From: Haloferula rosea
Lineage (GTDB): Bacteria; Verrucomicrobiota; Verrucomicrobiia; Verrucomicrobiales; Akkermansiaceae
Length of the DNA: 64,000 nucleotides
NCBI RefSeq assembly: GCF_016595525.1
Contig: NZ_JAENII010000012.1
Coordinates: 62,001-126,000 of the forward strand
Direction of reading: 5' to 3'
The notes beneath the pieces were generated by a model. It ran no database searches and was not told the DNA's origin. It saw nothing but the letters and a program-made list of their open reading frames with translations. This document shows, one piece after another, positions 1 through 64,000 of the stretch (position 1 is the stretch's first letter; every line of letters begins with the position of its first letter). The position numbers were made by a program, and so were the translations under genes.

Positions 1-972
1 TTCGGATTCTGCATGACCTTCGCCGGCTACGTCCTCTTCGAGCAGGTCGGGCTCAAGGGCGACCTCGGTGCCATCGCCATCGGCATGCTCCTCGCCTCCT
101 CACCCCGCGCCGAAGAACTCGCCAGGAACCTCTTTGGCTTCAAAGACCTCTTCCTCGTCGCCTTCTTCCTCAGCATCGGCCTCTCCGAAGACCTCTCCCC
201 CGCCGCCTTCCTCGCCGCCCTCATCTTCCTCCCCTTCCTCGTCCCCAAGGCACTCGGCTTCTACGCCATCCTCTGCGGCTTCCGCCACCGCGCCCGCCCC
301 GCCTTCTTCGCAAGCGTCGGCCTCGCCAACTTCAGCGAGTTCGGCCTCATCGTCGGAAACGTCGCCGTGCTCTCCGGATGGCTGTCCAGCGATTGGCTCG
401 TCGCCATCGCCATCCTCGTCGCCCTCAGCTTCGTCGTCGCCGCCCCCCTCAACTCCGCCCCCTCCGTCCTCTTCGACCGCTTCGCGAAAAAACTCAAAGC
501 CCTCGAACGAGCCACCCCGCTCCCCGAGGACCGCCCCATCGTCAGCACCCACCCCGACGTCGTCATCTTCGGCATGGGCCGCATCGGCACCGGTGCCTAC
601 GACTGGTTGATCGAGCACCGCAAGCTTCACGTCGTCGGCGTCGACTCCGATCCCACCGCCCACCAGGAGCACGTCAAAGCCGGACGCAACATCATCTTCG
701 CCGACGGCACCGATCCCGGCTTCTGGGAACGCCTCGACCTCTCCGTGAAACCCAAGATGGTGATCATCGCCACCCGCAACTTCCGCGCCACCGTCCGCAT
801 CGCCTCCCGTCTCTGCTCCTACCAGGCAGGCGTCCCCATCACCGCCCTCGTCAAGCACCCCGACGAGGCCGAAGAACTCAAAAAACTCGGCGTCCACTCC
901 GTCTTCGATCTCTACCACGAAGCCGGCACCGCCTTCGCCGCCGAAAGCTGGCACGAACTCGAAGAAGCCTAA
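1..972 (+). CDS. Kef/YbaL-type cation:proton antiporter with RCK domain, 5' truncated by window edge
   Basis: The reading frame is already open at base 1, so the N-terminal part of the protein lies outside the window. The visible part begins with hydrophobic segments of the Na+/H+ exchanger fold, including the GAIAIGMLLASSPRAEELAR stretch typical of KefB/KefC/YbaL relatives. It ends in a cytoplasmic TrkA-N (RCK) nucleotide-binding domain, with the Rossmann motif GMGRIG at about bases 571-590 and an acidic strand end (VVGVDSDP). Family knowledge: such proteins export K+ or exchange monovalent cations for protons, gated by NAD(H) or adenine nucleotides bound to the RCK domain. The ion specificity cannot be read from this fragment. 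The stop codon is followed within 30 bp by an 8-bp tandem repeat array. Confidence 0.85.
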   Translation, partial: FGFCMTFAGYVLFEQVGLKGDLGAIAIGMLLASSPRAEELARNLFGFKDLFLVAFFLSIGLSEDLSPAAFLAALIFLPFLVPKALGFYAILCGFRHRARPAFFASVGLANFSEFGLIVGNVAVLSGWLSSDWLVAIAILVALSFVVAAPLNSAPSVLFDRFAKKLKALERATPLPEDRPIVSTHPDVVIFGMGRIGTGAYDWLIEHRKLHVVGVDSDPTAHQEHVKAGRNIIFADGTDPGFWERLDLSVKPKMVIIATRNFRATVRIASRLCSYQAGVPITALVKHPDEAEELKKLGVHSVFDLYHEAGTAFAAESWHELEEA

Positions 973-1000
973 CACCCCCAACAAAGCAACCCCACCTTCG

Positions 1001-1088
1001 GACCTTCAGACCTTCAGACCTCCAGACCTCCAGACCTCCAGACCTCCAGACCTCCAGACCTCCAGACCTTCAGACCTTCAGACCTTCC
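1001..1088. repeat. 8-bp tandem repeat array, about 11 copies of GACCTYCA
   Basis: Eleven head-to-tail 8-bp units cover 1001-1088. The outer units read GACCTTCA and the six central ones GACCTCCA; the last ends in CC. The period is not a multiple of three, and the array lies between genes, so coding use is unlikely. The identical central units suggest expansion by slipped-strand replication. Confidence 0.9.
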
Positions 1089-1101
1089 ACCTCGCCTACC
1101 C

Positions 1102-1215
1102 ATGCTGAAGAAGCTGGGCCAGATCGCCAGACACTTTGGCGCGGTCGTGGCGAGCGATGACGGTGATATCTGGACCATCGACGAGGACGGCCGAGTATCG
1201 ATCGAGGGCTCTTGA
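1102..1215 (+). CDS. possible 37-residue acidic small protein
   Basis: ATG at 1102 opens a 37-codon frame ending in TGA at 1213, 14 bp after the tandem array. The product starts MLKKLGQIARHFGAVVASDD and ends in the acidic stretch DGDIWTIDEDGRVSIEGS. This is a plausible short soluble protein, but no family is recognised. It lies in a 405-bp stretch between the antiporter and the first hypothetical exported protein. It could equally be a chance frame or a remnant; no convincing ribosome binding site was seen. Confidence 0.3.
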   Translation: MLKKLGQIARHFGAVVASDDGDIWTIDEDGRVSIEGS

Positions 1216-1377
1216 TATCCCTCCGATCTAACGGCTTCCATGCAGATTAAGACGAGCAAGCCCCCCCCCCACTCAACACCTCTCCCGAGCTCTTGCCGTC
1301 TCCTTCGGAAGCTGATTGGATACATGTGGCGTTCGTGGTCCAATAATCGGGAACACTTGGGCTTTTGCAGGGAAACC

Positions 1378-1986
1378 ATGAATCAACTCGCTTCCATTCT
1401 GATCTTTCTCGTACTTCCATCGATGCTTGGTGGCACAACCCTTGCTGACCCACCAACGGATACGGGGCTTGATTTCAAGGTCATCAAGGCGGATCGAAAC
1501 AAGAAGGACGATACAGGATTCGACCTGCTGACAGTGCGGATCACGAACGAATCGAAGTCCAACTATTGGATCATGACTGGCGAAAAGGACCCGGTTGAGA
1601 GGTTTTCCAGGACGAATCCGGACGCATTGATCTACTTGATGCACCATTCTTTCACGACGGATCACGGCGATCATTATCACGTTCGAAAAGGTGGCAGCTG
1701 GAAGCGCATCCACCCCCTTGGTTTCCGAAGAACCACGAACGAGCGCTGGATCAAGATCGGCCCTGGCGATCATAAAGAGATGAGTATTCCGGTAGCGGAT
1801 ACACTGGTAGATCATGCGGCAGAAATCGACCTCACCATGTTTTTCTCACGGGATGAGAAGGGACAAGACCGGTTCCACTTGGTGAGCAATGCAGTGATCG
1901 TCAAGACTCACCAACCAAACGCCCCCAACCATCCTTCTGCTCCCCGAGCCGGTTCAGAGCCTTCCGTTCGTGGCTCGGAAGAATAA
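1378..1986 (+). CDS. hypothetical secreted protein, 202 aa
   Basis: The start at 1378 was chosen because the next residues form a clean Sec signal peptide (MNQLASILIFLVLPSMLGGT, with probable cleavage after TTLA). The frame also stays open upstream to an ATG at 1240. The mature protein is about 180 residues, hydrophilic, rich in Asp, Lys and His, with a His-containing stretch (YLMHHSFTTDHGDHYHVR) near residue 90. I recognise no family. Codon use is visibly less GC-biased at third positions than in the surrounding housekeeping genes, consistent with an accessory segment. It is the first of three same-strand orphan genes at 1378-3312, with gaps of about 150-180 bp that make a single tight operon unlikely. 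Confidence 0.6.
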   Translation: MNQLASILIFLVLPSMLGGTTLADPPTDTGLDFKVIKADRNKKDDTGFDLLTVRITNESKSNYWIMTGEKDPVERFSRTNPDALIYLMHHSFTTDHGDHYHVRKGGSWKRIHPLGFRRTTNERWIKIGPGDHKEMSIPVADTLVDHAAEIDLTMFFSRDEKGQDRFHLVSNAVIVKTHQPNAPNHPSAPRAGSEPSVRGSEE

Positions 1987-2163
1987 GACCGCTGGAGAAA
2001 TGGCAGGCCTTGACGATCTTGCTCACAGCCAGGTCGGTCGAAGGACCACTGCTGCCAGCGTTGCTATTGAATTCTTGCCGCCACCTTCGGGAATTGCTTC
2101 GCTGTTTGGGAGCATTTCGATTTGGTTGTCGGGAATGTCTCACTTCAAGCGTTGGCCAACAAC

Positions 2164-2514
2164 ATGAGTGACGATCTCGCAACGAACTACAGCATCTCCA
2201 AGTGGGTTCATCATCTAAGGGACTACCCATCGAAGGAGTCGTTGCGAAGTCATGAGGTTAGTTCACTGCTGATAGCTCTGATAGCGGTGCCGCTGGCACT
2301 AGTCCAACTACGGGTCTTTATTGTGTTCCGCGGAATGGGGGAAACTGAGACCGCAAGCGAAACGGCAGACTTCGGCGCTTTCGGGGACACCGGCTGGAAC
2401 CTTGCTGCTGCGGGTCTCTGGACATTATGTTCCTTGGTGAATTTCTGGCGGTGGTGGTCATGCAGGCGCAAGAGACTCAGCGGAAATGCCTCTCAGGGGG
2501 GCGACCACTTCTGA
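2164..2514 (+). CDS. small membrane protein, 116 aa, unknown function
   Basis: The frame beginning with ATG 2164 encodes a protein with two hydrophobic helices: one near residues 32-55 (SSLLIALIAVPLALVQLRVF) and one near residues 78-96 (GWNLAAAGLWTLCSLVNFW). A basic C-terminal tail (SCRRKRLS) follows. This looks like a two-pass inner-membrane protein. A longer in-frame start exists at 2122 but adds only a few polar residues. No family is recognised, and the neighbouring genes are also orphans. Confidence 0.45.
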   Translation: MSDDLATNYSISKWVHHLRDYPSKESLRSHEVSSLLIALIAVPLALVQLRVFIVFRGMGETETASETADFGAFGDTGWNLAAAGLWTLCSLVNFWRWWSCRRKRLSGNASQGGDHF

Positions 2515-2595
2515 ACGAGGCAGTCGATGAGCTCCCCATCATCGGCCTTATTGCATCCTTGTCGCCAGTTTCGGAAACTGGTTGGTTAATTCCAG

Positions 2596-2621
2596 CCTGT
2601 CCGGATCGCCTGTCCGGATCG
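2596..2621. repeat. 13-bp direct duplication
   Basis: The 13-mer CCTGTCCGGATCG occurs twice in direct tandem, followed by a partial third copy (CCTG). It lies 40 bp upstream of the next gene start and looks like a simple duplication. Confidence 0.8.
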
Positions 2622-2661
2622 CCTGCGCATCACCCCATCCACACAGCACAGACGCCAGACG

Positions 2662-3312
2662 ATGATCCGACTCCTTACGGCATTCTTGTCAGGCATCGCC
2701 GTGGCGCTGGTTGGCTCATGGCTCTGGTCCGCCAAGCAGAGCCTAGCGGATGACGCGGACCACCCACAGGTCGCAGGCCCCCAACTGAAGGGTGTGGAAT
2801 GGTTCGCCCGCGTCGATGGCTTTGCGGAGTTGATCCACAAGGCTCCCGGTCTGGCCAAGACCTTGTCCGAAGCGGAAAAGGTCACCGTGTTCCGAGTCGT
2901 CGAGGGTGCAGGAGACATCGAGATCGGACAATACGCGTTGGGAAAACCATACGAAGCCACGACCAAGGAGGCGGCGGCGTATTCGAGGGTGATGTGCTCG
3001 CCGACATCCGTCACGGATGTGAGCGCCTGCCTCTTCTCGCCTGGATTCGGCATCGAGTTCGTCCGGGGAGAGTCGGAGTTCTACGCCTTGGTATGTTACT
3101 CATGCAGTGACATCCTGTTCTTCGACCGCGAGGGGCAAACGGTGGGCGGATTCGGGATGACCCGGGAAGCGGAGGCAGCACTCGCCGGCATGTTCCGGAC
3201 AGTCTATCCGGATGACATCGAAGTGCAGGCATTGAGCGACGAAGTTGCGTCTTCGCCCTCCTTTTCCATCAAACGGATCAAAGCGATGCACTCTGGCGGC
3301 GACCCACGGTGA
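2662..3312 (+). CDS. hypothetical exported or membrane-anchored protein, 216 aa
   Basis: The protein begins with an uncleaved-anchor-like or signal segment (MIRLLTAFLSGIAVALVGSW) followed by LWSAKQSLADDADHP, so the rest is probably periplasmic. The mature part contains a Cys-containing stretch (YALVCYSCSDILFFDREGQT) near residue 150, where a CYSC pair could bind metal or form a disulfide. No family is recognised. A string such as SDILFFDREGQTVGGFGM suggests a beta-rich fold. It is the last of the three orphan genes before the Gfo/Idh oxidoreductase; the 124-bp downstream gap shows no clear terminator. Confidence 0.65.
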   Translation: MIRLLTAFLSGIAVALVGSWLWSAKQSLADDADHPQVAGPQLKGVEWFARVDGFAELIHKAPGLAKTLSEAEKVTVFRVVEGAGDIEIGQYALGKPYEATTKEAAAYSRVMCSPTSVTDVSACLFSPGFGIEFVRGESEFYALVCYSCSDILFFDREGQTVGGFGMTREAEAALAGMFRTVYPDDIEVQALSDEVASSPSFSIKRIKAMHSGGDPR

Positions 3313-3436
3313 CCAGCCCCGGCACGTGAAACAGAAATCGTGAGAATTGACGCCCTTCGATGATGGGTTTCTTCTGAAACGACCGTAGTCAATTCGAGCG
3401 GTTCCCAGCGAACCACTTCTCAACCTCATCAGACCG

Positions 3437-4717
3437 ATGTCCATCACGCCCACCCGACGCCAATTCCTCAAGACCACCGCGCTCACCTTCGGCGCACCCA
3501 CCTTCATTCCAGCATCCGCACTCGGGCGGGACGGACATGTGGCTCCAAGCAACCGCATCGTGCTGGGCGCCATCGGGATCGGCCCGCGCGGCCGCAAGGT
3601 CCTCTCGTGCTTCCTCAAGGAGAAGGACGTGCAATTCGTCGCCATCGCGGATGCGCAGGAGAACCGCCGCGAGACCGTCCGCCGGATGGCCATGCGCGCC
3701 TACGATACGGAGGACTGCAAGAAGTACAGCGACATGAACGAGATGCTCGAGCGGGACGACATCGACGCCACCCTCATCTGCACCGGGGACCGCTGGCACG
3801 CCCTCGCCTCCATGAGGGCCGCGAAGGCTGGGAAGGACATCTATTGCGAAAAACCCTGCAGCATGACGATCCGTGAGTCACAGGAACTCGCGGACACCAT
3901 CAATCGCTACGACCGGGTGTTCCAGGCCGGCACCCAGCGACGCAACGTCGACAACTTCCGCTTCGCCTGCCAACTCGCCGCTGGTGGCAAGCTCGGCACG
4001 GTCGAGAAAGTCCACGCCGGCATTCTTTCCCTGCGCGAGGATTTCTCGTGGCTGCCGGAGGAACCACTGCCAAGCACCGATGAGATCGACTGGGATGCCT
4101 GGCTCGGCCCGTCACCTTGGCGCCCCTACAACAAGAAATACACCCAGGGGCGGTGGCGCGGATACTACGACTTCAATGGCGGCGCCACGCTGCCTGAGTG
4201 GGGAGCCCACACCATCGACCTCTGCCAATGGGCCGCGGGGGCCGATGGCACCGTGCCGGTCGAGTATGAGGCCGATGGCGACACCATCCATGCCACCTAT
4301 CAGAATGGCGTGAAACTTGTCATGCGACTCGCCGGCTTCAAGGGCGAGGGCGACTGGGTGGTTCCCGGCACCTGCCCGGTGCGCTTCGAGGGCGACGAAG
4401 GCTGGGTGGAGGCCGCCGACAGCGGCGAAATCAAATCCAACCCGGCTTCTCTGGTGAAGGATTTCCCGGAAGGTGGCCTCTCAGGCACCGACCCGAGCAA
4501 GCACGTCCGCGAGTTCCTTGACTGCGTCAAATCCCGCAAGAAACCGGCCGCGAATGCCGATGTCACCCGCTACGGACACATTGTGTCCCATGCCGCTTCG
4601 ATCGCATGGCGACTGGGCCGGAAAGTCCGCTTCGATCCCGCGACCGAGACCTTCATCGATGACGCCGAAGCCAACCACATGATCAGCCGCTCCCGCCGTG
4701 CCGGATGGACCGCCTGA
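3437..4717 (+). CDS. Tat-exported Gfo/Idh/MocA family oxidoreductase
   Basis: The N-terminus carries a twin-arginine signal (TPTRRQFLKTTALTFGAPTF), so the enzyme is probably folded with its cofactor and exported to the periplasm. The Rossmann motif (LGAIGIGPRGRKVL) lies near residues 42-55, and the family EKP motif (YCEKPCSM) near 137-144. The C-terminal alpha/beta domain contains the WDAWLGPSPWRPY signature common in Verrucomicrobia and Planctomycetes homologues. Length (426 aa) is normal. Family knowledge: NAD(P)-dependent oxidation of sugars or inositols; the substrate is not determinable. It is followed after 21 bp by a HEAT-repeat gene, probably co-transcribed. Confidence 0.9.
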   Translation: MSITPTRRQFLKTTALTFGAPTFIPASALGRDGHVAPSNRIVLGAIGIGPRGRKVLSCFLKEKDVQFVAIADAQENRRETVRRMAMRAYDTEDCKKYSDMNEMLERDDIDATLICTGDRWHALASMRAAKAGKDIYCEKPCSMTIRESQELADTINRYDRVFQAGTQRRNVDNFRFACQLAAGGKLGTVEKVHAGILSLREDFSWLPEEPLPSTDEIDWDAWLGPSPWRPYNKKYTQGRWRGYYDFNGGATLPEWGAHTIDLCQWAAGADGTVPVEYEADGDTIHATYQNGVKLVMRLAGFKGEGDWVVPGTCPVRFEGDEGWVEAADSGEIKSNPASLVKDFPEGGLSGTDPSKHVREFLDCVKSRKKPAANADVTRYGHIVSHAASIAWRLGRKVRFDPATETFIDDAEANHMISRSRRAGWTA

Positions 4718-4738
4718 AACCCCTGACCTTCTGCCAAC

Positions 4739-5335
4739 ATGAGCTCCACACCGATCAAAGACGAGGCATCCCAACTCGCCATCCTGAACTCAAGCGCCTC
4801 GGATCACGACAAGGCGGTCGCCTGCCAGATGCTGGTCTACGTCGCCGGACCGAAGTCCATTCCAGCACTCGTCCCGCTCCTCGAAAGCGAGAAACTCGCT
4901 GCATACGCCCGCAGCGTGCTCGAGGCCATCGACGATCCTGCCGCTTCGAAAGCACTGCTCGACGCCCTGCCGGAACTGCAAGGCCGCCCGCTCGCCGGGG
5001 TGGTCGACTCCCTCGGAGTCCGACGGGAAAAGGAAGCCATCCCCGCCCTTCAAAAGCTCGCCTCGGGTGAAGCAAAGGACGGACAGCCGGAAGCCATCGC
5101 CTCGCTGGGCATGATCGGCACCCCTGACGCTGCCGCCGCCCTCGAAGTCATCCTGACCCAGGGACCGGAGCCTTCCCAAACCGCTGCCGGCCACGCCGCC
5201 ATCGTCGCGGCCGAACATCTCTCCCGTGAAGGTCACGCGGAGGAAGCCAAGCGCCTGAGCCGAGGCCTCATCAAGCTGTTCCCGAATGGCCCGATCCACG
5301 TGGCTGCGGTGAAGCTGGAGACAGCCCCGCAATGA
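4739..5335 (+). CDS. HEAT-repeat-like protein, 198 aa
   Basis: Almost entirely alpha-helical sequence made of repeating pairs such as GPKSIPALVPLLES, DPAASKALLDALPEL, KEAIPALQKLASGE and TPDAAAALEVILTQG. These resemble PBS-lyase/HEAT repeats covering residues 30-140. No signal peptide is seen, so it is probably cytoplasmic. It sits 21 bp downstream of the Gfo/Idh gene and likely shares its transcript. Such proteins are usually scaffolds; a specific role cannot be assigned. Confidence 0.75.
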   Translation: MSSTPIKDEASQLAILNSSASDHDKAVACQMLVYVAGPKSIPALVPLLESEKLAAYARSVLEAIDDPAASKALLDALPELQGRPLAGVVDSLGVRREKEAIPALQKLASGEAKDGQPEAIASLGMIGTPDAAAALEVILTQGPEPSQTAAGHAAIVAAEHLSREGHAEEAKRLSRGLIKLFPNGPIHVAAVKLETAPQ

Positions 5336-5381
5336 GGCAGCGCCCACCCCACAAGTCGCGGCGCCCGTACTTTGGGAGTTG

Positions 5382-5401
5382 AGCAGGGGCCACACCCTGC
5401 T
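5382..5401. other. 7-bp hairpin just upstream of hflX
   Basis: AGCAGGG and CCCTGCT form a perfect 7-bp stem around a 6-nt loop, 14 bp before the hflX start codon. There is no T-run, so it is either a weak terminator for the HEAT gene or a 5' leader structure of hflX. Confidence 0.35.
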
Positions 5402-5415
5402 ATCCCCCCTTCCCG

Positions 5416-6714
5416 ATGTTCGAAGTCCGCGAGAAACCCGAAATGGTCGAACGAGCCCTGCTCGTGCGGCTGTATTTCGACCCACGGGAAGCCGACGAGT
5501 CCGAAGCCCTCCTCGAAGAGCTCGAGGAACTCGTCCGAACGCTGGGCATCGGCGTGGTCGAGAAGGTCCTCGCGAAGTCCCGCTCGATGCACAAAAAATT
5601 CCTCTGTGGCACCGGCAAGGCCGCCGAGATCGTGGACCTCGCAAAGGCACATGAGTGCGACTGCATCGTCTTCGACAACCAGCTCGCCCCATCCCAGCAG
5701 CGCGAGTGGGAGGCCGCCGCCGACCTCTGCGTGATCGACCGCGAGGAAGTCATCCTCGACATCTTTGCCAAGCGCGCACAGACGCGCGAGGCCCGGCTCC
5801 AGGTCGAGCTCGCCCGCATGCAGTACGCCCTGCCCCGCATGGCCCGCATGTGGGGTCACCTCGACCGCGAAGGCGGCGGTGGATCCGGTGGGTCAGCCGC
5901 AGCACGCGGCATGGGTGAGAAGCAGATCGAGGTCGACCGCCGCATGGCCCGCGTGCGCATCGACCGCGCCAAACGCGAACTCGAGGACGTCCGCAAACAA
6001 CGCGCGACCCAGCGCCACGCCCGCGAACGGCTCGAAACCCCGCACGCTTCCATCGTCGGCTACACCAACGCCGGCAAGTCCACACTGCTCAACCGCCTGT
6101 CAGGCTCCGAGGTCCTGTCCAAGGACATGCTCTTCGCCACCCTCGACACGACCACCCGGCGCATCGACCTTCCCGACGGACAGCCGCTGCTGCTCACCGA
6201 CACCGTCGGCTTCGTGCGAAACCTCCCCCACCGACTCGTCGAGGCCTTCAAGGCAACCCTCGAGGAGTCCGTCCTCGCCGACTTCCTGATCCACGTCCTC
6301 GATGCCTCTTCTCCCGAAGTCGAGGCCTTCCATGATACGACACTCTCCGTACTTGCCGAGCTCGGCGCGGGTGAGAAGCAGATCATCACGGTGCTCAACA
6401 AGATCGACAACGTGTCCGACCCCGATCAGATGGCCTTCCTTCGCCGCACCTTCCCGGACGCCATCCACGCCTCGGCCCTGAAGGACATCGGCATCGCCGA
6501 ATTGCTCGATGCCTGCTCGACCGCCCTCGCTTCCCGCGTCCAGCGACTCCGCTACCGGATCCCCCAGTCACGAGCCGATCTCGTCGGCCTGCTGCATCGC
6601 GACGCCAAGATCCTCTCCACCGACTACGAAGGGAACGACATCCTCGTTCACGCCGTGGTTCCCGCCGCGATTTCGGGAAAACTGGAAGGTTTCCTGACCG
6701 AACCCCCCGAGTGA
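5416..6714 (+). CDS. hflX: ribosome-associated GTPase HflX
   Basis: This is a full-length HflX (432 aa). It has the N-terminal HflX nucleotide-binding-like domain (residues 1-105), the helical linker with the family signature GEKQIEVDRRMARVRIDRAK (about 170-190), and the GTPase core. G1 is GYTNAGKST (215-223), the switch region is followed by DTVGFVRNLPH, and G4 is NKID. Family knowledge: HflX binds the 50S subunit and splits or rescues stalled ribosomes under stress. It stands alone between the HEAT gene and a sulfatase, both on the same strand. Confidence 0.97.
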   Translation: MFEVREKPEMVERALLVRLYFDPREADESEALLEELEELVRTLGIGVVEKVLAKSRSMHKKFLCGTGKAAEIVDLAKAHECDCIVFDNQLAPSQQREWEAAADLCVIDREEVILDIFAKRAQTREARLQVELARMQYALPRMARMWGHLDREGGGGSGGSAAARGMGEKQIEVDRRMARVRIDRAKRELEDVRKQRATQRHARERLETPHASIVGYTNAGKSTLLNRLSGSEVLSKDMLFATLDTTTRRIDLPDGQPLLLTDTVGFVRNLPHRLVEAFKATLEESVLADFLIHVLDASSPEVEAFHDTTLSVLAELGAGEKQIITVLNKIDNVSDPDQMAFLRRTFPDAIHASALKDIGIAELLDACSTALASRVQRLRYRIPQSRADLVGLLHRDAKILSTDYEGNDILVHAVVPAAISGKLEGFLTEPPE

Positions 6715-6720
6715 GCCCGA

Positions 6721-6753
6721 AAAGCCGCCAATCCCGCCAATTCGTGCGGCTTT
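6721..6753 (+). terminator. possible terminator after hflX
   Basis: AAAGCCGC pairs with GCGGCTTT (8 bp) across a 17-nt loop, starting 6 bp after the hflX stop. The T-run is only TTTA, so efficiency is uncertain. Confidence 0.4.
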
Positions 6754-6807
6754 AGTGCAATGTCCACCGGATTCCCGTCGTTTGAATCCCCTCAGCCCAA
6801 GAACCTC

Positions 6808-8379
6808 ATGCGCCTGACCCCACTTTTCCCCGCTCTCGCCGCCCTTCTGATTCCTGTCAGCCACGCGGCGACCGATGCACCAAACATCATCATCTACATG
6901 GTCGACGACCTCGGCTGGAACCACGTGCAGGCCGGCAAGGGAACCATGGGAACCACGCCCAAGCGCTATCAGACCCCCGAAATCGCGCGACTGGCGGCCG
7001 ATGGGTTGAGCTTCACCCACGCCTACTCGCAGCCGAACTGCGCGCCGACCCGGGCCGCCATGCTGTCCGGACAGTATCCGGCACGCATCCACAACAAGGT
7101 CTACGTCGTCGGCAGCCTCAATCGCGGTGGAAAGAACGGAAAGTTCAAGGGCCCGGAGCAGGGTGAGGACGTCGATGCCGAAGCCATCACCGTCGCGGAA
7201 GCGCTGAAGGAGAATGGCTACGCTACCGCCCACATCGGGAAATACCACGTCGGCGGTCATGAAGGCGGCGAGGCCACCCTGCCCGAGAAGGCCGGCTTCG
7301 ACATCAACATCGGCGGCGGCAAGCAAGGCCATCAAGGGTCCTGTTTCGCGTCCAAGCCGAAGAATGGCAACAAGTGGGGCTTCAAGAACGTCGGCTACGG
7401 TGCCTTCGACAAGTATGCCGCTCCCTACACCGATGAGTATCTCAAGAAACACGGCTTCCCCGCCGAACTGAAAGGCACCCCGAAGCACGTGTCGGATGCC
7501 GTCGGTGACGCCCTCGAAGAAACCGTCGCCACCCTGGCGAAGGGAGACAAACCCTTCTACATCCAGTTTCACACCTACGCCGTGCACGGCCCCGTGAAGG
7601 CCCGCCCCGACCTGTTCAAGAAGGCGGAGGCGAGGGTTCCGACCGGCCACAAGGCAGCCGGCAGGATGGCCCACTACCTCGGATTCATCGACAGCCTGGA
7701 TCTCAACCTCGCCCGCATGCGCAAAATGCTCGAAGACCCGAATGGTGACGGCGACACCTCCGACAGCATCACCAAGAACACCCTCATCCTCTTCACCTCG
7801 GACAATGGCGGCACCCACGCCGACAACCTTCCGCTCAAGGGCAACAAGGGCATGCTCACCGAAGGCGGCATCCGTGTCCCCCTCATCGCCTGCTGGCCCG
7901 GCACCATCCCGGCCGGCACCGTGACGGACAACAAGGTGCACTCGGTCGACTACTACCCGACCTACCTCGAACTCGCCGGCAACAAATGGACCCCACCCGC
8001 CGACACCCACCCGCTCGATGGCACTTCATTCGCCGACCTCCTCAAGAAGCCCACCCTCGAGGATGACCGCGATGCCATCTTCTTCCTCTTCCCCGGATAC
8101 CTCGACACCCGCGCCACCCCCTCGGTCGTGGCCATCGATGACATCGCCGGAAAGCGCTACAAGCTCTACTACTACTACGAAGGGAATCGTTGGGAGCTTT
8201 ACTGCCTCAGCGACGACCAGGAGGAAGCGAAGAACCTGATCAAGGAAGAGGCGGAGAAAGCCAAAACCCTATCGGTCAAGATGCTCAACTGGCTCAACCA
8301 GGAGCACCCCACCTGGAAACCCAGCTTCCCGCTCATCCGTGAGACCGGCAAAAGCGCCGGCCCTCCTCCAGGACTCTGA
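6808..8379 (+). CDS. secreted arylsulfatase-family enzyme
   Basis: The start at 6808 gives a good Sec signal peptide (MRLTPLFPALAALLIPVSHA, cleavage near residue 21). An upstream ATG at 6760 would only bury it. The metal-binding motif MVDDLGWNH is near 31-39, and the formylglycine site C78-A-P-T-R fits the CxPxR sulfatase consensus. FTSDNGG near residue 330 is the usual metal-site stretch, and GNKGMLTEGGIRVPLI follows. At 523 aa it fits the family. Family knowledge: hydrolyses sulfate esters of glycans after Cys-to-formylglycine conversion by a maturase, which is not encoded in this window. It stands alone, with no glycosidase beside it. Confidence 0.93.
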   Translation: MRLTPLFPALAALLIPVSHAATDAPNIIIYMVDDLGWNHVQAGKGTMGTTPKRYQTPEIARLAADGLSFTHAYSQPNCAPTRAAMLSGQYPARIHNKVYVVGSLNRGGKNGKFKGPEQGEDVDAEAITVAEALKENGYATAHIGKYHVGGHEGGEATLPEKAGFDINIGGGKQGHQGSCFASKPKNGNKWGFKNVGYGAFDKYAAPYTDEYLKKHGFPAELKGTPKHVSDAVGDALEETVATLAKGDKPFYIQFHTYAVHGPVKARPDLFKKAEARVPTGHKAAGRMAHYLGFIDSLDLNLARMRKMLEDPNGDGDTSDSITKNTLILFTSDNGGTHADNLPLKGNKGMLTEGGIRVPLIACWPGTIPAGTVTDNKVHSVDYYPTYLELAGNKWTPPADTHPLDGTSFADLLKKPTLEDDRDAIFFLFPGYLDTRATPSVVAIDDIAGKRYKLYYYYEGNRWELYCLSDDQEEAKNLIKEEAEKAKTLSVKMLNWLNQEHPTWKPSFPLIRETGKSAGPPPGL

Positions 8380-8466
8380 TCGCTCCCGGCAATCCTCCGG
8401 GCGACTTCTCCCGACATTGCGCCTTGGCGCTTCCCATCTGGTCTCCAATCATGGCGCCACCGCCTG

Positions 8467-9678
8467 ATGAAAGAGACCCTCGCCGAGTTCGAGCAATGGG
8501 GCGCCGATGTGATCTTCGGCCGCGCCAAGGGTTTCCGTGCCGGGATGACGCGGATCGCGATGAGCTTCCTCTCGGTCCTCTTCCGCGGCGTCGTCCACGC
8601 CCGCATGGCCGTCTTCCGCAAACGCTGGAAACAGCAGGCCCACCTCGGAACCCAGGTGATCTGCATCGGCAACATCACCGTGGGCGGTACCGGCAAGACG
8701 CCCGTCACCGAGATGCTGTCCAAGGCCCTCCGAGACCGGGGTCGCCGTGTCGCCATCCTTTCCCGGGGCTACAAGAGCCGACGACTCAAGAAGGCCCAGA
8801 AATGGGAGGACGCCGCGGGAAAACCCATCGAGTCCGACCTGATGCCCAAGGTCGTCTCGGATGGCTCGTCCCTGCTGCTGGACTCCAAGTATGCCGGTGA
8901 CGAACCCTACATGCTCGCCCGCAATCTCGATCAGGTCTCCGTCGTCGTCGACCGCGACCGGATCAAGGGGGGACGCTTCGCCGTCCGGCATCTCGGAGCC
9001 GACACCCTCGTCCTCGACGACGGCCTGCAATACCTCCGACTCGCTCACGGCACGGACATCGTCCTCGTCGACCGGACCGCCCCATTCGGCACCGGGCACC
9101 TCCTGCCGCGAGGGACCCTCCGCGAGCCACCATCGAACCTGAAACGGGCCAGCTACATCCTGATCACGAAATGTGACGGGTCCTCCAACGAACCCCTGAT
9201 CGAGCGCATCCGTCAGCACAACCGGTTCGCCCCCATCATCGAGTGCGCCCACGGCCCGCGCTACCTCGAGGAGCTTTTCACCGGAAAGCGCCAACCGCTC
9301 GACTACCTGCAGGACAAGTGGGTGGCCGCCATCTCGGGAATCGCCGTGCCGGAAGGCTTCGAGAAAAGCCTCGAGAACCTCGGGGCCCACGTCGAGATCC
9401 GCCGCCACTTCCCCGACCACTACCGCTTCACCCAGCGTGAGATCGATACCTTCATGACCCGCTGCATCGAGCGCGACATGGAGTTGATCATCACCACCGA
9501 GAAGGACGCCGTGCGTTTCCCGAAGCCGAAGGAAGCCATCGTTCCCATCTGGTTCCTGCGGATCGAAGTCGAGATCCTGAAGGGTCAGGAGGACTGGGAT
9601 GAAATGATCGACCGCTTCTGCCACCCGAACGCCCCCGGCGACCCCATCCTCCGCTACCGCGACATGTACGCCATCTAG
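8467..9678 (+). CDS. lpxK: tetraacyldisaccharide 4'-kinase LpxK
   Basis: This 403-aa protein carries the LpxK signature: an N-terminal amphipathic, hydrophobic helix (about 28-50) and the P-loop GNITVGGTGKTP (68-79). It also has the DDGLQYLRL motif (equivalent to DDGFQH) and a C-terminal NTP-hydrolase-like domain ending TTEKDAVRFPK. Family knowledge: phosphorylates the 4' position of the lipid A precursor at the inner-membrane face, showing that the organism makes lipid A. It is somewhat longer than E. coli LpxK (328 aa), with an insertion around residues 105-125. No other lipid A gene is adjacent. Confidence 0.95.
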   Translation: MKETLAEFEQWGADVIFGRAKGFRAGMTRIAMSFLSVLFRGVVHARMAVFRKRWKQQAHLGTQVICIGNITVGGTGKTPVTEMLSKALRDRGRRVAILSRGYKSRRLKKAQKWEDAAGKPIESDLMPKVVSDGSSLLLDSKYAGDEPYMLARNLDQVSVVVDRDRIKGGRFAVRHLGADTLVLDDGLQYLRLAHGTDIVLVDRTAPFGTGHLLPRGTLREPPSNLKRASYILITKCDGSSNEPLIERIRQHNRFAPIIECAHGPRYLEELFTGKRQPLDYLQDKWVAAISGIAVPEGFEKSLENLGAHVEIRRHFPDHYRFTQREIDTFMTRCIERDMELIITTEKDAVRFPKPKEAIVPIWFLRIEVEILKGQEDWDEMIDRFCHPNAPGDPILRYRDMYAI

Positions 9679-9813
9679 CAGAGTGCTTCGGGCCTGCGTC
9701 CCCGGCCTGCATGGGCGCGTGAATCAGCAGCCTTCAGATCCTCTGGCCTGTTGGGTTCATCTTGCCAAACCGCTCCCCATCTGCATTTTCCTCGAACCAA
9801 GCACTTCCCGATC

Positions 9814-10530
9814 ATGGACTATACCAATCCCTACGCTACCGGCTCCGTTTCGGAATATCCGGAGGACACCCGCTCAGAATTCATCCGCAAGACCTACACG
9901 CACCTCGCCGGAGCGCTGGTTGTGTTCGCTCTGCTCGAAACCATCATGCTGCAGGCCGGACTTGGCAATGCCGCCCTCCAGTTGATCAGCGGTGGCAAGT
10001 ACACCTGGCTGATGGTCCTCGGCGGATTCATGATAGTCGGCTGGCTGGCCACCAAGCTCGCCTACAGCGCCACCTCCGTGGCCACGCAGTATCTCGGACT
10101 GGCCATCTACACGGTGGCGGAAGCGGTGATCTTCCTGCCCATCATGGCCCTCGGCATCGCCGTGACCGGAGATGCCATGATCCTCGGACAGGCCGCCGTT
10201 CTGACCGGAGCCCTCGTCCTTGGCATCACCACGATTGCCTTCACCACCAAGAAGGATTTCACCTTCCTCGGCGGAGCCCTCAAGATCATCGGATTCGTCG
10301 CCCTCGGGATGATCGTGGTTTCGATCTTCGGCGGCTTCAACCTGGGACTCTGGTTCTCCGTGGCCATGGTCATCTTCGCCGGTGGCGCCGTACTCTATGA
10401 TACCAGCAAGATCATGTACCACTACCAGCCGGGACAGCACGTGGCCGCATCGCTCTCGCTCTTCGCCAGCATCGCCCTGCTCCTGTGGTATGTGCTGCGC
10501 ATCCTCATCTCGCTGAGCGGTCGGGATTAG
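9814..10530 (+). CDS. Bax inhibitor-1 / YccA family membrane protein
   Basis: The start at 9814 gives a protein of 238 aa with a short polar N-terminus (MDYTNPYATGSVSEYPEDTR) and seven hydrophobic helices, typical of the BI-1/YccA/YbhL family. The segment KTYTHLAGALVVFALLE marks the first helix. GAVLYDTSKIMYHYQ near residue 195 is the conserved family stretch with the acidic residue linked to pH-gated Ca2+ leak. Family knowledge: inner-membrane protein that modulates FtsH proteolysis or cation leak. The next gene begins 65 bp downstream, inside a strong hairpin that may terminate this transcript. Confidence 0.93.
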   Translation: MDYTNPYATGSVSEYPEDTRSEFIRKTYTHLAGALVVFALLETIMLQAGLGNAALQLISGGKYTWLMVLGGFMIVGWLATKLAYSATSVATQYLGLAIYTVAEAVIFLPIMALGIAVTGDAMILGQAAVLTGALVLGITTIAFTTKKDFTFLGGALKIIGFVALGMIVVSIFGGFNLGLWFSVAMVIFAGGAVLYDTSKIMYHYQPGQHVAASLSLFASIALLLWYVLRILISLSGRD

Positions 10531-10563
10531 TCCGAACGACCCGGATCCGCCAGATCCATCTTG

Positions 10564-10617
10564 AGTTCGCGGGTGACTGGGGGACACTGCCCCTCATGAA
10601 ACCCGCGAACTTTTTTT
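10564..10617 (+). terminator. terminator-like hairpin that contains the start codon of the next gene
   Basis: AGTTCGCGGGT (10564-10574) pairs perfectly with ACCCGCGAACT (10601-10611), an 11-bp stem running straight into a T7 tract at 10611-10617. The 26-nt loop holds a second stem, GGGG with CCCC (10080-type spacing, at 10580-10583 and 10590-10593), and the ATG of the following lipoprotein gene at 10596. It may end the BI-1 transcript or control expression of the lipoprotein. Confidence 0.75.
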
Positions 10618-11903
10618 ATGTCCCTGCCGTCGCCGCGGCCTTCTCCCTGACTTCCTGTCAGGAAGACCTCCAGCCGGAGATCGATCGGCTGAACGCCGAA
10701 CTGACCGACCTCCAGGCCGAACTCGAGGACGAGCGCGCCCGGCGATCCCACGAAGAGAAAGAGGCCGATAAACTCCACGACGAGTTAGCCGACATGAAGT
10801 CGGAACTCAGCCAGGCCCAAAGGGACGCCAAAGACTTCGAGCGCCAGTTGGCGATCTATCAGGAACGTGAGGAAGCCGCACGAGCCGCCGAAGAAGCCAA
10901 GCCGGACGCCAGGGAACTCCTCGCCGCCGCCAAGGAGGAAGCGCAGCAGCACGCCAAGGCGAAGGTCACCATCGAAGGCGACGCCAACTCAGGCTCCGGC
11001 ATCGTCGTGGCCACGGATGACAAGCACTGGATCTACCTCTCCCCCGCCACCCTGAGCGGCAACTCAAGGCTCGAGATCACCCAGGCCAGCGGCACTCCGC
11101 TGAAGAAGTTCGGCGCCTTCGAGATCATGGAAGGCGGAGCCGTCGCCCGACTCGAGATCACCGAAGAACCTGACCACGCCGTCCCGCTTGCCACCCCCTC
11201 GGAACTCTCGTCCTCGACCCGGCTGCTCGCCTTCGACGACGCCGGCACCCTCCTCGAAGGCCGTGCCTACAATGTGGAAGACGCATCCATGCGGGTCGAT
11301 TCCCGCATCGGTGCCCTCCCTGTCGGCACGCCGGTATTCCTTGCCGACAGTGGCGACCTGATCGGCATTCTGAGTGCCGAAGCAGCCGCCCAGGCGACGC
11401 TCTGGCCATCCACCTATGGCAGCACCCGCCGGCAAACCCACCAATGCCTCCGCCTTGACCCGAAGACCACGTGGAGTTCCCTCGCGATCGGCGGTTTCCT
11501 GGAGGAAGCCAAGGTGCTTGACGAAACCAACCAGCTGACCCGGCTGCTCGCCACCTTTGCCATCGTTCGACCGACTTCCGGCGGCATCAACTTCGAGACC
11601 ACCGCCGGAGGTGGCATGTCGGTGAAGGAGGTCTTCGCCGCCCACAAGGACGAGTCTGCCGTGCGCTCCATGATGGATCTGGACCAGTGGCTGAAGGACA
11701 AGGGCGACCGAGCCGCCCCACAGGACCTGAACCGACGGGTCAAAAGCGTTTACAGCGAAATCCAGCGCCTCTCGGCCCGCCAGACCAAGGAATTCGCCGA
11801 GCACAGCTTCTCGGCCTACCACGCCCCGGCCGCCAAGCTCGCGGCCGAATGGCGCAAGAAGGCGGACGAAGACATCGCCAAGACCGTGAACTCCATGGAC
11901 TAA
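10596..11903 (+). CDS. coiled-coil lipoprotein with possible degenerate trypsin-like domain
   Basis: A lipoprotein signal peptide (MKPANFFYVPAVAAAFSLTS followed by Cys 21) supports the start at 10596. Residues 25-125 are a charged heptad coiled coil (Glu/Asp/Lys/Arg/Ala rich). The next region contains NSGSGIVVATDDKHWIYLSP and later LPVGTPVFLADSGDLIGILS. These resemble the first strand and the Ser-loop/last strands of HtrA-like trypsin folds, but the catalytic His and Ser positions are missing. That reading is inference. The C-terminal third is helical and of unknown type. The protein is probably anchored in the outer membrane facing the periplasm. The 5' coding region is folded into a terminator-like hairpin. 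Confidence 0.7.
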   Translation: MKPANFFYVPAVAAAFSLTSCQEDLQPEIDRLNAELTDLQAELEDERARRSHEEKEADKLHDELADMKSELSQAQRDAKDFERQLAIYQEREEAARAAEEAKPDARELLAAAKEEAQQHAKAKVTIEGDANSGSGIVVATDDKHWIYLSPATLSGNSRLEITQASGTPLKKFGAFEIMEGGAVARLEITEEPDHAVPLATPSELSSSTRLLAFDDAGTLLEGRAYNVEDASMRVDSRIGALPVGTPVFLADSGDLIGILSAEAAAQATLWPSTYGSTRRQTHQCLRLDPKTTWSSLAIGGFLEEAKVLDETNQLTRLLATFAIVRPTSGGINFETTAGGGMSVKEVFAAHKDESAVRSMMDLDQWLKDKGDRAAPQDLNRRVKSVYSEIQRLSARQTKEFAEHSFSAYHAPAAKLAAEWRKKADEDIAKTVNSMD

Positions 11904-11992
11904 CAATCGTCCAGCCATCCAAGTCCGGGCCGACTTTGTAATCGCGCAAATCGGGGCTCTCCGTTGGAATAGCGACGAACCCCAATTACACC

Positions 11993-12430
11993 ATGCTCGA
12001 CCCCGCTATCCTCTGGTTTGTTGCAGGAATCATTCTGATCCTGTTGGAATTCGGTGCACCGGGCGTGGTGCTCTGCTTCTTCGGAGCCGGTGCCATCGTC
12101 ACCTCGATCACGACCGGCCTCGGTCTGACGGACACGATCGCCAGCCAGTCCCTCGTGTTCACCCTGTCCTCGGTCGGCCTGCTGATCGGTCTGCGACGCT
12201 GGGTGAAATCCTGGTTCGTCGGTGACTCGAACAGCGCCAGCGATGACGTGGAGGATGAATTCACCGGTCGCGAAGCCAGGGCGATGTCGGATTTCGCCAA
12301 GGGTGCCGGACTGGTCGAGCTGAAGGGTGCGCGCTGGAATGCCCGCTCGGAGGCCGACATCAAAAGCGGAGACACCGTGATCGTTAACCGACGTGAGGAC
12401 CTCACCCTCTACGTCGAACCTCGTAGTTGA
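11993..12430 (+). CDS. NfeD-like membrane protein
   Basis: This short protein (145 aa) has N-terminal transmembrane helices (residues 4-55, with the LLEFGAPGVVLCFFGAGAI stretch), a further helix near 60-72, and a C-terminal OB-fold domain. In that domain GREARAMSDFAKGAGLVEL and SGDTVIVNRREDLTLYVEP fit the NfeD family. Family knowledge: NfeD proteins pair with stomatin/SPFH proteins to control membrane-protein quality or microdomain organisation. The SPFH gene follows immediately (gap of 17 bp), which supports the assignment. Confidence 0.88.
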   Translation: MLDPAILWFVAGIILILLEFGAPGVVLCFFGAGAIVTSITTGLGLTDTIASQSLVFTLSSVGLLIGLRRWVKSWFVGDSNSASDDVEDEFTGREARAMSDFAKGAGLVELKGARWNARSEADIKSGDTVIVNRREDLTLYVEPRS

Positions 12431-12447
12431 TTTTCCATCCCCAACAC

Positions 12448-13470
12448 ATGCACATGAACCCCATCCACCTACTCGCACTCGAGATGCCTCCATTGATCCT
12501 CGGCGAAATCGTCGGTCCCATCATCGGAGTCTGTCTCGCCGCCGTGGCGGTCGTCATCTTCTTCAAGACGATCCGCATCGTCCCCCAACGCCAGGCCTTC
12601 GTGGTCGAGCGTCTCGGGAAATACCAGAAGACCCTGGAAGCCGGATTCCACGTCCTCGTTCCCATCGTCGACCGCGTCGCCTACAAGCACACGCTGAAGG
12701 AGAATGCCATCGACGTGCCATCGCAGGCCTGCATCACCAAGGACAACATCGCCATCGAAGTCGACGGCGTCCTCTACATGCAGGTGCTTGATGCAAAGCG
12801 TGCCTCCTACGGCATCGAGAACTACTACTTTGCCGCCACCCAGCTCGCCCAGACGACGCTCCGTTCGGAGATCGGCAAGATCGAGCTCGACCGCACCTTC
12901 GAGGAACGGGACACCATCAATGCCTCGGTGATCGAAGCCCTCGACAAGGCATCCGAGCCATGGGGCCTGAAGATCACCCGCTACGAGATCGCCAACATCA
13001 CTCCGCCGAAGTCGGTGCAGGACGCACTCGAGAAGCAGATGCGCGCCGAGCGGGAACGCCGTGCCCAGATCGCCCTCTCGGAAGGTCAGCGTGAAGCGCA
13101 GATCAACGTCGCCGAAGGTCAGAAGCAGGAGGTCATCAAGCAGTCCGAGGCCCAGAAGATCTCCCAGATCAACGAGGCGGAAGGTAAGGCCAGGGAGATC
13201 GAACTCCTTGCCAACGCCACCGCGGAGGGAATCCACCGCATCGCCGAGGCGATCGAAGCACCGGGCGGCCAGAATGCCGTGAACCTGCGCGTCGCCGAGC
13301 AGTACGTGAAGGAATTCGGCAACCTCGCCAAGGCCGGCAACACGCTGATCGTGCCGCAGAACCTTTCCGACATCGGAGGCACGGTCGCCTCCCTCGCCAA
13401 GATCCTGAAAGGCACCGCCGGGGAGGAAACCAGGGGTTCCGGCCCGACCACCCCTCCCCCTCTCGCCTGA
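12448..13470 (+). CDS. SPFH/Band 7 stomatin-like protein (QmcA/paraslipin type)
   Basis: One N-terminal membrane helix (about 18-38, IIGVCLAAVAVVIFFKTI) precedes a Band 7 domain. Recognisable stretches include RIVPQRQAFVVERLGKYQKT, ITKDNIAIEVDGVLYMQV and the coiled-coil tail ERRAQIALSEGQREAQINVA. Start choice between ATG 12448 and ATG 12454 is open; neither has a clear Shine-Dalgarno. Family knowledge: oligomeric membrane scaffold that works with NfeD. The C-terminus ends in a Gly/Pro-rich tail. A strong bidirectional hairpin follows the stop codon. Confidence 0.92.
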   Translation: MHMNPIHLLALEMPPLILGEIVGPIIGVCLAAVAVVIFFKTIRIVPQRQAFVVERLGKYQKTLEAGFHVLVPIVDRVAYKHTLKENAIDVPSQACITKDNIAIEVDGVLYMQVLDAKRASYGIENYYFAATQLAQTTLRSEIGKIELDRTFEERDTINASVIEALDKASEPWGLKITRYEIANITPPKSVQDALEKQMRAERERRAQIALSEGQREAQINVAEGQKQEVIKQSEAQKISQINEAEGKAREIELLANATAEGIHRIAEAIEAPGGQNAVNLRVAEQYVKEFGNLAKAGNTLIVPQNLSDIGGTVASLAKILKGTAGEETRGSGPTTPPPLA

Positions 13471-13494
13471 TCCATTTCGTCCCCCCGGACCCTC

Positions 13495-13525
13495 AAAGGG
13501 CAGGAACCGCAAGGTCCTGCCCTTT
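13495..13525. terminator. bidirectional hairpin between convergent genes
   Basis: AAAGGGCAGGA (13495-13505) pairs perfectly with TCCTGCCCTTT (13515-13525) over a 9-nt loop. The A and T ends give U-runs on both strands, so it can terminate the stomatin-like gene from the left and the AraC gene from the right. Confidence 0.8.
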
Positions 13526-13545
13526 CCGCTGTCCGGAGCTTACCC

Positions 13546-14454
13546 TCAGACCGAACCCAGGGAGCCATCCTTCCGCCCGCCACGGAACTGGGAGGGCGGA
13601 ACCCGGTGGACGGACTTGAACACCCTGGAAAAGTGGAATGGATCGCGGAAACCCAGCTCTTCGGAAACCGCCTTCACCGAAAGATCCCCTTCGATCAACC
13701 GGCGGGCCGCATGCTCCATGCGCAGGCGCGTCAGGTGCTGATAGGGCGTCTCTTCCTGGAAGCGCGAGAACAGGCGGCACAGGTAGGCCGCGTCCAGATC
13801 ACAACGGGTGGCAATCCCGTCCAATGTGGTGATTTCCAGATGACCCGACTCGATCACCTCGCGCACCCGACGATAGGTCTGGAAGGCGCGCGTGTCAGCC
13901 AGCCCGACATCCAATGAGTCCTCCCGGGCCATCAGCAGGATCTGCCGCGCCAGCGCCAGGCAGAGTTCCTGCCCGAGTTCACTGCGCTTCGATCCCCGCA
14001 GGATCAGATCATCGAATGCCCGGGCCATCGCCGCCGGATTCGTGCTCTCGGTGATGCTGCCCGGGCCGAGCTCCAGGCGCTTGGCCAGCTCACTCATCCG
14101 ATCCCCTCCAAGCACCACGAAATACTTCTTCAGTGGGTCCGCGGCATTCGTCGTGATGGTGTGCTCGACCCCCGGACCATAGACGAAGACCGACCCCGGT
14201 CTCAGTTCCACCCGCTGGCCGACCATCTCCACCGTCCCTCTCCCGCTCGCCACGAACTCCACCGTAAGCCAGGGGAACTCACGGTGATCGATCCGGAAGT
14301 CCGGTCGACACACTTCATAGCCGCCGCCCACCACCACCTCGGGCAGAGAGCGATCCGGCGACAGGTCGAACCAGAACAATCGCGAAGACGCGACCTGACG
14401 GGACACAAATTGGGGGGCAGCGGGGTCCACCACCTGGGCATCGGTACTCTTCAT
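13546..14454 (-). CDS. AraC-family transcriptional regulator, probably of fucose genes
   Basis: The protein (302 aa) has an N-terminal cupin-like effector domain (about 35-125, with the GSVFVYGPGVEHTI stretch). Its C-terminal AraC double helix-turn-helix (about 190-290) includes TLDGIATRCDLDAAYLCRLF and the family signature in RRLIEGDLSVKAVSEELGFR followed by DPFHFSRVFKSVHRVPPSQF. It is divergent from fucI across a 181-bp AT-rich gap, the usual layout for a local activator, so fucose or a derivative is the likely effector (inference). AraC proteins normally bind direct repeats near the -35 region of their target. Confidence 0.9.
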   Translation of the reverse strand: MKSTDAQVVDPAAPQFVSRQVASSRLFWFDLSPDRSLPEVVVGGGYEVCRPDFRIDHREFPWLTVEFVASGRGTVEMVGQRVELRPGSVFVYGPGVEHTITTNAADPLKKYFVVLGGDRMSELAKRLELGPGSITESTNPAAMARAFDDLILRGSKRSELGQELCLALARQILLMAREDSLDVGLADTRAFQTYRRVREVIESGHLEITTLDGIATRCDLDAAYLCRLFSRFQEETPYQHLTRLRMEHAARRLIEGDLSVKAVSEELGFRDPFHFSRVFKSVHRVPPSQFRGGRKDGSLGSV

Positions 14455-14635
14455 CGGAAATCGGGGATGCCCGGATCGACATCAGGTCGACGAGGCAGAA
14501 ATCACCATACTTTTTTCAATGAATACGCAAAAATTAGGCATCTACAAGCACCAAAAAGTCAAAATAATCCATACCCAATGATTTGATTACTGACAAAGAC
14601 GGCCAAAGCGCGGACAAACAAACGATTTTGAACCC
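14455..14635. promoter_or_regulatory. divergent control region between the AraC gene and fucI
   Basis: This 181-bp stretch is strikingly AT-rich compared with its flanks. Two similar elements lie 64 bp apart in direct orientation: CCATAC-TTTTTT-CAATGA at 14505-14522 and CCATAC-C-CAATGA at 14569-14581. They are candidate AraC-type binding sites, but their internal spacers differ in length, so the evidence is weak. No convincing sigma70 -35/-10 pair was found for fucI. Confidence 0.45.
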
Positions 14636-16417
14636 ATGAAGACCAGCGCATTTCCCACTATCGGTATCCGCCCCACCATCGACGGCCGTCTCGGCGGCGT
14701 TCGTGAGTCCCTTGAAGAACGGACCATGCGTCAGGCGGAACTCGTCGCCGACCTCCTCTCATCCGAACTCCGCTACCCGGACGGCAGCCCCGTCCAGTGC
14801 GTGATCGCCGATACCTGCATCGGCGGCGTGGCGGAAGCCGCCGCCTGCGCGGACAAGTTCGCCACGCATCGCGTGGGCGTCTCGCTCACCGTCACCCCCT
14901 GCTGGTGCTACGGCTCCGAGACCATGGACATGGACCCACTCACGCCGAAAGCCGTGTGGGGATTCAATGGCACCGAACGCCCCGGCGCGGTTTACCTCGC
15001 CGCCGTCCTTGCCGGCCACACCCAGAAGGGCATCCCCGCCTTCGGCATCTACGGTCGTGACGTGCAGGCTGCCGACGACACCGAGATCCCCGCCGATGTG
15101 CGCGAGAAGCTCCTCAACTTCGCCCGCTGCGGCCTCGCCGTCGCCCTCATGCGCGGCCAGTCCTACCTCTCCATGGGTGGCACTTCCATGGGCATCGCCG
15201 GCTCCGTCGTCGATCAGCGGTTCTGGGAAAAGTGGCTGGGCATGCGCGTCGAAGCCATCGACATGACCGAATTCGTCGGCCGCCTGCAGAAGGGCTGGTT
15301 CGACAGCGAGGAATACGAAAAGGCCCTCGCCTGGGTGAAGGCCAACTGCCCGGAAGGAAAGGACTACAACTCCCCTGAAACCACCCGTTCCCGCGAGACA
15401 CTCGACGCCGAATGGGAAACCAGCGTCAAGATGGCGCTCATCGCCCGCGACCTCATGGTCGGCAATCCCAAGCTCGCCGAGATGGGACTTGGCGAACAGG
15501 CACAGGGCCACAACGCCATCGCCGCCGGCTTCCAGGGCCAACGCCAGTGGACCGACCACTTCCCGAATGGTGACTTCATGGAAGCCATCCTCAGCACCTC
15601 CTTCGACTGGAATGGCAAGCGCGCCCCCTACATCGTCGCCACCGAGAACGACGCGCTCAACGGTGCCGGCATGCTCTTCGGCCACCTGCTTTCGCACACC
15701 GCCCAGATCTTCGCCGACCTCCGCACCTACTGGTCGACCGAGGCGATCGAAAGCGCCAGCGGCAAGAAGATCGACCACCCACTCGTCGGCGACGGCATCC
15801 TTCACCTGATCAATTCCGGCCCTGCCGCCCTCGACGGCACCGGCGAGCAGGAGATCGACGGCAAGCCCGCCATGAAACCCTTCTGGGACATCACCGACGA
15901 GGAAGTCGAAAAGTGCCTCAAGGCCACCAGCTGGCACCCATCGATCACCGAATACTTCCCCGGCGGTGGCTGGAGCACCCGCTATAAGACCCGCGGCGGC
16001 ATGCCCGCCACCATGATCCGCCTGAACCTCGTCGACGGACTCGGCCCCGCCCTGCAGATCGCCGAAGGACACACCATCGACCTGCCCGAGGACGTGCACG
16101 ATGCGCTCGACCAGCGCACCAACCCGACCTGGCCGACCACCTGGTTCGCGCCCATCCTCACCGGCGAAGGAGTCTTCAAGAGTGCCTACGAAGTCATGAA
16201 CAAGTGGGGTGCCAACCACTGCGTGATGAGCCACGGCCACATCGGCCACCTCTACCTCACCCTGGCCTCCATGCTTCGCATCCCGGTCTACATGCACAAC
16301 GTGAGTGAAGAACGCATCTTCCGTCCTTCGGCCTGGAATGCCTTCGGCACCGCCGACCTCGAAGGCGCCGACTTCCGCGCCTGCACGAACTACGGCCCCA
16401 TCTACGGCAAGCCCTGA
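14636..16417 (+). CDS. fucI: L-fucose isomerase
   Basis: At 593 aa it matches the length of E. coli FucI (591). The N-terminal signature GIRPTIDGR lies at residues 10-18, followed by [20 protein letters not shown]. The central domain has the [19 protein letters not shown] stretch and the C-terminal domain the conserved [19 protein letters not shown] segment. Family knowledge: Mn2+-dependent interconversion of L-fucose and L-fuculose (also D-arabinose to D-ribulose), cytoplasmic and hexameric. The fucose permease lies 50 bp downstream in the same direction. No fuculokinase or fuculose-phosphate aldolase is present in the window. Confidence 0.97.
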
Positions 16418-16467
16418 ATGCTCGTCAGCCACGGTAAACCCTGCTAGCCAATCACAACCCAGAGCCC

Positions 16468-17778
16468 ATGACCGCCGATACCAAACCCGTTCCAACCGTC
16501 CCGAGAAGCTTCCTCTTCGGCTTCATCCTTGTCACCACGCTGTTTGCCCTTTGGGGCTTCGCCAATGACATCACCAACCCGATGGTTGCGGCCTTCAAGA
16601 ACGTGCTGTTGCTCACCAATACCCAGAGCTCACTCGTCCAGTCGGCCTTCTACGGAGGCTACTGCCTGATGGCCATTCCCGCAGCCATCTTCATCAAGCG
16701 CTTCGACTACAAGATCTCCATCCTTGTCGGGCTCGCCCTCTACGTCACCGGGTGCTTCATGTTCATTCCCGCCGGGGCCACCCAGCAGTTCGTGCCCTTC
16801 CTGTTCGCCTATCTGATCATGACGAGTGGCCTCTCGTTCCTCGAAACGAGCGCCAACCCGTACATCCTCTCGATGGGCCCTCCGGAAACCGCCACCCGGC
16901 GGCTGAACCTCGCCCAGGCCTTCAACCCCATGGGGTCGATCACCGGGATGTTCGTTGCCAAGGAATTCATCCTCAAGAGACTCAACGAGACGCCCGAAGA
17001 CGAGCGTCGTGAGCTGCTGGAGACGAATCCCGAATCCTTCAACGAGATCGCCCAAAGCGACCTCGACGTCATCATCACCCCCTACCTCATCCTGGGTGTC
17101 GTGGTGTCCGTCGTGCTCGTCATCTTCGCCATCGCCAAGCTGCCTCAGACCGGAACCAAGGGACGCCAGCCACTCGACATCAGCGGAACCTTCGGACGCC
17201 TGTTCAAGAATCCCCTCTGGGTCACCGGAGTGATCGCGCAGGCCTTCTATGTCGGTGCTCAGATCATGTGCTGGACCTTCATCATCCAGTATGCCGGAGC
17301 CACCATGGGCATGAGCAAGGCGGACGCGCAGGGATACAACATCATCGCGATGATCATCTTCGTCTCGAGCCGTTTCATCTGCACCTTCATGCTCAAGTAC
17401 GTCAGCCCCGGTCACCTGCTTCTCGGTTTGGCAATCGGCGGTGGCACGCTCGTCCTCGGTGCGATCTTCCTGCCCGGCATGACCGGACTCTGGTCGCTGG
17501 TCGGCGTCTCAGCCTGCATGTCGCTGATGTTCCCGACCATTTACGGCATCGCCTTGGATGGCCTCGGTGACGACGCCAAGCTCGGCTCCGCTGGCCTGAT
17601 CGTTGCCATCGGTGGTGGCTGCCTGATGCCCCCACTCCAAGCGATGATCATCGACCAGGAGACGGTGATGGGACTTTCCGGAGCCCGCGCCTCGTTCTTC
17701 CTGCCATTCATCTGCTTCGTGGCCATCGCCCTTTACGGACTGTTTGCCACCCGCATCAAGGGTCACTCGGCCCTGTGA
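16468..17778 (+). CDS. fucP: L-fucose:H+ symporter FucP (MFS)
   Basis: This 436-aa MFS transporter (E. coli FucP is 438 aa) has twelve predicted helices and FucP signatures. These include LFALWGFANDITNPMVAAFK near residue 30 (with the substrate and proton residues N and D) and GLSFLETSANPYILSMGP near residue 120 (with Glu-135-like acidic residue). RRLNLAQAFNPMGSITGMF follows. Family knowledge: proton-driven uptake of L-fucose and related sugars. A short untranslated gap (50 bp) separates it from fucI, and a textbook terminator closes the unit 42 bp after the stop. Confidence 0.95.
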   Translation: MTADTKPVPTVPRSFLFGFILVTTLFALWGFANDITNPMVAAFKNVLLLTNTQSSLVQSAFYGGYCLMAIPAAIFIKRFDYKISILVGLALYVTGCFMFIPAGATQQFVPFLFAYLIMTSGLSFLETSANPYILSMGPPETATRRLNLAQAFNPMGSITGMFVAKEFILKRLNETPEDERRELLETNPESFNEIAQSDLDVIITPYLILGVVVSVVLVIFAIAKLPQTGTKGRQPLDISGTFGRLFKNPLWVTGVIAQAFYVGAQIMCWTFIIQYAGATMGMSKADAQGYNIIAMIIFVSSRFICTFMLKYVSPGHLLLGLAIGGGTLVLGAIFLPGMTGLWSLVGVSACMSLMFPTIYGIALDGLGDDAKLGSAGLIVAIGGGCLMPPLQAMIIDQETVMGLSGARASFFLPFICFVAIALYGLFATRIKGHSAL

Positions 17779-17820
17779 GGGTGAGGTCGGTTGACACCGA
17801 CCCGACGAAGGAATCTCAAG

Positions 17821-17851
17821 GAGCGTGCGAGCCCGGTCGCACGCTCTTTTT
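17821..17851 (+). terminator. rho-independent terminator of the fucI-fucP unit
   Basis: GAGCGTGCGA (17821-17830) pairs perfectly with TCGCACGCTC (17837-17846), a 10-bp stem with a 6-nt loop, directly followed by T5. It lies just 3' of fucP and abuts the convergent rsgA stop. Confidence 0.93.
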
Positions 17852-17853
17852 GT

Positions 17854-18972
17854 TTACCGCCATTCGCCTCGCCGCTCGCGCTCGAGCTCGATCCGATCCT
17901 CGAGGTTGCGGGCCTTCACCTTGCGGTTGCGCTTGGCCCAGCGCTCGGTCGCCATCTGGCGTTTCTTCGCCCGCTGGGTGAGTTTTTCCACCTCCTCATC
18001 GAGCCGCAGGAAACTCTCGAGCCGCTCGATCTCGAGCTCGCCCGACTCCACCGCGGCGCGGATCGCACAGCCCTTGTCGGAGCCGTGCTTGCAGTCGTGG
18101 AACTTGCACTGGGTCGTCAATGCCTCCACATCGGCAAAACTCTCGCGCAGCGTCTGCTCGTCGGTCCACATCTGGATCTCCCGCATCCCCGGGTTGTCGA
18201 TCAGCATCCCCCCGCCCGGCAGGATCACCAGCTCACGCGCCGTCGTCGTGTGCCTGCCCTTGCCGGTCACTTCGTTCACCTCGCTGGTCCACTGCCATTC
18301 CTCGCCCATCAACTGATTGACCAGGGTGGATTTCCCGACGCCGCTCGAACCTACGACACACATCGTAATTCCCGGCTTCAGGTGGCTCTTCAGGATTTCC
18401 AGGCCGCTGCCTTCGAGCGCGCTGACCACGTGGATCTCCGCTTCGGGCCACAGCACCTGCAACTCGGCTTTCGCCGCCTCGCAATGGTCCTCCGGAAATG
18501 CGTCGGCCTTGTTGATCAGAACCAGCGGGTCGGCCCCGCTGCGGCGGATCAGCGTGAAATAGCGCTCCATGCGCCGGGGATTGTGGTCGGATCCCGGATC
18601 GGTCACGACCGTCACCACATCCACATTCGCCCCGATCACCTGCTCTTCACTGCTGTTGCCCGGCAGCTTGCGGGAGAAGCACGACATCCGGCCCAACCGC
18701 GCACGGATCACCGGGCTGTCGCCCTCTTCGCCCATCTCGATGGCCACCCAGTCGCCGACCGCCGGCAGATCGGCATCGCATGCCGCATCGTGCCAGACCT
18801 TGCCGGAAAGGATCACATCCACTTCATCGATGCCGCCGTCCTCCTCCACGACCAGGGCACCATAATTGATGGTTGTTTCGCGGACCAGCCGGGCCGCCAG
18901 CCGTCCCTGTTTGGCATGCGGAGCGAACTCCCTTTCCAAATCTTCATTCCATCCAAGGTCGGCAGCGGTCAT
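17854..18972 (-). CDS. rsgA: small ribosomal subunit biogenesis GTPase RsgA (YjeQ)
   Basis: This is a circularly permuted GTPase of 372 aa. The N-terminal OB domain runs to about residue 110. The G motifs appear in permuted order: G4 NKAD (154-157), G1 GSSGVGKST (208-216), G3 DNPG (259-262). The zinc-binding set follows as C289, C294, H296 and C302 (CKFHDCKHGSDKGC). Family knowledge: late 30S maturation factor that releases RbfA. It overlaps the upstream EEP lipoprotein gene by 4 bp (ATGA), so it is the last gene of a three-gene operon with a parvulin-type isomerase and that lipoprotein. Confidence 0.96.
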   Translation of the reverse strand: MTAADLGWNEDLEREFAPHAKQGRLAARLVRETTINYGALVVEEDGGIDEVDVILSGKVWHDAACDADLPAVGDWVAIEMGEEGDSPVIRARLGRMSCFSRKLPGNSSEEQVIGANVDVVTVVTDPGSDHNPRRMERYFTLIRRSGADPLVLINKADAFPEDHCEAAKAELQVLWPEAEIHVVSALEGSGLEILKSHLKPGITMCVVGSSGVGKSTLVNQLMGEEWQWTSEVNEVTGKGRHTTTARELVILPGGGMLIDNPGMREIQMWTDEQTLRESFADVEALTTQCKFHDCKHGSDKGCAIRAAVESGELEIERLESFLRLDEEVEKLTQRAKKRQMATERWAKRNRKVKARNLEDRIELERERRGEWR

Positions 18973-19928
18973 TCAGTCAGGAGTGTAGCGGTATTCTCCC
19001 CGTCTGTCGATGCAGGCCAGGACACCCTCGCCCACACCGGAAAGTGGTCGGACGGCTGGGTCCGCTGCGTCGGCGCCCGGAAAATGCCGGCATCCAGAGC
19101 CACCGCCCCCTGCGAGACCAGAATGTGGTCGACCTTCGCCCAACCGGTCCGATCCGCCGACCAGAAATGCAGCGTCCGCCGATCCCTGCGGTCCGGATTC
19201 CGATCGTCGAAGGGGTCGCTGAAATTCCCACTCCAGCCGTCCACCGTCCGCCCGGACAGCTTCACCTGCGTGCCGCGGAAATACGCCACCGCCGGGTTGT
19301 TCTCCACCGCATTGAAGTCACCCAGCAGCACCACCGGATCCTCGCCGTGGGTCCGCGCATCGATCCTCTCGGCGATCAGCACGGCCGCCCGTTCCCGCGA
19401 ACCCTGATGACGGTGATCGAAGTGCGTGTTGTAGACGTAGAAACCCCGGCCACTGGAGCGGTCGACCAGGCGCACCCAACTCGTGCAGCGCACCACCGAA
19501 TTCCCCCACGTCCGCGAGCCCGGCTGCTCCGGGTAGTCCGACAACCAGAAGGTCCCCGACTCGCTTTCCTCGAAGCGGTCCCGCTTCCAGAAGATCCCCG
19601 CATACTCACCGGCACGTTTCCCATCGTCCCGACCGACTCCGTAGAAGCGATAGTCGGGCAGCGAGGCCCATAGGTCCGCGACCTGACCATGCAGCGCCTC
19701 CTGCACGCCGAGGACGTCCGGATCGATCTCACGGACGGTCGCAAGCACCCGGTCGAGGCGGTTCGGCCACGACTTCCACCCGCGGTCCTGATCGCCCTCG
19801 TAGCGGATGTTGAAACTGCACAGCTGAAGCTCCAGCGCACCGTCCAGACTGACCGGCACCGCTCGCGGTGGCTCTTCCTTCCGGCAGCCACCGGCCACCA
19901 GCAGCATGATCAGGATCCAAGCCCTCAT
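18969..19928 (-). CDS. lipoprotein endonuclease/exonuclease/phosphatase (EEP) family
   Basis: The N-terminus is a lipoprotein signal (MRAWILIMLLVAGG then Cys 15), so the enzyme is membrane-anchored outside the cytoplasm. The EEP fold is shown by CSFNIRYEG (Asn motif), LGVQEALHGQV (catalytic Glu), VYNTHFDHR, VLLGDFNAVENNP and the C-terminal PSDHFPVWARV. Metal and catalytic residues are all present at 319 aa. The substrate may be nucleic acid, inositol phosphate or sphingomyelin; sequence does not decide. It overlaps both neighbours by 4 bp. Confidence 0.92.
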   Translation of the reverse strand: MRAWILIMLLVAGGCRKEEPPRAVPVSLDGALELQLCSFNIRYEGDQDRGWKSWPNRLDRVLATVREIDPDVLGVQEALHGQVADLWASLPDYRFYGVGRDDGKRAGEYAGIFWKRDRFEESESGTFWLSDYPEQPGSRTWGNSVVRCTSWVRLVDRSSGRGFYVYNTHFDHRHQGSRERAAVLIAERIDARTHGEDPVVLLGDFNAVENNPAVAYFRGTQVKLSGRTVDGWSGNFSDPFDDRNPDRRDRRTLHFWSADRTGWAKVDHILVSQGAVALDAGIFRAPTQRTQPSDHFPVWARVSWPASTDGENTATLLTE

Positions 19929-20989
19929 TCGTCCGTGATCATTTCCGGAAAGACCTGAATGCTGATCTTCTGCTGCGCCCTGAGCGACTTGCGATAAGCC
20001 TCCACCATGTCGATGCGCTTCGCCGTTTCCAAAGCCAGCATGACCTCATCCTTCGCATCCTCGAACGAGCGCTTCTCCGCAGGCCGTTTCTCGAGCACCT
20101 CGACCAGATGCCAGCCGATCTTGGTGCGCAACAGTTCGGCCTTCCCCACCTTCATCTGAAACACCGGCTCACCGAAATCCGCGGGCAGGCGGTCCAGCGT
20201 CATCCAACCCAATTCGCCGCCCTTCGACTTCGTCTTCGGATCCTCGCTGATCGATGCCGCCAACCCGGCGAACTTCTTCGTCCCCGCGCGCAGCTCACCC
20301 AGCGCCGCCGTTAGAGTCGCCTTCGCCTTGTCCGACTCACGGTTCAGGGTCGAGAGAAACACATGGCGGACGCGGACGCGCTCCGGGATCTCGAATTTGT
20401 CGGCCCGCTCCTCGAACCACTCGCGGGCATCCTCTTCCTTCACCTCGATCTCATCCCCGATCTGGGACTCAATGAACTTCACCTGCTGGATGCGCGCGCC
20501 CAGACGCAGGCGCAGCTCCCTCTCGCTGTCGATGCCCTCCGCCGCCAGCTCCTGCTTCATTTCCTCCCTGCTGGAGAACCTTGAAGCCAGATTGCGGATG
20601 GCCTCATTCACCTCCTCCTCACTCACCGGGGCATGCTCGGTATTGTGCTGCACCTTCACCCGCAGGAGATGGTGGTCGATCAACTCATTGAGCACCGCCA
20701 TCCGCAGTTCGCGGCGTTCCTCCGGCTCCAGTTCCTCCATCGTCCTCCCTTCCAGCCACAGGCGCTCCTTCGCCGCCCGCTCGACCTGCGAGCGCAGGAT
20801 GGGGTGGCCGAACACCCGCGCCACCACGCCCTGGCTCTTGGCGTAGGCGATCGCCTCCGGACTATCCGGGCGATCCGTCTGGATCCGCCGGTTCAGCGGA
20901 CCATTGAACAGGAAAAGATCACCCGCCACGTACAGCAGCACGACCGAGTAGATCGCCAGGCGAACGGTGAATTTTTTCGAAGGAGTCAT
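19925..20989 (-). CDS. parvulin-type peptidyl-prolyl isomerase, membrane-anchored (PpiC/SurA-like)
   Basis: The single N-terminal hydrophobic helix (residues 9-28, VRLAIYSVVLLYVAGDLFLF) lacks a clear cleavage site, so the protein is probably an inner-membrane-anchored periplasmic chaperone. Residues 60-190 form a SurA_N-like helical domain with many charged residues. The parvulin domain covers about 205-310 (RVRHVFLSTLNRESDKAKAT, the glycine-rich SKGGELGWM and the TKIGWHLVEVLEKRP end). At 354 aa the size is typical. First gene of the operon with the EEP lipoprotein and rsgA. Confidence 0.92.
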   Translation of the reverse strand: MTPSKKFTVRLAIYSVVLLYVAGDLFLFNGPLNRRIQTDRPDSPEAIAYAKSQGVVARVFGHPILRSQVERAAKERLWLEGRTMEELEPEERRELRMAVLNELIDHHLLRVKVQHNTEHAPVSEEEVNEAIRNLASRFSSREEMKQELAAEGIDSERELRLRLGARIQQVKFIESQIGDEIEVKEEDAREWFEERADKFEIPERVRVRHVFLSTLNRESDKAKATLTAALGELRAGTKKFAGLAASISEDPKTKSKGGELGWMTLDRLPADFGEPVFQMKVGKAELLRTKIGWHLVEVLEKRPAEKRSFEDAKDEVMLALETAKRIDMVEAYRKSLRAQQKISIQVFPEMITDE

Positions 20990-21032
20990 GCAAGCGACGG
21001 AACGGACCGTGAAACAACTACGCCGTCACCCG

Positions 21033-22193
21033 CTAGCGAATTTCGACCGAAGCTCCCGGCCGGATGAAGTCAGGCAAACGGGTCGCATCCCAGTTGGCCA
21101 TCCGGATGCACCCCGCGCTGCGGGAACGTCCGATCGTCTCCGGGTCCGAGGTCCCGTGAACCCCGATGCCCGACACGCTCAGACCCATCCAGATCACACC
21201 CACCGGGCTGTTCGGGCCCGGTGGGATGTTGAGCGCGTTGTTGCTGCGCTTGCCGGTATCCAGCAGCGATTGATCGTAGCGCCACACCGGCAGCTGCACC
21301 GCATTCTTCATCTCCCACAGCCCGTATTTGATGAACTGTGGCTTGCCCGGCGTGATCGGGAAGCTCGCGACCAGCGCGCGGTTCGCCTGCACCTGCACCG
21401 GTCCCTCGGGGTCCGCCACGATCAGGGCCGTCGGCGTCGATTCGTAGATGCGCGCCTGATTGACCTTGGTGTCGATCACCATGTGACGGCTCGCCAGCAG
21501 CTCGACCGGGTCGTAGCGGCTGCCATTCAGGTTCTCGATCAGAAACGGCTTCACATTGGGCACGATCAGCGAGCCGCTCGGCTGCAAGCCATAGACCTGC
21601 TTTTGGCTGTTGAGCTCGATCAGGAAATCGACATCCGTGTGGTAGCGCTCCGACATGAACTCCCCATAGCTCCGGTAGCTCATCCGCTTCTCCTTCGCCT
21701 GCGCGGCCTTCTTGTAGGAAAGCTTGGTATTCACCCACTTCGTCGCCACCTCGGGCACGATCGCCAGCGCGAAGGGATTCGGCACCGCCTTGCGGGCCGC
21801 CGCCATCACCGCGCTCAGATCGTTCGACGGGTGACCGTGCACTTCATTCCACGCATTCACCGCCAGGATCGTGAAGCGACCCGGCTTGCCATCGATCACC
21901 CCCGGGCCGAAATGCGCCTGATCGAGAAAAATCTGCAACCTCACGGCATCCTCGCCCTTCGGCAGCGCGCCGATTTCCGGAGTGTCCGAGGCAGGATTCG
22001 GCTTCACCTCCGGAAGCGTGACCTCACCCGGTGGCAGCGGCTTCGCTTCCGCCGCCCGCGGCGACGGATCGATCAGCACGGCATCGTTCTCCGGCGTGAT
22101 GTCGGATGGATCGACCGGCAAGGCACGAGGTGCCTCGGCAAAGGCCGACGAAACAAAAATAATCATGGCCCACAGGCCCAATTGGTGAATCAT
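21033..22193 (-). CDS. L,D-transpeptidase (YkuD family)
   Basis: The start at 22193 was chosen for its Sec signal peptide (MIHQLGLWAMIIFVSSAFAE); longer in-frame starts lack one. Residues 60-150 contain a peptidoglycan-binding-like helical region (VRLQIFLDQAHFGPGVIDGK). The YkuD domain ends with HGTSDPETIGRSRSAGCIRM, which includes the catalytic Cys. The usual His before Gly-Cys (SHGC) is Ala here (SAGC), but the upstream His is present. Family knowledge: forms 3-3 cross-links or anchors lipoproteins to peptidoglycan. It is divergent from the ThuA-like gene. Confidence 0.93.
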   Translation of the reverse strand: MIHQLGLWAMIIFVSSAFAEAPRALPVDPSDITPENDAVLIDPSPRAAEAKPLPPGEVTLPEVKPNPASDTPEIGALPKGEDAVRLQIFLDQAHFGPGVIDGKPGRFTILAVNAWNEVHGHPSNDLSAVMAAARKAVPNPFALAIVPEVATKWVNTKLSYKKAAQAKEKRMSYRSYGEFMSERYHTDVDFLIELNSQKQVYGLQPSGSLIVPNVKPFLIENLNGSRYDPVELLASRHMVIDTKVNQARIYESTPTALIVADPEGPVQVQANRALVASFPITPGKPQFIKYGLWEMKNAVQLPVWRYDQSLLDTGKRSNNALNIPPGPNSPVGVIWMGLSVSGIGVHGTSDPETIGRSRSAGCIRMANWDATRLPDFIRPGASVEIR

Positions 22194-22312
22194 TGGTAGA
22201 GGAATCTTGCGGAACACGCGGACCATGCCACGACATGGCTCGCCTGTCATGCGGGTTTCCCGCGACCGATGAAAAGAATGCGCAAACACGCTGCGTAGAC
22301 CTCCGACCTGCT

Positions 22313-23278
22313 ATGAAACTCAGATACCTCCTCGCCCTCGTCCCTTTTCTCACCCCACTTCAGGCCGAAGACCCATGGCTCGTCTTCGAAGGGAAGGAAG
22401 GCCCCGGAAAAGGCAAAAATGTAGTCCTCATCAGCGGTGATGAAGAATACCGCTCGGAAGAAACCATGCCCATGCTCGGCAAGATCCTTTCCGAGCGCCA
22501 CGGCTTCACCTGCACCGTGCTCTTCGCCATCAACAAGAAGACCGGCGAAATCGACCCCAACGAGCAAACGAACATCCCCGGCATGTCGTCGGTCGCCGAC
22601 GCCGACTTCGTCATCCTCGGACTGCGTTTCCGCGAACTTCCGGATGCCGATACCAAGTTCCTTTACGACTACGTCGAGGCCGGCAAGCCGCTCCTCGGTC
22701 TGCGCACCTCCACCCACGCCTTCAAGTACGGACGCCTCAAGGACAGCCCCTACGCCAAGTGGTCCTTCAACTCGAAGGAATACAGCGGTGGCTTCGGACG
22801 CCAGATTCTCGGTGAAACCTGGATCAACCACCACGGCAAGCACGGTGGTGAAAGCACCCGGGGCGTCATCGACGAAACCCACAAGTCCCACCCGCTCCTT
22901 CGTGGGGTGGAAGATGTCTGGGGCGACACCGACGTGTATGGCATCAAGAAGCTTCCGGACGATGCCAAGGTGCTCATCCATGGCCAAGTGCTTGCCGGCA
23001 TGACGCCCGACGCCAAACCGGTCGAAGGCGCCAAGAACGATCCCATGATGCCCGTCGCGTGGGTGCGTGAGGACAAGAAGGTCATCTGCACCACGATGGG
23101 CTCCGCCACCGACTTCGTCGCCCCCGGCCTGCGCCGCTTCGTCATCAACTCCGCCTACTGGGCCACCGGCCTTGAGATCCCCGAGGAGCTGAACGTCGAC
23201 TTCGTCGGCGAGTTCAAGCCAACCCCGTTCGGCTTCAACAAATTCATCAAGGGCAAGAAGCCCGCCGACTACCGCTGA
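22313..23278 (+). CDS. secreted ThuA-like domain protein
   Basis: From ATG 22313 the product has a Sec signal peptide (MKLRYLLALVPFLTPLQAED). The rest is a ThuA/class-I-amidotransferase-like fold: VVLISGDEEYRSEETMPMLG near the N-terminus, the DFVILGLRFRELPDADTKF strand and LLGLRTSTHAF loop. A His-rich region (INHHGKHGGESTRG) follows, ending in TTMGSATDFVAPGLRRFVIN. At 321 aa it is typical of verrucomicrobial and planctomycete ThuA-like proteins found beside glycan genes. Family knowledge: ThuA is linked to trehalose or glycan utilisation; the catalytic role is not established. An upstream ATG at 22193 was rejected. Confidence 0.85.
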   Translation: MKLRYLLALVPFLTPLQAEDPWLVFEGKEGPGKGKNVVLISGDEEYRSEETMPMLGKILSERHGFTCTVLFAINKKTGEIDPNEQTNIPGMSSVADADFVILGLRFRELPDADTKFLYDYVEAGKPLLGLRTSTHAFKYGRLKDSPYAKWSFNSKEYSGGFGRQILGETWINHHGKHGGESTRGVIDETHKSHPLLRGVEDVWGDTDVYGIKKLPDDAKVLIHGQVLAGMTPDAKPVEGAKNDPMMPVAWVREDKKVICTTMGSATDFVAPGLRRFVINSAYWATGLEIPEELNVDFVGEFKPTPFGFNKFIKGKKPADYR

Positions 23279-23317
23279 GCTCCACCACGGAGCCAGCCTC
23301 CCGGATTCCACCTTTCC

Positions 23318-23352
23318 GAAGCCTCCGTCCCACCCCGGGATGGAGGCTTCTT
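23318..23352 (+). terminator. strong hairpin after the ThuA-like gene
   Basis: GAAGCCTCCGTCCC and GGGATGGAGGCTTC pair over 14 bp (one G-T wobble) with a 5-nt loop, 40 bp after the stop codon. The U-run is weak (TT), but the stem is very stable. Confidence 0.7.
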
Positions 23353-23400
23353 GCGTTGCGCGGTCCGGTCCCCTTCCCCCCCACCGGATCCCATGCCCGG

Positions 23401-23437
23401 AAAAAAGACAAGGGCCGTTGGTTTCCCAACGGCCCTT
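23401..23437 (-). terminator. rho-independent terminator of the tRNA-Gly gene
   Basis: On the minus strand the 12-bp perfect stem AAGGGCCGTTGG/CCAACGGCCCTT (23410-23437, 4-nt loop) is followed by GTCTTTTTT. It begins 2 bp after the encoded CCA end of the tRNA gene, so the transcript is a single tRNA. Confidence 0.9.
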
Positions 23438-23439
23438 GA

Positions 23440-23514
23440 TGGAGCGGGTGATCAGATTCGAACTGACGACATCAACCTTGGCAAGGTTGCGCTCTACCCC
23501 TGAGCTACACCCGC
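23440..23514 (-). tRNA. tRNA-Gly (anticodon GCC)
   Basis: The minus strand reads a complete 75-nt cloverleaf with encoded CCA. The acceptor stem is GCGGGTG with CACCCGC (7 bp), the D arm is GCTCAGGGGTAGAGC, and the anticodon arm is CAACC-TTGCCAA-GGTTG with GCC at the anticodon. The T arm carries the invariant TTCGAAT. It is flanked by its own promoter-like sequence and a strong terminator. Confidence 0.97.
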
Positions 23515-23535
23515 GTTGCGCGAACGCGTGCGCGG

Positions 23536-23563
23536 TTTCTACACGTCCGACGGGGGCGATCAA
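23536..23563 (-). promoter_or_regulatory. possible promoter of the tRNA-Gly gene
   Basis: On the minus strand TTGATC (-35) and TAGAAA (-10) are separated by 16 bp and lie about 22 bp upstream of the mature tRNA 5' end. Each box matches the sigma70 consensus at 4 of 6 positions. Confidence 0.4.
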
Positions 23564-23672
23564 GAGATTTTTTGAAGTTGTTGGGATTTTTGTAGTCATC
23601 ACCCATCCGGCCCGCCTCTGGGTGGATTCCGCATTCGACAATCGATTTTCATCCATCGACATTCCCCCCGCC

Positions 23673-24479
23673 ATGTCTGACAAGCTCGCTGAAATCATCG
23701 CCACCAAACACAAGGAAGTGGAGGCCCTCCTCCCCCGCGCCGGGCACCTCCGCTCCGCCGCCTTGCAACGGAACGAGTTTCGCGGATTCCGCGCCGCCCT
23801 GGACCGCGGACCGGACAAGCTCGGAGTGATCGCCGAGATCAAGAAGGCCTCACCGTCCGCCGGCATCATCGACCCGAATTTCGACCCACTCCGCCAGGCC
23901 AAGCGCTACTTCGAGGGCGGTGCCTCCTGCCTGTCCATCCTCACCGACGAGCCCTACTTCCAAGGATCCCTCAGCTACCTGACCAAGATCTCCGAGTTCG
24001 CGGAAGCCCCGCTGCTGAGGAAGGATTTCATGGTCCACCCGCTCCAGATCCACGAAGCCGTGGTGGCCGGAGCCGATGCCATCCTGCTGATCGTCGCGGC
24101 CCTCGACGACGACACCCTCCGGCGTCTCTATCAGGAAGCCAAGGACTTCCAGCTCGACGTGCTCGTCGAAGTCCACGACCTGCCGGAAATGGAACGCGCC
24201 CTCGACCTCGAGGCCGACCTGATCGGCATCAACAACCGTAACCTGAAAACCTTCACCACCGACCTCACCACGACCGCACGACTGGCGGAGGAGGTCCCGG
24301 ATGAAGTACTACTGGTATCCGAGTCGGGCCTGAAGACGCTCGACGATGCCCAGCAGGTGCTTGATGCCGGTGCCAATGCCGTCCTGATCGGCGAGTCACT
24401 CATGCGCGCGGACAACCCGAGCGAGGCCATCCTCGACTACCTCGACCTCACCGCCCGTCCCGACGAGCTCGAAGTCTGA
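23673..24479 (+). CDS. trpC: indole-3-glycerol phosphate synthase TrpC
   Basis: A (beta/alpha)8 barrel of 268 aa with all IGPS signatures: IAEIKKASPSAGII near residues 51-64 (catalytic Lys), SILTDEPYFQGS, the LLRKDFMVHPLQI loop and IGINNRNLKTFTTDL. It ends with VSESGLKTLDDAQQVLDAGA and AVLIGESLMR. Family knowledge: converts carboxyphenylamino-deoxyribulose phosphate to indole-3-glycerol phosphate in tryptophan synthesis. It is isolated from other trp genes here and converges on the TPR gene, with only 13 bp between the stops. Confidence 0.96.
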   Translation: MSDKLAEIIATKHKEVEALLPRAGHLRSAALQRNEFRGFRAALDRGPDKLGVIAEIKKASPSAGIIDPNFDPLRQAKRYFEGGASCLSILTDEPYFQGSLSYLTKISEFAEAPLLRKDFMVHPLQIHEAVVAGADAILLIVAALDDDTLRRLYQEAKDFQLDVLVEVHDLPEMERALDLEADLIGINNRNLKTFTTDLTTTARLAEEVPDEVLLVSESGLKTLDDAQQVLDAGANAVLIGESLMRADNPSEAILDYLDLTARPDELEV

Positions 24480-24492
24480 GCGACGTGCCAAC

Positions 24493-25887
24493 CTACTCGG
24501 AGGCCTCGACCAATCGGGCAAGGCCCTCCCGGTAGGCCTGCAACTCTCCTCCCGGGCGGAGCACCAGCGCTTCATCGACCGCCTTCAAGGCCGGCTCGTA
24601 GCGCCGTTGATCAACCCGCACACGCGCCAGCTCGATCCACGCATCCGCCGCGGTCTCCGAAACCGCCGTCGCCCGTTCGAACAACAGGCTGGCTCCTGCC
24701 AGGTCGCCCGAGGTCATCTGATGGCGACCCAGCGCCAGCAGTGACTGCCCGTCGACCGGATCTTCATCGATCAGCACCTTCAGGGCCGCAGCTCCACGGT
24801 CCGGATCGCGGCCGGACTCGATGTCGAGGCGAGCCTGCGCCCGGCGCAGGCCGGCCGATGGTTTCCCCTCCTCCGGAGTGGCATGCCCGATGAGCAGATC
24901 CGCCAAGTCCCAGACTTCCCCCCTCATCGCCGATGCCAGCGTCGACAGCACCCGTCCCTCACCCGGCTTCGCCTCTCCTTCGAAGGCCTCATTCACCAAC
25001 TGAGACGCCACCTCGGCACGTCCGCCACGGAGATGAAGGTCCGCAAGAAGCAGCAGACCGTCGGAATCGAGACGTCCGAGACGCCGCGGCAATTCGAGGC
25101 TTTTTACCGCATCCTCGTTGCGCTCCAACTCCATCAACATCGAAGCCTGCAGCAACGCGTAGGATGCTTCATCAGGGCGCTGACGGATGACCTCATCGAG
25201 CAAGGCCACCGCTTCGACCTGCGCATCCAGATTCTGAAGACACTGGGCCACACCGGCCTTCCACTGCACCGATTCCGGCTGGCTCAACTGCGCCATCCGG
25301 TAGGCCTGCAGGGCACTGGCCCACTCACCCCGCTGCAATCGGCAATACCCCACCAAGCCGTACGTCGTCCCATCCGAATCACCGAGCCGCATCGCCTCGA
25401 GCAGATGCTCCAAGGCCTCCTCGAGCTCGCCCTTGCGGACCAGCACCAGGCCGAGGTTCCGATGCGCCCGCCGGAACGACGGGTAGCCCTCGATCGCCTC
25501 CTCGAATGACTTCTCGGCGTCATCCAAAAGCCCCTCCTCGAACTGGAGGTTCCCGAGATTGAACTTCAGCGCGGGTGACTTGGCCGTCAGGGAGCTGTCC
25601 TTGACCTTCTTCAAGGCCGACTCCCGTTTGCCATCCTCCATCAACTCCTGCACCTCCACAAGAAGCCCCCGGACTTCACTCGACACCACCGGCTCGATCC
25701 TCGCCTCGATCCGGTAGCTTCCGTTGAAGGACTTCACGAACGAAGGGTCCTTCCAGAAGGTGGTGGAGAGCGGCAAGGCTTCCGAACCGAACAGGCAGAA
25801 GCACCCGACAGCCCACAAGGAGCAGCCAATCCCCAAGGTTCTCGCAGCGGCACGAGATGGAATGACGGTGATAGGGTTAGTCCTCAT
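24493..25887 (-). CDS. TPR-repeat protein of the TonB2-type locus
   Basis: A 464-aa protein with an N-terminal hydrophobic export segment (around residues 18-38, LGIGCSLWAVGCFCLFGSEA). A long series of tetratricopeptide repeats follows from about residue 85 to 460 (ALKFNLGNLQFEEGLLDDAE, FRRAHRNLGLVLVRKGELEE, AADAWIELARVRVDQRRYEP). It is probably periplasmic. It is the last gene in the direction of the TonB cluster, 106 bp after the tonB stop. A TPR protein at this place is also seen in the TonB2 systems of Vibrio and Shewanella, where it supports TonB2-dependent uptake (family knowledge). A possible Fur-like site lies upstream. Confidence 0.85.
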   Translation of the reverse strand: MRTNPITVIPSRAAARTLGIGCSLWAVGCFCLFGSEALPLSTTFWKDPSFVKSFNGSYRIEARIEPVVSSEVRGLLVEVQELMEDGKRESALKKVKDSSLTAKSPALKFNLGNLQFEEGLLDDAEKSFEEAIEGYPSFRRAHRNLGLVLVRKGELEEALEHLLEAMRLGDSDGTTYGLVGYCRLQRGEWASALQAYRMAQLSQPESVQWKAGVAQCLQNLDAQVEAVALLDEVIRQRPDEASYALLQASMLMELERNEDAVKSLELPRRLGRLDSDGLLLLADLHLRGGRAEVASQLVNEAFEGEAKPGEGRVLSTLASAMRGEVWDLADLLIGHATPEEGKPSAGLRRAQARLDIESGRDPDRGAAALKVLIDEDPVDGQSLLALGRHQMTSGDLAGASLLFERATAVSETAADAWIELARVRVDQRRYEPALKAVDEALVLRPGGELQAYREGLARLVEASE

Positions 25888-25923
25888 GTTTCAGGTTCGG
25901 CTTCGCGGTTTTGATTCTGGAAA

Positions 25924-25938
25924 TGAGAATCGCGATCA
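25924..25938 (-). promoter_or_regulatory. weak Fur-like palindrome upstream of the TPR gene
   Basis: TGAGAATCGCGATCA has one perfect Fur half-site (TGAGAAT) and a poor second half (only TCA conserved). A neighbouring inverted repeat, GATTCT at 25913 and AGAATC at 25926, overlaps it. It lies 36 bp upstream of the TPR start codon. Confidence 0.25.
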
Positions 25939-25993
25939 ATTCATCGGTCTCTTTCAAAAGGGGTAACAGGCGGTCTGATGATGGTTGGGCACT

Positions 25994-26695
25994 CTACTTT
26001 CGCAAGGTGATCGGCCACTTCATGATCGCCTTCACCCGCTGACCACGGCGGGTGGGGGCGGTGAAACTGGACGAAGACGCGATCCTCCGCGCCGGGGCCA
26101 CCAACTCCGAATGACTTGCCGAAATCACACGCCGCACCGAGACGCGTCCCCTTTCGCTGAGTTCCACCTCGAACACCACGGTCCCCTGGCCCACCCCACG
26201 ACGGGCGAGCGATGAGGGGAACTGTGCGGAGCCATGGCGGATCAGCCGTGGCTTGCCGTCGAGCTCACCGATGGAGTAGTGTGACTTCGCGACCGGAGCC
26301 GGAGGCGCCTTCGGTCTCGATTGGGCCGTCGGCTTCGGACGCGGTGCGGGAGGAGCCTTGCGGACCACCGGTTGCGGCAGCGGGGCGGGTTCGACATCAG
26401 TGAAGAACGAATCCACCGGCATCTTCAAGTCGAGCGGCACATCCGCCTTCGGCACCGCCACCCGGGTGGGATCCGGAACCTGCGAAATCTGGGTCAGCGA
26501 CGGTGGCGGTGGTGGAGCCTCCGGTGGGGGTTCCTCGGGCGGCGGCGGTGGAGGCTCCGGCAGCGTCGTGATGTCGATCTCACGAATGTCGAGATCCACC
26601 GTCTTTTGTGCCGGGACCAGCAGACGCGTCAGGCCCAGCAGGGCGAGCAGCGCGCCCGCCATCAGAATCCCGACGATGGTTCCGGAAAACCTCAT
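25994..26695 (-). CDS. tonB: TonB-family energy transducer
   Basis: The start at 26695 gives a 233-aa protein with an N-terminal membrane anchor (residues 6-28). A proline-rich spacer follows (about 45-72, runs of EPPPPPPEEPPPEAPPPPPS), then a second Pro/Lys stretch and a C-terminal TonB domain with GQGTVVFEVELSERGRVSVR and an aromatic end (IMKWPITLRK). Family knowledge: spans the periplasm to energise outer-membrane receptors. It overlaps exbD by 4 bp. The His normally present in the transmembrane segment of TonB is not evident, as in TonB2-type proteins. Confidence 0.93.
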   Translation of the reverse strand: MRFSGTIVGILMAGALLALLGLTRLLVPAQKTVDLDIREIDITTLPEPPPPPPEEPPPEAPPPPPSLTQISQVPDPTRVAVPKADVPLDLKMPVDSFFTDVEPAPLPQPVVRKAPPAPRPKPTAQSRPKAPPAPVAKSHYSIGELDGKPRLIRHGSAQFPSSLARRGVGQGTVVFEVELSERGRVSVRRVISASHSELVAPARRIASSSSFTAPTRRGQRVKAIMKWPITLRK

Positions 26696-27096
26696 TTTTC
26701 CGTCGCCAGTGACACCGAGGTCGCCCCGGCTAGTTTTGAGGCATCGATCACCGCCACCGTGTCCTCGGTATCCGCACTGGCATCCGCACGGATCACCACC
26801 GGGATCTCCGCATCTTCCTCCAGCATCGCCGAGACCACGGCACGCACTCCATCCATCCCGATCTCGCGGCCGCCATGCCACACGCGACCTTCATCGGTCA
26901 CGGCGATCAGGATCGCCTGCTTCTGCAGGTCCTCCGAACTCGCGGCACGCGGCTTCGATACCTGGACCCCCGTTTCCTTCACGAACACCGTCGTCACGAT
27001 GAAAAAGATGAGCAGCAGGAAGACCACGTCGATCAGCGGCGAAATGTCCACCGTGCTGACATTGTCCGAGGTCGTGCTGTGTCGAAAGCGTCTCAT
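26692..27096 (-). CDS. exbD: ExbD/TolR-family proton channel subunit
   Basis: This 134-aa protein has the family layout: a short cytoplasmic N-terminus (MRRFRHSTTSDNVSTVDISP), and one transmembrane helix with the essential Asp (ISPLIDVVFLLLIFFIVTTV, Asp near residue 23). A periplasmic domain follows (ILIAVTDEGRVWHGGREIGM, PVVIRADASADTEDTVAVID). Family knowledge: couples the proton motive force to TonB together with ExbB. It overlaps both neighbours by 4 bp (ATGA), indicating tight translational coupling. Confidence 0.95.
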   Translation of the reverse strand: MRRFRHSTTSDNVSTVDISPLIDVVFLLLIFFIVTTVFVKETGVQVSKPRAASSEDLQKQAILIAVTDEGRVWHGGREIGMDGVRAVVSAMLEEDAEIPVVIRADASADTEDTVAVIDASKLAGATSVSLATEK

Positions 27097-27650
27097 GCCT
27101 CTCCTCCACGGGTTGCCAGTTGATCATGCAGCTGGCGTTGAAGTTCCAGATGACTCGACTCGGATTGCCGCTTCAGCAGCGCAAGCAGGAATGCCGCCGG
27201 CACCGCGATCACCAACCCGGCCTGCGTCGTCACCAGCGCCTTCGAAATGCCGGCGGAAATCGTATCGATCGGTTCGCCACCCGCGCTGCCCGCCAGGCCA
27301 TCGAAGCTCACCAACATCCCGGCCACCGTCCCGAGCAACCCGAGCAGCGGAGCCGCAGCGATCAGAACCGTCAGGAAAGGCAGGCGTCGTTCCACCCACG
27401 CCATCTCATCGAGTTCGAACGAGGCGAACTTGCGCTCCAACTCGCGGCGCCCGGCATGCCCGGCATGCCACGGCAACTCGCTCCGGACTTCGCGTGCCTT
27501 CGACCACTCACCGGACCTGACACGGCGCCACGTTTTCAGCCCACGCCACCAGACGCCGAAGACGAGGGCGTAGATCATGACCGCAAGCACCAGCAGCGCC
27601 AGCAAGGTCACCCCGCCTTCCTCCAAGGTCAGTAGAATCGCATTCTTCAT
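27093..27650 (-). CDS. exbB: ExbB/TolQ-family proton channel protein (short form)
   Basis: A 185-aa protein with three hydrophobic helices. The conserved cytoplasmic-to-membrane region PFLTVLIAAAPLLGLLGTVA and the third helix stretch ISKALVTTQAGLVIAVPAAF match the MotA/TolQ/ExbB family. This is the canonical ExbB2 of the locus. It lies between the large TtpC-like protein and ExbD with 4-bp overlaps on both sides. Confidence 0.94.
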   Translation of the reverse strand: MKNAILLTLEEGGVTLLALLVLAVMIYALVFGVWWRGLKTWRRVRSGEWSKAREVRSELPWHAGHAGRRELERKFASFELDEMAWVERRLPFLTVLIAAAPLLGLLGTVAGMLVSFDGLAGSAGGEPIDTISAGISKALVTTQAGLVIAVPAAFLLALLKRQSESSHLELQRQLHDQLATRGGEA

Positions 27651-29005
27651 TTCTGGCGCAGCGTATTGACGAATGACAAACCGAGGCGCTCCGTCGTCTG
27701 GACGATGCCCTGGCTACGGCGCGAAAGGAAGGCGTGCAGCACGAGCGCGGGAATCGCCACCACCAATCCGAACAGCGTGGTCACCAGAGCCTCCGAAATG
27801 CCGCCTGCCAATGGTTTCGGATCGCCCGAACCGAACAGGGTGATCAGGTTGAAGGTGCGAATCATGCCCGACACCGTGCCGAGCAGACCCAGCAACGGTG
27901 CAGTCGCCGCCGTGACCGCGATCACCGGCAACAGCGAGCTGGCCTTCTGCTGCACCCCCATCAACTGCTCGTAGAGCGTCTCTTCCACGACGTCCGCCGT
28001 ACTCGATGAGATCGACACCAGCTTGGCCATCACCTGACCCGCCGGATGGCTGAAACCTTCGGCCAGTTGGGCCGCCTTGTCACGATCACCGGACCTCAGG
28101 GCCGCCGTGATTGCCGTGACCCATGCCTCACCGGGTTCCCGGTAACGCGCAAAGCCGATCAACTTCCACAAGCCGAACACGAGACTGAGCAGCGCCAGCC
28201 CCAAGATCGGCCAAACCCACAGCCCACCCTTGCGGACCAGGTCGATCGCACCACCGTCGATCTCCTCCAACGCCCGCGCTTTGCCGCCGGTCACATCCAG
28301 AGGAAGGAATACGGTCGCACCCGACTTCAGATCATGGACTTCGGAGTCTGCTCCCACCACCCGTGGCAAGCGCCCCGCTCCCTGCCCCACGGCTCCGCCC
28401 GCCAACCCTCCGCTGTCGGCCTTGAACCACATTGCGGGACCCGCCGCAGCAAATTCACCTTTCACCACACTCCCATCAGGGGCCACCGCTTCTCCCGGCG
28501 CCATCGAGCCACCAAGCAGTGATTCCAGCCGGTCCATCGACGCATCGAGCACCACCAGACGGGCCTTCAGGGCCTGTGCCTCATCATCCGCCTCGGTGGC
28601 GATCACCTGCGGATCCACCTGCAGCTCCGGCGTGCCCGGCCCGGCCAGCGTTTGAACCTTGAGCGCGTGATCCTTCAGCAGACTCGCGAGATATCCCGCA
28701 TCCTGCTTCCGCACCAGCCTCTCCCGTTCGATCGCCCGCAAGGCGGCCTCACGGTCTTCCTTCCCCATCCGGGCGATCCGGACGAGTCGGCGTTTTTCAC
28801 GAAGCTCCAAAGCGACCTCCTCAAACTTTGAGGAAAGCTCCGGCTTCTCCGCAGCAATCGCTTCACGGGCTTCCTTCAGCCCGGTCAGCGATGACTCGAG
28901 ATCCTTCTTCGCCTGCTCAAGGGCATCGGACACCGACACCTCCGCCGCCCCGGCACCGAGGGAGAACCCCAGACCCATCAGGGAAATCAGGATGGAGCGG
29001 ATCAC
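27647..29005 (-). CDS. TtpC-like large ExbB/TolQ family protein
   Basis: This 452-aa protein has a signal peptide (MIRSILISLMGLGFSLGAGA) and a periplasmic coiled-coil domain (about 25-165). A beta-rich stretch leads to the first membrane helix near 261-283 (LWVWPILGLALLSLVFGLW). The MotA/TolQ/ExbB core follows to the C-terminus (AVTAATAPLLGLLGTVSGMI, ISEALVTTLFGLVVAIPALV). The extended periplasmic N-terminus identifies the TtpC type known from Vibrio TonB2 systems, where it is required beside a normal ExbB2. It overlaps the DUF3450 gene and exbB by 4 bp. Confidence 0.9.
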   Translation of the reverse strand: MIRSILISLMGLGFSLGAGAAEVSVSDALEQAKKDLESSLTGLKEAREAIAAEKPELSSKFEEVALELREKRRLVRIARMGKEDREAALRAIERERLVRKQDAGYLASLLKDHALKVQTLAGPGTPELQVDPQVIATEADDEAQALKARLVVLDASMDRLESLLGGSMAPGEAVAPDGSVVKGEFAAAGPAMWFKADSGGLAGGAVGQGAGRLPRVVGADSEVHDLKSGATVFLPLDVTGGKARALEEIDGGAIDLVRKGGLWVWPILGLALLSLVFGLWKLIGFARYREPGEAWVTAITAALRSGDRDKAAQLAEGFSHPAGQVMAKLVSISSSTADVVEETLYEQLMGVQQKASSLLPVIAVTAATAPLLGLLGTVSGMIRTFNLITLFGSGDPKPLAGGISEALVTTLFGLVVAIPALVLHAFLSRRSQGIVQTTERLGLSFVNTLRQK

Positions 29006-29757
29006 TTGGCACCTCCTTCCGGAAGGATCTGCACGGGAAGCTCGACCACTTCAGGCGGCCGCTTCCGGTCCAGTTGGTCGAAAACGTTGCGCAGTTCCTC
29101 GGACAGCTCGGGCTGCGCCTTCCACTCCCAACCATCCGGCCCGGGGATCCCCACGCCGGCATTTCCACTACGATCCGCATAGTAGGCAGCGGCGAGACCC
29201 AGATAGATCACCTCGACCTCCCGACCATCTCGGACCTCCTCACTGCGGGTGAAGCGCCGGTTGAAGGTCTCAGCCTTCGCGATGATGCCGAGAATGGCCT
29301 GGAGCCCGTCGCGCGCCTCGCTGTCGGCCTCCCACGCATCCAGCACCGCGCGCTCGTTCTCCGTGTCGTCGAGCAAGGGATCCGGCAGACGTCCGGCGAG
29401 CGCCAGCATCCTCGGCCGGGCTGCGGCCACCGCTTCCTTCACCACCCGGCGCGTTTCCTTCAACGCCTCCAGATCCGCCTCGGCCTCGCCCTTGCGCTCG
29501 TCGAAGTCACCGGCCGATGTGCCTGCCTTTTCCAACTCCTCGGTGAGCAGGGAGAGCTCACGTTTCTGGATCTCCAGCAAAGCGGACATCTCCTCCTTGC
29601 GCGCTTCCCAGTCGGCCACTTCCTTCGAGCGGAGTGCCTGGGTATCCACGATCTTGCCGATCGTCGCTCGCAGTTCGACGACGGCGGCATCAGGTGCCTC
29701 TTCCTGCGCACACAGCGCGGAAAGGCAGGAGAAACAAAGGATGGCAGGGATTCGCAT
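29002..29757 (-). CDS. DUF3450-family periplasmic coiled-coil protein
   Basis: The 251-aa product has a Sec signal (MRIPAILCFSCLSALCAQEE) and a long coiled coil (residues 25-115, for example RSKEVADWEARKEEMSALLE). A conserved C-terminal part with YLGLAAAYYADRSGNAGVGI fits DUF3450. In gammaproteobacteria DUF3450 genes sit next to ttpC-exbB2-exbD2-tonB2, as here. A role in coupling the channel complex to the receptor is plausible but unproven. It is the first gene of the overlapping run DUF3450-ttpC-exbB-exbD-tonB and lies 101 bp downstream of the receptor gene. Confidence 0.87.
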   Translation of the reverse strand: MRIPAILCFSCLSALCAQEEAPDAAVVELRATIGKIVDTQALRSKEVADWEARKEEMSALLEIQKRELSLLTEELEKAGTSAGDFDERKGEAEADLEALKETRRVVKEAVAAARPRMLALAGRLPDPLLDDTENERAVLDAWEADSEARDGLQAILGIIAKAETFNRRFTRSEEVRDGREVEVIYLGLAAAYYADRSGNAGVGIPGPDGWEWKAQPELSEELRNVFDQLDRKRPPEVVELPVQILPEGGAK

Positions 29758-29804
29758 GCGGAGAATGAACTAAGCTGGAGTCTCGACCCGGACAACGCAA
29801 GAGC

Positions 29805-29826
29805 CGGGGCGGCTTTCGCCACCCCG
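29805..29826 (-). other. GAAA-tetraloop hairpin between receptor gene and DUF3450 gene
   Basis: On the minus strand a 9-bp stem (one G-U pair) closes a GAAA tetraloop, GGGGTGGC-GAAA-GCCGCCCC. There is no U-run. It could stabilise the receptor mRNA 3' end or cut read-through to lower expression of the transducer genes relative to the receptor. Confidence 0.5.
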
Positions 29827-29858
29827 ACCCCGAACAATGCGCTGGTGAATCGGCTTGA

Positions 29859-32105
29859 TCAGAAACGGGCCTCCGCACCGACGAACCAGGTCCGTCCGAT
29901 GTTCGTCCGCGGACCTTCAGGGATCCGGGTCACGATGCCACGCTCGTCGAAGATGTTGTTGAGACCACCGACGAGACGCCAGTTGTCGTTGATGTCATAG
30001 TAACCGGACAGGTCCACGGTCAGCAGGGCATCGATCTTGCCTTGGCGGGCCGTCGTCGAAGGTGCCGCCAGATTCGCCGCGGTGCCGTAGGTGTGGCTGG
30101 TGAAGTAAGCATCGAGATTCACGCCCCAACACTCGGCTGCATAGCCGATCCCGCTGGCGAGCTTCCACTCGGGCACATATGGGATGTCGGCTCCGGGTTG
30201 GCCACCTGCGTAGATGTTGTCGGCGCCACCGGCGGTGAGAGCCTGCTTGAGCTCGGCACTCGTCCAGGTCGCGCTGAAATACATCGGCAACTGGAAACCC
30301 CAACCCCGGCTGACCGACGGGTCGTAGGACACCAGACCTTCGACACCCCAGACCTCGGCTTCGCCCGCATTGGCATTGATGCCATTGCCCAATCCGGCAT
30401 CCACACCGATCAGGTTGTCGAAGTCGGTGAGGAAACCCGCGGTATCCACGACCAGACCTTCGTTGCGATAGCGCCATCCGAGTTCGTATCCCATGCTCTC
30501 TTCCTCCTGGACTCCTCCGTTGATGTAGGAGTTCGGTCCCGGAAGCGAGTAGCCGCGATAGGCACCACCGTAAGTACTATGGCACTCGTTCCACTGGTAG
30601 TTGAAGCCGAGTCCTCCACCCCAGACACCGAGGTCGTCCGATGAACGCAGACCCGTGCCGTTGTAATCGGTTGTGTCGTATTCCACGCGCTCGTAACGGA
30701 TGCCGGGACGCAGCGTCAACTGGCCGATCTCGATGGTGTCCTCGAGGTAGAAGGACGCGGCGGTTGCTTCTTCAAGACGGTTGGCTTCCTCACCGGGTGT
30801 GCCGGAACGGTAGAGGCTGAAGTTCGATCCACCGTTCGCGTTGTAGACGTCGACCCACTGCTCGCGGAACACCCGGTCGTAGTGGAGGCGGAAACCACCC
30901 ACCAACTCGTGCGATGCTCCACCGGTTTCGAAGTTCCAGGTCGCCTGGTTCTGCCAGCCGTAGGCGTTGTAGTAACGGGCGTTGGCCTTCACTCCGATCG
31001 ATCCGGTGGCGTTGCCTTGCAGGACATTGGTCAGCCCCGGATTGAGCAGCGCCGAGTTCAGGCTACTGCGACCAACAACCCGACCGCGGCCATCGATCCC
31101 GGGGTTCTGCACCGCCGAGACGTGATCGAGCTTGTACCAGTTCCGCTCGAAATTGTTCCAATACAGGGTCGACTGGAGCTTGAAGGTGTCGCTCGGCTCC
31201 ACGATGTAGCGGAAGTAGGAGCGATGCTGCTTCGTGTCCATGTTGTCGAAGACGGTCGCGGCATAGCGCGTGTCCGGATTCGCACGCGCATCCAACTCGG
31301 TCAGACCCAGGTATCCCTCGTCGGATTCGAAGTCGGTCATGCCATACTTGAACTCAAAGCGCTGCTTCACATCGCCGTCGATCTCCCAGAATGCCTTCAG
31401 CATCGGCTCGTAGAGACTGAAGCCACTGCTGTCGGTGATCGGACCCAGGAAGTCCCGGAAGCCGTCGCTTCGCTGACCGTGGAACTCCAGCAGGTAACCC
31501 CAACGACCATTCTCGGTTTCGAAGGTGTCCCCATACCACGTATGGTTGAAGAAGGTGTTGTCGCTGCCCCCGGTCGTCCGCGAATAGAAGTTCGGCCCAC
31601 CGTCACCGGGAACCGGCGTCGAAAGGAAATTCAGCGCTCCGCCGGTGGTCTGCGGACCGTAGCGCACCTGACTCGACCCCTTGAGCACCTCGACCGCCGA
31701 CATGCGGCCGGACTTCGGGAAATAGTAGGCCGCAGGGGCCGAATAGGGCGCCGGGGCCGTCAGAATCCCGTCTTCCATCACCGTCACCTTCGACGTCCGG
31801 GTGCCATCCGCCCCACGCATCGAAATGTTCGGGAAGTTCCCGTAGCCATCCTCCTGACGCACATACACCCCGGGAACCGGGGCCAGCACCTTGGCGATAT
31901 CGGTGTATCCGCGCTTCGTGAACTCCTCGGAGTCAATGTAGGCCGCCGCACCCGCCAGCTCCCATGCCGCTTCCGTGCTGCCCACCACCGTCAGACCCTC
32001 GAGACTGTCCAGCCCTTCCAAGACATCCTGGGCGCCTGCCGCACCCGCCATTGCCAACATCGCAGCACAGGCTGCCAGATCCATTCGTCGATTCCGTGTG
32101 TTCAT
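29859..32105 (-). CDS. TonB-dependent outer-membrane receptor (FecA-like)
   Basis: A 748-aa protein with a Sec signal (after MNTRNRRMDLAACAAMLAMA) and a TonB-box-like EGLTVVGS near residue 36. A plug domain follows (about 50-170, YTDIAKVLAPVPGVYVRQED, NISMRGADGTRTSKVTVMED), then a 22-strand barrel ending in the aromatic TWFVGAEARF. The plug resembles FecA-type siderophore receptors, but the substrate is unknown; related receptors import cobalamin, nickel or sugars. It heads the TonB2-type cluster. A possible Fur-like site sits 25 bp upstream. Confidence 0.92.
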   Translation of the reverse strand: MNTRNRRMDLAACAAMLAMAGAAGAQDVLEGLDSLEGLTVVGSTEAAWELAGAAAYIDSEEFTKRGYTDIAKVLAPVPGVYVRQEDGYGNFPNISMRGADGTRTSKVTVMEDGILTAPAPYSAPAAYYFPKSGRMSAVEVLKGSSQVRYGPQTTGGALNFLSTPVPGDGGPNFYSRTTGGSDNTFFNHTWYGDTFETENGRWGYLLEFHGQRSDGFRDFLGPITDSSGFSLYEPMLKAFWEIDGDVKQRFEFKYGMTDFESDEGYLGLTELDARANPDTRYAATVFDNMDTKQHRSYFRYIVEPSDTFKLQSTLYWNNFERNWYKLDHVSAVQNPGIDGRGRVVGRSSLNSALLNPGLTNVLQGNATGSIGVKANARYYNAYGWQNQATWNFETGGASHELVGGFRLHYDRVFREQWVDVYNANGGSNFSLYRSGTPGEEANRLEEATAASFYLEDTIEIGQLTLRPGIRYERVEYDTTDYNGTGLRSSDDLGVWGGGLGFNYQWNECHSTYGGAYRGYSLPGPNSYINGGVQEEESMGYELGWRYRNEGLVVDTAGFLTDFDNLIGVDAGLGNGINANAGEAEVWGVEGLVSYDPSVSRGWGFQLPMYFSATWTSAELKQALTAGGADNIYAGGQPGADIPYVPEWKLASGIGYAAECWGVNLDAYFTSHTYGTAANLAAPSTTARQGKIDALLTVDLSGYYDINDNWRLVGGLNNIFDERGIVTRIPEGPRTNIGRTWFVGAEARF

Positions 32106-32129
32106 GTGTCGAAAGTCAGTTAATCTTAT

Positions 32130-32144
32130 TGAGACGCAGTCGCA
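32130..32144 (-). promoter_or_regulatory. possible Fur-like operator upstream of the TonB-dependent receptor
   Basis: TGAGACGCAGTCGCA is an imperfect 7-1-7 palindrome (five of seven half-site positions match), 25-39 bp upstream of the receptor start codon, close to where a promoter would be expected. It resembles the TGAGAAT-N-ATTCTCA Fur layout only partly. Confidence 0.3.
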
Positions 32145-32264
32145 ACTTGATGGCGCGGTTTGTGCCTCCGTGACCCCTCATCCGTCAAAGGAATTTTTCA
32201 AAAATGCCGAGATCCACCGTTCTCCCCAGCCGAGGAGGGTGCTCGATCGACCTACCGAACCAGG

Positions 32265-32786
32265 CTACTCCCCGGTCGAATCGCCCCCAGCAGCGGGCTT
32301 CGGAGCCGGTTTTCGCTCAGCCACCGCTTGCTTCAGGACCGCATGAAGCGGGGAATCCTCCTTCAGATTCTTGAGAACCACTTCCAGTTGATAGCCCTCG
32401 CCCCGCTCTGCCACTCGATACACACAGTCGACCACCGCCCGCAGCAGTTCTTCGGTCTGGTGCTTCTCGTCCACGGCCCCGTAGTCCAATGCGATCCGAT
32501 AGCTGTCATCCTCCTTGAGATCCGACAACACCTTGATTCCCGCCACACTCGCCATGTTGATGTCCTCCTGCTTGTGGAAGGATACCGCGGGAGGAATGTA
32601 GGGGATCCCGATGGCCTGAAAGGCGGACTCAGGCATCGCCATCCCGATCACGAAGGGGACCTCCACCACCAGGATCTCCGCCTGCCTTGTGTCGAGAGGC
32701 AGCGGAATCATCGCCAGCGCGTCCTCGCTGGCGGCAAGGGTTCGGATCAACAGGATGGAAACCAGCAGTCTTGGGAGCAACTTCAT
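32265..32786 (-). CDS. unknown secreted protein, 173 aa
   Basis: The start at 32786 yields a Sec signal (MKLLPRLLVSILLIRTLAAS). The mature part has an alternating hydrophobic stretch (ILVVEVPFVIGMAMPESAFQ) and a mixed alpha/beta middle. A Pro/Lys/Gly tail (KPAPKPAAGGDSTGE) closes it. I recognise no family. It lies between the ketosynthase pair (105 bp upstream) and the TonB receptor (159 bp downstream), all on the same strand. It could belong to either unit. It may be a periplasmic or surface-associated accessory of the receptor, but this is only contextual. Confidence 0.65.
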   Translation of the reverse strand: MKLLPRLLVSILLIRTLAASEDALAMIPLPLDTRQAEILVVEVPFVIGMAMPESAFQAIGIPYIPPAVSFHKQEDINMASVAGIKVLSDLKEDDSYRIALDYGAVDEKHQTEELLRAVVDCVYRVAERGEGYQLEVVLKNLKEDSPLHAVLKQAVAERKPAPKPAAGGDSTGE

Positions 32787-32891
32787 GACGGTTTGGAGCG
32801 AAGGGAGTTCGGCCGGGTTCGCCGGATTCACGGACGGACCCAAGCCACCTACACACCACTTCACGGCCGCCTCGGCAAGATCGCAGCGCGA

Positions 32892-33914
32892 TCAGGGAGC
32901 ATCGAAGACCGCGCCACCGACGGCTTCATTCCCGCCCACAGCCGTGACCACCGCGCGCTCCGCCCGCCCGGTCCTGAGCCATTCGAGAGCCGCGACGGTC
33001 TGGATGGCCGCCGAGGCACCCATCGCTTCACCCAGGAATTCCCGGGTTGAAATTCGCGGACCGTGCCAAGGCAGATCCTCGGCTTGATCGGTCCGGGCCA
33101 CCCCATTGCGACCATCGGCCCAAAGGGTCCTGCCGTTGTCGTCAGCTCCAAGATTCCGCCACAGCCGGGCCATGGCATCGACAGGACTTTCGACCTCCGC
33201 ATAGCTGACCGGATCAGGGATCGACATCAACCGCGGTCCATCGCCTTCACGACCCAGCACCACGGCAGCAGCGCCTTCGGAAGGCAAAAGACTAGAACTG
33301 TAGTAGCCCATCGCCTCCGCGCTGAGCCAGTCCATTTCTTCGGTGGCGACCACCACGCAGAGATCACAATCGCCTCGATCCAGCCATTCCGTGGCCAACT
33401 CAAGCCCCGCGAACCATTCGGCGCCATCCCCGACGATGGTATCATTCGGAGCGCTCGAACCCATCACCGCCGACAGGTGGCTCGAAGGAGCATTGTACAC
33501 GGTTTCAGGGAAGAGGATGGGACTGGCGACCGATGGATCCGTCAGCACCTCGCCGAAGAAGCGGTTGGAATAATTCACGCAGCCATTCATCAGCGTGCAG
33601 ATCACGGCAACGCGCAGATCACCATCCCTGGCCGCCTGATGGCGTTCCGCACCCATGGCTTCGAACACCGCCGCCGCCGCGTACTTACCAAGCGCGCTGG
33701 CCCGGCGCAGTCGCGGTGACTTCGGCAGCAGCGATCGGTCGGTCAGCTTCGGCACCTTGGCGACCGGAGTCGTGATGGAGGCCCCCTGATCGGTCGGGCG
33801 CTCCAGCACCGTTTGCTCCACCGCACGCTGCGCGTCGATGGTTTCCATCATCGCGGAGATCCCCCACCCGGCCGGCGTCACGGCTCCGGTTCCCAGCACG
33901 ACGATCCTGCTCAC
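32892..33914 (-). CDS. ketosynthase-like chain-length-factor-type protein without catalytic residues
   Basis: A 340-aa thiolase-fold protein starting at GTG 33914, which overlaps the upstream ketosynthase stop by 4 bp (GTGA). The fold is visible in MSRIVVLGTGAVTPAGWGIS, the LFPETVYNAPSSHLSAVMGS stretch, VVVATEEMDWLSAEA and SEGAAAVVLGREGDG. Aligned to its partner, the nucleophile Cys becomes Gly 164 (TIVGDGAEWF). The HGTGT loop is replaced by LWADGRNGV, and the last His becomes Glu 296 (FLGEAMG). It therefore cannot condense by itself and should pair with the active ketosynthase as KS-beta/CLF subunits do. Confidence 0.85.
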   Translation of the reverse strand: MSRIVVLGTGAVTPAGWGISAMMETIDAQRAVEQTVLERPTDQGASITTPVAKVPKLTDRSLLPKSPRLRRASALGKYAAAAVFEAMGAERHQAARDGDLRVAVICTLMNGCVNYSNRFFGEVLTDPSVASPILFPETVYNAPSSHLSAVMGSSAPNDTIVGDGAEWFAGLELATEWLDRGDCDLCVVVATEEMDWLSAEAMGYYSSSLLPSEGAAAVVLGREGDGPRLMSIPDPVSYAEVESPVDAMARLWRNLGADDNGRTLWADGRNGVARTDQAEDLPWHGPRISTREFLGEAMGASAAIQTVAALEWLRTGRAERAVVTAVGGNEAVGGAVFDAP

Positions 33915-35152
33915 GAGCGCCCCTCCTTCCCCATGATGAGTGTGGCATTCGCACCGCCGAAGCCGAAGGAGTTCGTCAAGGTGACCTCCACCTTCGCCTC
34001 CCGTGGTTCCTGCACCAGATCGAAGCTCACCGAGGGGTCGATCTCGCGCACGTTCAGGCTCGCCGGCAGCCATTGGCCGTCGAGAGCCATCAGGCAAATC
34101 ACCGCTTCGACCGCCCCCGCTCCGCCAAGCAAATGGCCGATCGCGGACTTGGTGGAGCTGACTCGGATCGAACGGCTGTCCCCCTGCGCCCAGCGGCGGA
34201 TGGCGGCAGCTTCCGCCACGTCGTTCAGAGGGGTGCCGGTGCCATGCGAATTGATGTAATCGATCTGTCCCGGCTCCAGCCCCGCCATCCGGGTGGCCGC
34301 CGTCATCGTGATCAAGGCCGCGTCTCCTTCCGGATTCGGCTGGGTCAGGTGGTGGATGTCGGTCGCCGCTCCGTAGCCCAGAACTTCCGCCATCACCTTG
34401 GCACCCCGCGCCTGGGCGGACTCCAGGCTTTCGACCACGACGAACCCGGCACCCTCGCCGATGGCGAGACCGTCCCGGGCGGCATCGAAAGGCCGTGGAA
34501 CTCCGCTCGGCGAGAGCGCCTGAAGGGAGTCGAACCCGGCGAAAACCAGCTGGGCCAGACCATCGTATCCTCCGGCCAACACCCGGTCCGCCTTGCCTTC
34601 CCGCACCATCTGGAAGGCATGCCCGATGGCATTGGCTCCCGACGCACAGGCATTCGAAATGATCCGCAGCGGGCCATAAACGCCGACCGACTTCATCAGC
34701 TGACTCATCTGGCGCTGCGGCTGGTAACACTCGATCCGCCTGAACTGACCTGCCCGATCCCCGCTTTTCGCCACCCGGTAGTAGTCCTCACCGATCGGCA
34801 TCGCCCCGGCCGACGTGCCGATGATCACCGGCATCGAACCGCGCACCCCGGCCGCCTCCAAAGCCTCCTCCGCAGCCACCAGCGCAAAGCGCGTGCCACG
34901 ATCCATCCGTTCCCATGCCTTCCTGCCGAGCCCAGCGAGCGTCGGCCGATCCGGCAGTTCGGCCTGACCGGCGGACCCCACCCGCTGCTTCGACACATCG
35001 AAAAGATCCACCTCGCGAAAAGCCGTGCGCCCTGCCCGGAAACCCGCGGCATTCTCCACCATGCCACAGCCCATCGACGTCACGATGCCCGACCCGCTGA
35101 TGACGACTGGACGCGGCTCCGGTGTGGGGGGGTGATCGGCTCGGTATGCCAT
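33911..35152 (-). CDS. beta-ketoacyl-ACP synthase, active (FabF/KS-alpha type)
   Basis: The ATG at 35152 gives 413 aa. The catalytic triad is complete: C169 in SNACASGANAIG, H303 in NSHGTGTPLND and H340 in SAIGHLLGGAG, with Lys 335 just before. FGFGGANATL closes the fold. Family knowledge: decarboxylative condensation of malonyl-ACP with an acyl-ACP primer. It is followed with a 4-bp overlap by a catalytically dead partner, the arrangement of type II polyketide and aryl-polyene systems. It is divergent, over 70 bp, from an AMP-ligase-like gene. No acyl carrier protein or ketoreductase is seen nearby. Confidence 0.94.
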   Translation of the reverse strand: MAYRADHPPTPEPRPVVISGSGIVTSMGCGMVENAAGFRAGRTAFREVDLFDVSKQRVGSAGQAELPDRPTLAGLGRKAWERMDRGTRFALVAAEEALEAAGVRGSMPVIIGTSAGAMPIGEDYYRVAKSGDRAGQFRRIECYQPQRQMSQLMKSVGVYGPLRIISNACASGANAIGHAFQMVREGKADRVLAGGYDGLAQLVFAGFDSLQALSPSGVPRPFDAARDGLAIGEGAGFVVVESLESAQARGAKVMAEVLGYGAATDIHHLTQPNPEGDAALITMTAATRMAGLEPGQIDYINSHGTGTPLNDVAEAAAIRRWAQGDSRSIRVSSTKSAIGHLLGGAGAVEAVICLMALDGQWLPASLNVREIDPSVSFDLVQEPREAKVEVTLTNSFGFGGANATLIMGKEGRS

Positions 35153-35222
35153 AATTCGCAATTCGGGCTGGTCGGGTGACCGCCTTCGCCGCTAGGCAAG
35201 CCCCCGCACCCTGATCTGTCAA

Positions 35223-36461
35223 ATGCTGCTTAACCGTTGGATCGAAACTCTCGCCACCCACCGTGACCGCCCGGCGATCCACGAAATGGGCGAGGCGAGG
35301 ACTTTCGCCGACATCGCCGCAGCACTCGATGCCCGCCCTGAAGCCACCGGCCCGGTCATCGCCCAGGGATCCGCCTTCGAGATCGCCGTGGCTTCGCTCC
35401 ACGGATGGAGGGACGGCCAGCCCGTGCTGCCGATCGAACAGCGCGACCACATCCCGCAGCTCCCCGCGCACCCCGGCCCCCAGATCGCCCACCTCAAGCG
35501 CGTCCCAAGCAACAACCAGCACCCCCGCTTCGCCCTTTTCACCGCCGCCCAGATCGCCGCCGATGCGGACCGATTGGTCCCCGCCATGGGACTCACCCCG
35601 GACATCCCGAATCTCGCCGCCATCTCGCTGGCCCACTCCTACGGCTACTCGAACGTCATCCTGCCCTTGCTGCTCCACGGCATCCCGATCCAGTGCGTCG
35701 ACGTCCCCTTCCCCGCCTCCATCGTGGCGGCCATGAAGCCCCACACCCGCGTCAACCTTCCCGCCGTGCCATCCATGTGGCGGGCCTGGCATCGCGCCGG
35801 GATCCTCAAGGACGCCCCCATCCACCTCGCCCTCACCGCCGGCGCCCCGCTCACATCGCAGCTCGAGCTGAGCGTCTGGGAAAACGACGGACTCAAGCTG
35901 CACAACTTCTACGGCGCTTCGGAATGTGGCGGCATTTCCTGGGACCCGACCGATGAGCCCCGCGAACTCGCCGACTCACTCGGCGTGCCGCTGCCCGGCG
36001 TCGATGCCCAGCTTGATCAGGCCGGTCATTTCGTGATCGGCAGCAGTTCCGTGGCCCAGGGATACCTCCCGGCCCATGAGACCGACCCGATCATCGACGG
36101 CCGCTTCCACACCGCCGATGGCGGCCACCTGCAATCCGGCCAACTCATCCTCGACGCCCGGGGCGGCGAGCAAATCAACGTCGCCGGTCGCAAGCTCGGA
36201 CCCGGCCGCATCGAGCTGGCCATCCAGAAAACCGGGCTGGCCGATCGGGCGCGGATTTTCGGAGTCCCCAGCAGTGATCCGGAACGCGTCGATGAGATCG
36301 CCGTGCTCCTCCCCGCCCGCACCGACATCGACACCCTTCGCGCCATGCTCGGAAAATCCCTGGCGGGCTGGCAACTGCCTCGTCACTGGTTCATCGCCGA
36401 TGATTCCTCGCTGTGGTCGAAGTCACGTGCCGACCTGCGCGATCAGTTCACGGATTCCTGA
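35223..36461 (+). CDS. ANL-superfamily acyl/aryl ligase-like protein with degenerate P-loop
   Basis: The 412-aa protein keeps several adenylate-forming motifs: YGASECGGISW (A5), the FHTADGGHL region (A7), INVAGRKLGP (A8) and a C-terminal Lys in WSKSRADL (A10 position). The A3 P-loop, normally TSGTTGxPR, is replaced by VPSNNQHPR around residues 94-102; downstream conserved residues (FALFTAAQIAADADRL) remain. It is shorter than typical ANL enzymes (about 500). It may activate a primer without a normal P-loop, or act non-enzymatically. Divergent from the ketosynthase pair; its 3' end overlaps the convergent TauE/SafE gene by 19 bp. Confidence 0.8.
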   Translation: MLLNRWIETLATHRDRPAIHEMGEARTFADIAAALDARPEATGPVIAQGSAFEIAVASLHGWRDGQPVLPIEQRDHIPQLPAHPGPQIAHLKRVPSNNQHPRFALFTAAQIAADADRLVPAMGLTPDIPNLAAISLAHSYGYSNVILPLLLHGIPIQCVDVPFPASIVAAMKPHTRVNLPAVPSMWRAWHRAGILKDAPIHLALTAGAPLTSQLELSVWENDGLKLHNFYGASECGGISWDPTDEPRELADSLGVPLPGVDAQLDQAGHFVIGSSSVAQGYLPAHETDPIIDGRFHTADGGHLQSGQLILDARGGEQINVAGRKLGPGRIELAIQKTGLADRARIFGVPSSDPERVDEIAVLLPARTDIDTLRAMLGKSLAGWQLPRHWFIADDSSLWSKSRADLRDQFTDS

Positions 36462-37468
36462 ATCGCCTCCTCCGGGTGGGCCGATGTCCAGCGCGTCTCG
36501 CGCAGCCGCCTGAGACGCCGGAACCACCAGGTCGCCATCGCGAAGACCACCACCAGCATCACCCCGCGCGGCAGGTCAATGGGTACGAGGATTGCCGTGG
36601 TTGCCACCTCCGCCACGATCAGCAGGAAGACCCCGATCAGGATGGCATCGCTCTTCACCTTCGAGGCCACCCACGCCCCGACCGGCGCGCCCACCGCCAC
36701 CACCGGCGCCGCCACCGCCCAGTATTCCCACACCACGCCGACCGGCTCCGGCTGGATCATGCGGAAGCCGAATCCCACCGCCGAGGTCGCCCCCATGATC
36801 ACCACCGAAGTCGGCACCGCGACGCGTTCATCGAGCCCGAAGCCCAGCGTCATCACCATGAAACACAGCATGTCAGCTCCCGAACCCAGCTGGGAGGCCG
36901 CCAAGCCACCGACCAAACCGGCTCCCGCAAATCTCAGCCCATCCGACTTCGTCCACCCGGAGATCCCACGCTCCGGCTCATGCCGACGTTTCCAGTGCGA
37001 GCGATAGAGCGTGATCGCAAACACCAGCAGCATCGAGGAAAAGACCAGCTTCGGCACGTTCGCCGGCAGACTCAGCCACTGCAGACCGATGACCACGCCG
37101 GGCATCGACCCGAGAATCGCAGCCCGGAACACCCGCATGTCGATCCGAATGCCACGGGTCAGAATGAACAAGGCCGCCATGTTCATGCCCACCGCTTGGA
37201 TCATCAGCCCGAAGAGCGCCGCATCCTCGGAAGGGATGGCCAGCGCCTTGGTGAACACCGGATAGGCCACCGCTCCGCCCCCGGCAGGCGTGGAACCGGC
37301 AACGAAGGAACCGAAGGCCATCGTCAGCGCCATCGGCCACCGCGTCTGATAGAGCGCCCAAGCGCCCCACAGCGTCATCGCGATGATCCACACCACCCAG
37401 ACCCCGGCCAGCGTCCACGGGAATGCCCGCGACTTCAACCCACCTGGACCTGACACCCCGGACGCCAT
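36443..37468 (-). CDS. TauE/SafE (TSUP) family membrane protein
   Basis: A 341-aa polytopic protein with about eight to nine hydrophobic helices and the glycine-rich repeats of the TSUP family (FGSFVAGSTPAGGGAVAYPV, GAGLVGGLAASQLGSGADML). Family knowledge: export or uptake of sulfite, sulfoacetate or other small organosulfur anions. Its start overlaps the FabZ-like stop by 1 bp (TAATG), so the two are translationally coupled. The C-terminal end overlaps the convergent ligase gene. The link of a sulfur anion carrier to an acyl-chain locus is unexplained. Confidence 0.88.
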   Translation of the reverse strand: MASGVSGPGGLKSRAFPWTLAGVWVVWIIAMTLWGAWALYQTRWPMALTMAFGSFVAGSTPAGGGAVAYPVFTKALAIPSEDAALFGLMIQAVGMNMAALFILTRGIRIDMRVFRAAILGSMPGVVIGLQWLSLPANVPKLVFSSMLLVFAITLYRSHWKRRHEPERGISGWTKSDGLRFAGAGLVGGLAASQLGSGADMLCFMVMTLGFGLDERVAVPTSVVIMGATSAVGFGFRMIQPEPVGVVWEYWAVAAPVVAVGAPVGAWVASKVKSDAILIGVFLLIVAEVATTAILVPIDLPRGVMLVVVFAMATWWFRRLRRLRETRWTSAHPEEAIQESVN

Positions 37469-37881
37469 TACTGACCACTGAGCATCACCTTCGCCGTCGC
37501 CAGCTTCCGGTCACCCACCGTGACTTCACCCGCGACCTGGATCATCGGACCCAATCGGCCTTCCACCGTGGCTGAGATCTCCAGCACCTCGCCCGGCACC
37601 GCAGCACCGAGGATCTTCGCACCACGAATGCCGGTCAGGAGGAGACCGTCCACCGCAGGCACCTCCGGATCGGACTGCGCCGCCACGCCACCAAGCTGGG
37701 CAATGGCTTCAACCAGAATCACCCCGGGCATCAGCGGGCGACCCGGGAAATGACCCGCAAGAAATCCCTCGTCACCGCGAATGGCGTAGGTTCCCCGGGC
37801 TGACTTGCCCGGATCGAGGTCGGTCAATTCATCAACGAACCGGAACTCCGGGCCATGGGGGAGCGAATCGAGTGCGGACAT
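37468..37881 (-). CDS. FabZ-like 3-hydroxyacyl-ACP dehydratase
   Basis: A single hot-dog domain of 137 aa. The family signature GHFPGRPLMPGVILVEAIAQ includes the catalytic His and the Glu on the long helix. GIRGAKILGAAVPGEVLEIS and VEGRLGPMIQVAGEVTVGDR complete the fold. The start at 37881 was chosen because longer frames add only unrelated basic residues. Housekeeping FabZ is usually about 150 aa beside lpx genes; this copy sits with a ketosynthase pair and ligase, so a dedicated role in that locus is likely (inference). First gene of a two-gene unit with the TauE/SafE protein. Confidence 0.9.
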   Translation of the reverse strand: MSALDSLPHGPEFRFVDELTDLDPGKSARGTYAIRGDEGFLAGHFPGRPLMPGVILVEAIAQLGGVAAQSDPEVPAVDGLLLTGIRGAKILGAAVPGEVLEISATVEGRLGPMIQVAGEVTVGDRKLATAKVMLSGQ

Positions 37882-38019
37882 GTGCGCATTCCTCGCACGC
37901 CCCTCCCCTTTGGCAAGCCGAAGAATGATCCGCCTCGTGGAAGGATGAACCACCCTGCCAGCCGAGCCTCCCCGGGAGTCACCGGGGAATCGACTGGAGG
38001 CGGTCCCGGCTCCATCCCG

Positions 38020-38640
38020 TCAGAGACGCTTCACCCGGATGTTCCGGTAGCGCACCACACTATCAGGATCGTGCGCCTGAAGGCCGAAGGTCCCCTGATC
38101 GAGTTTCCGCGTATAGGGCTCACCGGGTTCCGCACCTGCAGGTTCGGTGTATTGAAGCACGATCTCGCCATCGACCTTCACGGTCACCACCTTGTCTTCC
38201 ACGATGATCTCCTGAGTCCACCACTTGTTGTCTTCGCTGAAGGAGCGGCTGACGTTGACGAGTCCGTAGAGGCTTCCGGTCTTGATCCAATCCTTCTGGG
38301 TCACATTCACCTGGGACTCGAAGCCCTTCTGCGGCCATCCCTTGTCCTGATAGGCGGTGTGAAAATAGATGCCACCATTGGAATTCGGCTCGGTCATCAC
38401 CTCCACCTTGAGATGGAAATTTTTGAAGGGCTTGTCATCCCCCACATAGAACAGGTGACAGCGTTTGCCGCGCGCCACGAAGGCTCCGTCCTCGATCTTC
38501 CAGGTGTCGGTATTCTCGGTGGCCTTCTTCCATCCCTCGAAGGACTTGCCGTCCATCAGATCCGTGAATCCCTCTTCCGCCGAGACGGTGAGGACGGTGG
38601 ACAAACAAAGCGCGGGGAGCAGTTGATGTAGTTGGTTCAT
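38020..38640 (-). CDS. secreted DUF1080 (3-keto-disaccharide hydrolase-like) protein
   Basis: The 206-aa product has a Sec signal (MNQLHQLLPALCLSTVLTVS) and a single concanavalin-like DUF1080 domain: FTDLMDGKSFEGWKKATENT, KNFHLKVEVMTEPNSNGGIY, GFESQVNVTQKD and the end GLQAHDPDSVVRYRNIRVKR. Family knowledge: members act on 3-keto-glycosides or bind glycans. It follows a Tat-exported Gfo/Idh oxidoreductase after 27 bp. That pairing (oxidise sugar to 3-keto form, then hydrolyse) is common in Bacteroidota, Planctomycetota and Verrucomicrobiota. Confidence 0.92.
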   Translation of the reverse strand: MNQLHQLLPALCLSTVLTVSAEEGFTDLMDGKSFEGWKKATENTDTWKIEDGAFVARGKRCHLFYVGDDKPFKNFHLKVEVMTEPNSNGGIYFHTAYQDKGWPQKGFESQVNVTQKDWIKTGSLYGLVNVSRSFSEDNKWWTQEIIVEDKVVTVKVDGEIVLQYTEPAGAEPGEPYTRKLDQGTFGLQAHDPDSVVRYRNIRVKRL

Positions 38641-38667
38641 GAGTCGGTTGTTGAATGGGTTCAGTGC

Positions 38668-40032
38668 TCAGCCAAGGTCGGGCTCCCAACCCTGACGGTA
38701 GGTGCGCTTGATGAATTTCTGCGCTTCAGGCAACCCGCGCGCTTCCAGCTTCGCCGAGTCCCAGTTGATCTTCTTGCCCAGACGCACGGCGAGATTCCCC
38801 ACCAGAACCATTTCCGTCAACGGACCGGCGTGGTCCGTGAAGTTGGAGAGCGGCTTCTCTCCGTCGCCGCGGATCGCACGGCAGAGTTCCTGGGTCGGTC
38901 CACCACTCACACGGGCATACACCTTCGGCACCTTGCGCGCCTCTTCACGCAGCGACTCCGGATAGAGCTTGGGCGTGGCGCCACAGTAGGCATCCGGGCA
39001 GTAGATCACGCCCTTGGTGCCGACGAAGACCTGACCGAACTCGCGTCCGAGTTCGAGATCGTCCGGGATCCCCGGCGGACGGATGAACTTCTCGTCCTTG
39101 TTCGGATCGGCCACACCGTCCTGCCAGATGATCTTCACCGGGGCGCGACCCTTTTTCTCCGGGAAATCGAATACGATCGTCGTGCGCTTCGGCGCGATGT
39201 CCTCGTCGAACTCGGAAACCTGCGTGGCTTCCACCTCGAAGTCGCCGTGCAGGTCGAGCGCCCAGAAGGCCGAGTTGAAACTGTGACAGCCGATGTCGCC
39301 CAGCGCCCCGCAGCCATAGTCCCAGAAACCACGCCACGCGAAGGGGTGGATCTTCGGGCTGTAGGGACGGTCGGTCGCCACGCTGCCTTGCCAGACCTCC
39401 CAGTTGAGCGTCTCAGGAACGGGCTGCTTGGGAAATTCCAGACCCGGACCCTGCGGCCAGATCGGACGGTTCGTCCAGTAGTGGACCTCGGTCACCTCAC
39501 CGATCACGCCGGCTTCGATCCACTCGCGCAGCACCCGGGTGCCCGCATTCGTGGCGCCCTGGTTGCCCATCACCGTGAGCACATCGTGCTTCTTCGCGAG
39601 ATCCGCCAGAGCGCGGGTTTCCCACAGGGTATTGGCCAGCGGTTTCTGCACGAAGACCGGCTTGCCGGCCTGGATCGCCGCCACCGCGATCGGGAAGTGC
39701 ATGTGATCCGGCGTCGAGACGGTGACCACATCGATCTCATCCGCCATCTCCGAGAACATCTCCCGGTAGTCGAAGAACGTTTTGGCTTCCGGGAACTTCC
39801 CGAACGCACCGGCAGCCCGCTTGTGATCCACATCGCACAGCGCCACGATCTGATTGCTCGGGGCGATCTGGGAAATGTCACTGCCGCCCTTTCCGCCACA
39901 GCCGACCGCAGCCACGTTGAGTTTCTTCAGCGCCTTGTCCTGACCGAGCAGGATGTTCGGCGCGAAGGTGGCCCCGGCCATGACGGCGGAGGTTTTCAGG
40001 AATTGTCGACGATTTCCGGGATTCATGAGCAT
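38668..40032 (-). CDS. Tat-exported Gfo/Idh/MocA family oxidoreductase
   Basis: This 454-aa protein starts with a Tat signal (NPGNRRQFLKTSAVMAGATF); the second Met (40026) is an equally good start. The Rossmann motif VAAVGCGGKGGSDI is near residue 40, and the catalytic-lysine motif appears as FVQKPLA near 135 rather than EKPLA. The C-terminal domain includes HYWTNRPIWPQGPGLEFPKQ and GYGALGD-type DYGCGALGDIGCHSF. Family knowledge: NAD(P)-dependent sugar oxidation, possibly to 3-keto sugars that the co-transcribed DUF1080 protein (27 bp downstream) would process. It is divergent from the FAD oxidoreductase. Confidence 0.92.
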   Translation of the reverse strand: MLMNPGNRRQFLKTSAVMAGATFAPNILLGQDKALKKLNVAAVGCGGKGGSDISQIAPSNQIVALCDVDHKRAAGAFGKFPEAKTFFDYREMFSEMADEIDVVTVSTPDHMHFPIAVAAIQAGKPVFVQKPLANTLWETRALADLAKKHDVLTVMGNQGATNAGTRVLREWIEAGVIGEVTEVHYWTNRPIWPQGPGLEFPKQPVPETLNWEVWQGSVATDRPYSPKIHPFAWRGFWDYGCGALGDIGCHSFNSAFWALDLHGDFEVEATQVSEFDEDIAPKRTTIVFDFPEKKGRAPVKIIWQDGVADPNKDEKFIRPPGIPDDLELGREFGQVFVGTKGVIYCPDAYCGATPKLYPESLREEARKVPKVYARVSGGPTQELCRAIRGDGEKPLSNFTDHAGPLTEMVLVGNLAVRLGKKINWDSAKLEARGLPEAQKFIKRTYRQGWEPDLG

Positions 40033-40186
40033 GAAGTGGGTAAAGGGATGGGGTTCGTATCTAGCGTTTCAGAGACATGCATACGCCGTCCCGAGCCGCA
40101 GCGTATCACCCGATCTCAGGCATGGAAGTTTTTGACAAGGTCGCCCGGGATCGGGTGTAAATCATGTTCCTCGACGCCCTGATCCC

Positions 40187-42013
40187 ATGACTTTTCCCCG
40201 CATCCTCGTGACTCCTCTGCTCATCGGCGCAACCCAGGCCGCCAGCCTGCTGATCGAAGCCGAACAGTTCGCCAACAAGGGAGGCTGGAAGGTCGACACC
40301 CAATTCATCGAGTCGATGGGCTCACCCTACCTGATCGCTCATGGCATGGGCTCACCCGTGGCGGATGCGAGCACGACCGTGCAGGTCCCCGAAGACGGCG
40401 ATTACCGCATCTGGGTGCGCACGATCGACTGGTCCGAAAGACTGGATCGCGCGGGAGGCGCCGGACGCTTCACGCTGTCGGTCGACGGTCAGCCCCTCGG
40501 GGAAACCCTGGGCAAGGGCGCCCCGCAGTGGACATGGGAATCCGTGGGAACCACCCCGCTGAAGGCCGGATCACGCACCTTGAAGCTCCACGATCAAAGC
40601 GGCTTCAATGGTCGGGTCGACGCCATCCTGCTGAGCAACGACCCCGACTTCACCCCACCCGGTGTCGGCAGCCTCGCCGAGCGCACGAAGTGGTCCATCG
40701 ACGGCGTTCCCACCATGGCCGACGAGCTGGGAGACTTCGACCTGGTCGTGGTCGGCGGCGGCTACGGCGGCCTCGGCTCCGCCATCTCCGCAGCCCGCAT
40801 GGGAGCCAGAGTGGCCCTCATCCAGAACCGCAAGGTCCTCGGGGGCAACGGATCATCGGAAGTCCGGGTCTGGGCCAAAGGGAACTTCCCCCCGAACCAG
40901 TATCCGCTCGCCGACATCGTGAAGGAATTCACCGACTCCGCCAAAGCCTCACCCGCGCCCGCCGAACAATTCGAAGACGACAAGAAGACGGAAATCGTCC
41001 GCGCGGAAAAGAACATCACCCTGCTCCTCGGCCACCATGCCTATGGCGTGGAAAAGGAAGGCGACCAGATCAAGTCCATCAAGGTGCTCGACATCGAAGG
41101 AGGACGCGTCAGCCGCATTTCCGGCAAGCTCTTCGTCGATTGCACCGGCCATGGCTTCATCGGCGACTGGGCAGGTGCGGACAAGACCATGGCGGAAGGA
41201 GGACGCATGGGGATGAGCAACATGTGGATGTGGGAGAACACCGGCCAGACCGTTGCCTTCCCCGAAGAAGACTGGATGGTCCCCTTCAAGGAATCCGACT
41301 TCCCCTACCCGCGCCGGAACCACGCCGAGTGGTTCTGGGAAAGCGGCTACGATCGCCACCCCATCCTCGAACTCGAGCAAACCCGCGACTGGAACCTCGC
41401 CGTTTCCTACAGCGCGTGGAATGCCATCAAGAACCACGGCGCCCATGCCAAGCGCGACCCGCATGGCCACCAGCAGGCCAAGATGACCTGGCTCGCCTAC
41501 ATCGGCGGCACCCGGGAAACCCAGCAGCTCCTCGGTGACGTGATCCTCACCGGAGACGAAATCGTCGCCAAAGACGAATTTCCGGATGCCTGCGTCCGGG
41601 TCACCTGGTCCATCGACCTCCATGTCCCCCAGGAGCAGTACTTGAAGGCCACCCCCGACCGCCCGTTCATCTCCCGCGCCATCCATGGCAAGGGCGTGGA
41701 CCGCAACGTCGGCTACCCGATCCCCTACCGCTGCTTCTACTCACGGAACATCCCGAACCTGTTCATGGTCGGCCGAAACATCAGTGTCGACCGCCGCGCA
41801 CTCGGCACCACCCGCGTCATGAATACCATCGGCATGATGGGCGTCGTCGTCGGACGCGCCGCCGCGCTCGCCACCGTGCACGACTGCACACCGCGCGACA
41901 TCTACCAGAAACACCTCGACGAAGTGAAGCAGCTTTGGCTTCTCCCCGGGAAGCATCGCTTCGAATCGCTTGATGAGCTCCGAGACTCCCTCCAACCCTC
42001 AGCGGCCGAATAA
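40187..42013 (+). CDS. secreted FAD-dependent oxidoreductase with N-terminal carbohydrate-binding-like domain
   Basis: The 608-aa protein has a short Sec-type signal (MTFPRILVTPLLIGATQAAS). An N-terminal beta-rich domain (about 20-160) contains LIEAEQFANKGGW and VQVPEDGDYRIWVRTIDWSE, resembling CBM-like modules. From about 187 on comes the FAD fold: DLVVVGGGYGGLGSAISAAR with the dinucleotide motif near 190-195, GKLFVDCTGHGFIGDWAGAD, and the C-terminal MVGRNISVDRRALGTTRVMN. It belongs to the FAD_oxidored group common in Planctomycetota and Verrucomicrobiota. The substrate is unknown. Its 3' end overlaps the FMN-binding protein gene by 41 bp. Confidence 0.9.
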   Translation: MTFPRILVTPLLIGATQAASLLIEAEQFANKGGWKVDTQFIESMGSPYLIAHGMGSPVADASTTVQVPEDGDYRIWVRTIDWSERLDRAGGAGRFTLSVDGQPLGETLGKGAPQWTWESVGTTPLKAGSRTLKLHDQSGFNGRVDAILLSNDPDFTPPGVGSLAERTKWSIDGVPTMADELGDFDLVVVGGGYGGLGSAISAARMGARVALIQNRKVLGGNGSSEVRVWAKGNFPPNQYPLADIVKEFTDSAKASPAPAEQFEDDKKTEIVRAEKNITLLLGHHAYGVEKEGDQIKSIKVLDIEGGRVSRISGKLFVDCTGHGFIGDWAGADKTMAEGGRMGMSNMWMWENTGQTVAFPEEDWMVPFKESDFPYPRRNHAEWFWESGYDRHPILELEQTRDWNLAVSYSAWNAIKNHGAHAKRDPHGHQQAKMTWLAYIGGTRETQQLLGDVILTGDEIVAKDEFPDACVRVTWSIDLHVPQEQYLKATPDRPFISRAIHGKGVDRNVGYPIPYRCFYSRNIPNLFMVGRNISVDRRALGTTRVMNTIGMMGVVVGRAAALATVHDCTPRDIYQKHLDEVKQLWLLPGKHRFESLDELRDSLQPSAAE

Positions 42014-43643
42014 GCGACGCCTCGCGCGCCTCGCGATCCCGCTCTGGCGGCTCGGCATCCTCGCCGCAGCCTGCCTCTGTCTCCATCACGCCCACCAGTC
42101 CCGCACCAACCGCTCCACCGGCAAGCTCGAGGCCGCTTGGATCGAAACCACCCGAGCCTGGCTGCCGAATGCCTCCCGGTTTGGCGAAGCGACCGACCGG
42201 GACCCACTGACCCCCGTCCTCGCTGCCGATGAATCCGTCATTGGCTGGGCCACCCAGACCTTTCCCGAAGCCCGCGCCGTCAGTGGCTATGCCGGTGCCA
42301 GCAATCTGCTGCTCATCCTCGACCGACATCGGAAAGTCCTCGGCACCGCCCTGATCTCCAGTGAAGACACCGCCGGCCACCTCGAGAAAATCCGCCGCTC
42401 TCCCGACTTCTTCACCCAGTGGAATGGCCGCCACGCCTCCAGCCTCGATCGCTTCGATGAGACCACCATCGTCAGCGGTGCCACCCTCACCAGCGAAGCC
42501 ATGGCACGCGGCATCGCCGCACGCTTCGGCGCCACCGATGCCGCCGATTGGTTTCCCGCCCCCCTCACCCTCGAGCAGGTCCGCCTGATCTTTCCCGCCG
42601 CTTCCGGGTTCCGCCCCATCGCGCCGGGAGTCTTCGAGGTCGAGGGCGAGATCCCGAAGCCCGTCCTCCTCCGCTCGAGCGCGATGGGCGTCGCAGCCCG
42701 CGGTTTCCAAGGTCCCAGCGATCTGATCGTCGGGCTCAGGGACGGCACCATCACCGGAGTCCGCCTGCTCGGCAGCCGCGACAACGAACCCTACACCCTC
42801 GATGTCTCCGATGAGATCGAGTTCAACAGCCCCTATCCCGGACGCAGCCATCCCCAGCCCGCCGACGCCCCGCCGCTCGTCGTCAGCGGTGCCAGCTACA
42901 CCGCCCGCTCCATCGACCAAACGGTCTCCGAAATGCTCCGCCGCTACCACCAGCGCAGCGACACCCCATCCACCGACTGGCGGGGCGCCGTCGGCATCCT
43001 CTGGTTGCTCGTCGGCCTCATCATCGGCCTCACCAAGCTCCGCTCGAACCGCAAACTCAGGCTGTCCTTCGCCATCGTCAGCATGTGCCTCGGCGGTCTC
43101 TGGCTTGGCTGGATGGTCGCTCAGGACCAGTGGCTCACCTGGGCGAAGCGCGGCAGCGTGTCCGGCGCCTCGCTGGCCATGCTCACCCTGACCGGCGTTG
43201 CCCTGCTCGTCCCGCCCCTGTTCGGAAAGAACATCTACTGCTCCCATCTCTGCCCCCACGGAGCCGCACAAACCCTGTTGGGGAAGCTCGGCAAGCGCCG
43301 GTTCTCCCTGCCGAAACGCGTGCACCACATCATGAAGACCGTGCCATGGCTCGCCCTTATCCTGCTGTGGCTGCTCGCCCTGTTAGGAAGCGGCTTCTCC
43401 GCCAGCCACGCCGAACCTTTCGAGATCTGGAGCGTGGGTTTCCACGCCCTGCTCCCCGTCGCCATCTTTGCCGTCGGCCTGATCGGCGCCGCCTTCCTCC
43501 CCCAGGCCTACTGCCACTACGGCTGCCCGACCGGGGCGTTGCTGAAATTCCTCACCCACTCCCCGAGCCGCTGGAGCCGGCGAGATACCATCGCCCTCCT
43601 CCTTGTCACCGCCGCCTGGGGTTTCCTCCTCATCCTCCCATGA
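41973..43643 (+). CDS. membrane protein with two FMN-binding domains and NosR/NapH-like CX3CP motifs
   Basis: The 556-aa protein begins in the preceding gene (ATG 41973). After an N-terminal helix (about 22-40) come two FMN-binding domains with flavinylation motifs SGATLT (168-173) and SGASYT (305-310). They are followed by a membrane region with about five helices. This region has CSHLCP (C423, C427) and CHYGCP (C514, C518), the CX3CP pairs known from NosR. No CX2CX2CX3C ferredoxin motif is present. The downstream ApbE would attach FMN to the Thr residues. Likely role: passing electrons across the membrane to or from extracytoplasmic flavoproteins. Confidence 0.85.
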   Translation: MSSETPSNPQRPNKRRLARLAIPLWRLGILAAACLCLHHAHQSRTNRSTGKLEAAWIETTRAWLPNASRFGEATDRDPLTPVLAADESVIGWATQTFPEARAVSGYAGASNLLLILDRHRKVLGTALISSEDTAGHLEKIRRSPDFFTQWNGRHASSLDRFDETTIVSGATLTSEAMARGIAARFGATDAADWFPAPLTLEQVRLIFPAASGFRPIAPGVFEVEGEIPKPVLLRSSAMGVAARGFQGPSDLIVGLRDGTITGVRLLGSRDNEPYTLDVSDEIEFNSPYPGRSHPQPADAPPLVVSGASYTARSIDQTVSEMLRRYHQRSDTPSTDWRGAVGILWLLVGLIIGLTKLRSNRKLRLSFAIVSMCLGGLWLGWMVAQDQWLTWAKRGSVSGASLAMLTLTGVALLVPPLFGKNIYCSHLCPHGAAQTLLGKLGKRRFSLPKRVHHIMKTVPWLALILLWLLALLGSGFSASHAEPFEIWSVGFHALLPVAIFAVGLIGAAFLPQAYCHYGCPTGALLKFLTHSPSRWSRRDTIALLLVTAAWGFLLILP

Positions 43644-44428
43644 AAGCCCTCGGCATCCTCGCACTCATGCTGGTCGTCCTCGGAGTGATCGCCTTGAAAG
43701 GTTCACCGTCCGACAAGAGCGTCCTCACCGGTCGCGCCATGGGCTGCTCATGGACCCTCGCCTGGAGGGGGACCGCGCCGGACTCCCTTCGTCACGAAGT
43801 CGCCGCCGAACTCGAACGCTGGGAACAGATTCTCAGCCAATGGCGACCCGACTCCGACCTCAGCCGATACAACGAGGGTGCGCCCCCGAGCCCCGACCTC
43901 CAGCGGGTCATCACCCTCGCCGAGACCCTCCAGGCCGAGACCGGCCCGGCCTTCGACATCCGTCTGCTCGAGTCCGTCCATCAGGCAGGCTTCGGCCCGG
44001 CCGGAAAAGGCCTCGACCTCTCCGCCATCGGCAAGGGCTTCACCGTCGACCGCATCGGCGAACTCCTCCGTGCACGCGGCATGAATGACTTCGTTTTCGA
44101 GCTCGGCGGCGAAGTCCTCGCAGGCGACGGCGATTGGCCGTGCCAGATCGAGAGCCCCACCGAAGGCGGCCCGCCGACCCCCATCATCCTCCGCAATCAG
44201 GCCATGGCCACGAGTGGCAACTACCACCAGAGCCTCAAGACATCCGCCGGCCTCGAAAGCCACCTCATCGACCCACGAACCCACAAGCCGGTCGTCCGCC
44301 CGCCCAGTTCCGTCACCGTCTTCGCCCCGGACTGCGCCACCGCCGACGCCTGGGCCACCGCCCTCTTCATCCTCGGCCCCGGCCATGCCCCGCCAGGGGC
44401 ACCGGACTTCCGATGGCATGCCGAGTAA
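43640..44428 (+). CDS. apbE: FAD:protein FMN transferase ApbE
   Basis: A 262-aa protein with an uncleaved or lipoprotein-like N-terminal membrane segment (residues 4-19) and ApbE signatures: GRAMGCSWTLAWRG, GKGLDLSAIGKGFTVDRI, NDFVFELGGEVLAGDG, MATSGNYHQSL and the C-terminal CATADAWATALFILGP. Slightly shorter than usual ApbE (about 330). Family knowledge: Mg2+-dependent transfer of FMN from FAD to Thr of target motifs outside the cytoplasm. It overlaps the FMN-binding protein by 4 bp, naming that protein as its substrate (two sites). Confidence 0.94.
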   Translation: MKALGILALMLVVLGVIALKGSPSDKSVLTGRAMGCSWTLAWRGTAPDSLRHEVAAELERWEQILSQWRPDSDLSRYNEGAPPSPDLQRVITLAETLQAETGPAFDIRLLESVHQAGFGPAGKGLDLSAIGKGFTVDRIGELLRARGMNDFVFELGGEVLAGDGDWPCQIESPTEGGPPTPIILRNQAMATSGNYHQSLKTSAGLESHLIDPRTHKPVVRPPSSVTVFAPDCATADAWATALFILGPGHAPPGAPDFRWHAE

Positions 44429-44494
44429 GCCGACACACCCCCACCGTCGGCCCGCCCCATCCACGGGCGCGGACCTTCGACGATGGCGGACTCC

Positions 44495-45874
44495 TCAGAG
44501 CTTGTAGAACTCCTCCCAGCCCTTCCGCGGAGCGGGATCGAGCAGAGCCTGGGCATCGGCATTGCCCACAAGGCTCTTGGTCTTGGGATCAAACTTCAGG
44601 TCACCACCCAGACGCTGGGCAATGATGCCGAGATTGAAGACCTGGGTCAGAGGCCCCGACACACGGAAGGGTGAGCGCGCCTCTTCCTCACCCTTGCAGG
44701 CGAGCAGGAAGTTCTCGTAGTGACTCGAAGGCTTCCCGGTCACTCGCGGCAGGGATCCTCGCATCTCCATGAACTTCTCCCGTGGCAGCACCTGCAGCAT
44801 CGCCGCGTGACTGCCGCCCTGGAAAGTCAGGTCCTTGCCGTAGATGATCTTGCCCGGACTCTTGAACGACACCTCGCCGAGCTCAGGATCCACTTCCGGG
44901 AAATTGCCGACACCGTCATACCAAGTCACATCACAGGCGGGCATCCGCTCGCGCTCAGGGAACTTGAAGCGGATCGTCGAAGCTTGGGGATACACCAGCG
45001 GATTCGCCCCATCCCGCTTGACCGCCTCGATCGCCGTCGGCAGACCCAGCTTCAGGAAACGGTGGGCCGTGTCCAGAATGTGCGGACCCCAGTCGCCAAA
45101 GGCTCCACAGCCGTAGTCGAACCAGCTGCGCCACTCACACGGGTGCAGCTTCTTGCTGAAAGGGTGCTCCGGGGCCGGACCAGTCCACACCGGCCAGTTC
45201 ATGCCCTTTGGCAAAGGCTCGCTTGGATACTCCTTCACCGAAGCTCCCCAGCCGTGCCAGCGGCGGGGACTGTTCATGTAAGCATCGATCTTCGTGACAT
45301 CCTTGACGATCCCCGCCTTCGTCCAGGCGTCGAACTGGAAGTAATTCCCTCCCGAATGCCCTTGGTTACCCATCTGGGTCACCACACCACTCTTGTCCGC
45401 CAGCGCAATGAGGCGCTCGCACTGACCGAAGGTGTGGGCCAGCGGTTTCTCCACATAGACATGCTTGCCGAGCGACATCGCCAGCATCGTCATGCAGAAG
45501 TGCGCATGGTCCGGTGTGCCGATGAGCACCGCATCGATATCGTCCGCCATCTCGTCGAACATCTTGCGGAAATCCGTGAAGCGCTTCGCCTTCGGATGCG
45601 CCTTCTGGTTCGCCTGCGTGTGCTTGCCCTCAAGGTCCACATCACACAGCGCGACCACCTCACAATGCCCCGAGTTCACCATGTTCTTCAGCACCGCACC
45701 TCCCCGGTTGCCAATGCCGATGGCGGCGAGATTCACCTTCTCATTCGCCGATACCGTGGCTGCCCGGCTTCGCGTCCCCATGACCAGAGAGGCTGGAAGA
45801 ATCGTGAACGCCCCGAACGCGGCTGAGCCCTTGAGGAAGTCGCGACGACTGGAAGATGTGAAAGGTTTCTTCAT
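44495..45874 (-). CDS. Tat-exported Gfo/Idh/MocA family oxidoreductase
   Basis: The ATG at 45874 gives 459 aa with a Tat signal (FTSSSRRDFLKGSAAFGAFT). The Rossmann motif LAAIGIGNRGGAVLKNMV lies near residue 51, the EKP motif (VYVEKPLAHTFG) near 140. A second His motif (MGNQGHSGGNYFQFD) lies near 170. The C-terminal domain shares WFDYGCGAFGDWGPHILD with verrucomicrobial homologues. It is a stand-alone gene, convergent with apbE (66 bp between the stops) and divergent from nifJ. Function likely periplasmic sugar or polyol oxidation. Confidence 0.92.
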   Translation of the reverse strand: MKKPFTSSSRRDFLKGSAAFGAFTILPASLVMGTRSRAATVSANEKVNLAAIGIGNRGGAVLKNMVNSGHCEVVALCDVDLEGKHTQANQKAHPKAKRFTDFRKMFDEMADDIDAVLIGTPDHAHFCMTMLAMSLGKHVYVEKPLAHTFGQCERLIALADKSGVVTQMGNQGHSGGNYFQFDAWTKAGIVKDVTKIDAYMNSPRRWHGWGASVKEYPSEPLPKGMNWPVWTGPAPEHPFSKKLHPCEWRSWFDYGCGAFGDWGPHILDTAHRFLKLGLPTAIEAVKRDGANPLVYPQASTIRFKFPERERMPACDVTWYDGVGNFPEVDPELGEVSFKSPGKIIYGKDLTFQGGSHAAMLQVLPREKFMEMRGSLPRVTGKPSSHYENFLLACKGEEEARSPFRVSGPLTQVFNLGIIAQRLGGDLKFDPKTKSLVGNADAQALLDPAPRKGWEEFYKL

Positions 45875-46061
45875 CGGCGAAACCCTAGCGAACCAACCCA
45901 ACTCGGCCAGCCATTTGTATTACAGCCTTCACCCCCCCGCTTCGGGAGGATTCCCGCGCAGGCTTCGGCGATTTGTGCGGAGTTCGCGATGATGATCCCG
46001 GATACGGTCAAAGAAGCTCGGGATCAGGTCCCGCCTGCGATTTCCCAAACCTTTTCCTACC

Positions 46062-49000
46062 ATGAGTCGAAAACTAGTCGCCGCCGACGGAAACGAAGCC
46101 GCTGCCCACGTGGCCTACCGCGCCTCCGAAGTCATCGCCATCTATCCCATCACCCCATCCACGCCGATGGCGGAAAGCTGTGACCAGTATTCGGCCTTCG
46201 GGCTGAAAAACATCTGGGGAGAAGTCCCGCAGGTCACCCAGATGCAGAGCGAAGGCGGAGTCGCCGGTGCCGTGCACGGCGCCCTCCAGACCGGAGCGAT
46301 GTCGACCACCTTCACCGCCAGCCAGGGCCTGCTCCTGATGATCCCGAACATGTACAAGATCGCAGGCGAGCTCACCCCCTGCGTCTGGCACATCGCGGCG
46401 CGCTCGGTGGCCACCCACGCCCTCTCGATCTTCGGCGATCACAGTGATGTCATGGCCTGCCGCCAGACCGGCTGGGCCCAGCTCTTCTCAAGCAAGGTGC
46501 AGGAATGCCAGGACCTCGCCATGATCTCGCACGCCGCCACCCTCAAGGCCCGCGTGCCCTTCCTCCACGCCTTCGATGGCTTCCGCACCTCCCACGAGAT
46601 CCAGAAATACGAGCAGCTCGATGACGAGGACATCGCCTGGATGATCGACGACGACGCGGTGGAAGCGCACCGCGCCCGGGCAATGACGCCCGATGCTCCC
46701 AGCGTCCGTGGCACCGCGCAGAACCCGGATACCTTCTTCCAGGCACGCGAAGCCTGCAACCGCTACCACGATGCCGTGCCGGACATCGTGCAGGGGGAAA
46801 TGGATCGCTTCGCCGAGCGGGTCGGACGCCAGTATCACCTCTTCGACTACGAGGGTGCGCCCGATGCCGAGCGCGTGATCATCGTGATGGGATCAGGGGC
46901 CGAAACGTCCACCGAAACGGCGAAGTTCCTACAGGAAAAAGGAGAGAAGGTCGGCGTGCTGACCGTCCGCCTGTTCCGCCCGTTTTCCGTCGGGCACTTC
47001 CTCGATGCCCTGCCCGACACCGTAAAATCCATCGCCGTGCTGGACCGGACCAAGGAACCGGGATCCGTCGGTGAACCTCTCTATCAGGACGTCGTGACCA
47101 GCCTGAGCGAACGCGGCGGCCCCCAGCCCCTCATCATCGGCGGACGCTACGGGCTTTCCTCGAAGGAGTTCACGCCCGCCATGGTGAAGGCCGTCTTCGA
47201 CGAGCTCTCGAAGGACGAACCGAAGAACCACTTCACCGTCGGCATCAACGACGACATCACCCACACCAGCCTCACCTACGACCGTGAGTTCCGCATCGAA
47301 AGCCCGGACACCACACGCGCCGTCTTCTGGGGTCTCGGTGCGGACGGCACGGTCGGCGCGAACAAGAACAGCATCAAGATCATCGCCCTCGGGACCGATC
47401 TCCATGCGCAGGGCTACTTCGTCTACGATTCGCGCAAATCCGGGTCGCAGACGGTGTCCCACCTGCGTTTCGGCAAGTCTCCCATCCAGTCGCCCTACCT
47501 GGTCGACCAGGCCGAGTTCGTCGCCGTCCACCAGTTCAGCTTCCTCGACAAGTACGACTGCCTCGGCATCGCCGCCGATGGCGCCACCGTGCTTCTCAAC
47601 AGCAACTACAGCCCCGACAGCATCTGGGAGCAACTCCCCGGTCGCGTGCAGGAACAACTCGTCACCAAGGGCCTGCGCCTGTTCGTGATCGATGCCTACA
47701 AGATCGCCCGCGAGACCCGCATGGGTGGTCGGATCAACACCATCATGCAGACCTGCTTCTTCCAACTCGCCGGCGTGCTGCCTGCGGAAGAAGCGATCAG
47801 GATGATCAAGGAAGCCATCAAGAAAACCTACGGCAAACGCGGTGAAGCCGTCGTGCAAATGAACTACGATGCCGTAGACGCCTCGCTCGCCGCCCTCCAT
47901 GAAGTCCGCTTCCCGGATGTGGTCACCCGCAAGGACACCCTGCTTCCGCTCGTCCCCGGGGACGCCCCGGATTTCGTCAAGGACGTCACCGCACGCCTGC
48001 TCGCCAACGAAGGCGAGCTCCTTCCGGTCTCGGCCTTCCCGCCCGACGGGGTGTTCCCGTGCGGCACCACCCGCTACGAGAAACGCAACATCGCTCAGGA
48101 AGTGCCCGTCTGGGAGGAAGACCTGTGCATCCAGTGCGGCAAATGCGTGGTCGTCTGCCCCCACGGAGTCATCCGCGGCAAGGTCTACGAACCCGACCAG
48201 CTCGAGGGCGCACCTGAAACCTTCAAGAGCGCGGATGCCAAGTGGCGCGAGATGCCCGGCAAACGATTCTCGCTGCAGGTCGCCGTGGAGGACTGCACCG
48301 GCTGCACCCTGTGCGTGGAAGCCTGCCCCGCCAAGGACCGCAGCAACGTCGGACGCAAGGCCATCAACATGGCCGAGCAACTGCCGATCCGGGAGAAAGA
48401 ACGCGACAACTGGGACTTCTTCACCAAACTCCCCGATTTCTCGCCGGCCGATGCCGAGGCGGCCGAGCTCAAGCTCAAGGCCCCGAAGGACATCCAACTA
48501 CTGACGCCGTACATCGAGTTCTCCGGCGCCTGCACCGGCTGCGGCGAAACGCCCTACCTCAAGCTGATGTCCCAGCTGTGTGGCGACCGCACCTACATCG
48601 CGAATGCCACCGGTTGCTCCTCCATCTACGGCGGCAACCTGCCGACCACCCCATGGTGCACCGACAAGAACGGCCGCGGCCCCGCGTGGTCGAACTCATT
48701 GTTCGAGGACAATGCCGAGTTCGGTCTCGGCATGCGCCTGACCATCGAGCAGAAGACCACCTACGCACGCAACCTGATCCGGGAATTCGCCGCCGATCTC
48801 GGCGACTCATTGGTCAGCGAACTGCTCGAAGCCAGCCAGGAAACCTCCACCGCCATCGAGGAACAACGAGCACGGATCGCCCAGGTCCGCACCAAACTCG
48901 CGGGTTCCAGCCACCCACGCCGCTCCGAGATGCTCACCGTGGTCGATTTCCTCGCCCGCAAGTCGGTCTGGATCTGCGGCGGTGACGGCTGGGCCTACGA

Positions 49001-49601
49001 CATCGGCTACGGCGGGCTCGACCACGTCATGGCCTCGGGCGCCAACGTCAACATCCTGGTCATGGACACCGAGGTGTATTCCAACACCGGCGGACAGAGT
49101 TCCAAGGCCACCCCGCTCGGAGCAGTCGCCAAGTTCACCGCCGACGGCAAGAAAACGGTGAAGAAGAACATGGGGCTCCTCGCCATGGACTACGGCCACG
49201 TTTACGTCGCCCAGGTCGCCATGGGCTCGAGCGACATGCAGACCGTCAAGGCCTTCCAGGAAGCGGAGTCCTACAACGGACCGTCCATCATCCTCGCCTA
49301 CAGCCACTGCATCGCCCACGGCATCGACATCACCAAGGGGCTGACCCAGCAGGATCTGGCCGTCAAATCCGGCCACTGGCTGCTCTATCGCTACGACCCA
49401 CGTCGTACTTCCGAGGGGCTCAATCCGCTGCAACTCGACTGCCGTCCGCCGAAAGTCCCGCTCAAGGACTATCACGACAAGGAGAACCGCTACCGCATGC
49501 TCATGAAGAGCTCGCCGGAGACCGCGCAGGCATATCTCAAGCAGGCGCAGGAAGTGGTCAACCAACGCTACGCCCACTTCAAGCAACTCGCCGAACTTTA
49601 A
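46062..49601 (+). CDS. nifJ: pyruvate:ferredoxin (flavodoxin) oxidoreductase NifJ
   Basis: A single-chain PFOR of 1179 aa with the standard fused domain order. It runs from the N-terminal TPP-pyrimidine domain (YPITPSTPMAESCDQYS near 27) through the gamma region (IVMGSGAETSTETAKFLQEK), to two ferredoxin clusters and the TPP-pyrophosphate domain. The clusters sit at CIQCGKCVVVCP (C689-C699) and CTGCTLCVEACP (C745-C755). The last domain has SGACTGCGETPYLK, ATGCSSIYGG and CGGDGWAYDIGYGGLDHVMA. Family knowledge: reversible pyruvate + CoA to acetyl-CoA + CO2 with reduced ferredoxin. The next gene follows after 12 bp. Confidence 0.97.
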   Translation: MSRKLVAADGNEAAAHVAYRASEVIAIYPITPSTPMAESCDQYSAFGLKNIWGEVPQVTQMQSEGGVAGAVHGALQTGAMSTTFTASQGLLLMIPNMYKIAGELTPCVWHIAARSVATHALSIFGDHSDVMACRQTGWAQLFSSKVQECQDLAMISHAATLKARVPFLHAFDGFRTSHEIQKYEQLDDEDIAWMIDDDAVEAHRARAMTPDAPSVRGTAQNPDTFFQAREACNRYHDAVPDIVQGEMDRFAERVGRQYHLFDYEGAPDAERVIIVMGSGAETSTETAKFLQEKGEKVGVLTVRLFRPFSVGHFLDALPDTVKSIAVLDRTKEPGSVGEPLYQDVVTSLSERGGPQPLIIGGRYGLSSKEFTPAMVKAVFDELSKDEPKNHFTVGINDDITHTSLTYDREFRIESPDTTRAVFWGLGADGTVGANKNSIKIIALGTDLHAQGYFVYDSRKSGSQTVSHLRFGKSPIQSPYLVDQAEFVAVHQFSFLDKYDCLGIAADGATVLLNSNYSPDSIWEQLPGRVQEQLVTKGLRLFVIDAYKIARETRMGGRINTIMQTCFFQLAGVLPAEEAIRMIKEAIKKTYGKRGEAVVQMNYDAVDASLAALHEVRFPDVVTRKDTLLPLVPGDAPDFVKDVTARLLANEGELLPVSAFPPDGVFPCGTTRYEKRNIAQEVPVWEEDLCIQCGKCVVVCPHGVIRGKVYEPDQLEGAPETFKSADAKWREMPGKRFSLQVAVEDCTGCTLCVEACPAKDRSNVGRKAINMAEQLPIREKERDNWDFFTKLPDFSPADAEAAELKLKAPKDIQLLTPYIEFSGACTGCGETPYLKLMSQLCGDRTYIANATGCSSIYGGNLPTTPWCTDKNGRGPAWSNSLFEDNAEFGLGMRLTIEQKTTYARNLIREFAADLGDSLVSELLEASQETSTAIEEQRARIAQVRTKLAGSSHPRRSEMLTVVDFLARKSVWICGGDGWAYDIGYGGLDHVMASGANVNILVMDTEVYSNTGGQSSKATPLGAVAKFTADGKKTVKKNMGLLAMDYGHVYVAQVAMGSSDMQTVKAFQEAESYNGPSIILAYSHCIAHGIDITKGLTQQDLAVKSGHWLLYRYDPRRTSEGLNPLQLDCRPPKVPLKDYHDKENRYRMLMKSSPETAQAYLKQAQEVVNQRYAHFKQLAEL

Positions 49602-49613
49602 TCCCACCGACCC

Positions 49614-50606
49614 ATGAATCTCGGCACCAACTACCTCGGACTGGAACTCAAGAACCCCCTCGTCCACTCGGCCTCCCCGCTGACCAAGAAGCTCTCGAAC
49701 CTTCATCGGCTCGAGAAGGCAGGCGTCTCCGCCATCGTCATGCACTCGCTCTTCGAGGAGCAGATCGAGGAAGAAGGCATGATGCTCGACCGCATCCTCT
49801 CGGAGGGAGCCGATTCATTCGGCGAGGCCAGCAGCTTCATCCCCGACTACAACGTCGTCCCGGTCGGGGCGGACGACCACCTCGCACATCTTTCCCGCGC
49901 GGCCTCGGAGATCGGCATTCCGATCATCGCATCGCTCAACGGGAGCTCGCTGGGTGGCTGGGTCGACTACGCCGCGCGCATCGAAGCCACCGGTGTCGCA
50001 GCTCTCGAGCTGAACCTCTACAACGTCCCGTCGGATCCCGATGTGCCCGCTTCCGAGATCGAAGCCGGCTACATCGACGTCGTCCGTGCCGTTTGCTCGA
50101 GCACCTCGCTCCCCGTCGCCGTGAAGATCTCGCCCTTCCTCACCGCTCCCGCCCATTTCGCCCGCCAGGTCGTCAGTGCGGGCGCCAAGGGGCTGGTGCT
50201 CTTCAACCGCTTCTATCAGCCCGATATCGATCTCGAAACCCTCGAGGTCGTCCCCAACCTCAAGCTCAGCCACTCGGACGAACTGCGCCTGCCACTCCGC
50301 TGGACCGCCCTGCTTTCCGGCCGCATCCCCGCCGACATCGCCGTGACCGGCGGCGTCCACACCGGGGACGACCTGATCAAGAGCATGCTCTGCGGCGCCA
50401 AGGTCGGCATGATGACCAGCGCCGTGCTGGCCCATGGATTCGACTGCATCCCCACCGTCCTCGAACGCCTGCGTCACTGGATGGCCGAGAACGACTACTC
50501 CAGCGTGGAAGAAATGTGCGGGGCGATGCGCAGCGACCACGTCGGTGATCCCTCCGCCTATGAGCGCGCGAACTACATGAAGGTCCTGGGCAGCTACTCC
50601 GGGTAA
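49614..50606 (+). CDS. dihydroorotate dehydrogenase-like FMN barrel protein beside nifJ
   Basis: The 330-aa protein has a DHOD-type TIM barrel: NLGTNYLGLELKNPLVHSAS, ALELNLYNVPSDP, LPVAVKISPF and the FMN-phosphate region GGVHTGDDLIKSMLCGAKVG. The usual NCSC/NxxCP catalytic base region is altered, so it is probably not PyrD itself. It follows nifJ by 12 bp, an association repeatedly seen in other phyla, so it is likely to act with PFOR, possibly in electron transfer. The exact reaction is unknown. Confidence 0.85.
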   Translation: MNLGTNYLGLELKNPLVHSASPLTKKLSNLHRLEKAGVSAIVMHSLFEEQIEEEGMMLDRILSEGADSFGEASSFIPDYNVVPVGADDHLAHLSRAASEIGIPIIASLNGSSLGGWVDYAARIEATGVAALELNLYNVPSDPDVPASEIEAGYIDVVRAVCSSTSLPVAVKISPFLTAPAHFARQVVSAGAKGLVLFNRFYQPDIDLETLEVVPNLKLSHSDELRLPLRWTALLSGRIPADIAVTGGVHTGDDLIKSMLCGAKVGMMTSAVLAHGFDCIPTVLERLRHWMAENDYSSVEEMCGAMRSDHVGDPSAYERANYMKVLGSYSG

Positions 50607-50719
50607 GCTGCCTGCGATCCGGACATTGACCCATCGATCGACCCACTCATCCTGATCATCGGTCCGAAAAAGCGAAGGTGACGAAGCCGTCCTCCCCCGC
50701 TATCAACCTCCGGATCACG

Positions 50720-52123
50720 ATGACCCACGAAGCATGGCACCGACTCTTCATCTGGACCCTTTGCCTGGGTCTCATCAGCGCTGCCACGGCCCACTCCGCT
50801 GAACTTCGAGAACCCTCGAAACCCAACATCATCCTGGTCTTCATTGATGACATGGGATGGAGCGACTTTTCCTGCTTCGGCAACAAGGATGCCTCGACCC
50901 CGGAGATTGATCGACTCGCTTCGGAAGGAATCGTATTCGAGCAATTCTACGTCAATTCGCCGATCTGTTCGCCGTCCCGGGTCGCGGTATCCACCGGCAC
51001 CTACCCCCAGCGCTGGGGAATCACCTCCTACCTCGGCCACCGCAAGCAGAATGAGGAGCGCGGTCAGTGCCAGTGGCTCGACCCGAAGGCACCGATGCTG
51101 GCCCGCGACCTCAAGCAAGCCGGCTACGCCACCGGCCACTTCGGAAAGTGGCACATGGGCGGACAGCGCGACGTCACCGACGCACCGGAAATCACCGCTT
51201 ACGGTTTCGACGAGTCACTCACGAATTTTGAAGGCATGGGTGCCAAGCTCCTGCCACTGACCAGAAAGCCCGATGGCACCGTCGGAAAAATCTGGCAGGA
51301 CGCGGAACGACTGGGCCAACCGGTGACGTGGATGCAGCGTTCGGAAATCACCACCGGGTTCGTGGATGCCGCGTTGGCATTCATCGATCAGAGTGTCGCC
51401 AACAAGAAGCCCTTCTCCATCAACCTCTGGCCGGACGATGTCCATTCACCCTTCTGGCCGCCGGTGGATGAGTGGGGAGACGGAAGCAAGCGCCACCTCT
51501 ACCTGAGTGTACTCGAATCCATGGACCAACAACTGGGTCGCTTGTTCGACCGGATCCGCAACGACCGTTCACTGCGATCCAACACAATGATTCTCGTTTG
51601 CTCCGACAACGGACCCGAGAAAGGTGCCGGCATGGCCACGCCGCTCAAGGGCTACAAAACCCATCTCTACGAGGGCGGCATCCGCTCGCCTCTGGTGGTC
51701 TGGGGACCCGGTCTGATCGCGCCCTCCACCGTGGGAACCCGCAACACCAAGTCCGTATTCTCCGCCATCGATCTCGTCCCGTCCCTTGCCCGGATCGCCT
51801 CGGCGCCCCCTGGCGTTTCCCGCGACGGCGAAGACATCTCCGCCACCCTGCTTGGCAAGAGCGATGAATCGAGAACGGCCCCGCTCTTCTTCAGCCGCCC
51901 TCCTGACCGCAAGAACCACTACGGGTTCAAGAACCTCCCGGACCTCGCCGTGCGTGACGGCCGATGGAAACTACTCTGCGACTTCGATGGTGGCCGTCCG
52001 GAACTGCACGACCTCACCGAAGACCCCGGCGAGAGCAAAAACCTCGCGGCACAGCACCCCGAAAAGCGGGAGGAACTGACCCAGCTCGTGCGGAACTGGT
52101 ACCGATCCGTGACGCAGCCTTAA
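50720..52123 (+). CDS. secreted arylsulfatase-family enzyme
   Basis: The start at 50720 gives a signal peptide (MTHEAWHRLFIWTLCLGLIS, cleavage near residue 26); an upstream GTG at 50678 is less likely. The metal site is FIDDMGWSDFSCFG near 41-54, and the formylglycine motif C83-SPSR is canonical. CSDNGPEKGAG comes late in the metal site. Length 467 aa. It is convergent with another sulfatase (83 bp between stops). Family knowledge: exo-sulfatase on sulfated glycans. Confidence 0.93.
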   Translation: MTHEAWHRLFIWTLCLGLISAATAHSAELREPSKPNIILVFIDDMGWSDFSCFGNKDASTPEIDRLASEGIVFEQFYVNSPICSPSRVAVSTGTYPQRWGITSYLGHRKQNEERGQCQWLDPKAPMLARDLKQAGYATGHFGKWHMGGQRDVTDAPEITAYGFDESLTNFEGMGAKLLPLTRKPDGTVGKIWQDAERLGQPVTWMQRSEITTGFVDAALAFIDQSVANKKPFSINLWPDDVHSPFWPPVDEWGDGSKRHLYLSVLESMDQQLGRLFDRIRNDRSLRSNTMILVCSDNGPEKGAGMATPLKGYKTHLYEGGIRSPLVVWGPGLIAPSTVGTRNTKSVFSAIDLVPSLARIASAPPGVSRDGEDISATLLGKSDESRTAPLFFSRPPDRKNHYGFKNLPDLAVRDGRWKLLCDFDGGRPELHDLTEDPGESKNLAAQHPEKREELTQLVRNWYRSVTQP

Positions 52124-52206
52124 TGCTCCAAATCACATCGCCGGCATCCACGCCACGGAATTCTTCAATTCAGGTGGTCTCCCAACGCACCCGTGATCGG
52201 GTCGGG

Positions 52207-53577
52207 CTACCGGTTCCGTAAGGAAGAGAAACAACTGGGGTCCGGGCCTTCCGGAAGGGTCGCCTTCCACTGCTCGAGCTTCTCGTTCAACTCAGCCACG
52301 ACTTCGGTCTTCTGATCCGCAAGGTTGATCTTTTCCAAGGGATCGGCGACGAGATCGTAGAGCTCGAAGTAATCTCCATCGCGACTGCTCAGGAGCTTCC
52401 ATTGCTGGTCCACAACGGCATGGGAAACCCAGTGGAACGAGTCGGGCGTTGTCGGTTTCCCGGAGGAAGCCATGCGCCAGAACAAGGCCTTCTCCCGCTT
52501 GGGTTTGGCTTCGCCCTTGAGCGTGGAAACCTGACTGACACCGTCGGGTGTGTAGGTGTCGGGGAGCTTCACCTCTGCCAACTCACAGAAGGTTGGCAGG
52601 AGATCGACGGCGGAGATCATGGAGGTGGCGTCGATCTTGTCGGCGGCAATCTTCCCGGGCCAGCGGGCGATGAATGGCACGCCGATGCCACCTTCGAAGA
52701 GCGCAGCCTTGTAGCCCTTTCGTCCGCCGGTGACCCCCTTGGCGGCACCGATGCCGAAGCCGGCACCCGTCGCGGTGTCGTAGGTGAGTGCAGGATCGAC
52801 TGGTTTCTTCGCACGTGCCGGTCCGTTGTCGGAGCTGAAGATGACGAGGGTGTCGTCACTCAGCTTCAAGCGATCAAGCGCATCGAGCACCTCACCGATG
52901 CGATCGTCCGCGTGGGAGAGCACGGCCGCGTAGATATTGTCCGCCTCATCCAGCTCTGGGAACCTCCAGCGGTACTTCGGAAGCACGTGGAACGGGGTAT
53001 GCGGCTCGTGAATCCACAAATTGATGAAGAACGGCTTCTTCTCGCGCTGGCTCATCTCCATGAACTCGATCGCACGCTTTGCGTCATCGTGAACCGGCAT
53101 CTGCTCGCCGGCACAGTTGAATGCTCCGTACTCGTCGTAGCCGTATTCACTCGGCAACGGCGAATCGGGGATCATGTCATTGGCGAGGTGCCACTTCCCG
53201 AAGTGAGCGGTGGCGTAGCCATTCTGTTGGAGAAGGCGAGGCAACAAGGGAGCCTCCGGGCTCAACCAGTCCGGCATCCCACGCCTCTTGTTGCTGGGAA
53301 CCCAGGCGAAGTGACCGTCGATGGCATAGCGCGCGGGGAAATGCCCGGTCATGACTGCCGTGCGACTCGGCGAGCAGACCCCACTGGCCACGGTGAAGCG
53401 ATGGAAGTCCGTGCCTTCTTCGGCGAGACGATCGAGATTCGGTGTCTTGACGTAGGGGTGGCCATGGCAACTCAGGTCCCCCCACCCCCAATCGTCGGCG
53501 AAGATGAAGAGGATGTTCGGCCGGCTGTCGGCGAAGGCCAGGACACTTGTCAGGAGGAGTGCGAGGAGTGACTTCAT
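52207..53577 (-). CDS. secreted arylsulfatase-family enzyme, operon with a LamG protein
   Basis: This 456-aa sulfatase has a short signal (MKSLLALLLTSVLAFADSRP), the metal site FIFADDWGWGDLSCHGHP, the formylglycine motif C68-SPSR and SSDNGPARAKK later. Its ATG overlaps the stop of the upstream LamG-domain gene by 4 bp, so they are expressed together. A large extracellular or outer-membrane binding protein with a coupled sulfatase suggests the two act on the same polymer. Substrate unknown. Confidence 0.93.
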   Translation of the reverse strand: MKSLLALLLTSVLAFADSRPNILFIFADDWGWGDLSCHGHPYVKTPNLDRLAEEGTDFHRFTVASGVCSPSRTAVMTGHFPARYAIDGHFAWVPSNKRRGMPDWLSPEAPLLPRLLQQNGYATAHFGKWHLANDMIPDSPLPSEYGYDEYGAFNCAGEQMPVHDDAKRAIEFMEMSQREKKPFFINLWIHEPHTPFHVLPKYRWRFPELDEADNIYAAVLSHADDRIGEVLDALDRLKLSDDTLVIFSSDNGPARAKKPVDPALTYDTATGAGFGIGAAKGVTGGRKGYKAALFEGGIGVPFIARWPGKIAADKIDATSMISAVDLLPTFCELAEVKLPDTYTPDGVSQVSTLKGEAKPKREKALFWRMASSGKPTTPDSFHWVSHAVVDQQWKLLSSRDGDYFELYDLVADPLEKINLADQKTEVVAELNEKLEQWKATLPEGPDPSCFSSLRNR

Positions 53578-56500
53578 TCAGACTTGAATTGGATGAGTTG
53601 GCTTGATTTCCGCGTCGCTGGGATGTTGTAGGTCCGAGTCCAGCGGCGGGTTTTCGCATCGTAGTCGGTTTGCCAGAAGTCACGACCATGAACACTCTGA
53701 TCGAGAGGCTGCCCATCGACGAGCAAGGTTCCGGCGGTGGATGACGAGAGCTGGGTGAGGGTTACCGGAACATGGCCGAGTCCGCCGGAAAGGATGAATT
53801 CGGCCTCATCATTCTCGGTCTCGATGCGAAGATCCGGATACGCCTGAATCAACCGCCCGATCTTCAACGTGGCTTCGCGGTGATTCTCGATCGCCTCGCG
53901 GGAAACCATCCTCCAGCTATCCTCGTTTTCGGCAAGTGCCGCCCGCAGGGAGGTATTAGGTCCGTAGTAGTCGCTGGCAAACTGCGGAATCATGAGGTGC
54001 TCGATCGTGGCTTCGATGAAGTCGCCCGGTTCCAGACGAGTGACTCCGGGCGGAGGAAGCAGGTCGATGGTGGAGGAATCGCTCCTGCCTCGGGTGAGGC
54101 CCCTCTCGGCGATCCAGACTGGGCATTCCTTCCCTCCGATCCGCGCGTTCCAAGAGCGGATCACAATCCCGCGGTTCGCTCCGGAGGCATGCTTGTCCTG
54201 TGGGTCGACCACTCTCTGGTGCAGGGAAATCCATGGGGTGGCACCGCTGCAGGCGATGGGTTGGGTGCGGTACTTGTTCCCACCCCACTGGGTATCCCAC
54301 TCCTTGATCAAGCCAGTCTCGTTGCCCAGCGCCATCTTTCTTTCCTTGGTCGAGTTGTAGGTATCCGCTCCCACCTGGAAGACGACGAAGCGGGAGAAAT
54401 CGGTTGCTTCCTGCACGTCGAGACGGAGTCGATACGTACCCCGCACGATGTCATCGGTCCGGGCCAGGCTAACGGTGCTTGAGTGGATGACACCTTTTCC
54501 AAGTCGTCCGGAGTACGTGACTTCGGTAAGGCAGGGTCCCTGTCGGGTGGCGGTGGTTCGCATCGCCGAGTGGGCCACCCTTTTCCCGGAGGGATCAAAC
54601 AAGCGGAAGAAGTCTCCACCTCCCATGTTGCCACTCCACTTCCACGGCTTGGCATCCTTGCCTGCCTTGACCAATGCCGGGCGCACATCGGTGATGGTGC
54701 AGTTCGCCTGCACCTGGTCCGGCTCGTAGCAAATGCTCTCGCCCCATGCCCCGAGAGCGCTCTGGTGCCAGAGCTGATTGCTGCCCCATCCGACCAGACT
54801 CAGCTGGGCATGGGACGCGGCGGGAAGTCCTCCCCAATGACCATAGGAGATGACGAGCTCAAGCTCCACCCGACTGGAAGGTGGCATGTGGATCTGGCTG
54901 ATGCCATGAAACCACATCCCCGAATAAACCCCTCCCGCCGGGTCATTGTGCCAATTCTTGCTCAGCTGCACGGGGATGCCGGTCGGGTTTCCCTCCACAT
55001 CCCGCAGCATCGCGGAGATCCCGGTGATGGGTGACCCGATACGCTGTTTGATTCCCCCTGCAGTCTTCTCGAACATCAGGCGGGCCACTTCCTCACGATC
55101 GGTCGGATTCGACAAAACGAGTTTCACCCGTTCGATTGCGTCATTGCTCGGGGGCTTCACGCCATCAGGCACCTCAGGTTCGATGCCGTCGAGATTGATC
55201 CGGTGCCATCCCAGAGTCGGCTCGTACTTCACCGCGCGACGGTTACCGGACGAACTCGCGCTCACCTTCACCGGATTCGTCGCGGGCTCCTCCTCGAACG
55301 ATACTGGATCCAGGGCGAGGGCGACCTGACGCCACTCGTCGGAAGACCAGGTCTGATCCTTCGCTTGAGCCCACCGGTCCATCAGACTCAAGGCCCCATC
55401 CGCCGTCGACAGCTTCATCTCCATCGAGACATCCCGCCACACTTCACGTGGAGCGGACTCGCAAGCCAAGCCGTCCGTCCGGAAGCTCCACCCCCGTGCG
55501 GAGGGCCGGGGTGATTCAGGGCGCGTGAATGCCTGACGCACCTCCTGAGCACTCAGAGCCCGGTCATGGAGTCGGATCTCATCCACCACGCCGCGGAAAT
55601 GATAGCCGTCTCCGTGGTTGTCCCCTCTCCGGCCAAAGACGAGCGGGTCTCGACCCGGCGTCCTTTTCAGACCGATCTTCTCGGACCCTACGGCCCGGCC
55701 ATTGACATACAGCCGCAAGGAATCGCCGTCGTAACTCATCGCAAGATGGTTCCATGCATCCAGTTTCAAAGAATGCGGGGAATCCGCTTTCACCGTGAAC
55801 TGTCCCTCGCGGCCACCACCGATATTGAGTCGCGCATGGGGCACCCCCCGCTGAAGGGTGATGCCGAAACTCCCGTCGGCCGCCTCATTGCGGTTCTTGC
55901 ACACCAGCCAGGCAGTGGAGTGTTTCGACAGGTTGTGGTGGGTCGGAACAAAGGCCCACAACTCAAGCGTGAACTTCTCGGGGTCGAGGCCAGGGTCGTG
56001 AGCAACCTCAAAATGGTTGCTTCCATCCAGACCGAAACCACCCCCCACCTTCCCGAACGAAGACTCGCCTGCACGGATGGATTGAAAGCCGGGACGTGCG
56101 GCGAAAATCAGCCCCAACCGATCCGGCCATGCCGCGGTTTCGAATCGGGCCTCAACATTCAACCTTTCCCCGTCATCCGCAGCGAAGACCAGGTCGGTCA
56201 CATCGCCTCGTTGGAAGATGCGCCCGGACTCGATCAATCGGGGGCCGCCATGACGACTCCACTTCCCGCCTTCCCGGCAACGGTAGCGCTTTCCATTCGT
56301 CGAGAGAACCAGACTCAGATCCGCAGGCGATGGAGCTCCCCAGGACGTCCCCGGAGTTTTCCCGAAGGTCGCGTAATCCGAACCCTTCGGCACCGGGCCG
56401 AGTTGGTTGATCCGCATCGCCTCGGTATCCAGCACCATGGCATAGTGACCGGTCTGAATGCACCGCAGCCAGGGAGCCCCTTCGGTCGTCCCAGGAAACC

Positions 56501-56654
56501 CTTCAGCCCACCACATCGAAGTGAAGTCACCGGTGCGGGGCATCAGTGGTGACAAGGGTGTCGCGGCACACGCGGAGCCCATCACACCCGCGGCCAGAAG
56601 CGACCGCAGACCGGACGTAGTTGGGAAACATGGTATCTTCATGGTTTGATCCAT
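53574..56654 (-). CDS. large secreted LamG-domain protein, 1026 aa
   Basis: A Sec signal (GLRSLLAAGVMGSACA, cleavage near residue 30) is followed by a region with WWAEGFPGTTEGAPWLRCIQ. A LamG/concanavalin-A-like module lies at about 205-375 (FTLELWAFVPTHHNLSKHST, WNHLAMSYDGDSLRLYVNGR, VVDEIRLHDRALSAQEVRQA). A long beta-rich C-terminal half of about 600 residues has no family I recognise (YGHWGGLPAASHAQLSLVGW, DDIVRGTYRLRLDVQEATDF). No catalytic motif was identified. It may be a new glycan-active enzyme or a glycan-binding protein. Start alternatives at 56654 or 56642. Coupled to the downstream sulfatase by a 4-bp overlap. Confidence 0.8.
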   Translation of the reverse strand: MDQTMKIPCFPTTSGLRSLLAAGVMGSACAATPLSPLMPRTGDFTSMWWAEGFPGTTEGAPWLRCIQTGHYAMVLDTEAMRINQLGPVPKGSDYATFGKTPGTSWGAPSPADLSLVLSTNGKRYRCREGGKWSRHGGPRLIESGRIFQRGDVTDLVFAADDGERLNVEARFETAAWPDRLGLIFAARPGFQSIRAGESSFGKVGGGFGLDGSNHFEVAHDPGLDPEKFTLELWAFVPTHHNLSKHSTAWLVCKNRNEAADGSFGITLQRGVPHARLNIGGGREGQFTVKADSPHSLKLDAWNHLAMSYDGDSLRLYVNGRAVGSEKIGLKRTPGRDPLVFGRRGDNHGDGYHFRGVVDEIRLHDRALSAQEVRQAFTRPESPRPSARGWSFRTDGLACESAPREVWRDVSMEMKLSTADGALSLMDRWAQAKDQTWSSDEWRQVALALDPVSFEEEPATNPVKVSASSSGNRRAVKYEPTLGWHRINLDGIEPEVPDGVKPPSNDAIERVKLVLSNPTDREEVARLMFEKTAGGIKQRIGSPITGISAMLRDVEGNPTGIPVQLSKNWHNDPAGGVYSGMWFHGISQIHMPPSSRVELELVISYGHWGGLPAASHAQLSLVGWGSNQLWHQSALGAWGESICYEPDQVQANCTITDVRPALVKAGKDAKPWKWSGNMGGGDFFRLFDPSGKRVAHSAMRTTATRQGPCLTEVTYSGRLGKGVIHSSTVSLARTDDIVRGTYRLRLDVQEATDFSRFVVFQVGADTYNSTKERKMALGNETGLIKEWDTQWGGNKYRTQPIACSGATPWISLHQRVVDPQDKHASGANRGIVIRSWNARIGGKECPVWIAERGLTRGRSDSSTIDLLPPPGVTRLEPGDFIEATIEHLMIPQFASDYYGPNTSLRAALAENEDSWRMVSREAIENHREATLKIGRLIQAYPDLRIETENDEAEFILSGGLGHVPVTLTQLSSSTAGTLLVDGQPLDQSVHGRDFWQTDYDAKTRRWTRTYNIPATRKSSQLIQFKSE

Positions 56655-57048
56655 CGGAGGTTTCTGAACTCAGGGACGGACGCCCCTTCCAGACTCGGAA
56701 GGTTCTCTACCCGCTCCGCGGAAGGCATCAGGCTGGCGGGGAGTATGACGATGGAGGGTAGCTGGGTCGCGATTTGTTCCAAGGGTTCTGAGGTGGCGAT
56801 TCTTTCGTAGGTCGGTATTCAATACTCTGATCAAAGAAACGACCTTCCCACTTTTTTGGGAATGCCGAGGAAGGGTTCCCATGTCAGTCGAAGAAGAACC
56901 TGCCCTGAGAACGGAGTCCCCATGCCGATGAGGCCTCTACCTTGGACAAACCCCTGCTCTGGAGGAGCAGCAGGCCGAAAAGATCCACGACACCGATTCC
57001 CGCCGAATTTCAATTCACCCAGACACCAATCCCGCCCATGGTCGGACC
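56655..57048. other. 394-bp intergenic region, promoter area of the LamG-sulfatase operon
   Basis: No supported gene. Two small symmetrical elements are visible: TTCCCA-N6-TGGGAA (56845-56862) and a 6-bp hairpin CTGCTC/GAGCAG (56954-56970). A possible minus-strand frame at 56670-56882 has no homology signal and an unnatural composition, so it was not called. Transcription starts for the LamG operon (minus) and the next gene (plus) must both lie here. Confidence 0.5.
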
Positions 57049-57531
57049 ATGATCCGACTCTGGTTCCTATCCCTCGCTCTTCTCGGCGGCATTCACGCCG
57101 CGCCCATCAAGGAACTCGAGTCCCTGAAATGGATGGAAGGCACCTGGGTCCACGAGTCGGAAGGAACCACCGTCCGGGTGAAGAGCCGCTGGCTGGATGA
57201 AGGGCGCTTCCTCGAGAGAAACTTCGAAATCCAGCTCGGCAAGGAGCCACTCAGGAAGATGCGCCAGACCGTCTACTGGGATCCCGCAGAGAAGGAAATC
57301 CGCTCTTGGGGAACCTTCAGCGATGGGACCTTCGAGACCGGGGTATGGCGGATGAAGGACGGCACTCTGGAAATCCGGCGGGAGATCACCTACCCGGATG
57401 GGACGCGAGGAAAAGCCACCAACCTGTGGACCCCGATCGACCCGAAGAACTGCGCATGGAGCTCGGTCAAGCGGGCCATGGGCCGGAAGAAAATGCCCGA
57501 CATCCCGACCACCAGCCTGCAGAAGGACTAA
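57049..57531 (+). CDS. secreted small beta-barrel-like protein, 160 aa
   Basis: A Sec signal (MIRLWFLSLALLGGIHAAPI) is followed by a compact domain: LESLKWMEGTWVHESEGTTV, YWDPAEKEIRSWGTFSDGTF and LEIRREITYPDGTRGKATNL. The pattern of a WMEGTW start and alternating strands fits a lipocalin-like or DUF1579-like calycin fold, which is my best guess rather than a firm match. It stands alone and converges on the porin gene. Confidence 0.65.
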   Translation: MIRLWFLSLALLGGIHAAPIKELESLKWMEGTWVHESEGTTVRVKSRWLDEGRFLERNFEIQLGKEPLRKMRQTVYWDPAEKEIRSWGTFSDGTFETGVWRMKDGTLEIRREITYPDGTRGKATNLWTPIDPKNCAWSSVKRAMGRKKMPDIPTTSLQKD

Positions 57532-57601
57532 CAGCCCTTTCAAGGACCTTCAGAACGGGCCCGGCCCTGTCCTGATCAACGCCAACGCCCCTTGGCCGGC
57601 T

Positions 57602-58873
57602 TCAGAAGTAGCCCCGATAGGCCATGAGATAGCTCATGACGCGTACATCCCCCCGGCGGGCGCGGAGTTCGGTGTGCGAGACTCCGGCCATGATCTTCGA
57701 GCGGTGACCACAAATGTAGTAGTTCAAGCCGGCGTAAATCTTGTGGCTCAGGTCCCCGCGACCTCTTCCGACATCCACCAGCACGTCCTGATGGCGCGCT
57801 CTGACATAACGGCTGTCGAGGCGGATCCCCTCGAGTTCCTCGGACGCCTGATACTCGTAGCTGGCGACAAACTGAAGTTTGTCCTCGAGCAGCCAATACC
57901 AAGGCATCACCACACAACCCCAGAAATCACCCTGCCGACGTTGGCGGACGTGCCCTTCCTGAATGCCTCCATTGTCCCCGTAGATCCCGTTCACCAGAAT
58001 CCCCCACCGGTCTCCCGTATAGACACCGGCCAGTGAGCTTGCCCAGGCGTAGCCCAGCGCCAGATCGATGCCGTCCGGATCGTTCATGACCTGGTCGAAC
58101 ACGAAGCGCCATCGTTTGCTGGGTTCCCATTCAAGGCTGGCGTAGTAGAACTGCCCGTTGTTCCAACCACTGAGGTACTCGCCACTGACATCACCACTGA
58201 ACACCCCGAGTGAAAGCTCCCAGTCACCCCGACCGGCCGACAGCATACCACCCGTCGGGCGACCTTCCTCACCGCCGATCCGATCAATGATCGCCGAGCG
58301 CTCAATGGTCAGGATCTCCCTCGACGACTGGTGGGACTCTTCACCCACCGCGACCCTCATCTTGCCATAGGTGAACTCCAGCTTGTCCAGGAACTTGAGA
58401 TCGAATGCCTTGTCGAAATCGACCTCGAGGGTCAATTGGTCGATCGTGTCATACCCCCACGACAGATCGAACGGGTAGCTGTCCCTGAACCGTCGGTCGT
58501 CAACGAGGTTCACGCTCAACTCGGCCTTGAGGAATCTCAGGAACTCCACCTCGGTATCCAACCGCACGCGGCGGAACTCGTCGTAGGTGTCATGGAAGGA
58601 GCGACCATTGACGTCCCTGCCGTCCAGATAGGCGACCTGGTACTGGAAACGCCCTCCGATCTCCCAACTCTGGACGTAGGGGTTCTCATCGGACTCGTAG
58701 AGCAATCCCGGCGAATCCTCGATCCACTCACAGATGCTCCGGGATTCAGGCTCTTCCAACGGCTCCACCACCTCCTTGGAGCCCATGCTTCCATCTCCTG
58801 CATGGACCAGAGGCCATGCAATCCATGCCGCTGCGACCAAGGCCGGTGACAAGTTCATCCTCTCTGGTTTCAT
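57602..58873 (-). CDS. OprO/OprP-type porin
   Basis: The 423-aa protein has a signal peptide (LSPALVAAAWIAWPLVHAG) and a beta-barrel pattern of alternating aromatic strands. Stretches such as FRRVRLDTEVEFLRFLKAEL, GYDTIDQLTLEVDFDKAFDL and FDLKFLDKLEFTYGKMRVAV are typical of the Porin_O_P family. It ends in Phe (YLMAYRGYF), as outer-membrane barrels do. Family knowledge: OprO/OprP form polyphosphate- and phosphate-selective channels; the selectivity lysines cannot be verified by eye. It overlaps the DUF4956 gene by 4 bp, behind a VTC-type polymerase gene, supporting a polyphosphate role. Confidence 0.85.
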   Translation of the reverse strand: MKPERMNLSPALVAAAWIAWPLVHAGDGSMGSKEVVEPLEEPESRSICEWIEDSPGLLYESDENPYVQSWEIGGRFQYQVAYLDGRDVNGRSFHDTYDEFRRVRLDTEVEFLRFLKAELSVNLVDDRRFRDSYPFDLSWGYDTIDQLTLEVDFDKAFDLKFLDKLEFTYGKMRVAVGEESHQSSREILTIERSAIIDRIGGEEGRPTGGMLSAGRGDWELSLGVFSGDVSGEYLSGWNNGQFYYASLEWEPSKRWRFVFDQVMNDPDGIDLALGYAWASSLAGVYTGDRWGILVNGIYGDNGGIQEGHVRQRRQGDFWGCVVMPWYWLLEDKLQFVASYEYQASEELEGIRLDSRYVRARHQDVLVDVGRGRGDLSHKIYAGLNYYICGHRSKIMAGVSHTELRARRGDVRVMSYLMAYRGYF

Positions 58874-59568
58874 GAATCGAATTCCTTCTCGGTTGGAGCG
58901 ATCACCACCCGGTTGTTCCCAGTTGCCGCCTGCACGGCTTCCAGCAGATCCACCGTCCGCATGTTGTCCTTCAGCTGCAATCCGTATCGCAGTTCCGTCA
59001 TCATGCCCGCCTGAACCGAGGAAATGCGCAGGAGCTGGGTGCGCACCGTGAAGCTCTCGAAGATCGGGTTCAGCAGTTCTTCGAAGTCATGGTCATTCGT
59101 CAGCCGCAAGGTCATCATGTGGGATGCACGACGCGCGGCGAAGGCATTCGTCTTGGTAAGCAGATAGATCGCCAGACCCACGATCACCGTGATGATGCAC
59201 GCCATCAGATAAAGCCGGGCACCCACCACCATGCCGATTGCCATGGCGAAGAAGACAAAGGCAAGATCTCGTGACTGACCGAGCGTGCGGCGGAAACGAA
59301 TCACCGAAAACGCCGCGAACATGCCGAAGGCAATCGCCCCGTTCCCGCTGACCACCATGATCAGGATGGTGGTCACCACGCCGATGACGATCAGCGTCTG
59401 GACAAAATCCTGCGAATAACGCGTCCCCTGGTAAGTCTTCCGGTAGAGGCTGCCGATGAGAAGATTCAGACCAATGCTGATGAGCATCGCAAGAGCGACC
59501 TCGGCAGGGCCGGGAATCCCCTCAGCATTCGGCGAAGCGAGATCGGTGAATAGGGTGTCCAGATTCAT
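58870..59568 (-). CDS. DUF4956 membrane protein
   Basis: The start at 59568 gives 232 aa with four hydrophobic helices (about 28-135, ALAMLISIGLNLLIGSLYRK, TLIVIGVVTTILIMVVSGNG, AFVFFAMAIGMVVGARLYLM) and a cytoplasmic C-terminal domain. The helix signature SVIRFRRTLGQSRDLAFVFF is that of DUF4956, a family that repeatedly occurs next to VTC-domain genes. The first 47 bp overlap the upstream VTC gene. Proposed role: membrane partner that conducts or anchors the polymer. Confidence 0.9.
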   Translation of the reverse strand: MNLDTLFTDLASPNAEGIPGPAEVALAMLISIGLNLLIGSLYRKTYQGTRYSQDFVQTLIVIGVVTTILIMVVSGNGAIAFGMFAAFSVIRFRRTLGQSRDLAFVFFAMAIGMVVGARLYLMACIITVIVGLAIYLLTKTNAFAARRASHMMTLRLTNDHDFEELLNPIFESFTVRTQLLRISSVQAGMMTELRYGLQLKDNMRTVDLLEAVQAATGNNRVVIAPTEKEFDS

Positions 59569-60286
59569 GAGTGTCGGAGCGCTGCATCTCGTAACGGTCG
59601 AGAGCGGTCGCAAACTTGCTGAAGCCCCGTGGTGACAGCGAGTGCTTGCCGATCAACTCGCGGAACCAGTAGGGAACCGAACCGATCGTCTTCACTTCCA
59701 TGATCGCCTCACCGGGTTCCAACAGTTCGAGGTCGGGTTCACTTTCTTCCCCGGACGCGTAGTCGGGAAACATGCAGCGGACCGGGTGATCGAACGTGAT
59801 CCGAATCGTCCCCTCCGGCCCACTGTCGTAGGCCCAGCGATGATACTGGATCCGAACCACCGGCTTCTGCTCCGGATCCTTCATCAGCGCAACCAATTCA
59901 TCACGGAACCGGTCATCGCCTGCTTCAGCAAAGGTCGGGATCTCACCGCGCAGGAATCCCTGAAGAGCCGGCTCGTCCACCTCCATGCGCCGCTTCACTG
60001 CCTGACCGGACAACTTGTGCTTGATCTCGATGAAGTGGACCGGCGTCAGCTTGCCACTAGGGTCGACGTAGGTCCGCGTCCGAATGCGGCGCCGGTTCGG
60101 TTTCGATAGTACTTTCTGCCAGTAGCTGTCACGGTCCTCCGAGTCGAAATAATCGGAACGCACTTGGTAGCCGTCCACCGTATCACGGTCCGCCTCAAGC
60201 TGATCCGCCACTTGCGAACGCACCGAATCGAGAATCCCCGCGGGCAGCAGAAATTTGAATTCAAGTCGGTTTTGATCAGCATCCAT
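59522..60286 (-). CDS. VTC-domain polyphosphate polymerase
   Basis: A 254-aa single VTC domain of the CYTH/TTM tunnel fold. Basic and acidic tunnel residues are in place: E9 and K11 (RLEFKFLLP), the RRRIRTRTY cluster (65-73) and E87/K89 (FIEIKHK). R145 (VVRIQYHR), R162 and R170, E197/K199 (IMEVKTIG) and K224 near the end (SPRGFSKFATALDRYE) complete the set. Family knowledge: VTC4-type enzymes make polyphosphate from ATP and translocate it. It lacks SPX and membrane domains, so it likely works with the DUF4956 protein encoded next. First gene of the VTC-DUF4956-porin operon. Confidence 0.93.
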   Translation of the reverse strand: MDADQNRLEFKFLLPAGILDSVRSQVADQLEADRDTVDGYQVRSDYFDSEDRDSYWQKVLSKPNRRRIRTRTYVDPSGKLTPVHFIEIKHKLSGQAVKRRMEVDEPALQGFLRGEIPTFAEAGDDRFRDELVALMKDPEQKPVVRIQYHRWAYDSGPEGTIRITFDHPVRCMFPDYASGEESEPDLELLEPGEAIMEVKTIGSVPYWFRELIGKHSLSPRGFSKFATALDRYEMQRSDTHESGHPIHRSRFAEC

Positions 60287-60672
60287 GGGTTTGAGCGCTG
60301 AACAACAAAGCCCATTGGGAGACGACTACACAACCCAAAAATATGCATGCATCATCATGCCGTGCAGCCGACAGCACCCTCACGCATCCCATTCTTACTC
60401 CATCTTGCGTCCTGATCTAACACCTCACCACCAGATCCCCTTCACCATTTCGACCCGATCCTCAGCGCAAAGACAAATCGAGTCATGGAAACCGTCCCCC
60501 GGGGTCGCCTTCACGCACCCGGAACCGGCTCCCATTCACCCGCTCCACGCCGACCCGGTTCGCGTGCCTCCGCCCGCATCGGCAACGATCCGGCATCCTC
60601 GGGTCCCGCCCCCCAAGCCACCTTCCCGCGGTGGATGACCTTTTTTGGGTTGGGTTTCCATGATCTCGCACT
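60287..60672. other. 386-bp intergenic region upstream of the VTC operon
   Basis: The only structured element I see is a 10-bp palindrome, ATGCATGCAT at 60343-60352, 57 bp upstream of the VTC start. It is followed on the minus strand by a T-rich run. No clear Pho-box repeats were found. Short frames here have a basic, low-complexity composition, so none was called. Confidence 0.5.
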
Positions 60673-62505
60673 ATGCATCGCCGGGTAATGATCTCACGAA
60701 AGCTCACCATTTCAGGTGCGATAGCCATCTTGACCCTCGCCGCCTGCAGTGGCCCCAACGTCAAGATCCTCGATCGCCCGGTCAGCGAGACCAAAACAGC
60801 CCGCGCCCTGACCAGTTCCACCGCCCTCGAGCAGGAAACCCGGCGCACTCTCCGCCAGGAGGACCTCCTCCAGCTCTACAAGAAGGACTCCCATGCCGCG
60901 ATTTCCGAGATGGCACGCCGGTTCAAGACCGAACCCAGCCCGGAACGCCGTCTCGCACTCGCTGAAATGAGCTCGGATTCCGCCGACATCCTCACCCGGC
61001 AACAACCGCTGGATGCCCTCGGGCGCTACCTCGACGCCGCCTGGCTCACCCGCGACGGGGCCCTCGCCGCCAGCCGCCAAGGCATCGAAACCACGGAGCG
61101 CACGATGTACGCCTACGTGTCCGCGCGTGTCGCCCGCCTGATCCGCGACCAGCCGAAAGCCTCAGGAAGATCCCGCCGCGTCTCCGGCTCATTCCACCCA
61201 TGGGAGCTCAAGCTCGATGAAGGCACGGGCAAGGTGGACCCGAGGGACTACGACCTCGTGGTCCCCGCCAGCTGGCTGAAGACCGACGGCATCAAGTGGA
61301 AATCCATCACCCAGGAAGGGGTCGGCGCCGCCATGGTCGGACACCGGGCCGCCACTCCGGAGCGGAAGGAGGCCGATCCGCTCATCCCCGCAGCCGGTCG
61401 GGGGTTTCCGCTGAATGCGCGGATCGACTTTCAGGGAAAGACGGCGCGACTCGTGATCCAGGACCTGATGGACCGCTCCACCACCTCGTCCGGCGTCCCA
61501 CTGGCGGCCAACTTTTCCGCAGCGGTCTCCTTCAGCTACTATGCCGATGTCCGGCGGATGAACCGCCTCGAGGCCCTGCTCAATCCAAACGAATACCAGG
61601 ACACCAAGGGGATGTTCTCGCTTCGCCCCTACGACCCCGACCGCATTCCACTCATTCTCGTCCACGGTCTGCTTTCGAGTGCCGAGGCCTGGTATCCCTT
61701 CATCAATCTGCTGCTGGCCGACCCTGCAGTCCGTGAGCACTACCAGATCGTCTTGTTCAACTATCCAACCGGCGTGCCCATCTCACAAAGTGCCGCCGAG
61801 CTTCGCTCCGCGCTGACCGACTATCAGCGGCGGAACGACCCGAATCGCAGCAACCCGAAGATGCGGGACATGGTCATCCTCGGCCACAGCATGGGCGGCA
61901 TCATCTCGAATGCCCAGATCCGCTCCAGTGGCGACCGCGTTTACGACGCCTATTTCACCAAGGACCTCAACCAACTCGACCTCTCCAAGGAGCAGGAGAA
62001 CGACATTAAGACCTACGGTTACTTCAAAGCCAACCCGGATATCGACCGGGCCATCCTGCTTGCCGCGCCACTCCGTGGCAGCGCCTTCGCCTCCAATCGC
62101 ATCGGCCAATTCGGCGCCAGCCTGATCCGGCTGCCCTTCAACGTGGTTGACGCCGTCTTCGGCCAGATCGAGGTGGTTGATGCCCTGACCGACGTTGCCC
62201 AGCAGGCCAGCCAGCGCCCCAGGAACAGCGTGACCAGCCTACGCCCGGACAATCCACTGCTCGGAGCCTTCCTGAGTTGCCCTGTCCGACCCGGCGTCCA
62301 AATCCACTCCATTGTCGCCCAGAAAGACCCGGATACCCCCATCGAGGAAGGCACCGATGGTTTCGTCCCCTACACCAGCTCCCACCTCGATGAGGCGGTG
62401 TCCGAAGTGGTCGTCAAGGGCGCCGACCACCGCGGAATGGTCAACCGGGACGAGACCGTGCAGGAAGTCTGGAGAATTCTCCGCCTCCACGCCGGGATCA
62501 AGTGA
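60673..62505 (+). CDS. lipoprotein alpha/beta-hydrolase, 610 aa
   Basis: The N-terminus is a lipoprotein signal (around residues 6-25 ending LTLAAC). Residues 55-300 are an N-terminal helical region of unknown type. The C-terminal alpha/beta-hydrolase has the oxyanion stretch ILVHGLLSSAEAWYPF near 330, the nucleophile elbow GHSMGG with S406, and a late His in VVKGADHRGMVN. Family knowledge: esterase or lipase-like; the substrate is unknown. Start could also be ATG 60688. It converges on the PPK2 gene, 56 bp between stops. Confidence 0.88.
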   Translation: MHRRVMISRKLTISGAIAILTLAACSGPNVKILDRPVSETKTARALTSSTALEQETRRTLRQEDLLQLYKKDSHAAISEMARRFKTEPSPERRLALAEMSSDSADILTRQQPLDALGRYLDAAWLTRDGALAASRQGIETTERTMYAYVSARVARLIRDQPKASGRSRRVSGSFHPWELKLDEGTGKVDPRDYDLVVPASWLKTDGIKWKSITQEGVGAAMVGHRAATPERKEADPLIPAAGRGFPLNARIDFQGKTARLVIQDLMDRSTTSSGVPLAANFSAAVSFSYYADVRRMNRLEALLNPNEYQDTKGMFSLRPYDPDRIPLILVHGLLSSAEAWYPFINLLLADPAVREHYQIVLFNYPTGVPISQSAAELRSALTDYQRRNDPNRSNPKMRDMVILGHSMGGIISNAQIRSSGDRVYDAYFTKDLNQLDLSKEQENDIKTYGYFKANPDIDRAILLAAPLRGSAFASNRIGQFGASLIRLPFNVVDAVFGQIEVVDALTDVAQQASQRPRNSVTSLRPDNPLLGAFLSCPVRPGVQIHSIVAQKDPDTPIEEGTDGFVPYTSSHLDEAVSEVVVKGADHRGMVNRDETVQEVWRILRLHAGIK

Positions 62506-62561
62506 TCGCCTGACCAGCCGGACCCGGGGACAGGCCAAAGGCCCCACACCTCGCCGGGCCC

Positions 62562-63362
62562 TCAGAACCCCTCGTCGACAAACTTCCTCTTTTCAAACAT
62601 CGCATCGACGTCGAAGCCATCGGCGTCCTGCAGCGGAGGAAGCTTCACCTCATCGCGCCCCGTATCTTTGTAGGGAACCTGCTTGAGCAGGTGGGTGATG
62701 CAGTTCAATCGCGCCCGCTTCTTGTCATCGGATCGCACCAGATTCCACGGCGATTCCTCCGTATCGGTCTCATCGAACATCCGGTCGTAGGCCTTTGAGT
62801 AGTCATACCAGTGGTCACGTGCCTTCACATCCATCGGGCTCAACTTCCACTGCTTGAGCGGATCCTCGATCCGGGCCTCGAATCGCTTCAACTGCTGCTC
62901 GGGACTAACGACGAGGAAATACTTGATGAGCAGGATCCCCGAGCGGATGAGAGCGGACTCCCATCCCGGACAGATGCGAAGGAATTCATCATACTCTTCA
63001 TCCGTGCAGAAACCCATGACCTTCTCCACCCCGGCTCGGTTGTACCAACTCCGGTCGAAGATCACGACCTGCCCCGCCGACGGCAGGTGAGCCGCATAGC
63101 GTTGGAAATAGAATTGGGTTCTCTCCTCCTCGTTCGGCGCCGGCAATGCCACCACGCGGAAAACCCGCGGACTCACCTTCTCCGTGATCCGCTTGATCAC
63201 GCCCCCCTTCCCCGCCGTGTCCCGCCCTTCGAAGATCACCAGCACCTTCGCGCCGCTCTCCACCACCCAGTCCTGCAGCTTGCACAACTCGATCTGCAAC
63301 CGCTCCAGTTCCTCCTCATAGACCTTCTTGTCCATCTTGCCGGACTTCTTCTTTTTTCCCAT
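62562..63362 (-). CDS. ppk2: polyphosphate kinase 2 (PPK2)
   Basis: The 266-aa protein shows the PPK2 fold: a Walker A loop GRDTAGKGG (46-54), the lid region PNEEERTQFYFQRY, Walker B VVIFDRSWYNRAGVEKVMGF (99-118) and PMDVKARDHWYDYSKAYDRM. Size and motifs suggest class I, which makes ATP or GTP from nucleoside diphosphate with polyphosphate as donor. It is the second polyphosphate gene near the VTC operon (2.3 kb away, with the hydrolase in between). It is divergent from asd. Confidence 0.96.
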   Translation of the reverse strand: MGKKKKSGKMDKKVYEEELERLQIELCKLQDWVVESGAKVLVIFEGRDTAGKGGVIKRITEKVSPRVFRVVALPAPNEEERTQFYFQRYAAHLPSAGQVVIFDRSWYNRAGVEKVMGFCTDEEYDEFLRICPGWESALIRSGILLIKYFLVVSPEQQLKRFEARIEDPLKQWKLSPMDVKARDHWYDYSKAYDRMFDETDTEESPWNLVRSDDKKRARLNCITHLLKQVPYKDTGRDEVKLPPLQDADGFDVDAMFEKRKFVDEGF

Positions 63363-63529
63363 GACGTCGCCGACCCTAGCTGCCGCCCCGGTTCCCTGTC
63401 AGTGAAGAAAGCCCGCAGAAGTCCAGAACGAGGACTTCCCTCCCGACTGACGCTCCTTCTTCCCGGTCCCCTCACGATTCGGTTGCAAGCCATCCGCGAG
63501 GCACTACACTACGCCCCTTTTCAGGAGCC

Positions 63530-64000
63530 ATGAGTGAAGCCAAACATGTAGCCATCGTCGGAGCGACCGGAGCTGTCGGCGGGGAAATGCGCCATTGCCT
63601 CGAGCAACGCGACTTTCCCATCAAGTCCCTCACCCTGCTGGCATCCGCCCGCTCGGCAGGCAGGAAATTTCCATTCCGAGGCGAGGAGATCACCGTCAAG
63701 GAGCTCACCCACGATTCCTTCGAGGGCATCGACATCGCCCTCTTTTCCGCCGGTGGCGGCATCTCCAAGGAATTCGGCCCATCGGCCGCCAAGGCAGGCT
63801 GCATCGTCATCGACAACTCCTCCGCCTTCCGCATGGACGAGGATGTCCCGCTCGTGGTCCCCGAGATCAACCCCGAGGCCGCGAAAAACGCCCCGCGCAA
63901 CATCATCGCGAACCCGAATTGCTCGACCATCATCACCTTGATGGGCTTGGCACCCTTGCATGAAGCCTTCGGCCTCAAGGCCATCATTGCCTCCACCTAT
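63530..64000 (+). CDS. asd: aspartate-semialdehyde dehydrogenase, 3' truncated by window edge
   Basis: The 157 visible codons cover the NAD(P)-binding half: VAIVGATGAVGGEMRHCLEQ (Rossmann, residues 7-26), SLTLLASARSAGRKFPF, SAGGGISKEFGP, VIDNSSAFRMDEDVPLVVPE and the catalytic-Cys motif NPNCST. A ribosome binding site AGGAG sits two bases before the ATG. Family knowledge: second step of the aspartate pathway to lysine/DAP, threonine and methionine. The rest of the gene lies beyond the window. Confidence 0.96.
   Translation, partial: MSEAKHVAIVGATGAVGGEMRHCLEQRDFPIKSLTLLASARSAGRKFPFRGEEITVKELTHDSFEGIDIALFSAGGGISKEFGPSAAKAGCIVIDNSSAFRMDEDVPLVVPEINPEAAKNAPRNIIANPNCSTIITLMGLAPLHEAFGLKAIIASTY

Follow-up and report, generated by a model that had tools for sequence, protein, structure and literature searches.

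Gene content of the locus

The window, by which we denote the whole stretch of 64,000 nucleotides of Haloferula rosea DNA that was analysed, carries a pair of ketosynthase (KS) genes, followed by genes for an AMP-ligase-like protein, a membrane protein and a dehydratase (Table 1). The dehydratase is recognized by the Pfam FabA profile (E 2.5e-17) and by the NCBIfam FabZ model with 86.5 bits, which is below the cut-off of 113 bits, and it is found near Lig or the KS genes in some relatives. Its neighbour matches Pfam TauE (E 2e-23), and the coupling of these two genes, as originally predicted, holds at the locus. As a member of the gene set, however, the TauE gene was rejected: in the neighbourhood set, which comprises 34 loci from the window and its nearest relatives, it adjoins FabZ in only 4, and it is probably a bystander.

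Table 1 Features of the ketosynthase locus (positions in the window)
Feature	Position	Strand	Description
KS-beta	32892..33914	-	340 aa; catalytically dead, chain-length-factor-like ketosynthase partner (by sequence)
KS-alpha	33911..35152	-	Active-type ketosynthase (by sequence); ATG start, TTG at 35161 likewise open
Lig	35223..36461	+	AMP-ligase fold, P-loop destroyed, no C-terminal (A10) GK motif; probable pseudo-ligase
TauE/SafE-family membrane protein	36443..37468	-	One-base overlap with FabZ; probably outside the pathway
FabZ-like	37468..37881	-	3-hydroxyacyl-ACP dehydratase; GTG at 37953 likewise open

Two further genes of the window were considered and set aside. The 199-aa gene located 3′ of KS-beta (32265-32864) matches no Pfam or NCBIfam family at E values up to 1 and has no relative among the fetched loci searched. 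The FAD oxidoreductase at 40187-42013 displays just ~22-29% identity to the FAD oxidoreductase of the pathway discussed below, for which a 61% match sits on contig C2 of the same genome.

An active-type ketosynthase with a dead partner

Judged by the residues they carry, KS-alpha is a complete ketosynthase of the active type and KS-beta is a dead, chain-length-factor-like partner. Both KS halves of KS-alpha are matched in Pfam, and the predicted catalytic triad is in place (C172/H306/H343 counted from the TTG start, corresponding to C169/H303/H340 from the ATG three codons later). Together with the catalytic Lys, these residues are invariant across all 108 aligned relatives, a set in which, as in the 113 sequences aligned for KS-beta, some genes are counted twice, having been fetched by two routes. 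In KS-beta, the Pfam ketoacyl-synt match is confined to residues 19-211 (E 1e-6). The exchanges of the catalytic Cys for Gly164 and of the last His for Glu296 proved correct, and Gly also occupies the position of the first His. Among the 113 aligned relatives, none has Cys at the Cys position and none has His at the first-His position, where 6 show a gap, and the last His is retained in 4. The HGTGT loop is indeed missing as a motif, but it has been replaced rather than deleted, with GRNGV at the aligned place.

As predicted, KS-beta starts at the GTG of a GTGA overlap with the KS-alpha stop codon. A four-base overlap of this kind is seen in 73 of 112 KS-pair loci and an overlap of either four bases or one in 75, and in 10 of the 112 both genes form one continuous frame, with fusions in several genera; the 112 loci include some of the same genes fetched twice.

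Ishigamide is a polyene of actinobacterial origin. The structure model of KS-beta (pLDDT 90) can be aligned from residue 1 to residue 340 with whole ketosynthases, and its top three Foldseek matches all fall on chain B of the ishigamide KS/CLF (PDB 6KXD-6KXF), which we take to be the chain length factor (CLF) because chain A is the match of KS-alpha. The sequence identity is 19%, and the pathway is a different one. When the model was compared by VIA-align, KS/CLF and FabF folds were tied (Z 35-37), and hence the fold alone is no proof of a CLF. The best PDB sequence match of KS-beta is the KS pair 9S5H, for which a literature search gave no paper.

Loss of the ATP site in Lig

The sequence motifs of AMP-ligases carry names such as A5, A8 and A10, and a P-loop takes part in their function. 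Lig matches the Pfam AMP-binding profile (E 4e-14) with residues 122-282, corresponding to the second half of the profile. At the place of the P-loop, whose loss had been proposed, the alignment displays VPSNNQHPR versus TSG(T/S)TG in some relatives, and alignments with intact and degraded relatives reveal no A10 GK motif in the window's copy, which is more degraded than any other copy in the alignment. Lig thus lacks both the P-loop and the A10 lysine of a competent acyl-adenylate-forming ligase. A second ligase, located with ACP2 in the same genome, is intact, and an FAD oxidoreductase lies near it in some genomes. Among the genomes scored, Lig is devoid of a P-loop in 19 of 20 that possess a second intact ligase, compared with 0 of 5 that do not.

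The loss of both ATP-site elements might mean that Lig is simply a decaying pseudogene that retains no role. In keeping with this view, Lig diverges faster than KS-alpha (57-58% versus 79% identity in the nearest relatives), and it was not seen in 5 of the 17 KS-beta-bearing genomes of the genus, where the fetched stretches all run up to, or almost up to, the end of a contig. Additional flank beside KS-alpha contains the whole Lig in G010, G015 and G008, but it did not turn up in the other stretches. We nevertheless consider the pseudogene explanation unlikely, as all 12 copies found in the genus have an open frame of ~410 aa and, where measured, share 54-58% identity with that of the window, 31 columns are invariant over 21 family members, and the degraded P-loop is itself conserved in a clade-specific pattern of its own, for example TPGASGIPRGI. 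Lig is described here as a probable pseudo-ligase.

Dispersed counterparts and co-occurrence

The ACP and KR, which had been expected to be supplied from elsewhere, have counterparts in the genome of H. rosea: a KR-ACP-flippase group, a halogenase-type flavoenzyme gene, a glycosyltransferase-methyltransferase-deacetylase-acyltransferase group and an MMPL exporter gene each occupy a separate place, as does the second ligase with ACP2, and pathway-type genes are found at up to seven places. The aryl-polyene-type set was found in this genome except for LolA, which stands beside MMPL in G001, G002, G003, G010 and G014 and was not detected in the MMPL neighbourhood examined here. In the single-contig genome G002, KS-beta is separated by 219 kb from the ACP gene and by a linear distance of 3.0 Mb from the acyltransferase gene. 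Across the 34 genomes with KS-beta, it lies within 15 kb of the ACP gene in 5 and within 15 kb of the acyltransferase gene in 2.

Searching the relatives for the same gene set together with ACP and KR, as the original prediction had suggested, retrieved one stretch of ~18-23 kb in each of two genomes of the same family, G028 and G031. These clusters hold the same gene kinds, namely KS, KR, DH, ACP, ligase, glycosyltransferase/acyltransferase, LolA and an MMPL-type exporter. The LolA protein of G028 has flexirubin LolA2 as its best NCBIfam match with 47 bits against a cut-off of 125, next to 44.5 bits for the general lolA model. For the KR, general FabG models score higher (252 bits) than flexirubin FlxB (219.7 bits), which is among the top matches but below its cut-off of 340 bits.

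KS-beta (E≤1e-5), the special ACP (E≤1e-12) and the acyltransferase (E≤1e-10) are present in the identical 34 of 57 related genomes, that of H. rosea included, and were not found in the other 23. Each of the 57 genomes thus has either all three or none of them (Fisher p 2e-16, uncorrected for kinship), with most of the genomes being drafts and the presence/absence counts uncorrected for phylogeny. Scattering of the genes in other genomes had been named as an observation that would speak against a common pathway, and taken literally the genes are scattered, yet their joint presence or absence argues for a pathway all the same. Among the 16 genomes of the wider searches, G004 is the sole member of the genus without KS-beta. 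It alone gives no match to the halogenase-type enzyme, the acyltransferase, MMPL or the second ligase, and its KR and ACP matches are only weaker, ordinary ones; the other 15 of 15 possess all of them.

PF00221, the family covering the ammonia-lyases used for starters, gives matches in 5 of 14 control genomes but in none of the 57. The tyrosine ammonia-lyase that would provide the 4-coumarate starter of a flexirubin proper was accordingly not found in this set, and because no aromatic ammonia-lyase occurs in the 57 genomes, the aryl head group is only putative.

Relation to aryl polyene systems

The gene kinds match those of published envelope pigments. The flexirubin cluster flxA-flxY of Chitinophaga pinensis is described as encoding, among others, several KS, KR, DH, a ligase and a 'ligase-like' protein, as well as a PS-deacetylase, a phospholipid acyltransferase, LolA, a glycosyltransferase and an exporter, with the resorcinol genes standing apart from the polyene genes (PMC3992019). 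The same kinds are found here; unlike in these Bacteroidota clusters, the ammonia-lyase is lacking and the genes are far more dispersed. For the arc genes of Azoarcus (xanthomonadin/arcuflavin), located at two places (azo3910-3921 and azo0253-0264), the description names a halogenase, a methyltransferase, PS-deacetylase, exporter, LolA, acyltransferase, DH, AMP-ligase, ACP, glycosyltransferase, KR and KS, and a protein with an N-terminal KS domain only (PMC3949708). Again the kinds agree with ours, whereas our genes occupy more places and KS-beta is full-length. Aryl polyene (APE) clusters are reported to pair an active KS with a chain length factor that resembles a KS, and to contain in addition two ACPs, ligase, KR, DH, a LolA-like protein and an RND transporter (PMC8358021, PMC8253772). 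APE gene kinds, the active KS (ApeO) with its chain length factor (ApeC) included, are shared here. ApeC, however, is described as one thiolase fold of about half size (PMC8358021), in contrast to KS-beta with its 340 aa, which models across the KS fold. The proposed affinity of an active-type KS-alpha and inactive KS-beta to aryl polyene and type II polyketide systems is supported by these comparisons.

A probable dispersed pathway

The locus is probably the chain-elongation module of a dispersed aryl-polyene-type (flexirubin/xanthomonadin-like) type II polyketide pathway. The compact, minimal route to a short acyl product that was first envisaged is not supported, and the locus as a self-sufficient pathway is rejected because the remaining genes have co-occurring counterparts elsewhere in the genome; it appears to be a single module within a more extensive, scattered envelope-pigment-type pathway. 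In the heterodimer that KS-alpha and KS-beta would form, condensation of malonyl units on the ACP belonging to the pathway would be the task of KS-alpha, and KS-beta would give the pocket its shape and determine the chain length. The KR from the other locus would reduce and this FabZ would dehydrate each unit, the double bond remaining in place to yield a polyene. The starter may be activated by the second ligase, and the flavin halogenase-type enzyme and methyltransferase may decorate the putatively coloured product. Glycosyltransferase, LpxL-like acyltransferase, deacetylase, flippase-like protein and MMPL exporter, with LolA in relatives, would mount it on the envelope. Lig may once have been the starter ligase itself; with the second ligase taking over adenylation, it would have been retained as a non-adenylating partner, comparable to the 'ligase-like' FlxW.

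We are evenly divided over the wider proposal that in Verrucomicrobiales a complete aryl-polyene-type pathway has been split into at least five unlinked modules with its function kept, and that Lig has become a conserved non-adenylating pseudo-enzyme, serving either as a scaffold or as an ATP-independent acyl transferase. Retention of function would follow from the modules still being gained and lost as a set.

Alternatively, the KS pair and its partners might make a specialised membrane fatty acid or a ladderane-like lipid instead of an aryl polyene pigment. Both product types would use FAS-like type II enzymes, ladderane-type clusters are among those reported in Verrucomicrobia (PMC8692599), a radical SAM family is represented in 14 of the 80 named loci (one member Pfam-checked), and the missing ammonia-lyase would agree with such a lipid. 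However, this family is unlabelled in the genus loci among the 80, no enoyl reductase is annotated among the conserved neighbour families, and the halogenase-type flavoenzyme, LolA, MMPL, GT2, acyltransferase and PS-deacetylase correspond to those of published aryl polyene clusters as far as these are described, all of which renders the lipid improbable. A role of KS-beta in housekeeping fatty acid synthesis, be it as a FabF isoform with an active or regulatory function or as a paralogue in decay, as FabF models being the best NCBIfam matches of both KS proteins (KS-alpha 343 bits, below the fabF cut-off of 494) and the tied folds might suggest, can practically be dismissed, since a separate FabF-like KS is encoded on contig C67, KS-beta has 37 invariant columns in 24 sequences despite its lost Cys, and its absence from the searches in 23 of 57 genomes shows that it is not housekeeping.

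If the dispersed aryl-polyene-type pathway is real, cluster-finding software would see only fragments of such split pathways, and cross-genome co-occurrence can recover what cluster finders would cut off. A pathway clustered elsewhere appears dispersed in most genomes of the order that have it, offering a natural test of why clusters exist, be it transfer, regulation or loss as a unit. A literature search on Luteolibacter pigments and polyenes gave nothing on this pathway among the matches listed. Since the decay of Lig is paired with a second ligase, the emergence of a pseudo-enzyme becomes open to direct testing. The natural KS/CLF fusions, in turn, provide a single-chain handle on the predicted heterodimer; a fusion protein modelled from 8 sequences only reached a pTM of 0.78 and a pLDDT of 70.

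A conserved ketosynthase pair with one inactive partner

The pair formed by the active-type ketosynthase KS-alpha and its catalytically dead, chain-length-factor-like partner KS-beta is real and conserved. The original prediction had described an active ketosynthase overlapping an inactive one by GTGA, beside a divergent ligase-like gene and a dehydratase coupled to a TauE/SafE protein, and this observation of the locus was right, as judged by the gene coordinates, the GTGA overlap and the Pfam and NCBIfam matches. NCBIfam puts KS-alpha near FabF, but its 343 bits fall short of that model's 494-bit cut-off, and KS-beta gives a weak Pfam match (1e-6) over residues 19-211 only. Only the window and its closest relatives were seen to have the TauE/SafE protein, an odd partner for a dehydratase, overlapping or beside FabZ.

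Genes of the locus, dispersed modules of the own genome (G000; C, contig; L, fetched locus) and further genes
Feature	Position	Strand	Remark
FabZ	37881-37468	minus	overlaps TauE by one base
TauE (TauE/SafE protein)	37468-36443	minus	one-base overlap with FabZ
Lig (ligase-like gene)	35223-36461	plus, opposite to FabZ/TauE	Pfam AMP-binding, second half only
KS-alpha	35152-33911	minus	overlaps KS-beta by GTGA
KS-beta	33914-32892	minus	GTGA overlap with KS-alpha
KR-ACP-flippase, together	G000:C68		
Halogenase-type enzyme	G000:C9		
GT2-methyltransferase-PS-deacetylase-acyltransferase	G000:C33		gene order as in clustered form
MMPL	G000:C11		
Second ligase	G000:C2:5090-7984		behind ACP2-like gene
ACP2-FAD oxidoreductase	G000:C2		~66 kb from second ligase
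Hybrid PKS-NRPS frame	G000:C3:8070-18611 (L069:71-10612)	minus	3513 aa
Ketosynthase-like protein	G000:C55:223063-224145 (L071:9064-10146)	minus	360 aa
Oxidoreductase pair	44513-45850 and 38668-40032		35% identical

Of the 18 genus members, 17 have KS-beta, and over all 57 genomes, the own one included, the count is 34; second search rows for G038 and G016 were an additional piece of the contig already matched and a weak separate match, respectively. A scan of genome contigs confirmed 301 relatives. The best 80 of these, which include Luteolibacter, Haloferula, Verrucomicrobium and Limisphaerales, all bear names of Verrucomicrobiota members except for one plain 'bacterium'. Cys, both His and Lys are retained in all 108 aligned KS-alpha sequences; in 113 aligned KS-beta sequences no Cys occupies the Cys position and no His the first-His position, and the last His remains in four. 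At the 112 loci with both genes (two further loci lack one of them), the KS-beta start overlaps the KS-alpha stop by four bases in 73 cases, by one base in 2 and otherwise in 4, a gap separates the genes in 23 and a single continuous frame joins them in 10; in these residue and overlap counts some genes, fetched by two routes, figure twice.

Fusions of the two genes occur in at least three genera. The fused frames of 764-835 aa at L054, L057, L064, L065, L066, L175, L179 and L184 are natural single-chain KS/CLF proteins, and the model of one fused protein, built from 8 sequences only, reached a pTM of 0.78 and a pLDDT of 70. For the model of the window KS-beta (pLDDT 90), the three best Foldseek matches are all chain B of the ishigamide KS/CLF; with a second structure aligner KS/CLF and FabF folds tie, and the best PDB match by sequence profile is 9s5h chain C.

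Clustered and dispersed gene sets

In two members of the same family, the KS pair lies inside a larger stretch, of about 23 kb in G028 and with about 18 kb seen in G031 (whose contig recurs as L222). It encodes a KR, an ACP, a flippase-like LPG_synthase_TM protein, LolA and an MMPL exporter, two halogenase-type flavoenzymes, an intact AMP-ligase, an FAD oxidoreductase with a second ACP, a GT2, a methyltransferase, a PS-deacetylase, an LpxL-like acyltransferase, FabZ and the ligase-like protein Lig. Large parts of it are also found in the named loci L212, L180 and L174. By BLAST families, KS-alpha occurs in 73 of the 80 named loci plus 4 fusions, ACP in 40, KR in 37, a Lig-type ligase in 35, a halogenase-type enzyme in 24, FabZ and a radical SAM family in 14 each and GT2 in 12, all lower bounds, as many contigs are short; Pfam was run on representatives only. 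The radical SAM family (representative 347 aa, CxxxCxxC) lies mostly upstream of KS-alpha, at L166, L174, L196, L199, L207, L209, L215-L218 and others, and some of these contigs are named Limisphaerales or Pedosphaera.

In the own genome, itself a draft, about 60 kb separate KS-beta from the closer contig end, and the dispersed modules listed in the table sit on several other contigs; the KR-ACP-flippase trio is common to all 13 second loci fetched. Because many genomes are drafts, separate contigs alone are no proof of distance. In the single-contig genome G002 the modules found are ~70 kb to 3 Mb (linear) away from KS-beta; in G010, also a single contig, the distances are ~84 kb to 2.5 Mb, and the halogenase-type and MMPL genes adjoin each other. 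KS-beta is within 15 kb of the ACP in 5 of 34 genomes and of the acyltransferase in 2.

Despite this dispersal, KS-beta (E<=1e-5), the special ACP encoded with KR and the flippase-like protein (E<=1e-12) and the acyltransferase (E<=1e-10) occur together in 34 of the 57 genomes and are all missing from the remaining 23 (Fisher p 2e-16, with no correction for kinship). Discordant close relatives are informative here: G004 differs from the other 17 members of its genus, and the congeners G039 and G042 differ from each other. G004 alone among 16 genomes in wider searches gave no match to the halogenase-type enzyme, acyltransferase, MMPL or second ligase, and its KR and ACP matches are weaker (1e-56 and 2e-6, where each of the 15 others reaches 8e-113 and 7e-33 or better).

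Decay of the ligase-like protein

Lig retains TSG(T/S)TG and a C-terminal GK motif in some relatives from other families; both are missing in the genus copies, and the window copy (VPSNNQHPR) is the most degraded. Among 39 copies in named loci, both motifs are absent from 26 and present in 9, with the P-loop alone in 3 and the lysine motif alone in 1, as scored by matching motif patterns to trimmed sequences, with L190 a borderline case and with some loci shared with the set of 34 described below. Judged by these motifs, loss of the P-loop and of the lysine motif go together.

The decay also tracks the second ligase, the AMP-ligase found with ACP2, whose own-genome copy is intact (FSSGTTGTSKG, ASGK). 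In the first scoring set, in which 23 of 34 loci yielded a scorable Lig, the protein is degraded in 17 of 18 genomes with the second ligase, G037 being the exception, and intact in all 5 without it (p 2e-4, uncorrected); copies from G010 and G015, added later, are degraded as well, giving 19 of 20. The second ligase may thus have taken over starter activation, with Lig retained for some other role. The main alternative is that Lig is a fading pseudogene; of the 17 genus genomes that have KS-beta, 12 yielded a Lig and the stretches fetched from the other 5 contained none.

Proposed pathway and relation to known systems

The sequences show the gene content, the inactive partner, the dispersal, the co-occurrence and the ligase decay. 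Beyond that, we propose that KS-alpha and KS-beta would extend an acyl starter carried by the special ACP, that KR and FabZ would act in each elongation round and that the envelope genes may anchor and export the product. The annotated neighbours include no enoyl reductase, which suggests a polyene product. An aromatic ammonia-lyase was found in none of the 57 genomes, so the pathway is not flexirubin biosynthesis in its known form.

The clustered set resembles the published flexirubin genes (PMC3992019), the arcuflavin/xanthomonadin genes (PMC3949708) and the APE gene table (PMC8253772). Arylpolyene clusters have been predicted in Verrucomicrobiota (PMC8692599) and for Oceaniferula flavus, which is yellow (PMC9865893), and the reports on Azoarcus (PMC3949708) and Chitinophaga (PMC3992019) already place such pathways in two or so separate locations. 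As a weak negative, none of the titles and abstract openings of the papers listed describes KS-CLF fusions, dispersal this far or a pathway of this type with a P-loop-less ligase.

Further genes in the own genome

The contig that carries the window also encodes, ~76 kb away from the KS pair, a hybrid PKS-NRPS frame whose domains include KS, AT, aminotransferase, condensation, adenylation and thioesterase. Elsewhere in the genome, a further divergent ketosynthase-like protein matches mainly the N-terminal KS model. The window also encodes two related oxidoreductases, one of them beside a 3-keto-disaccharide hydrolase-family gene.
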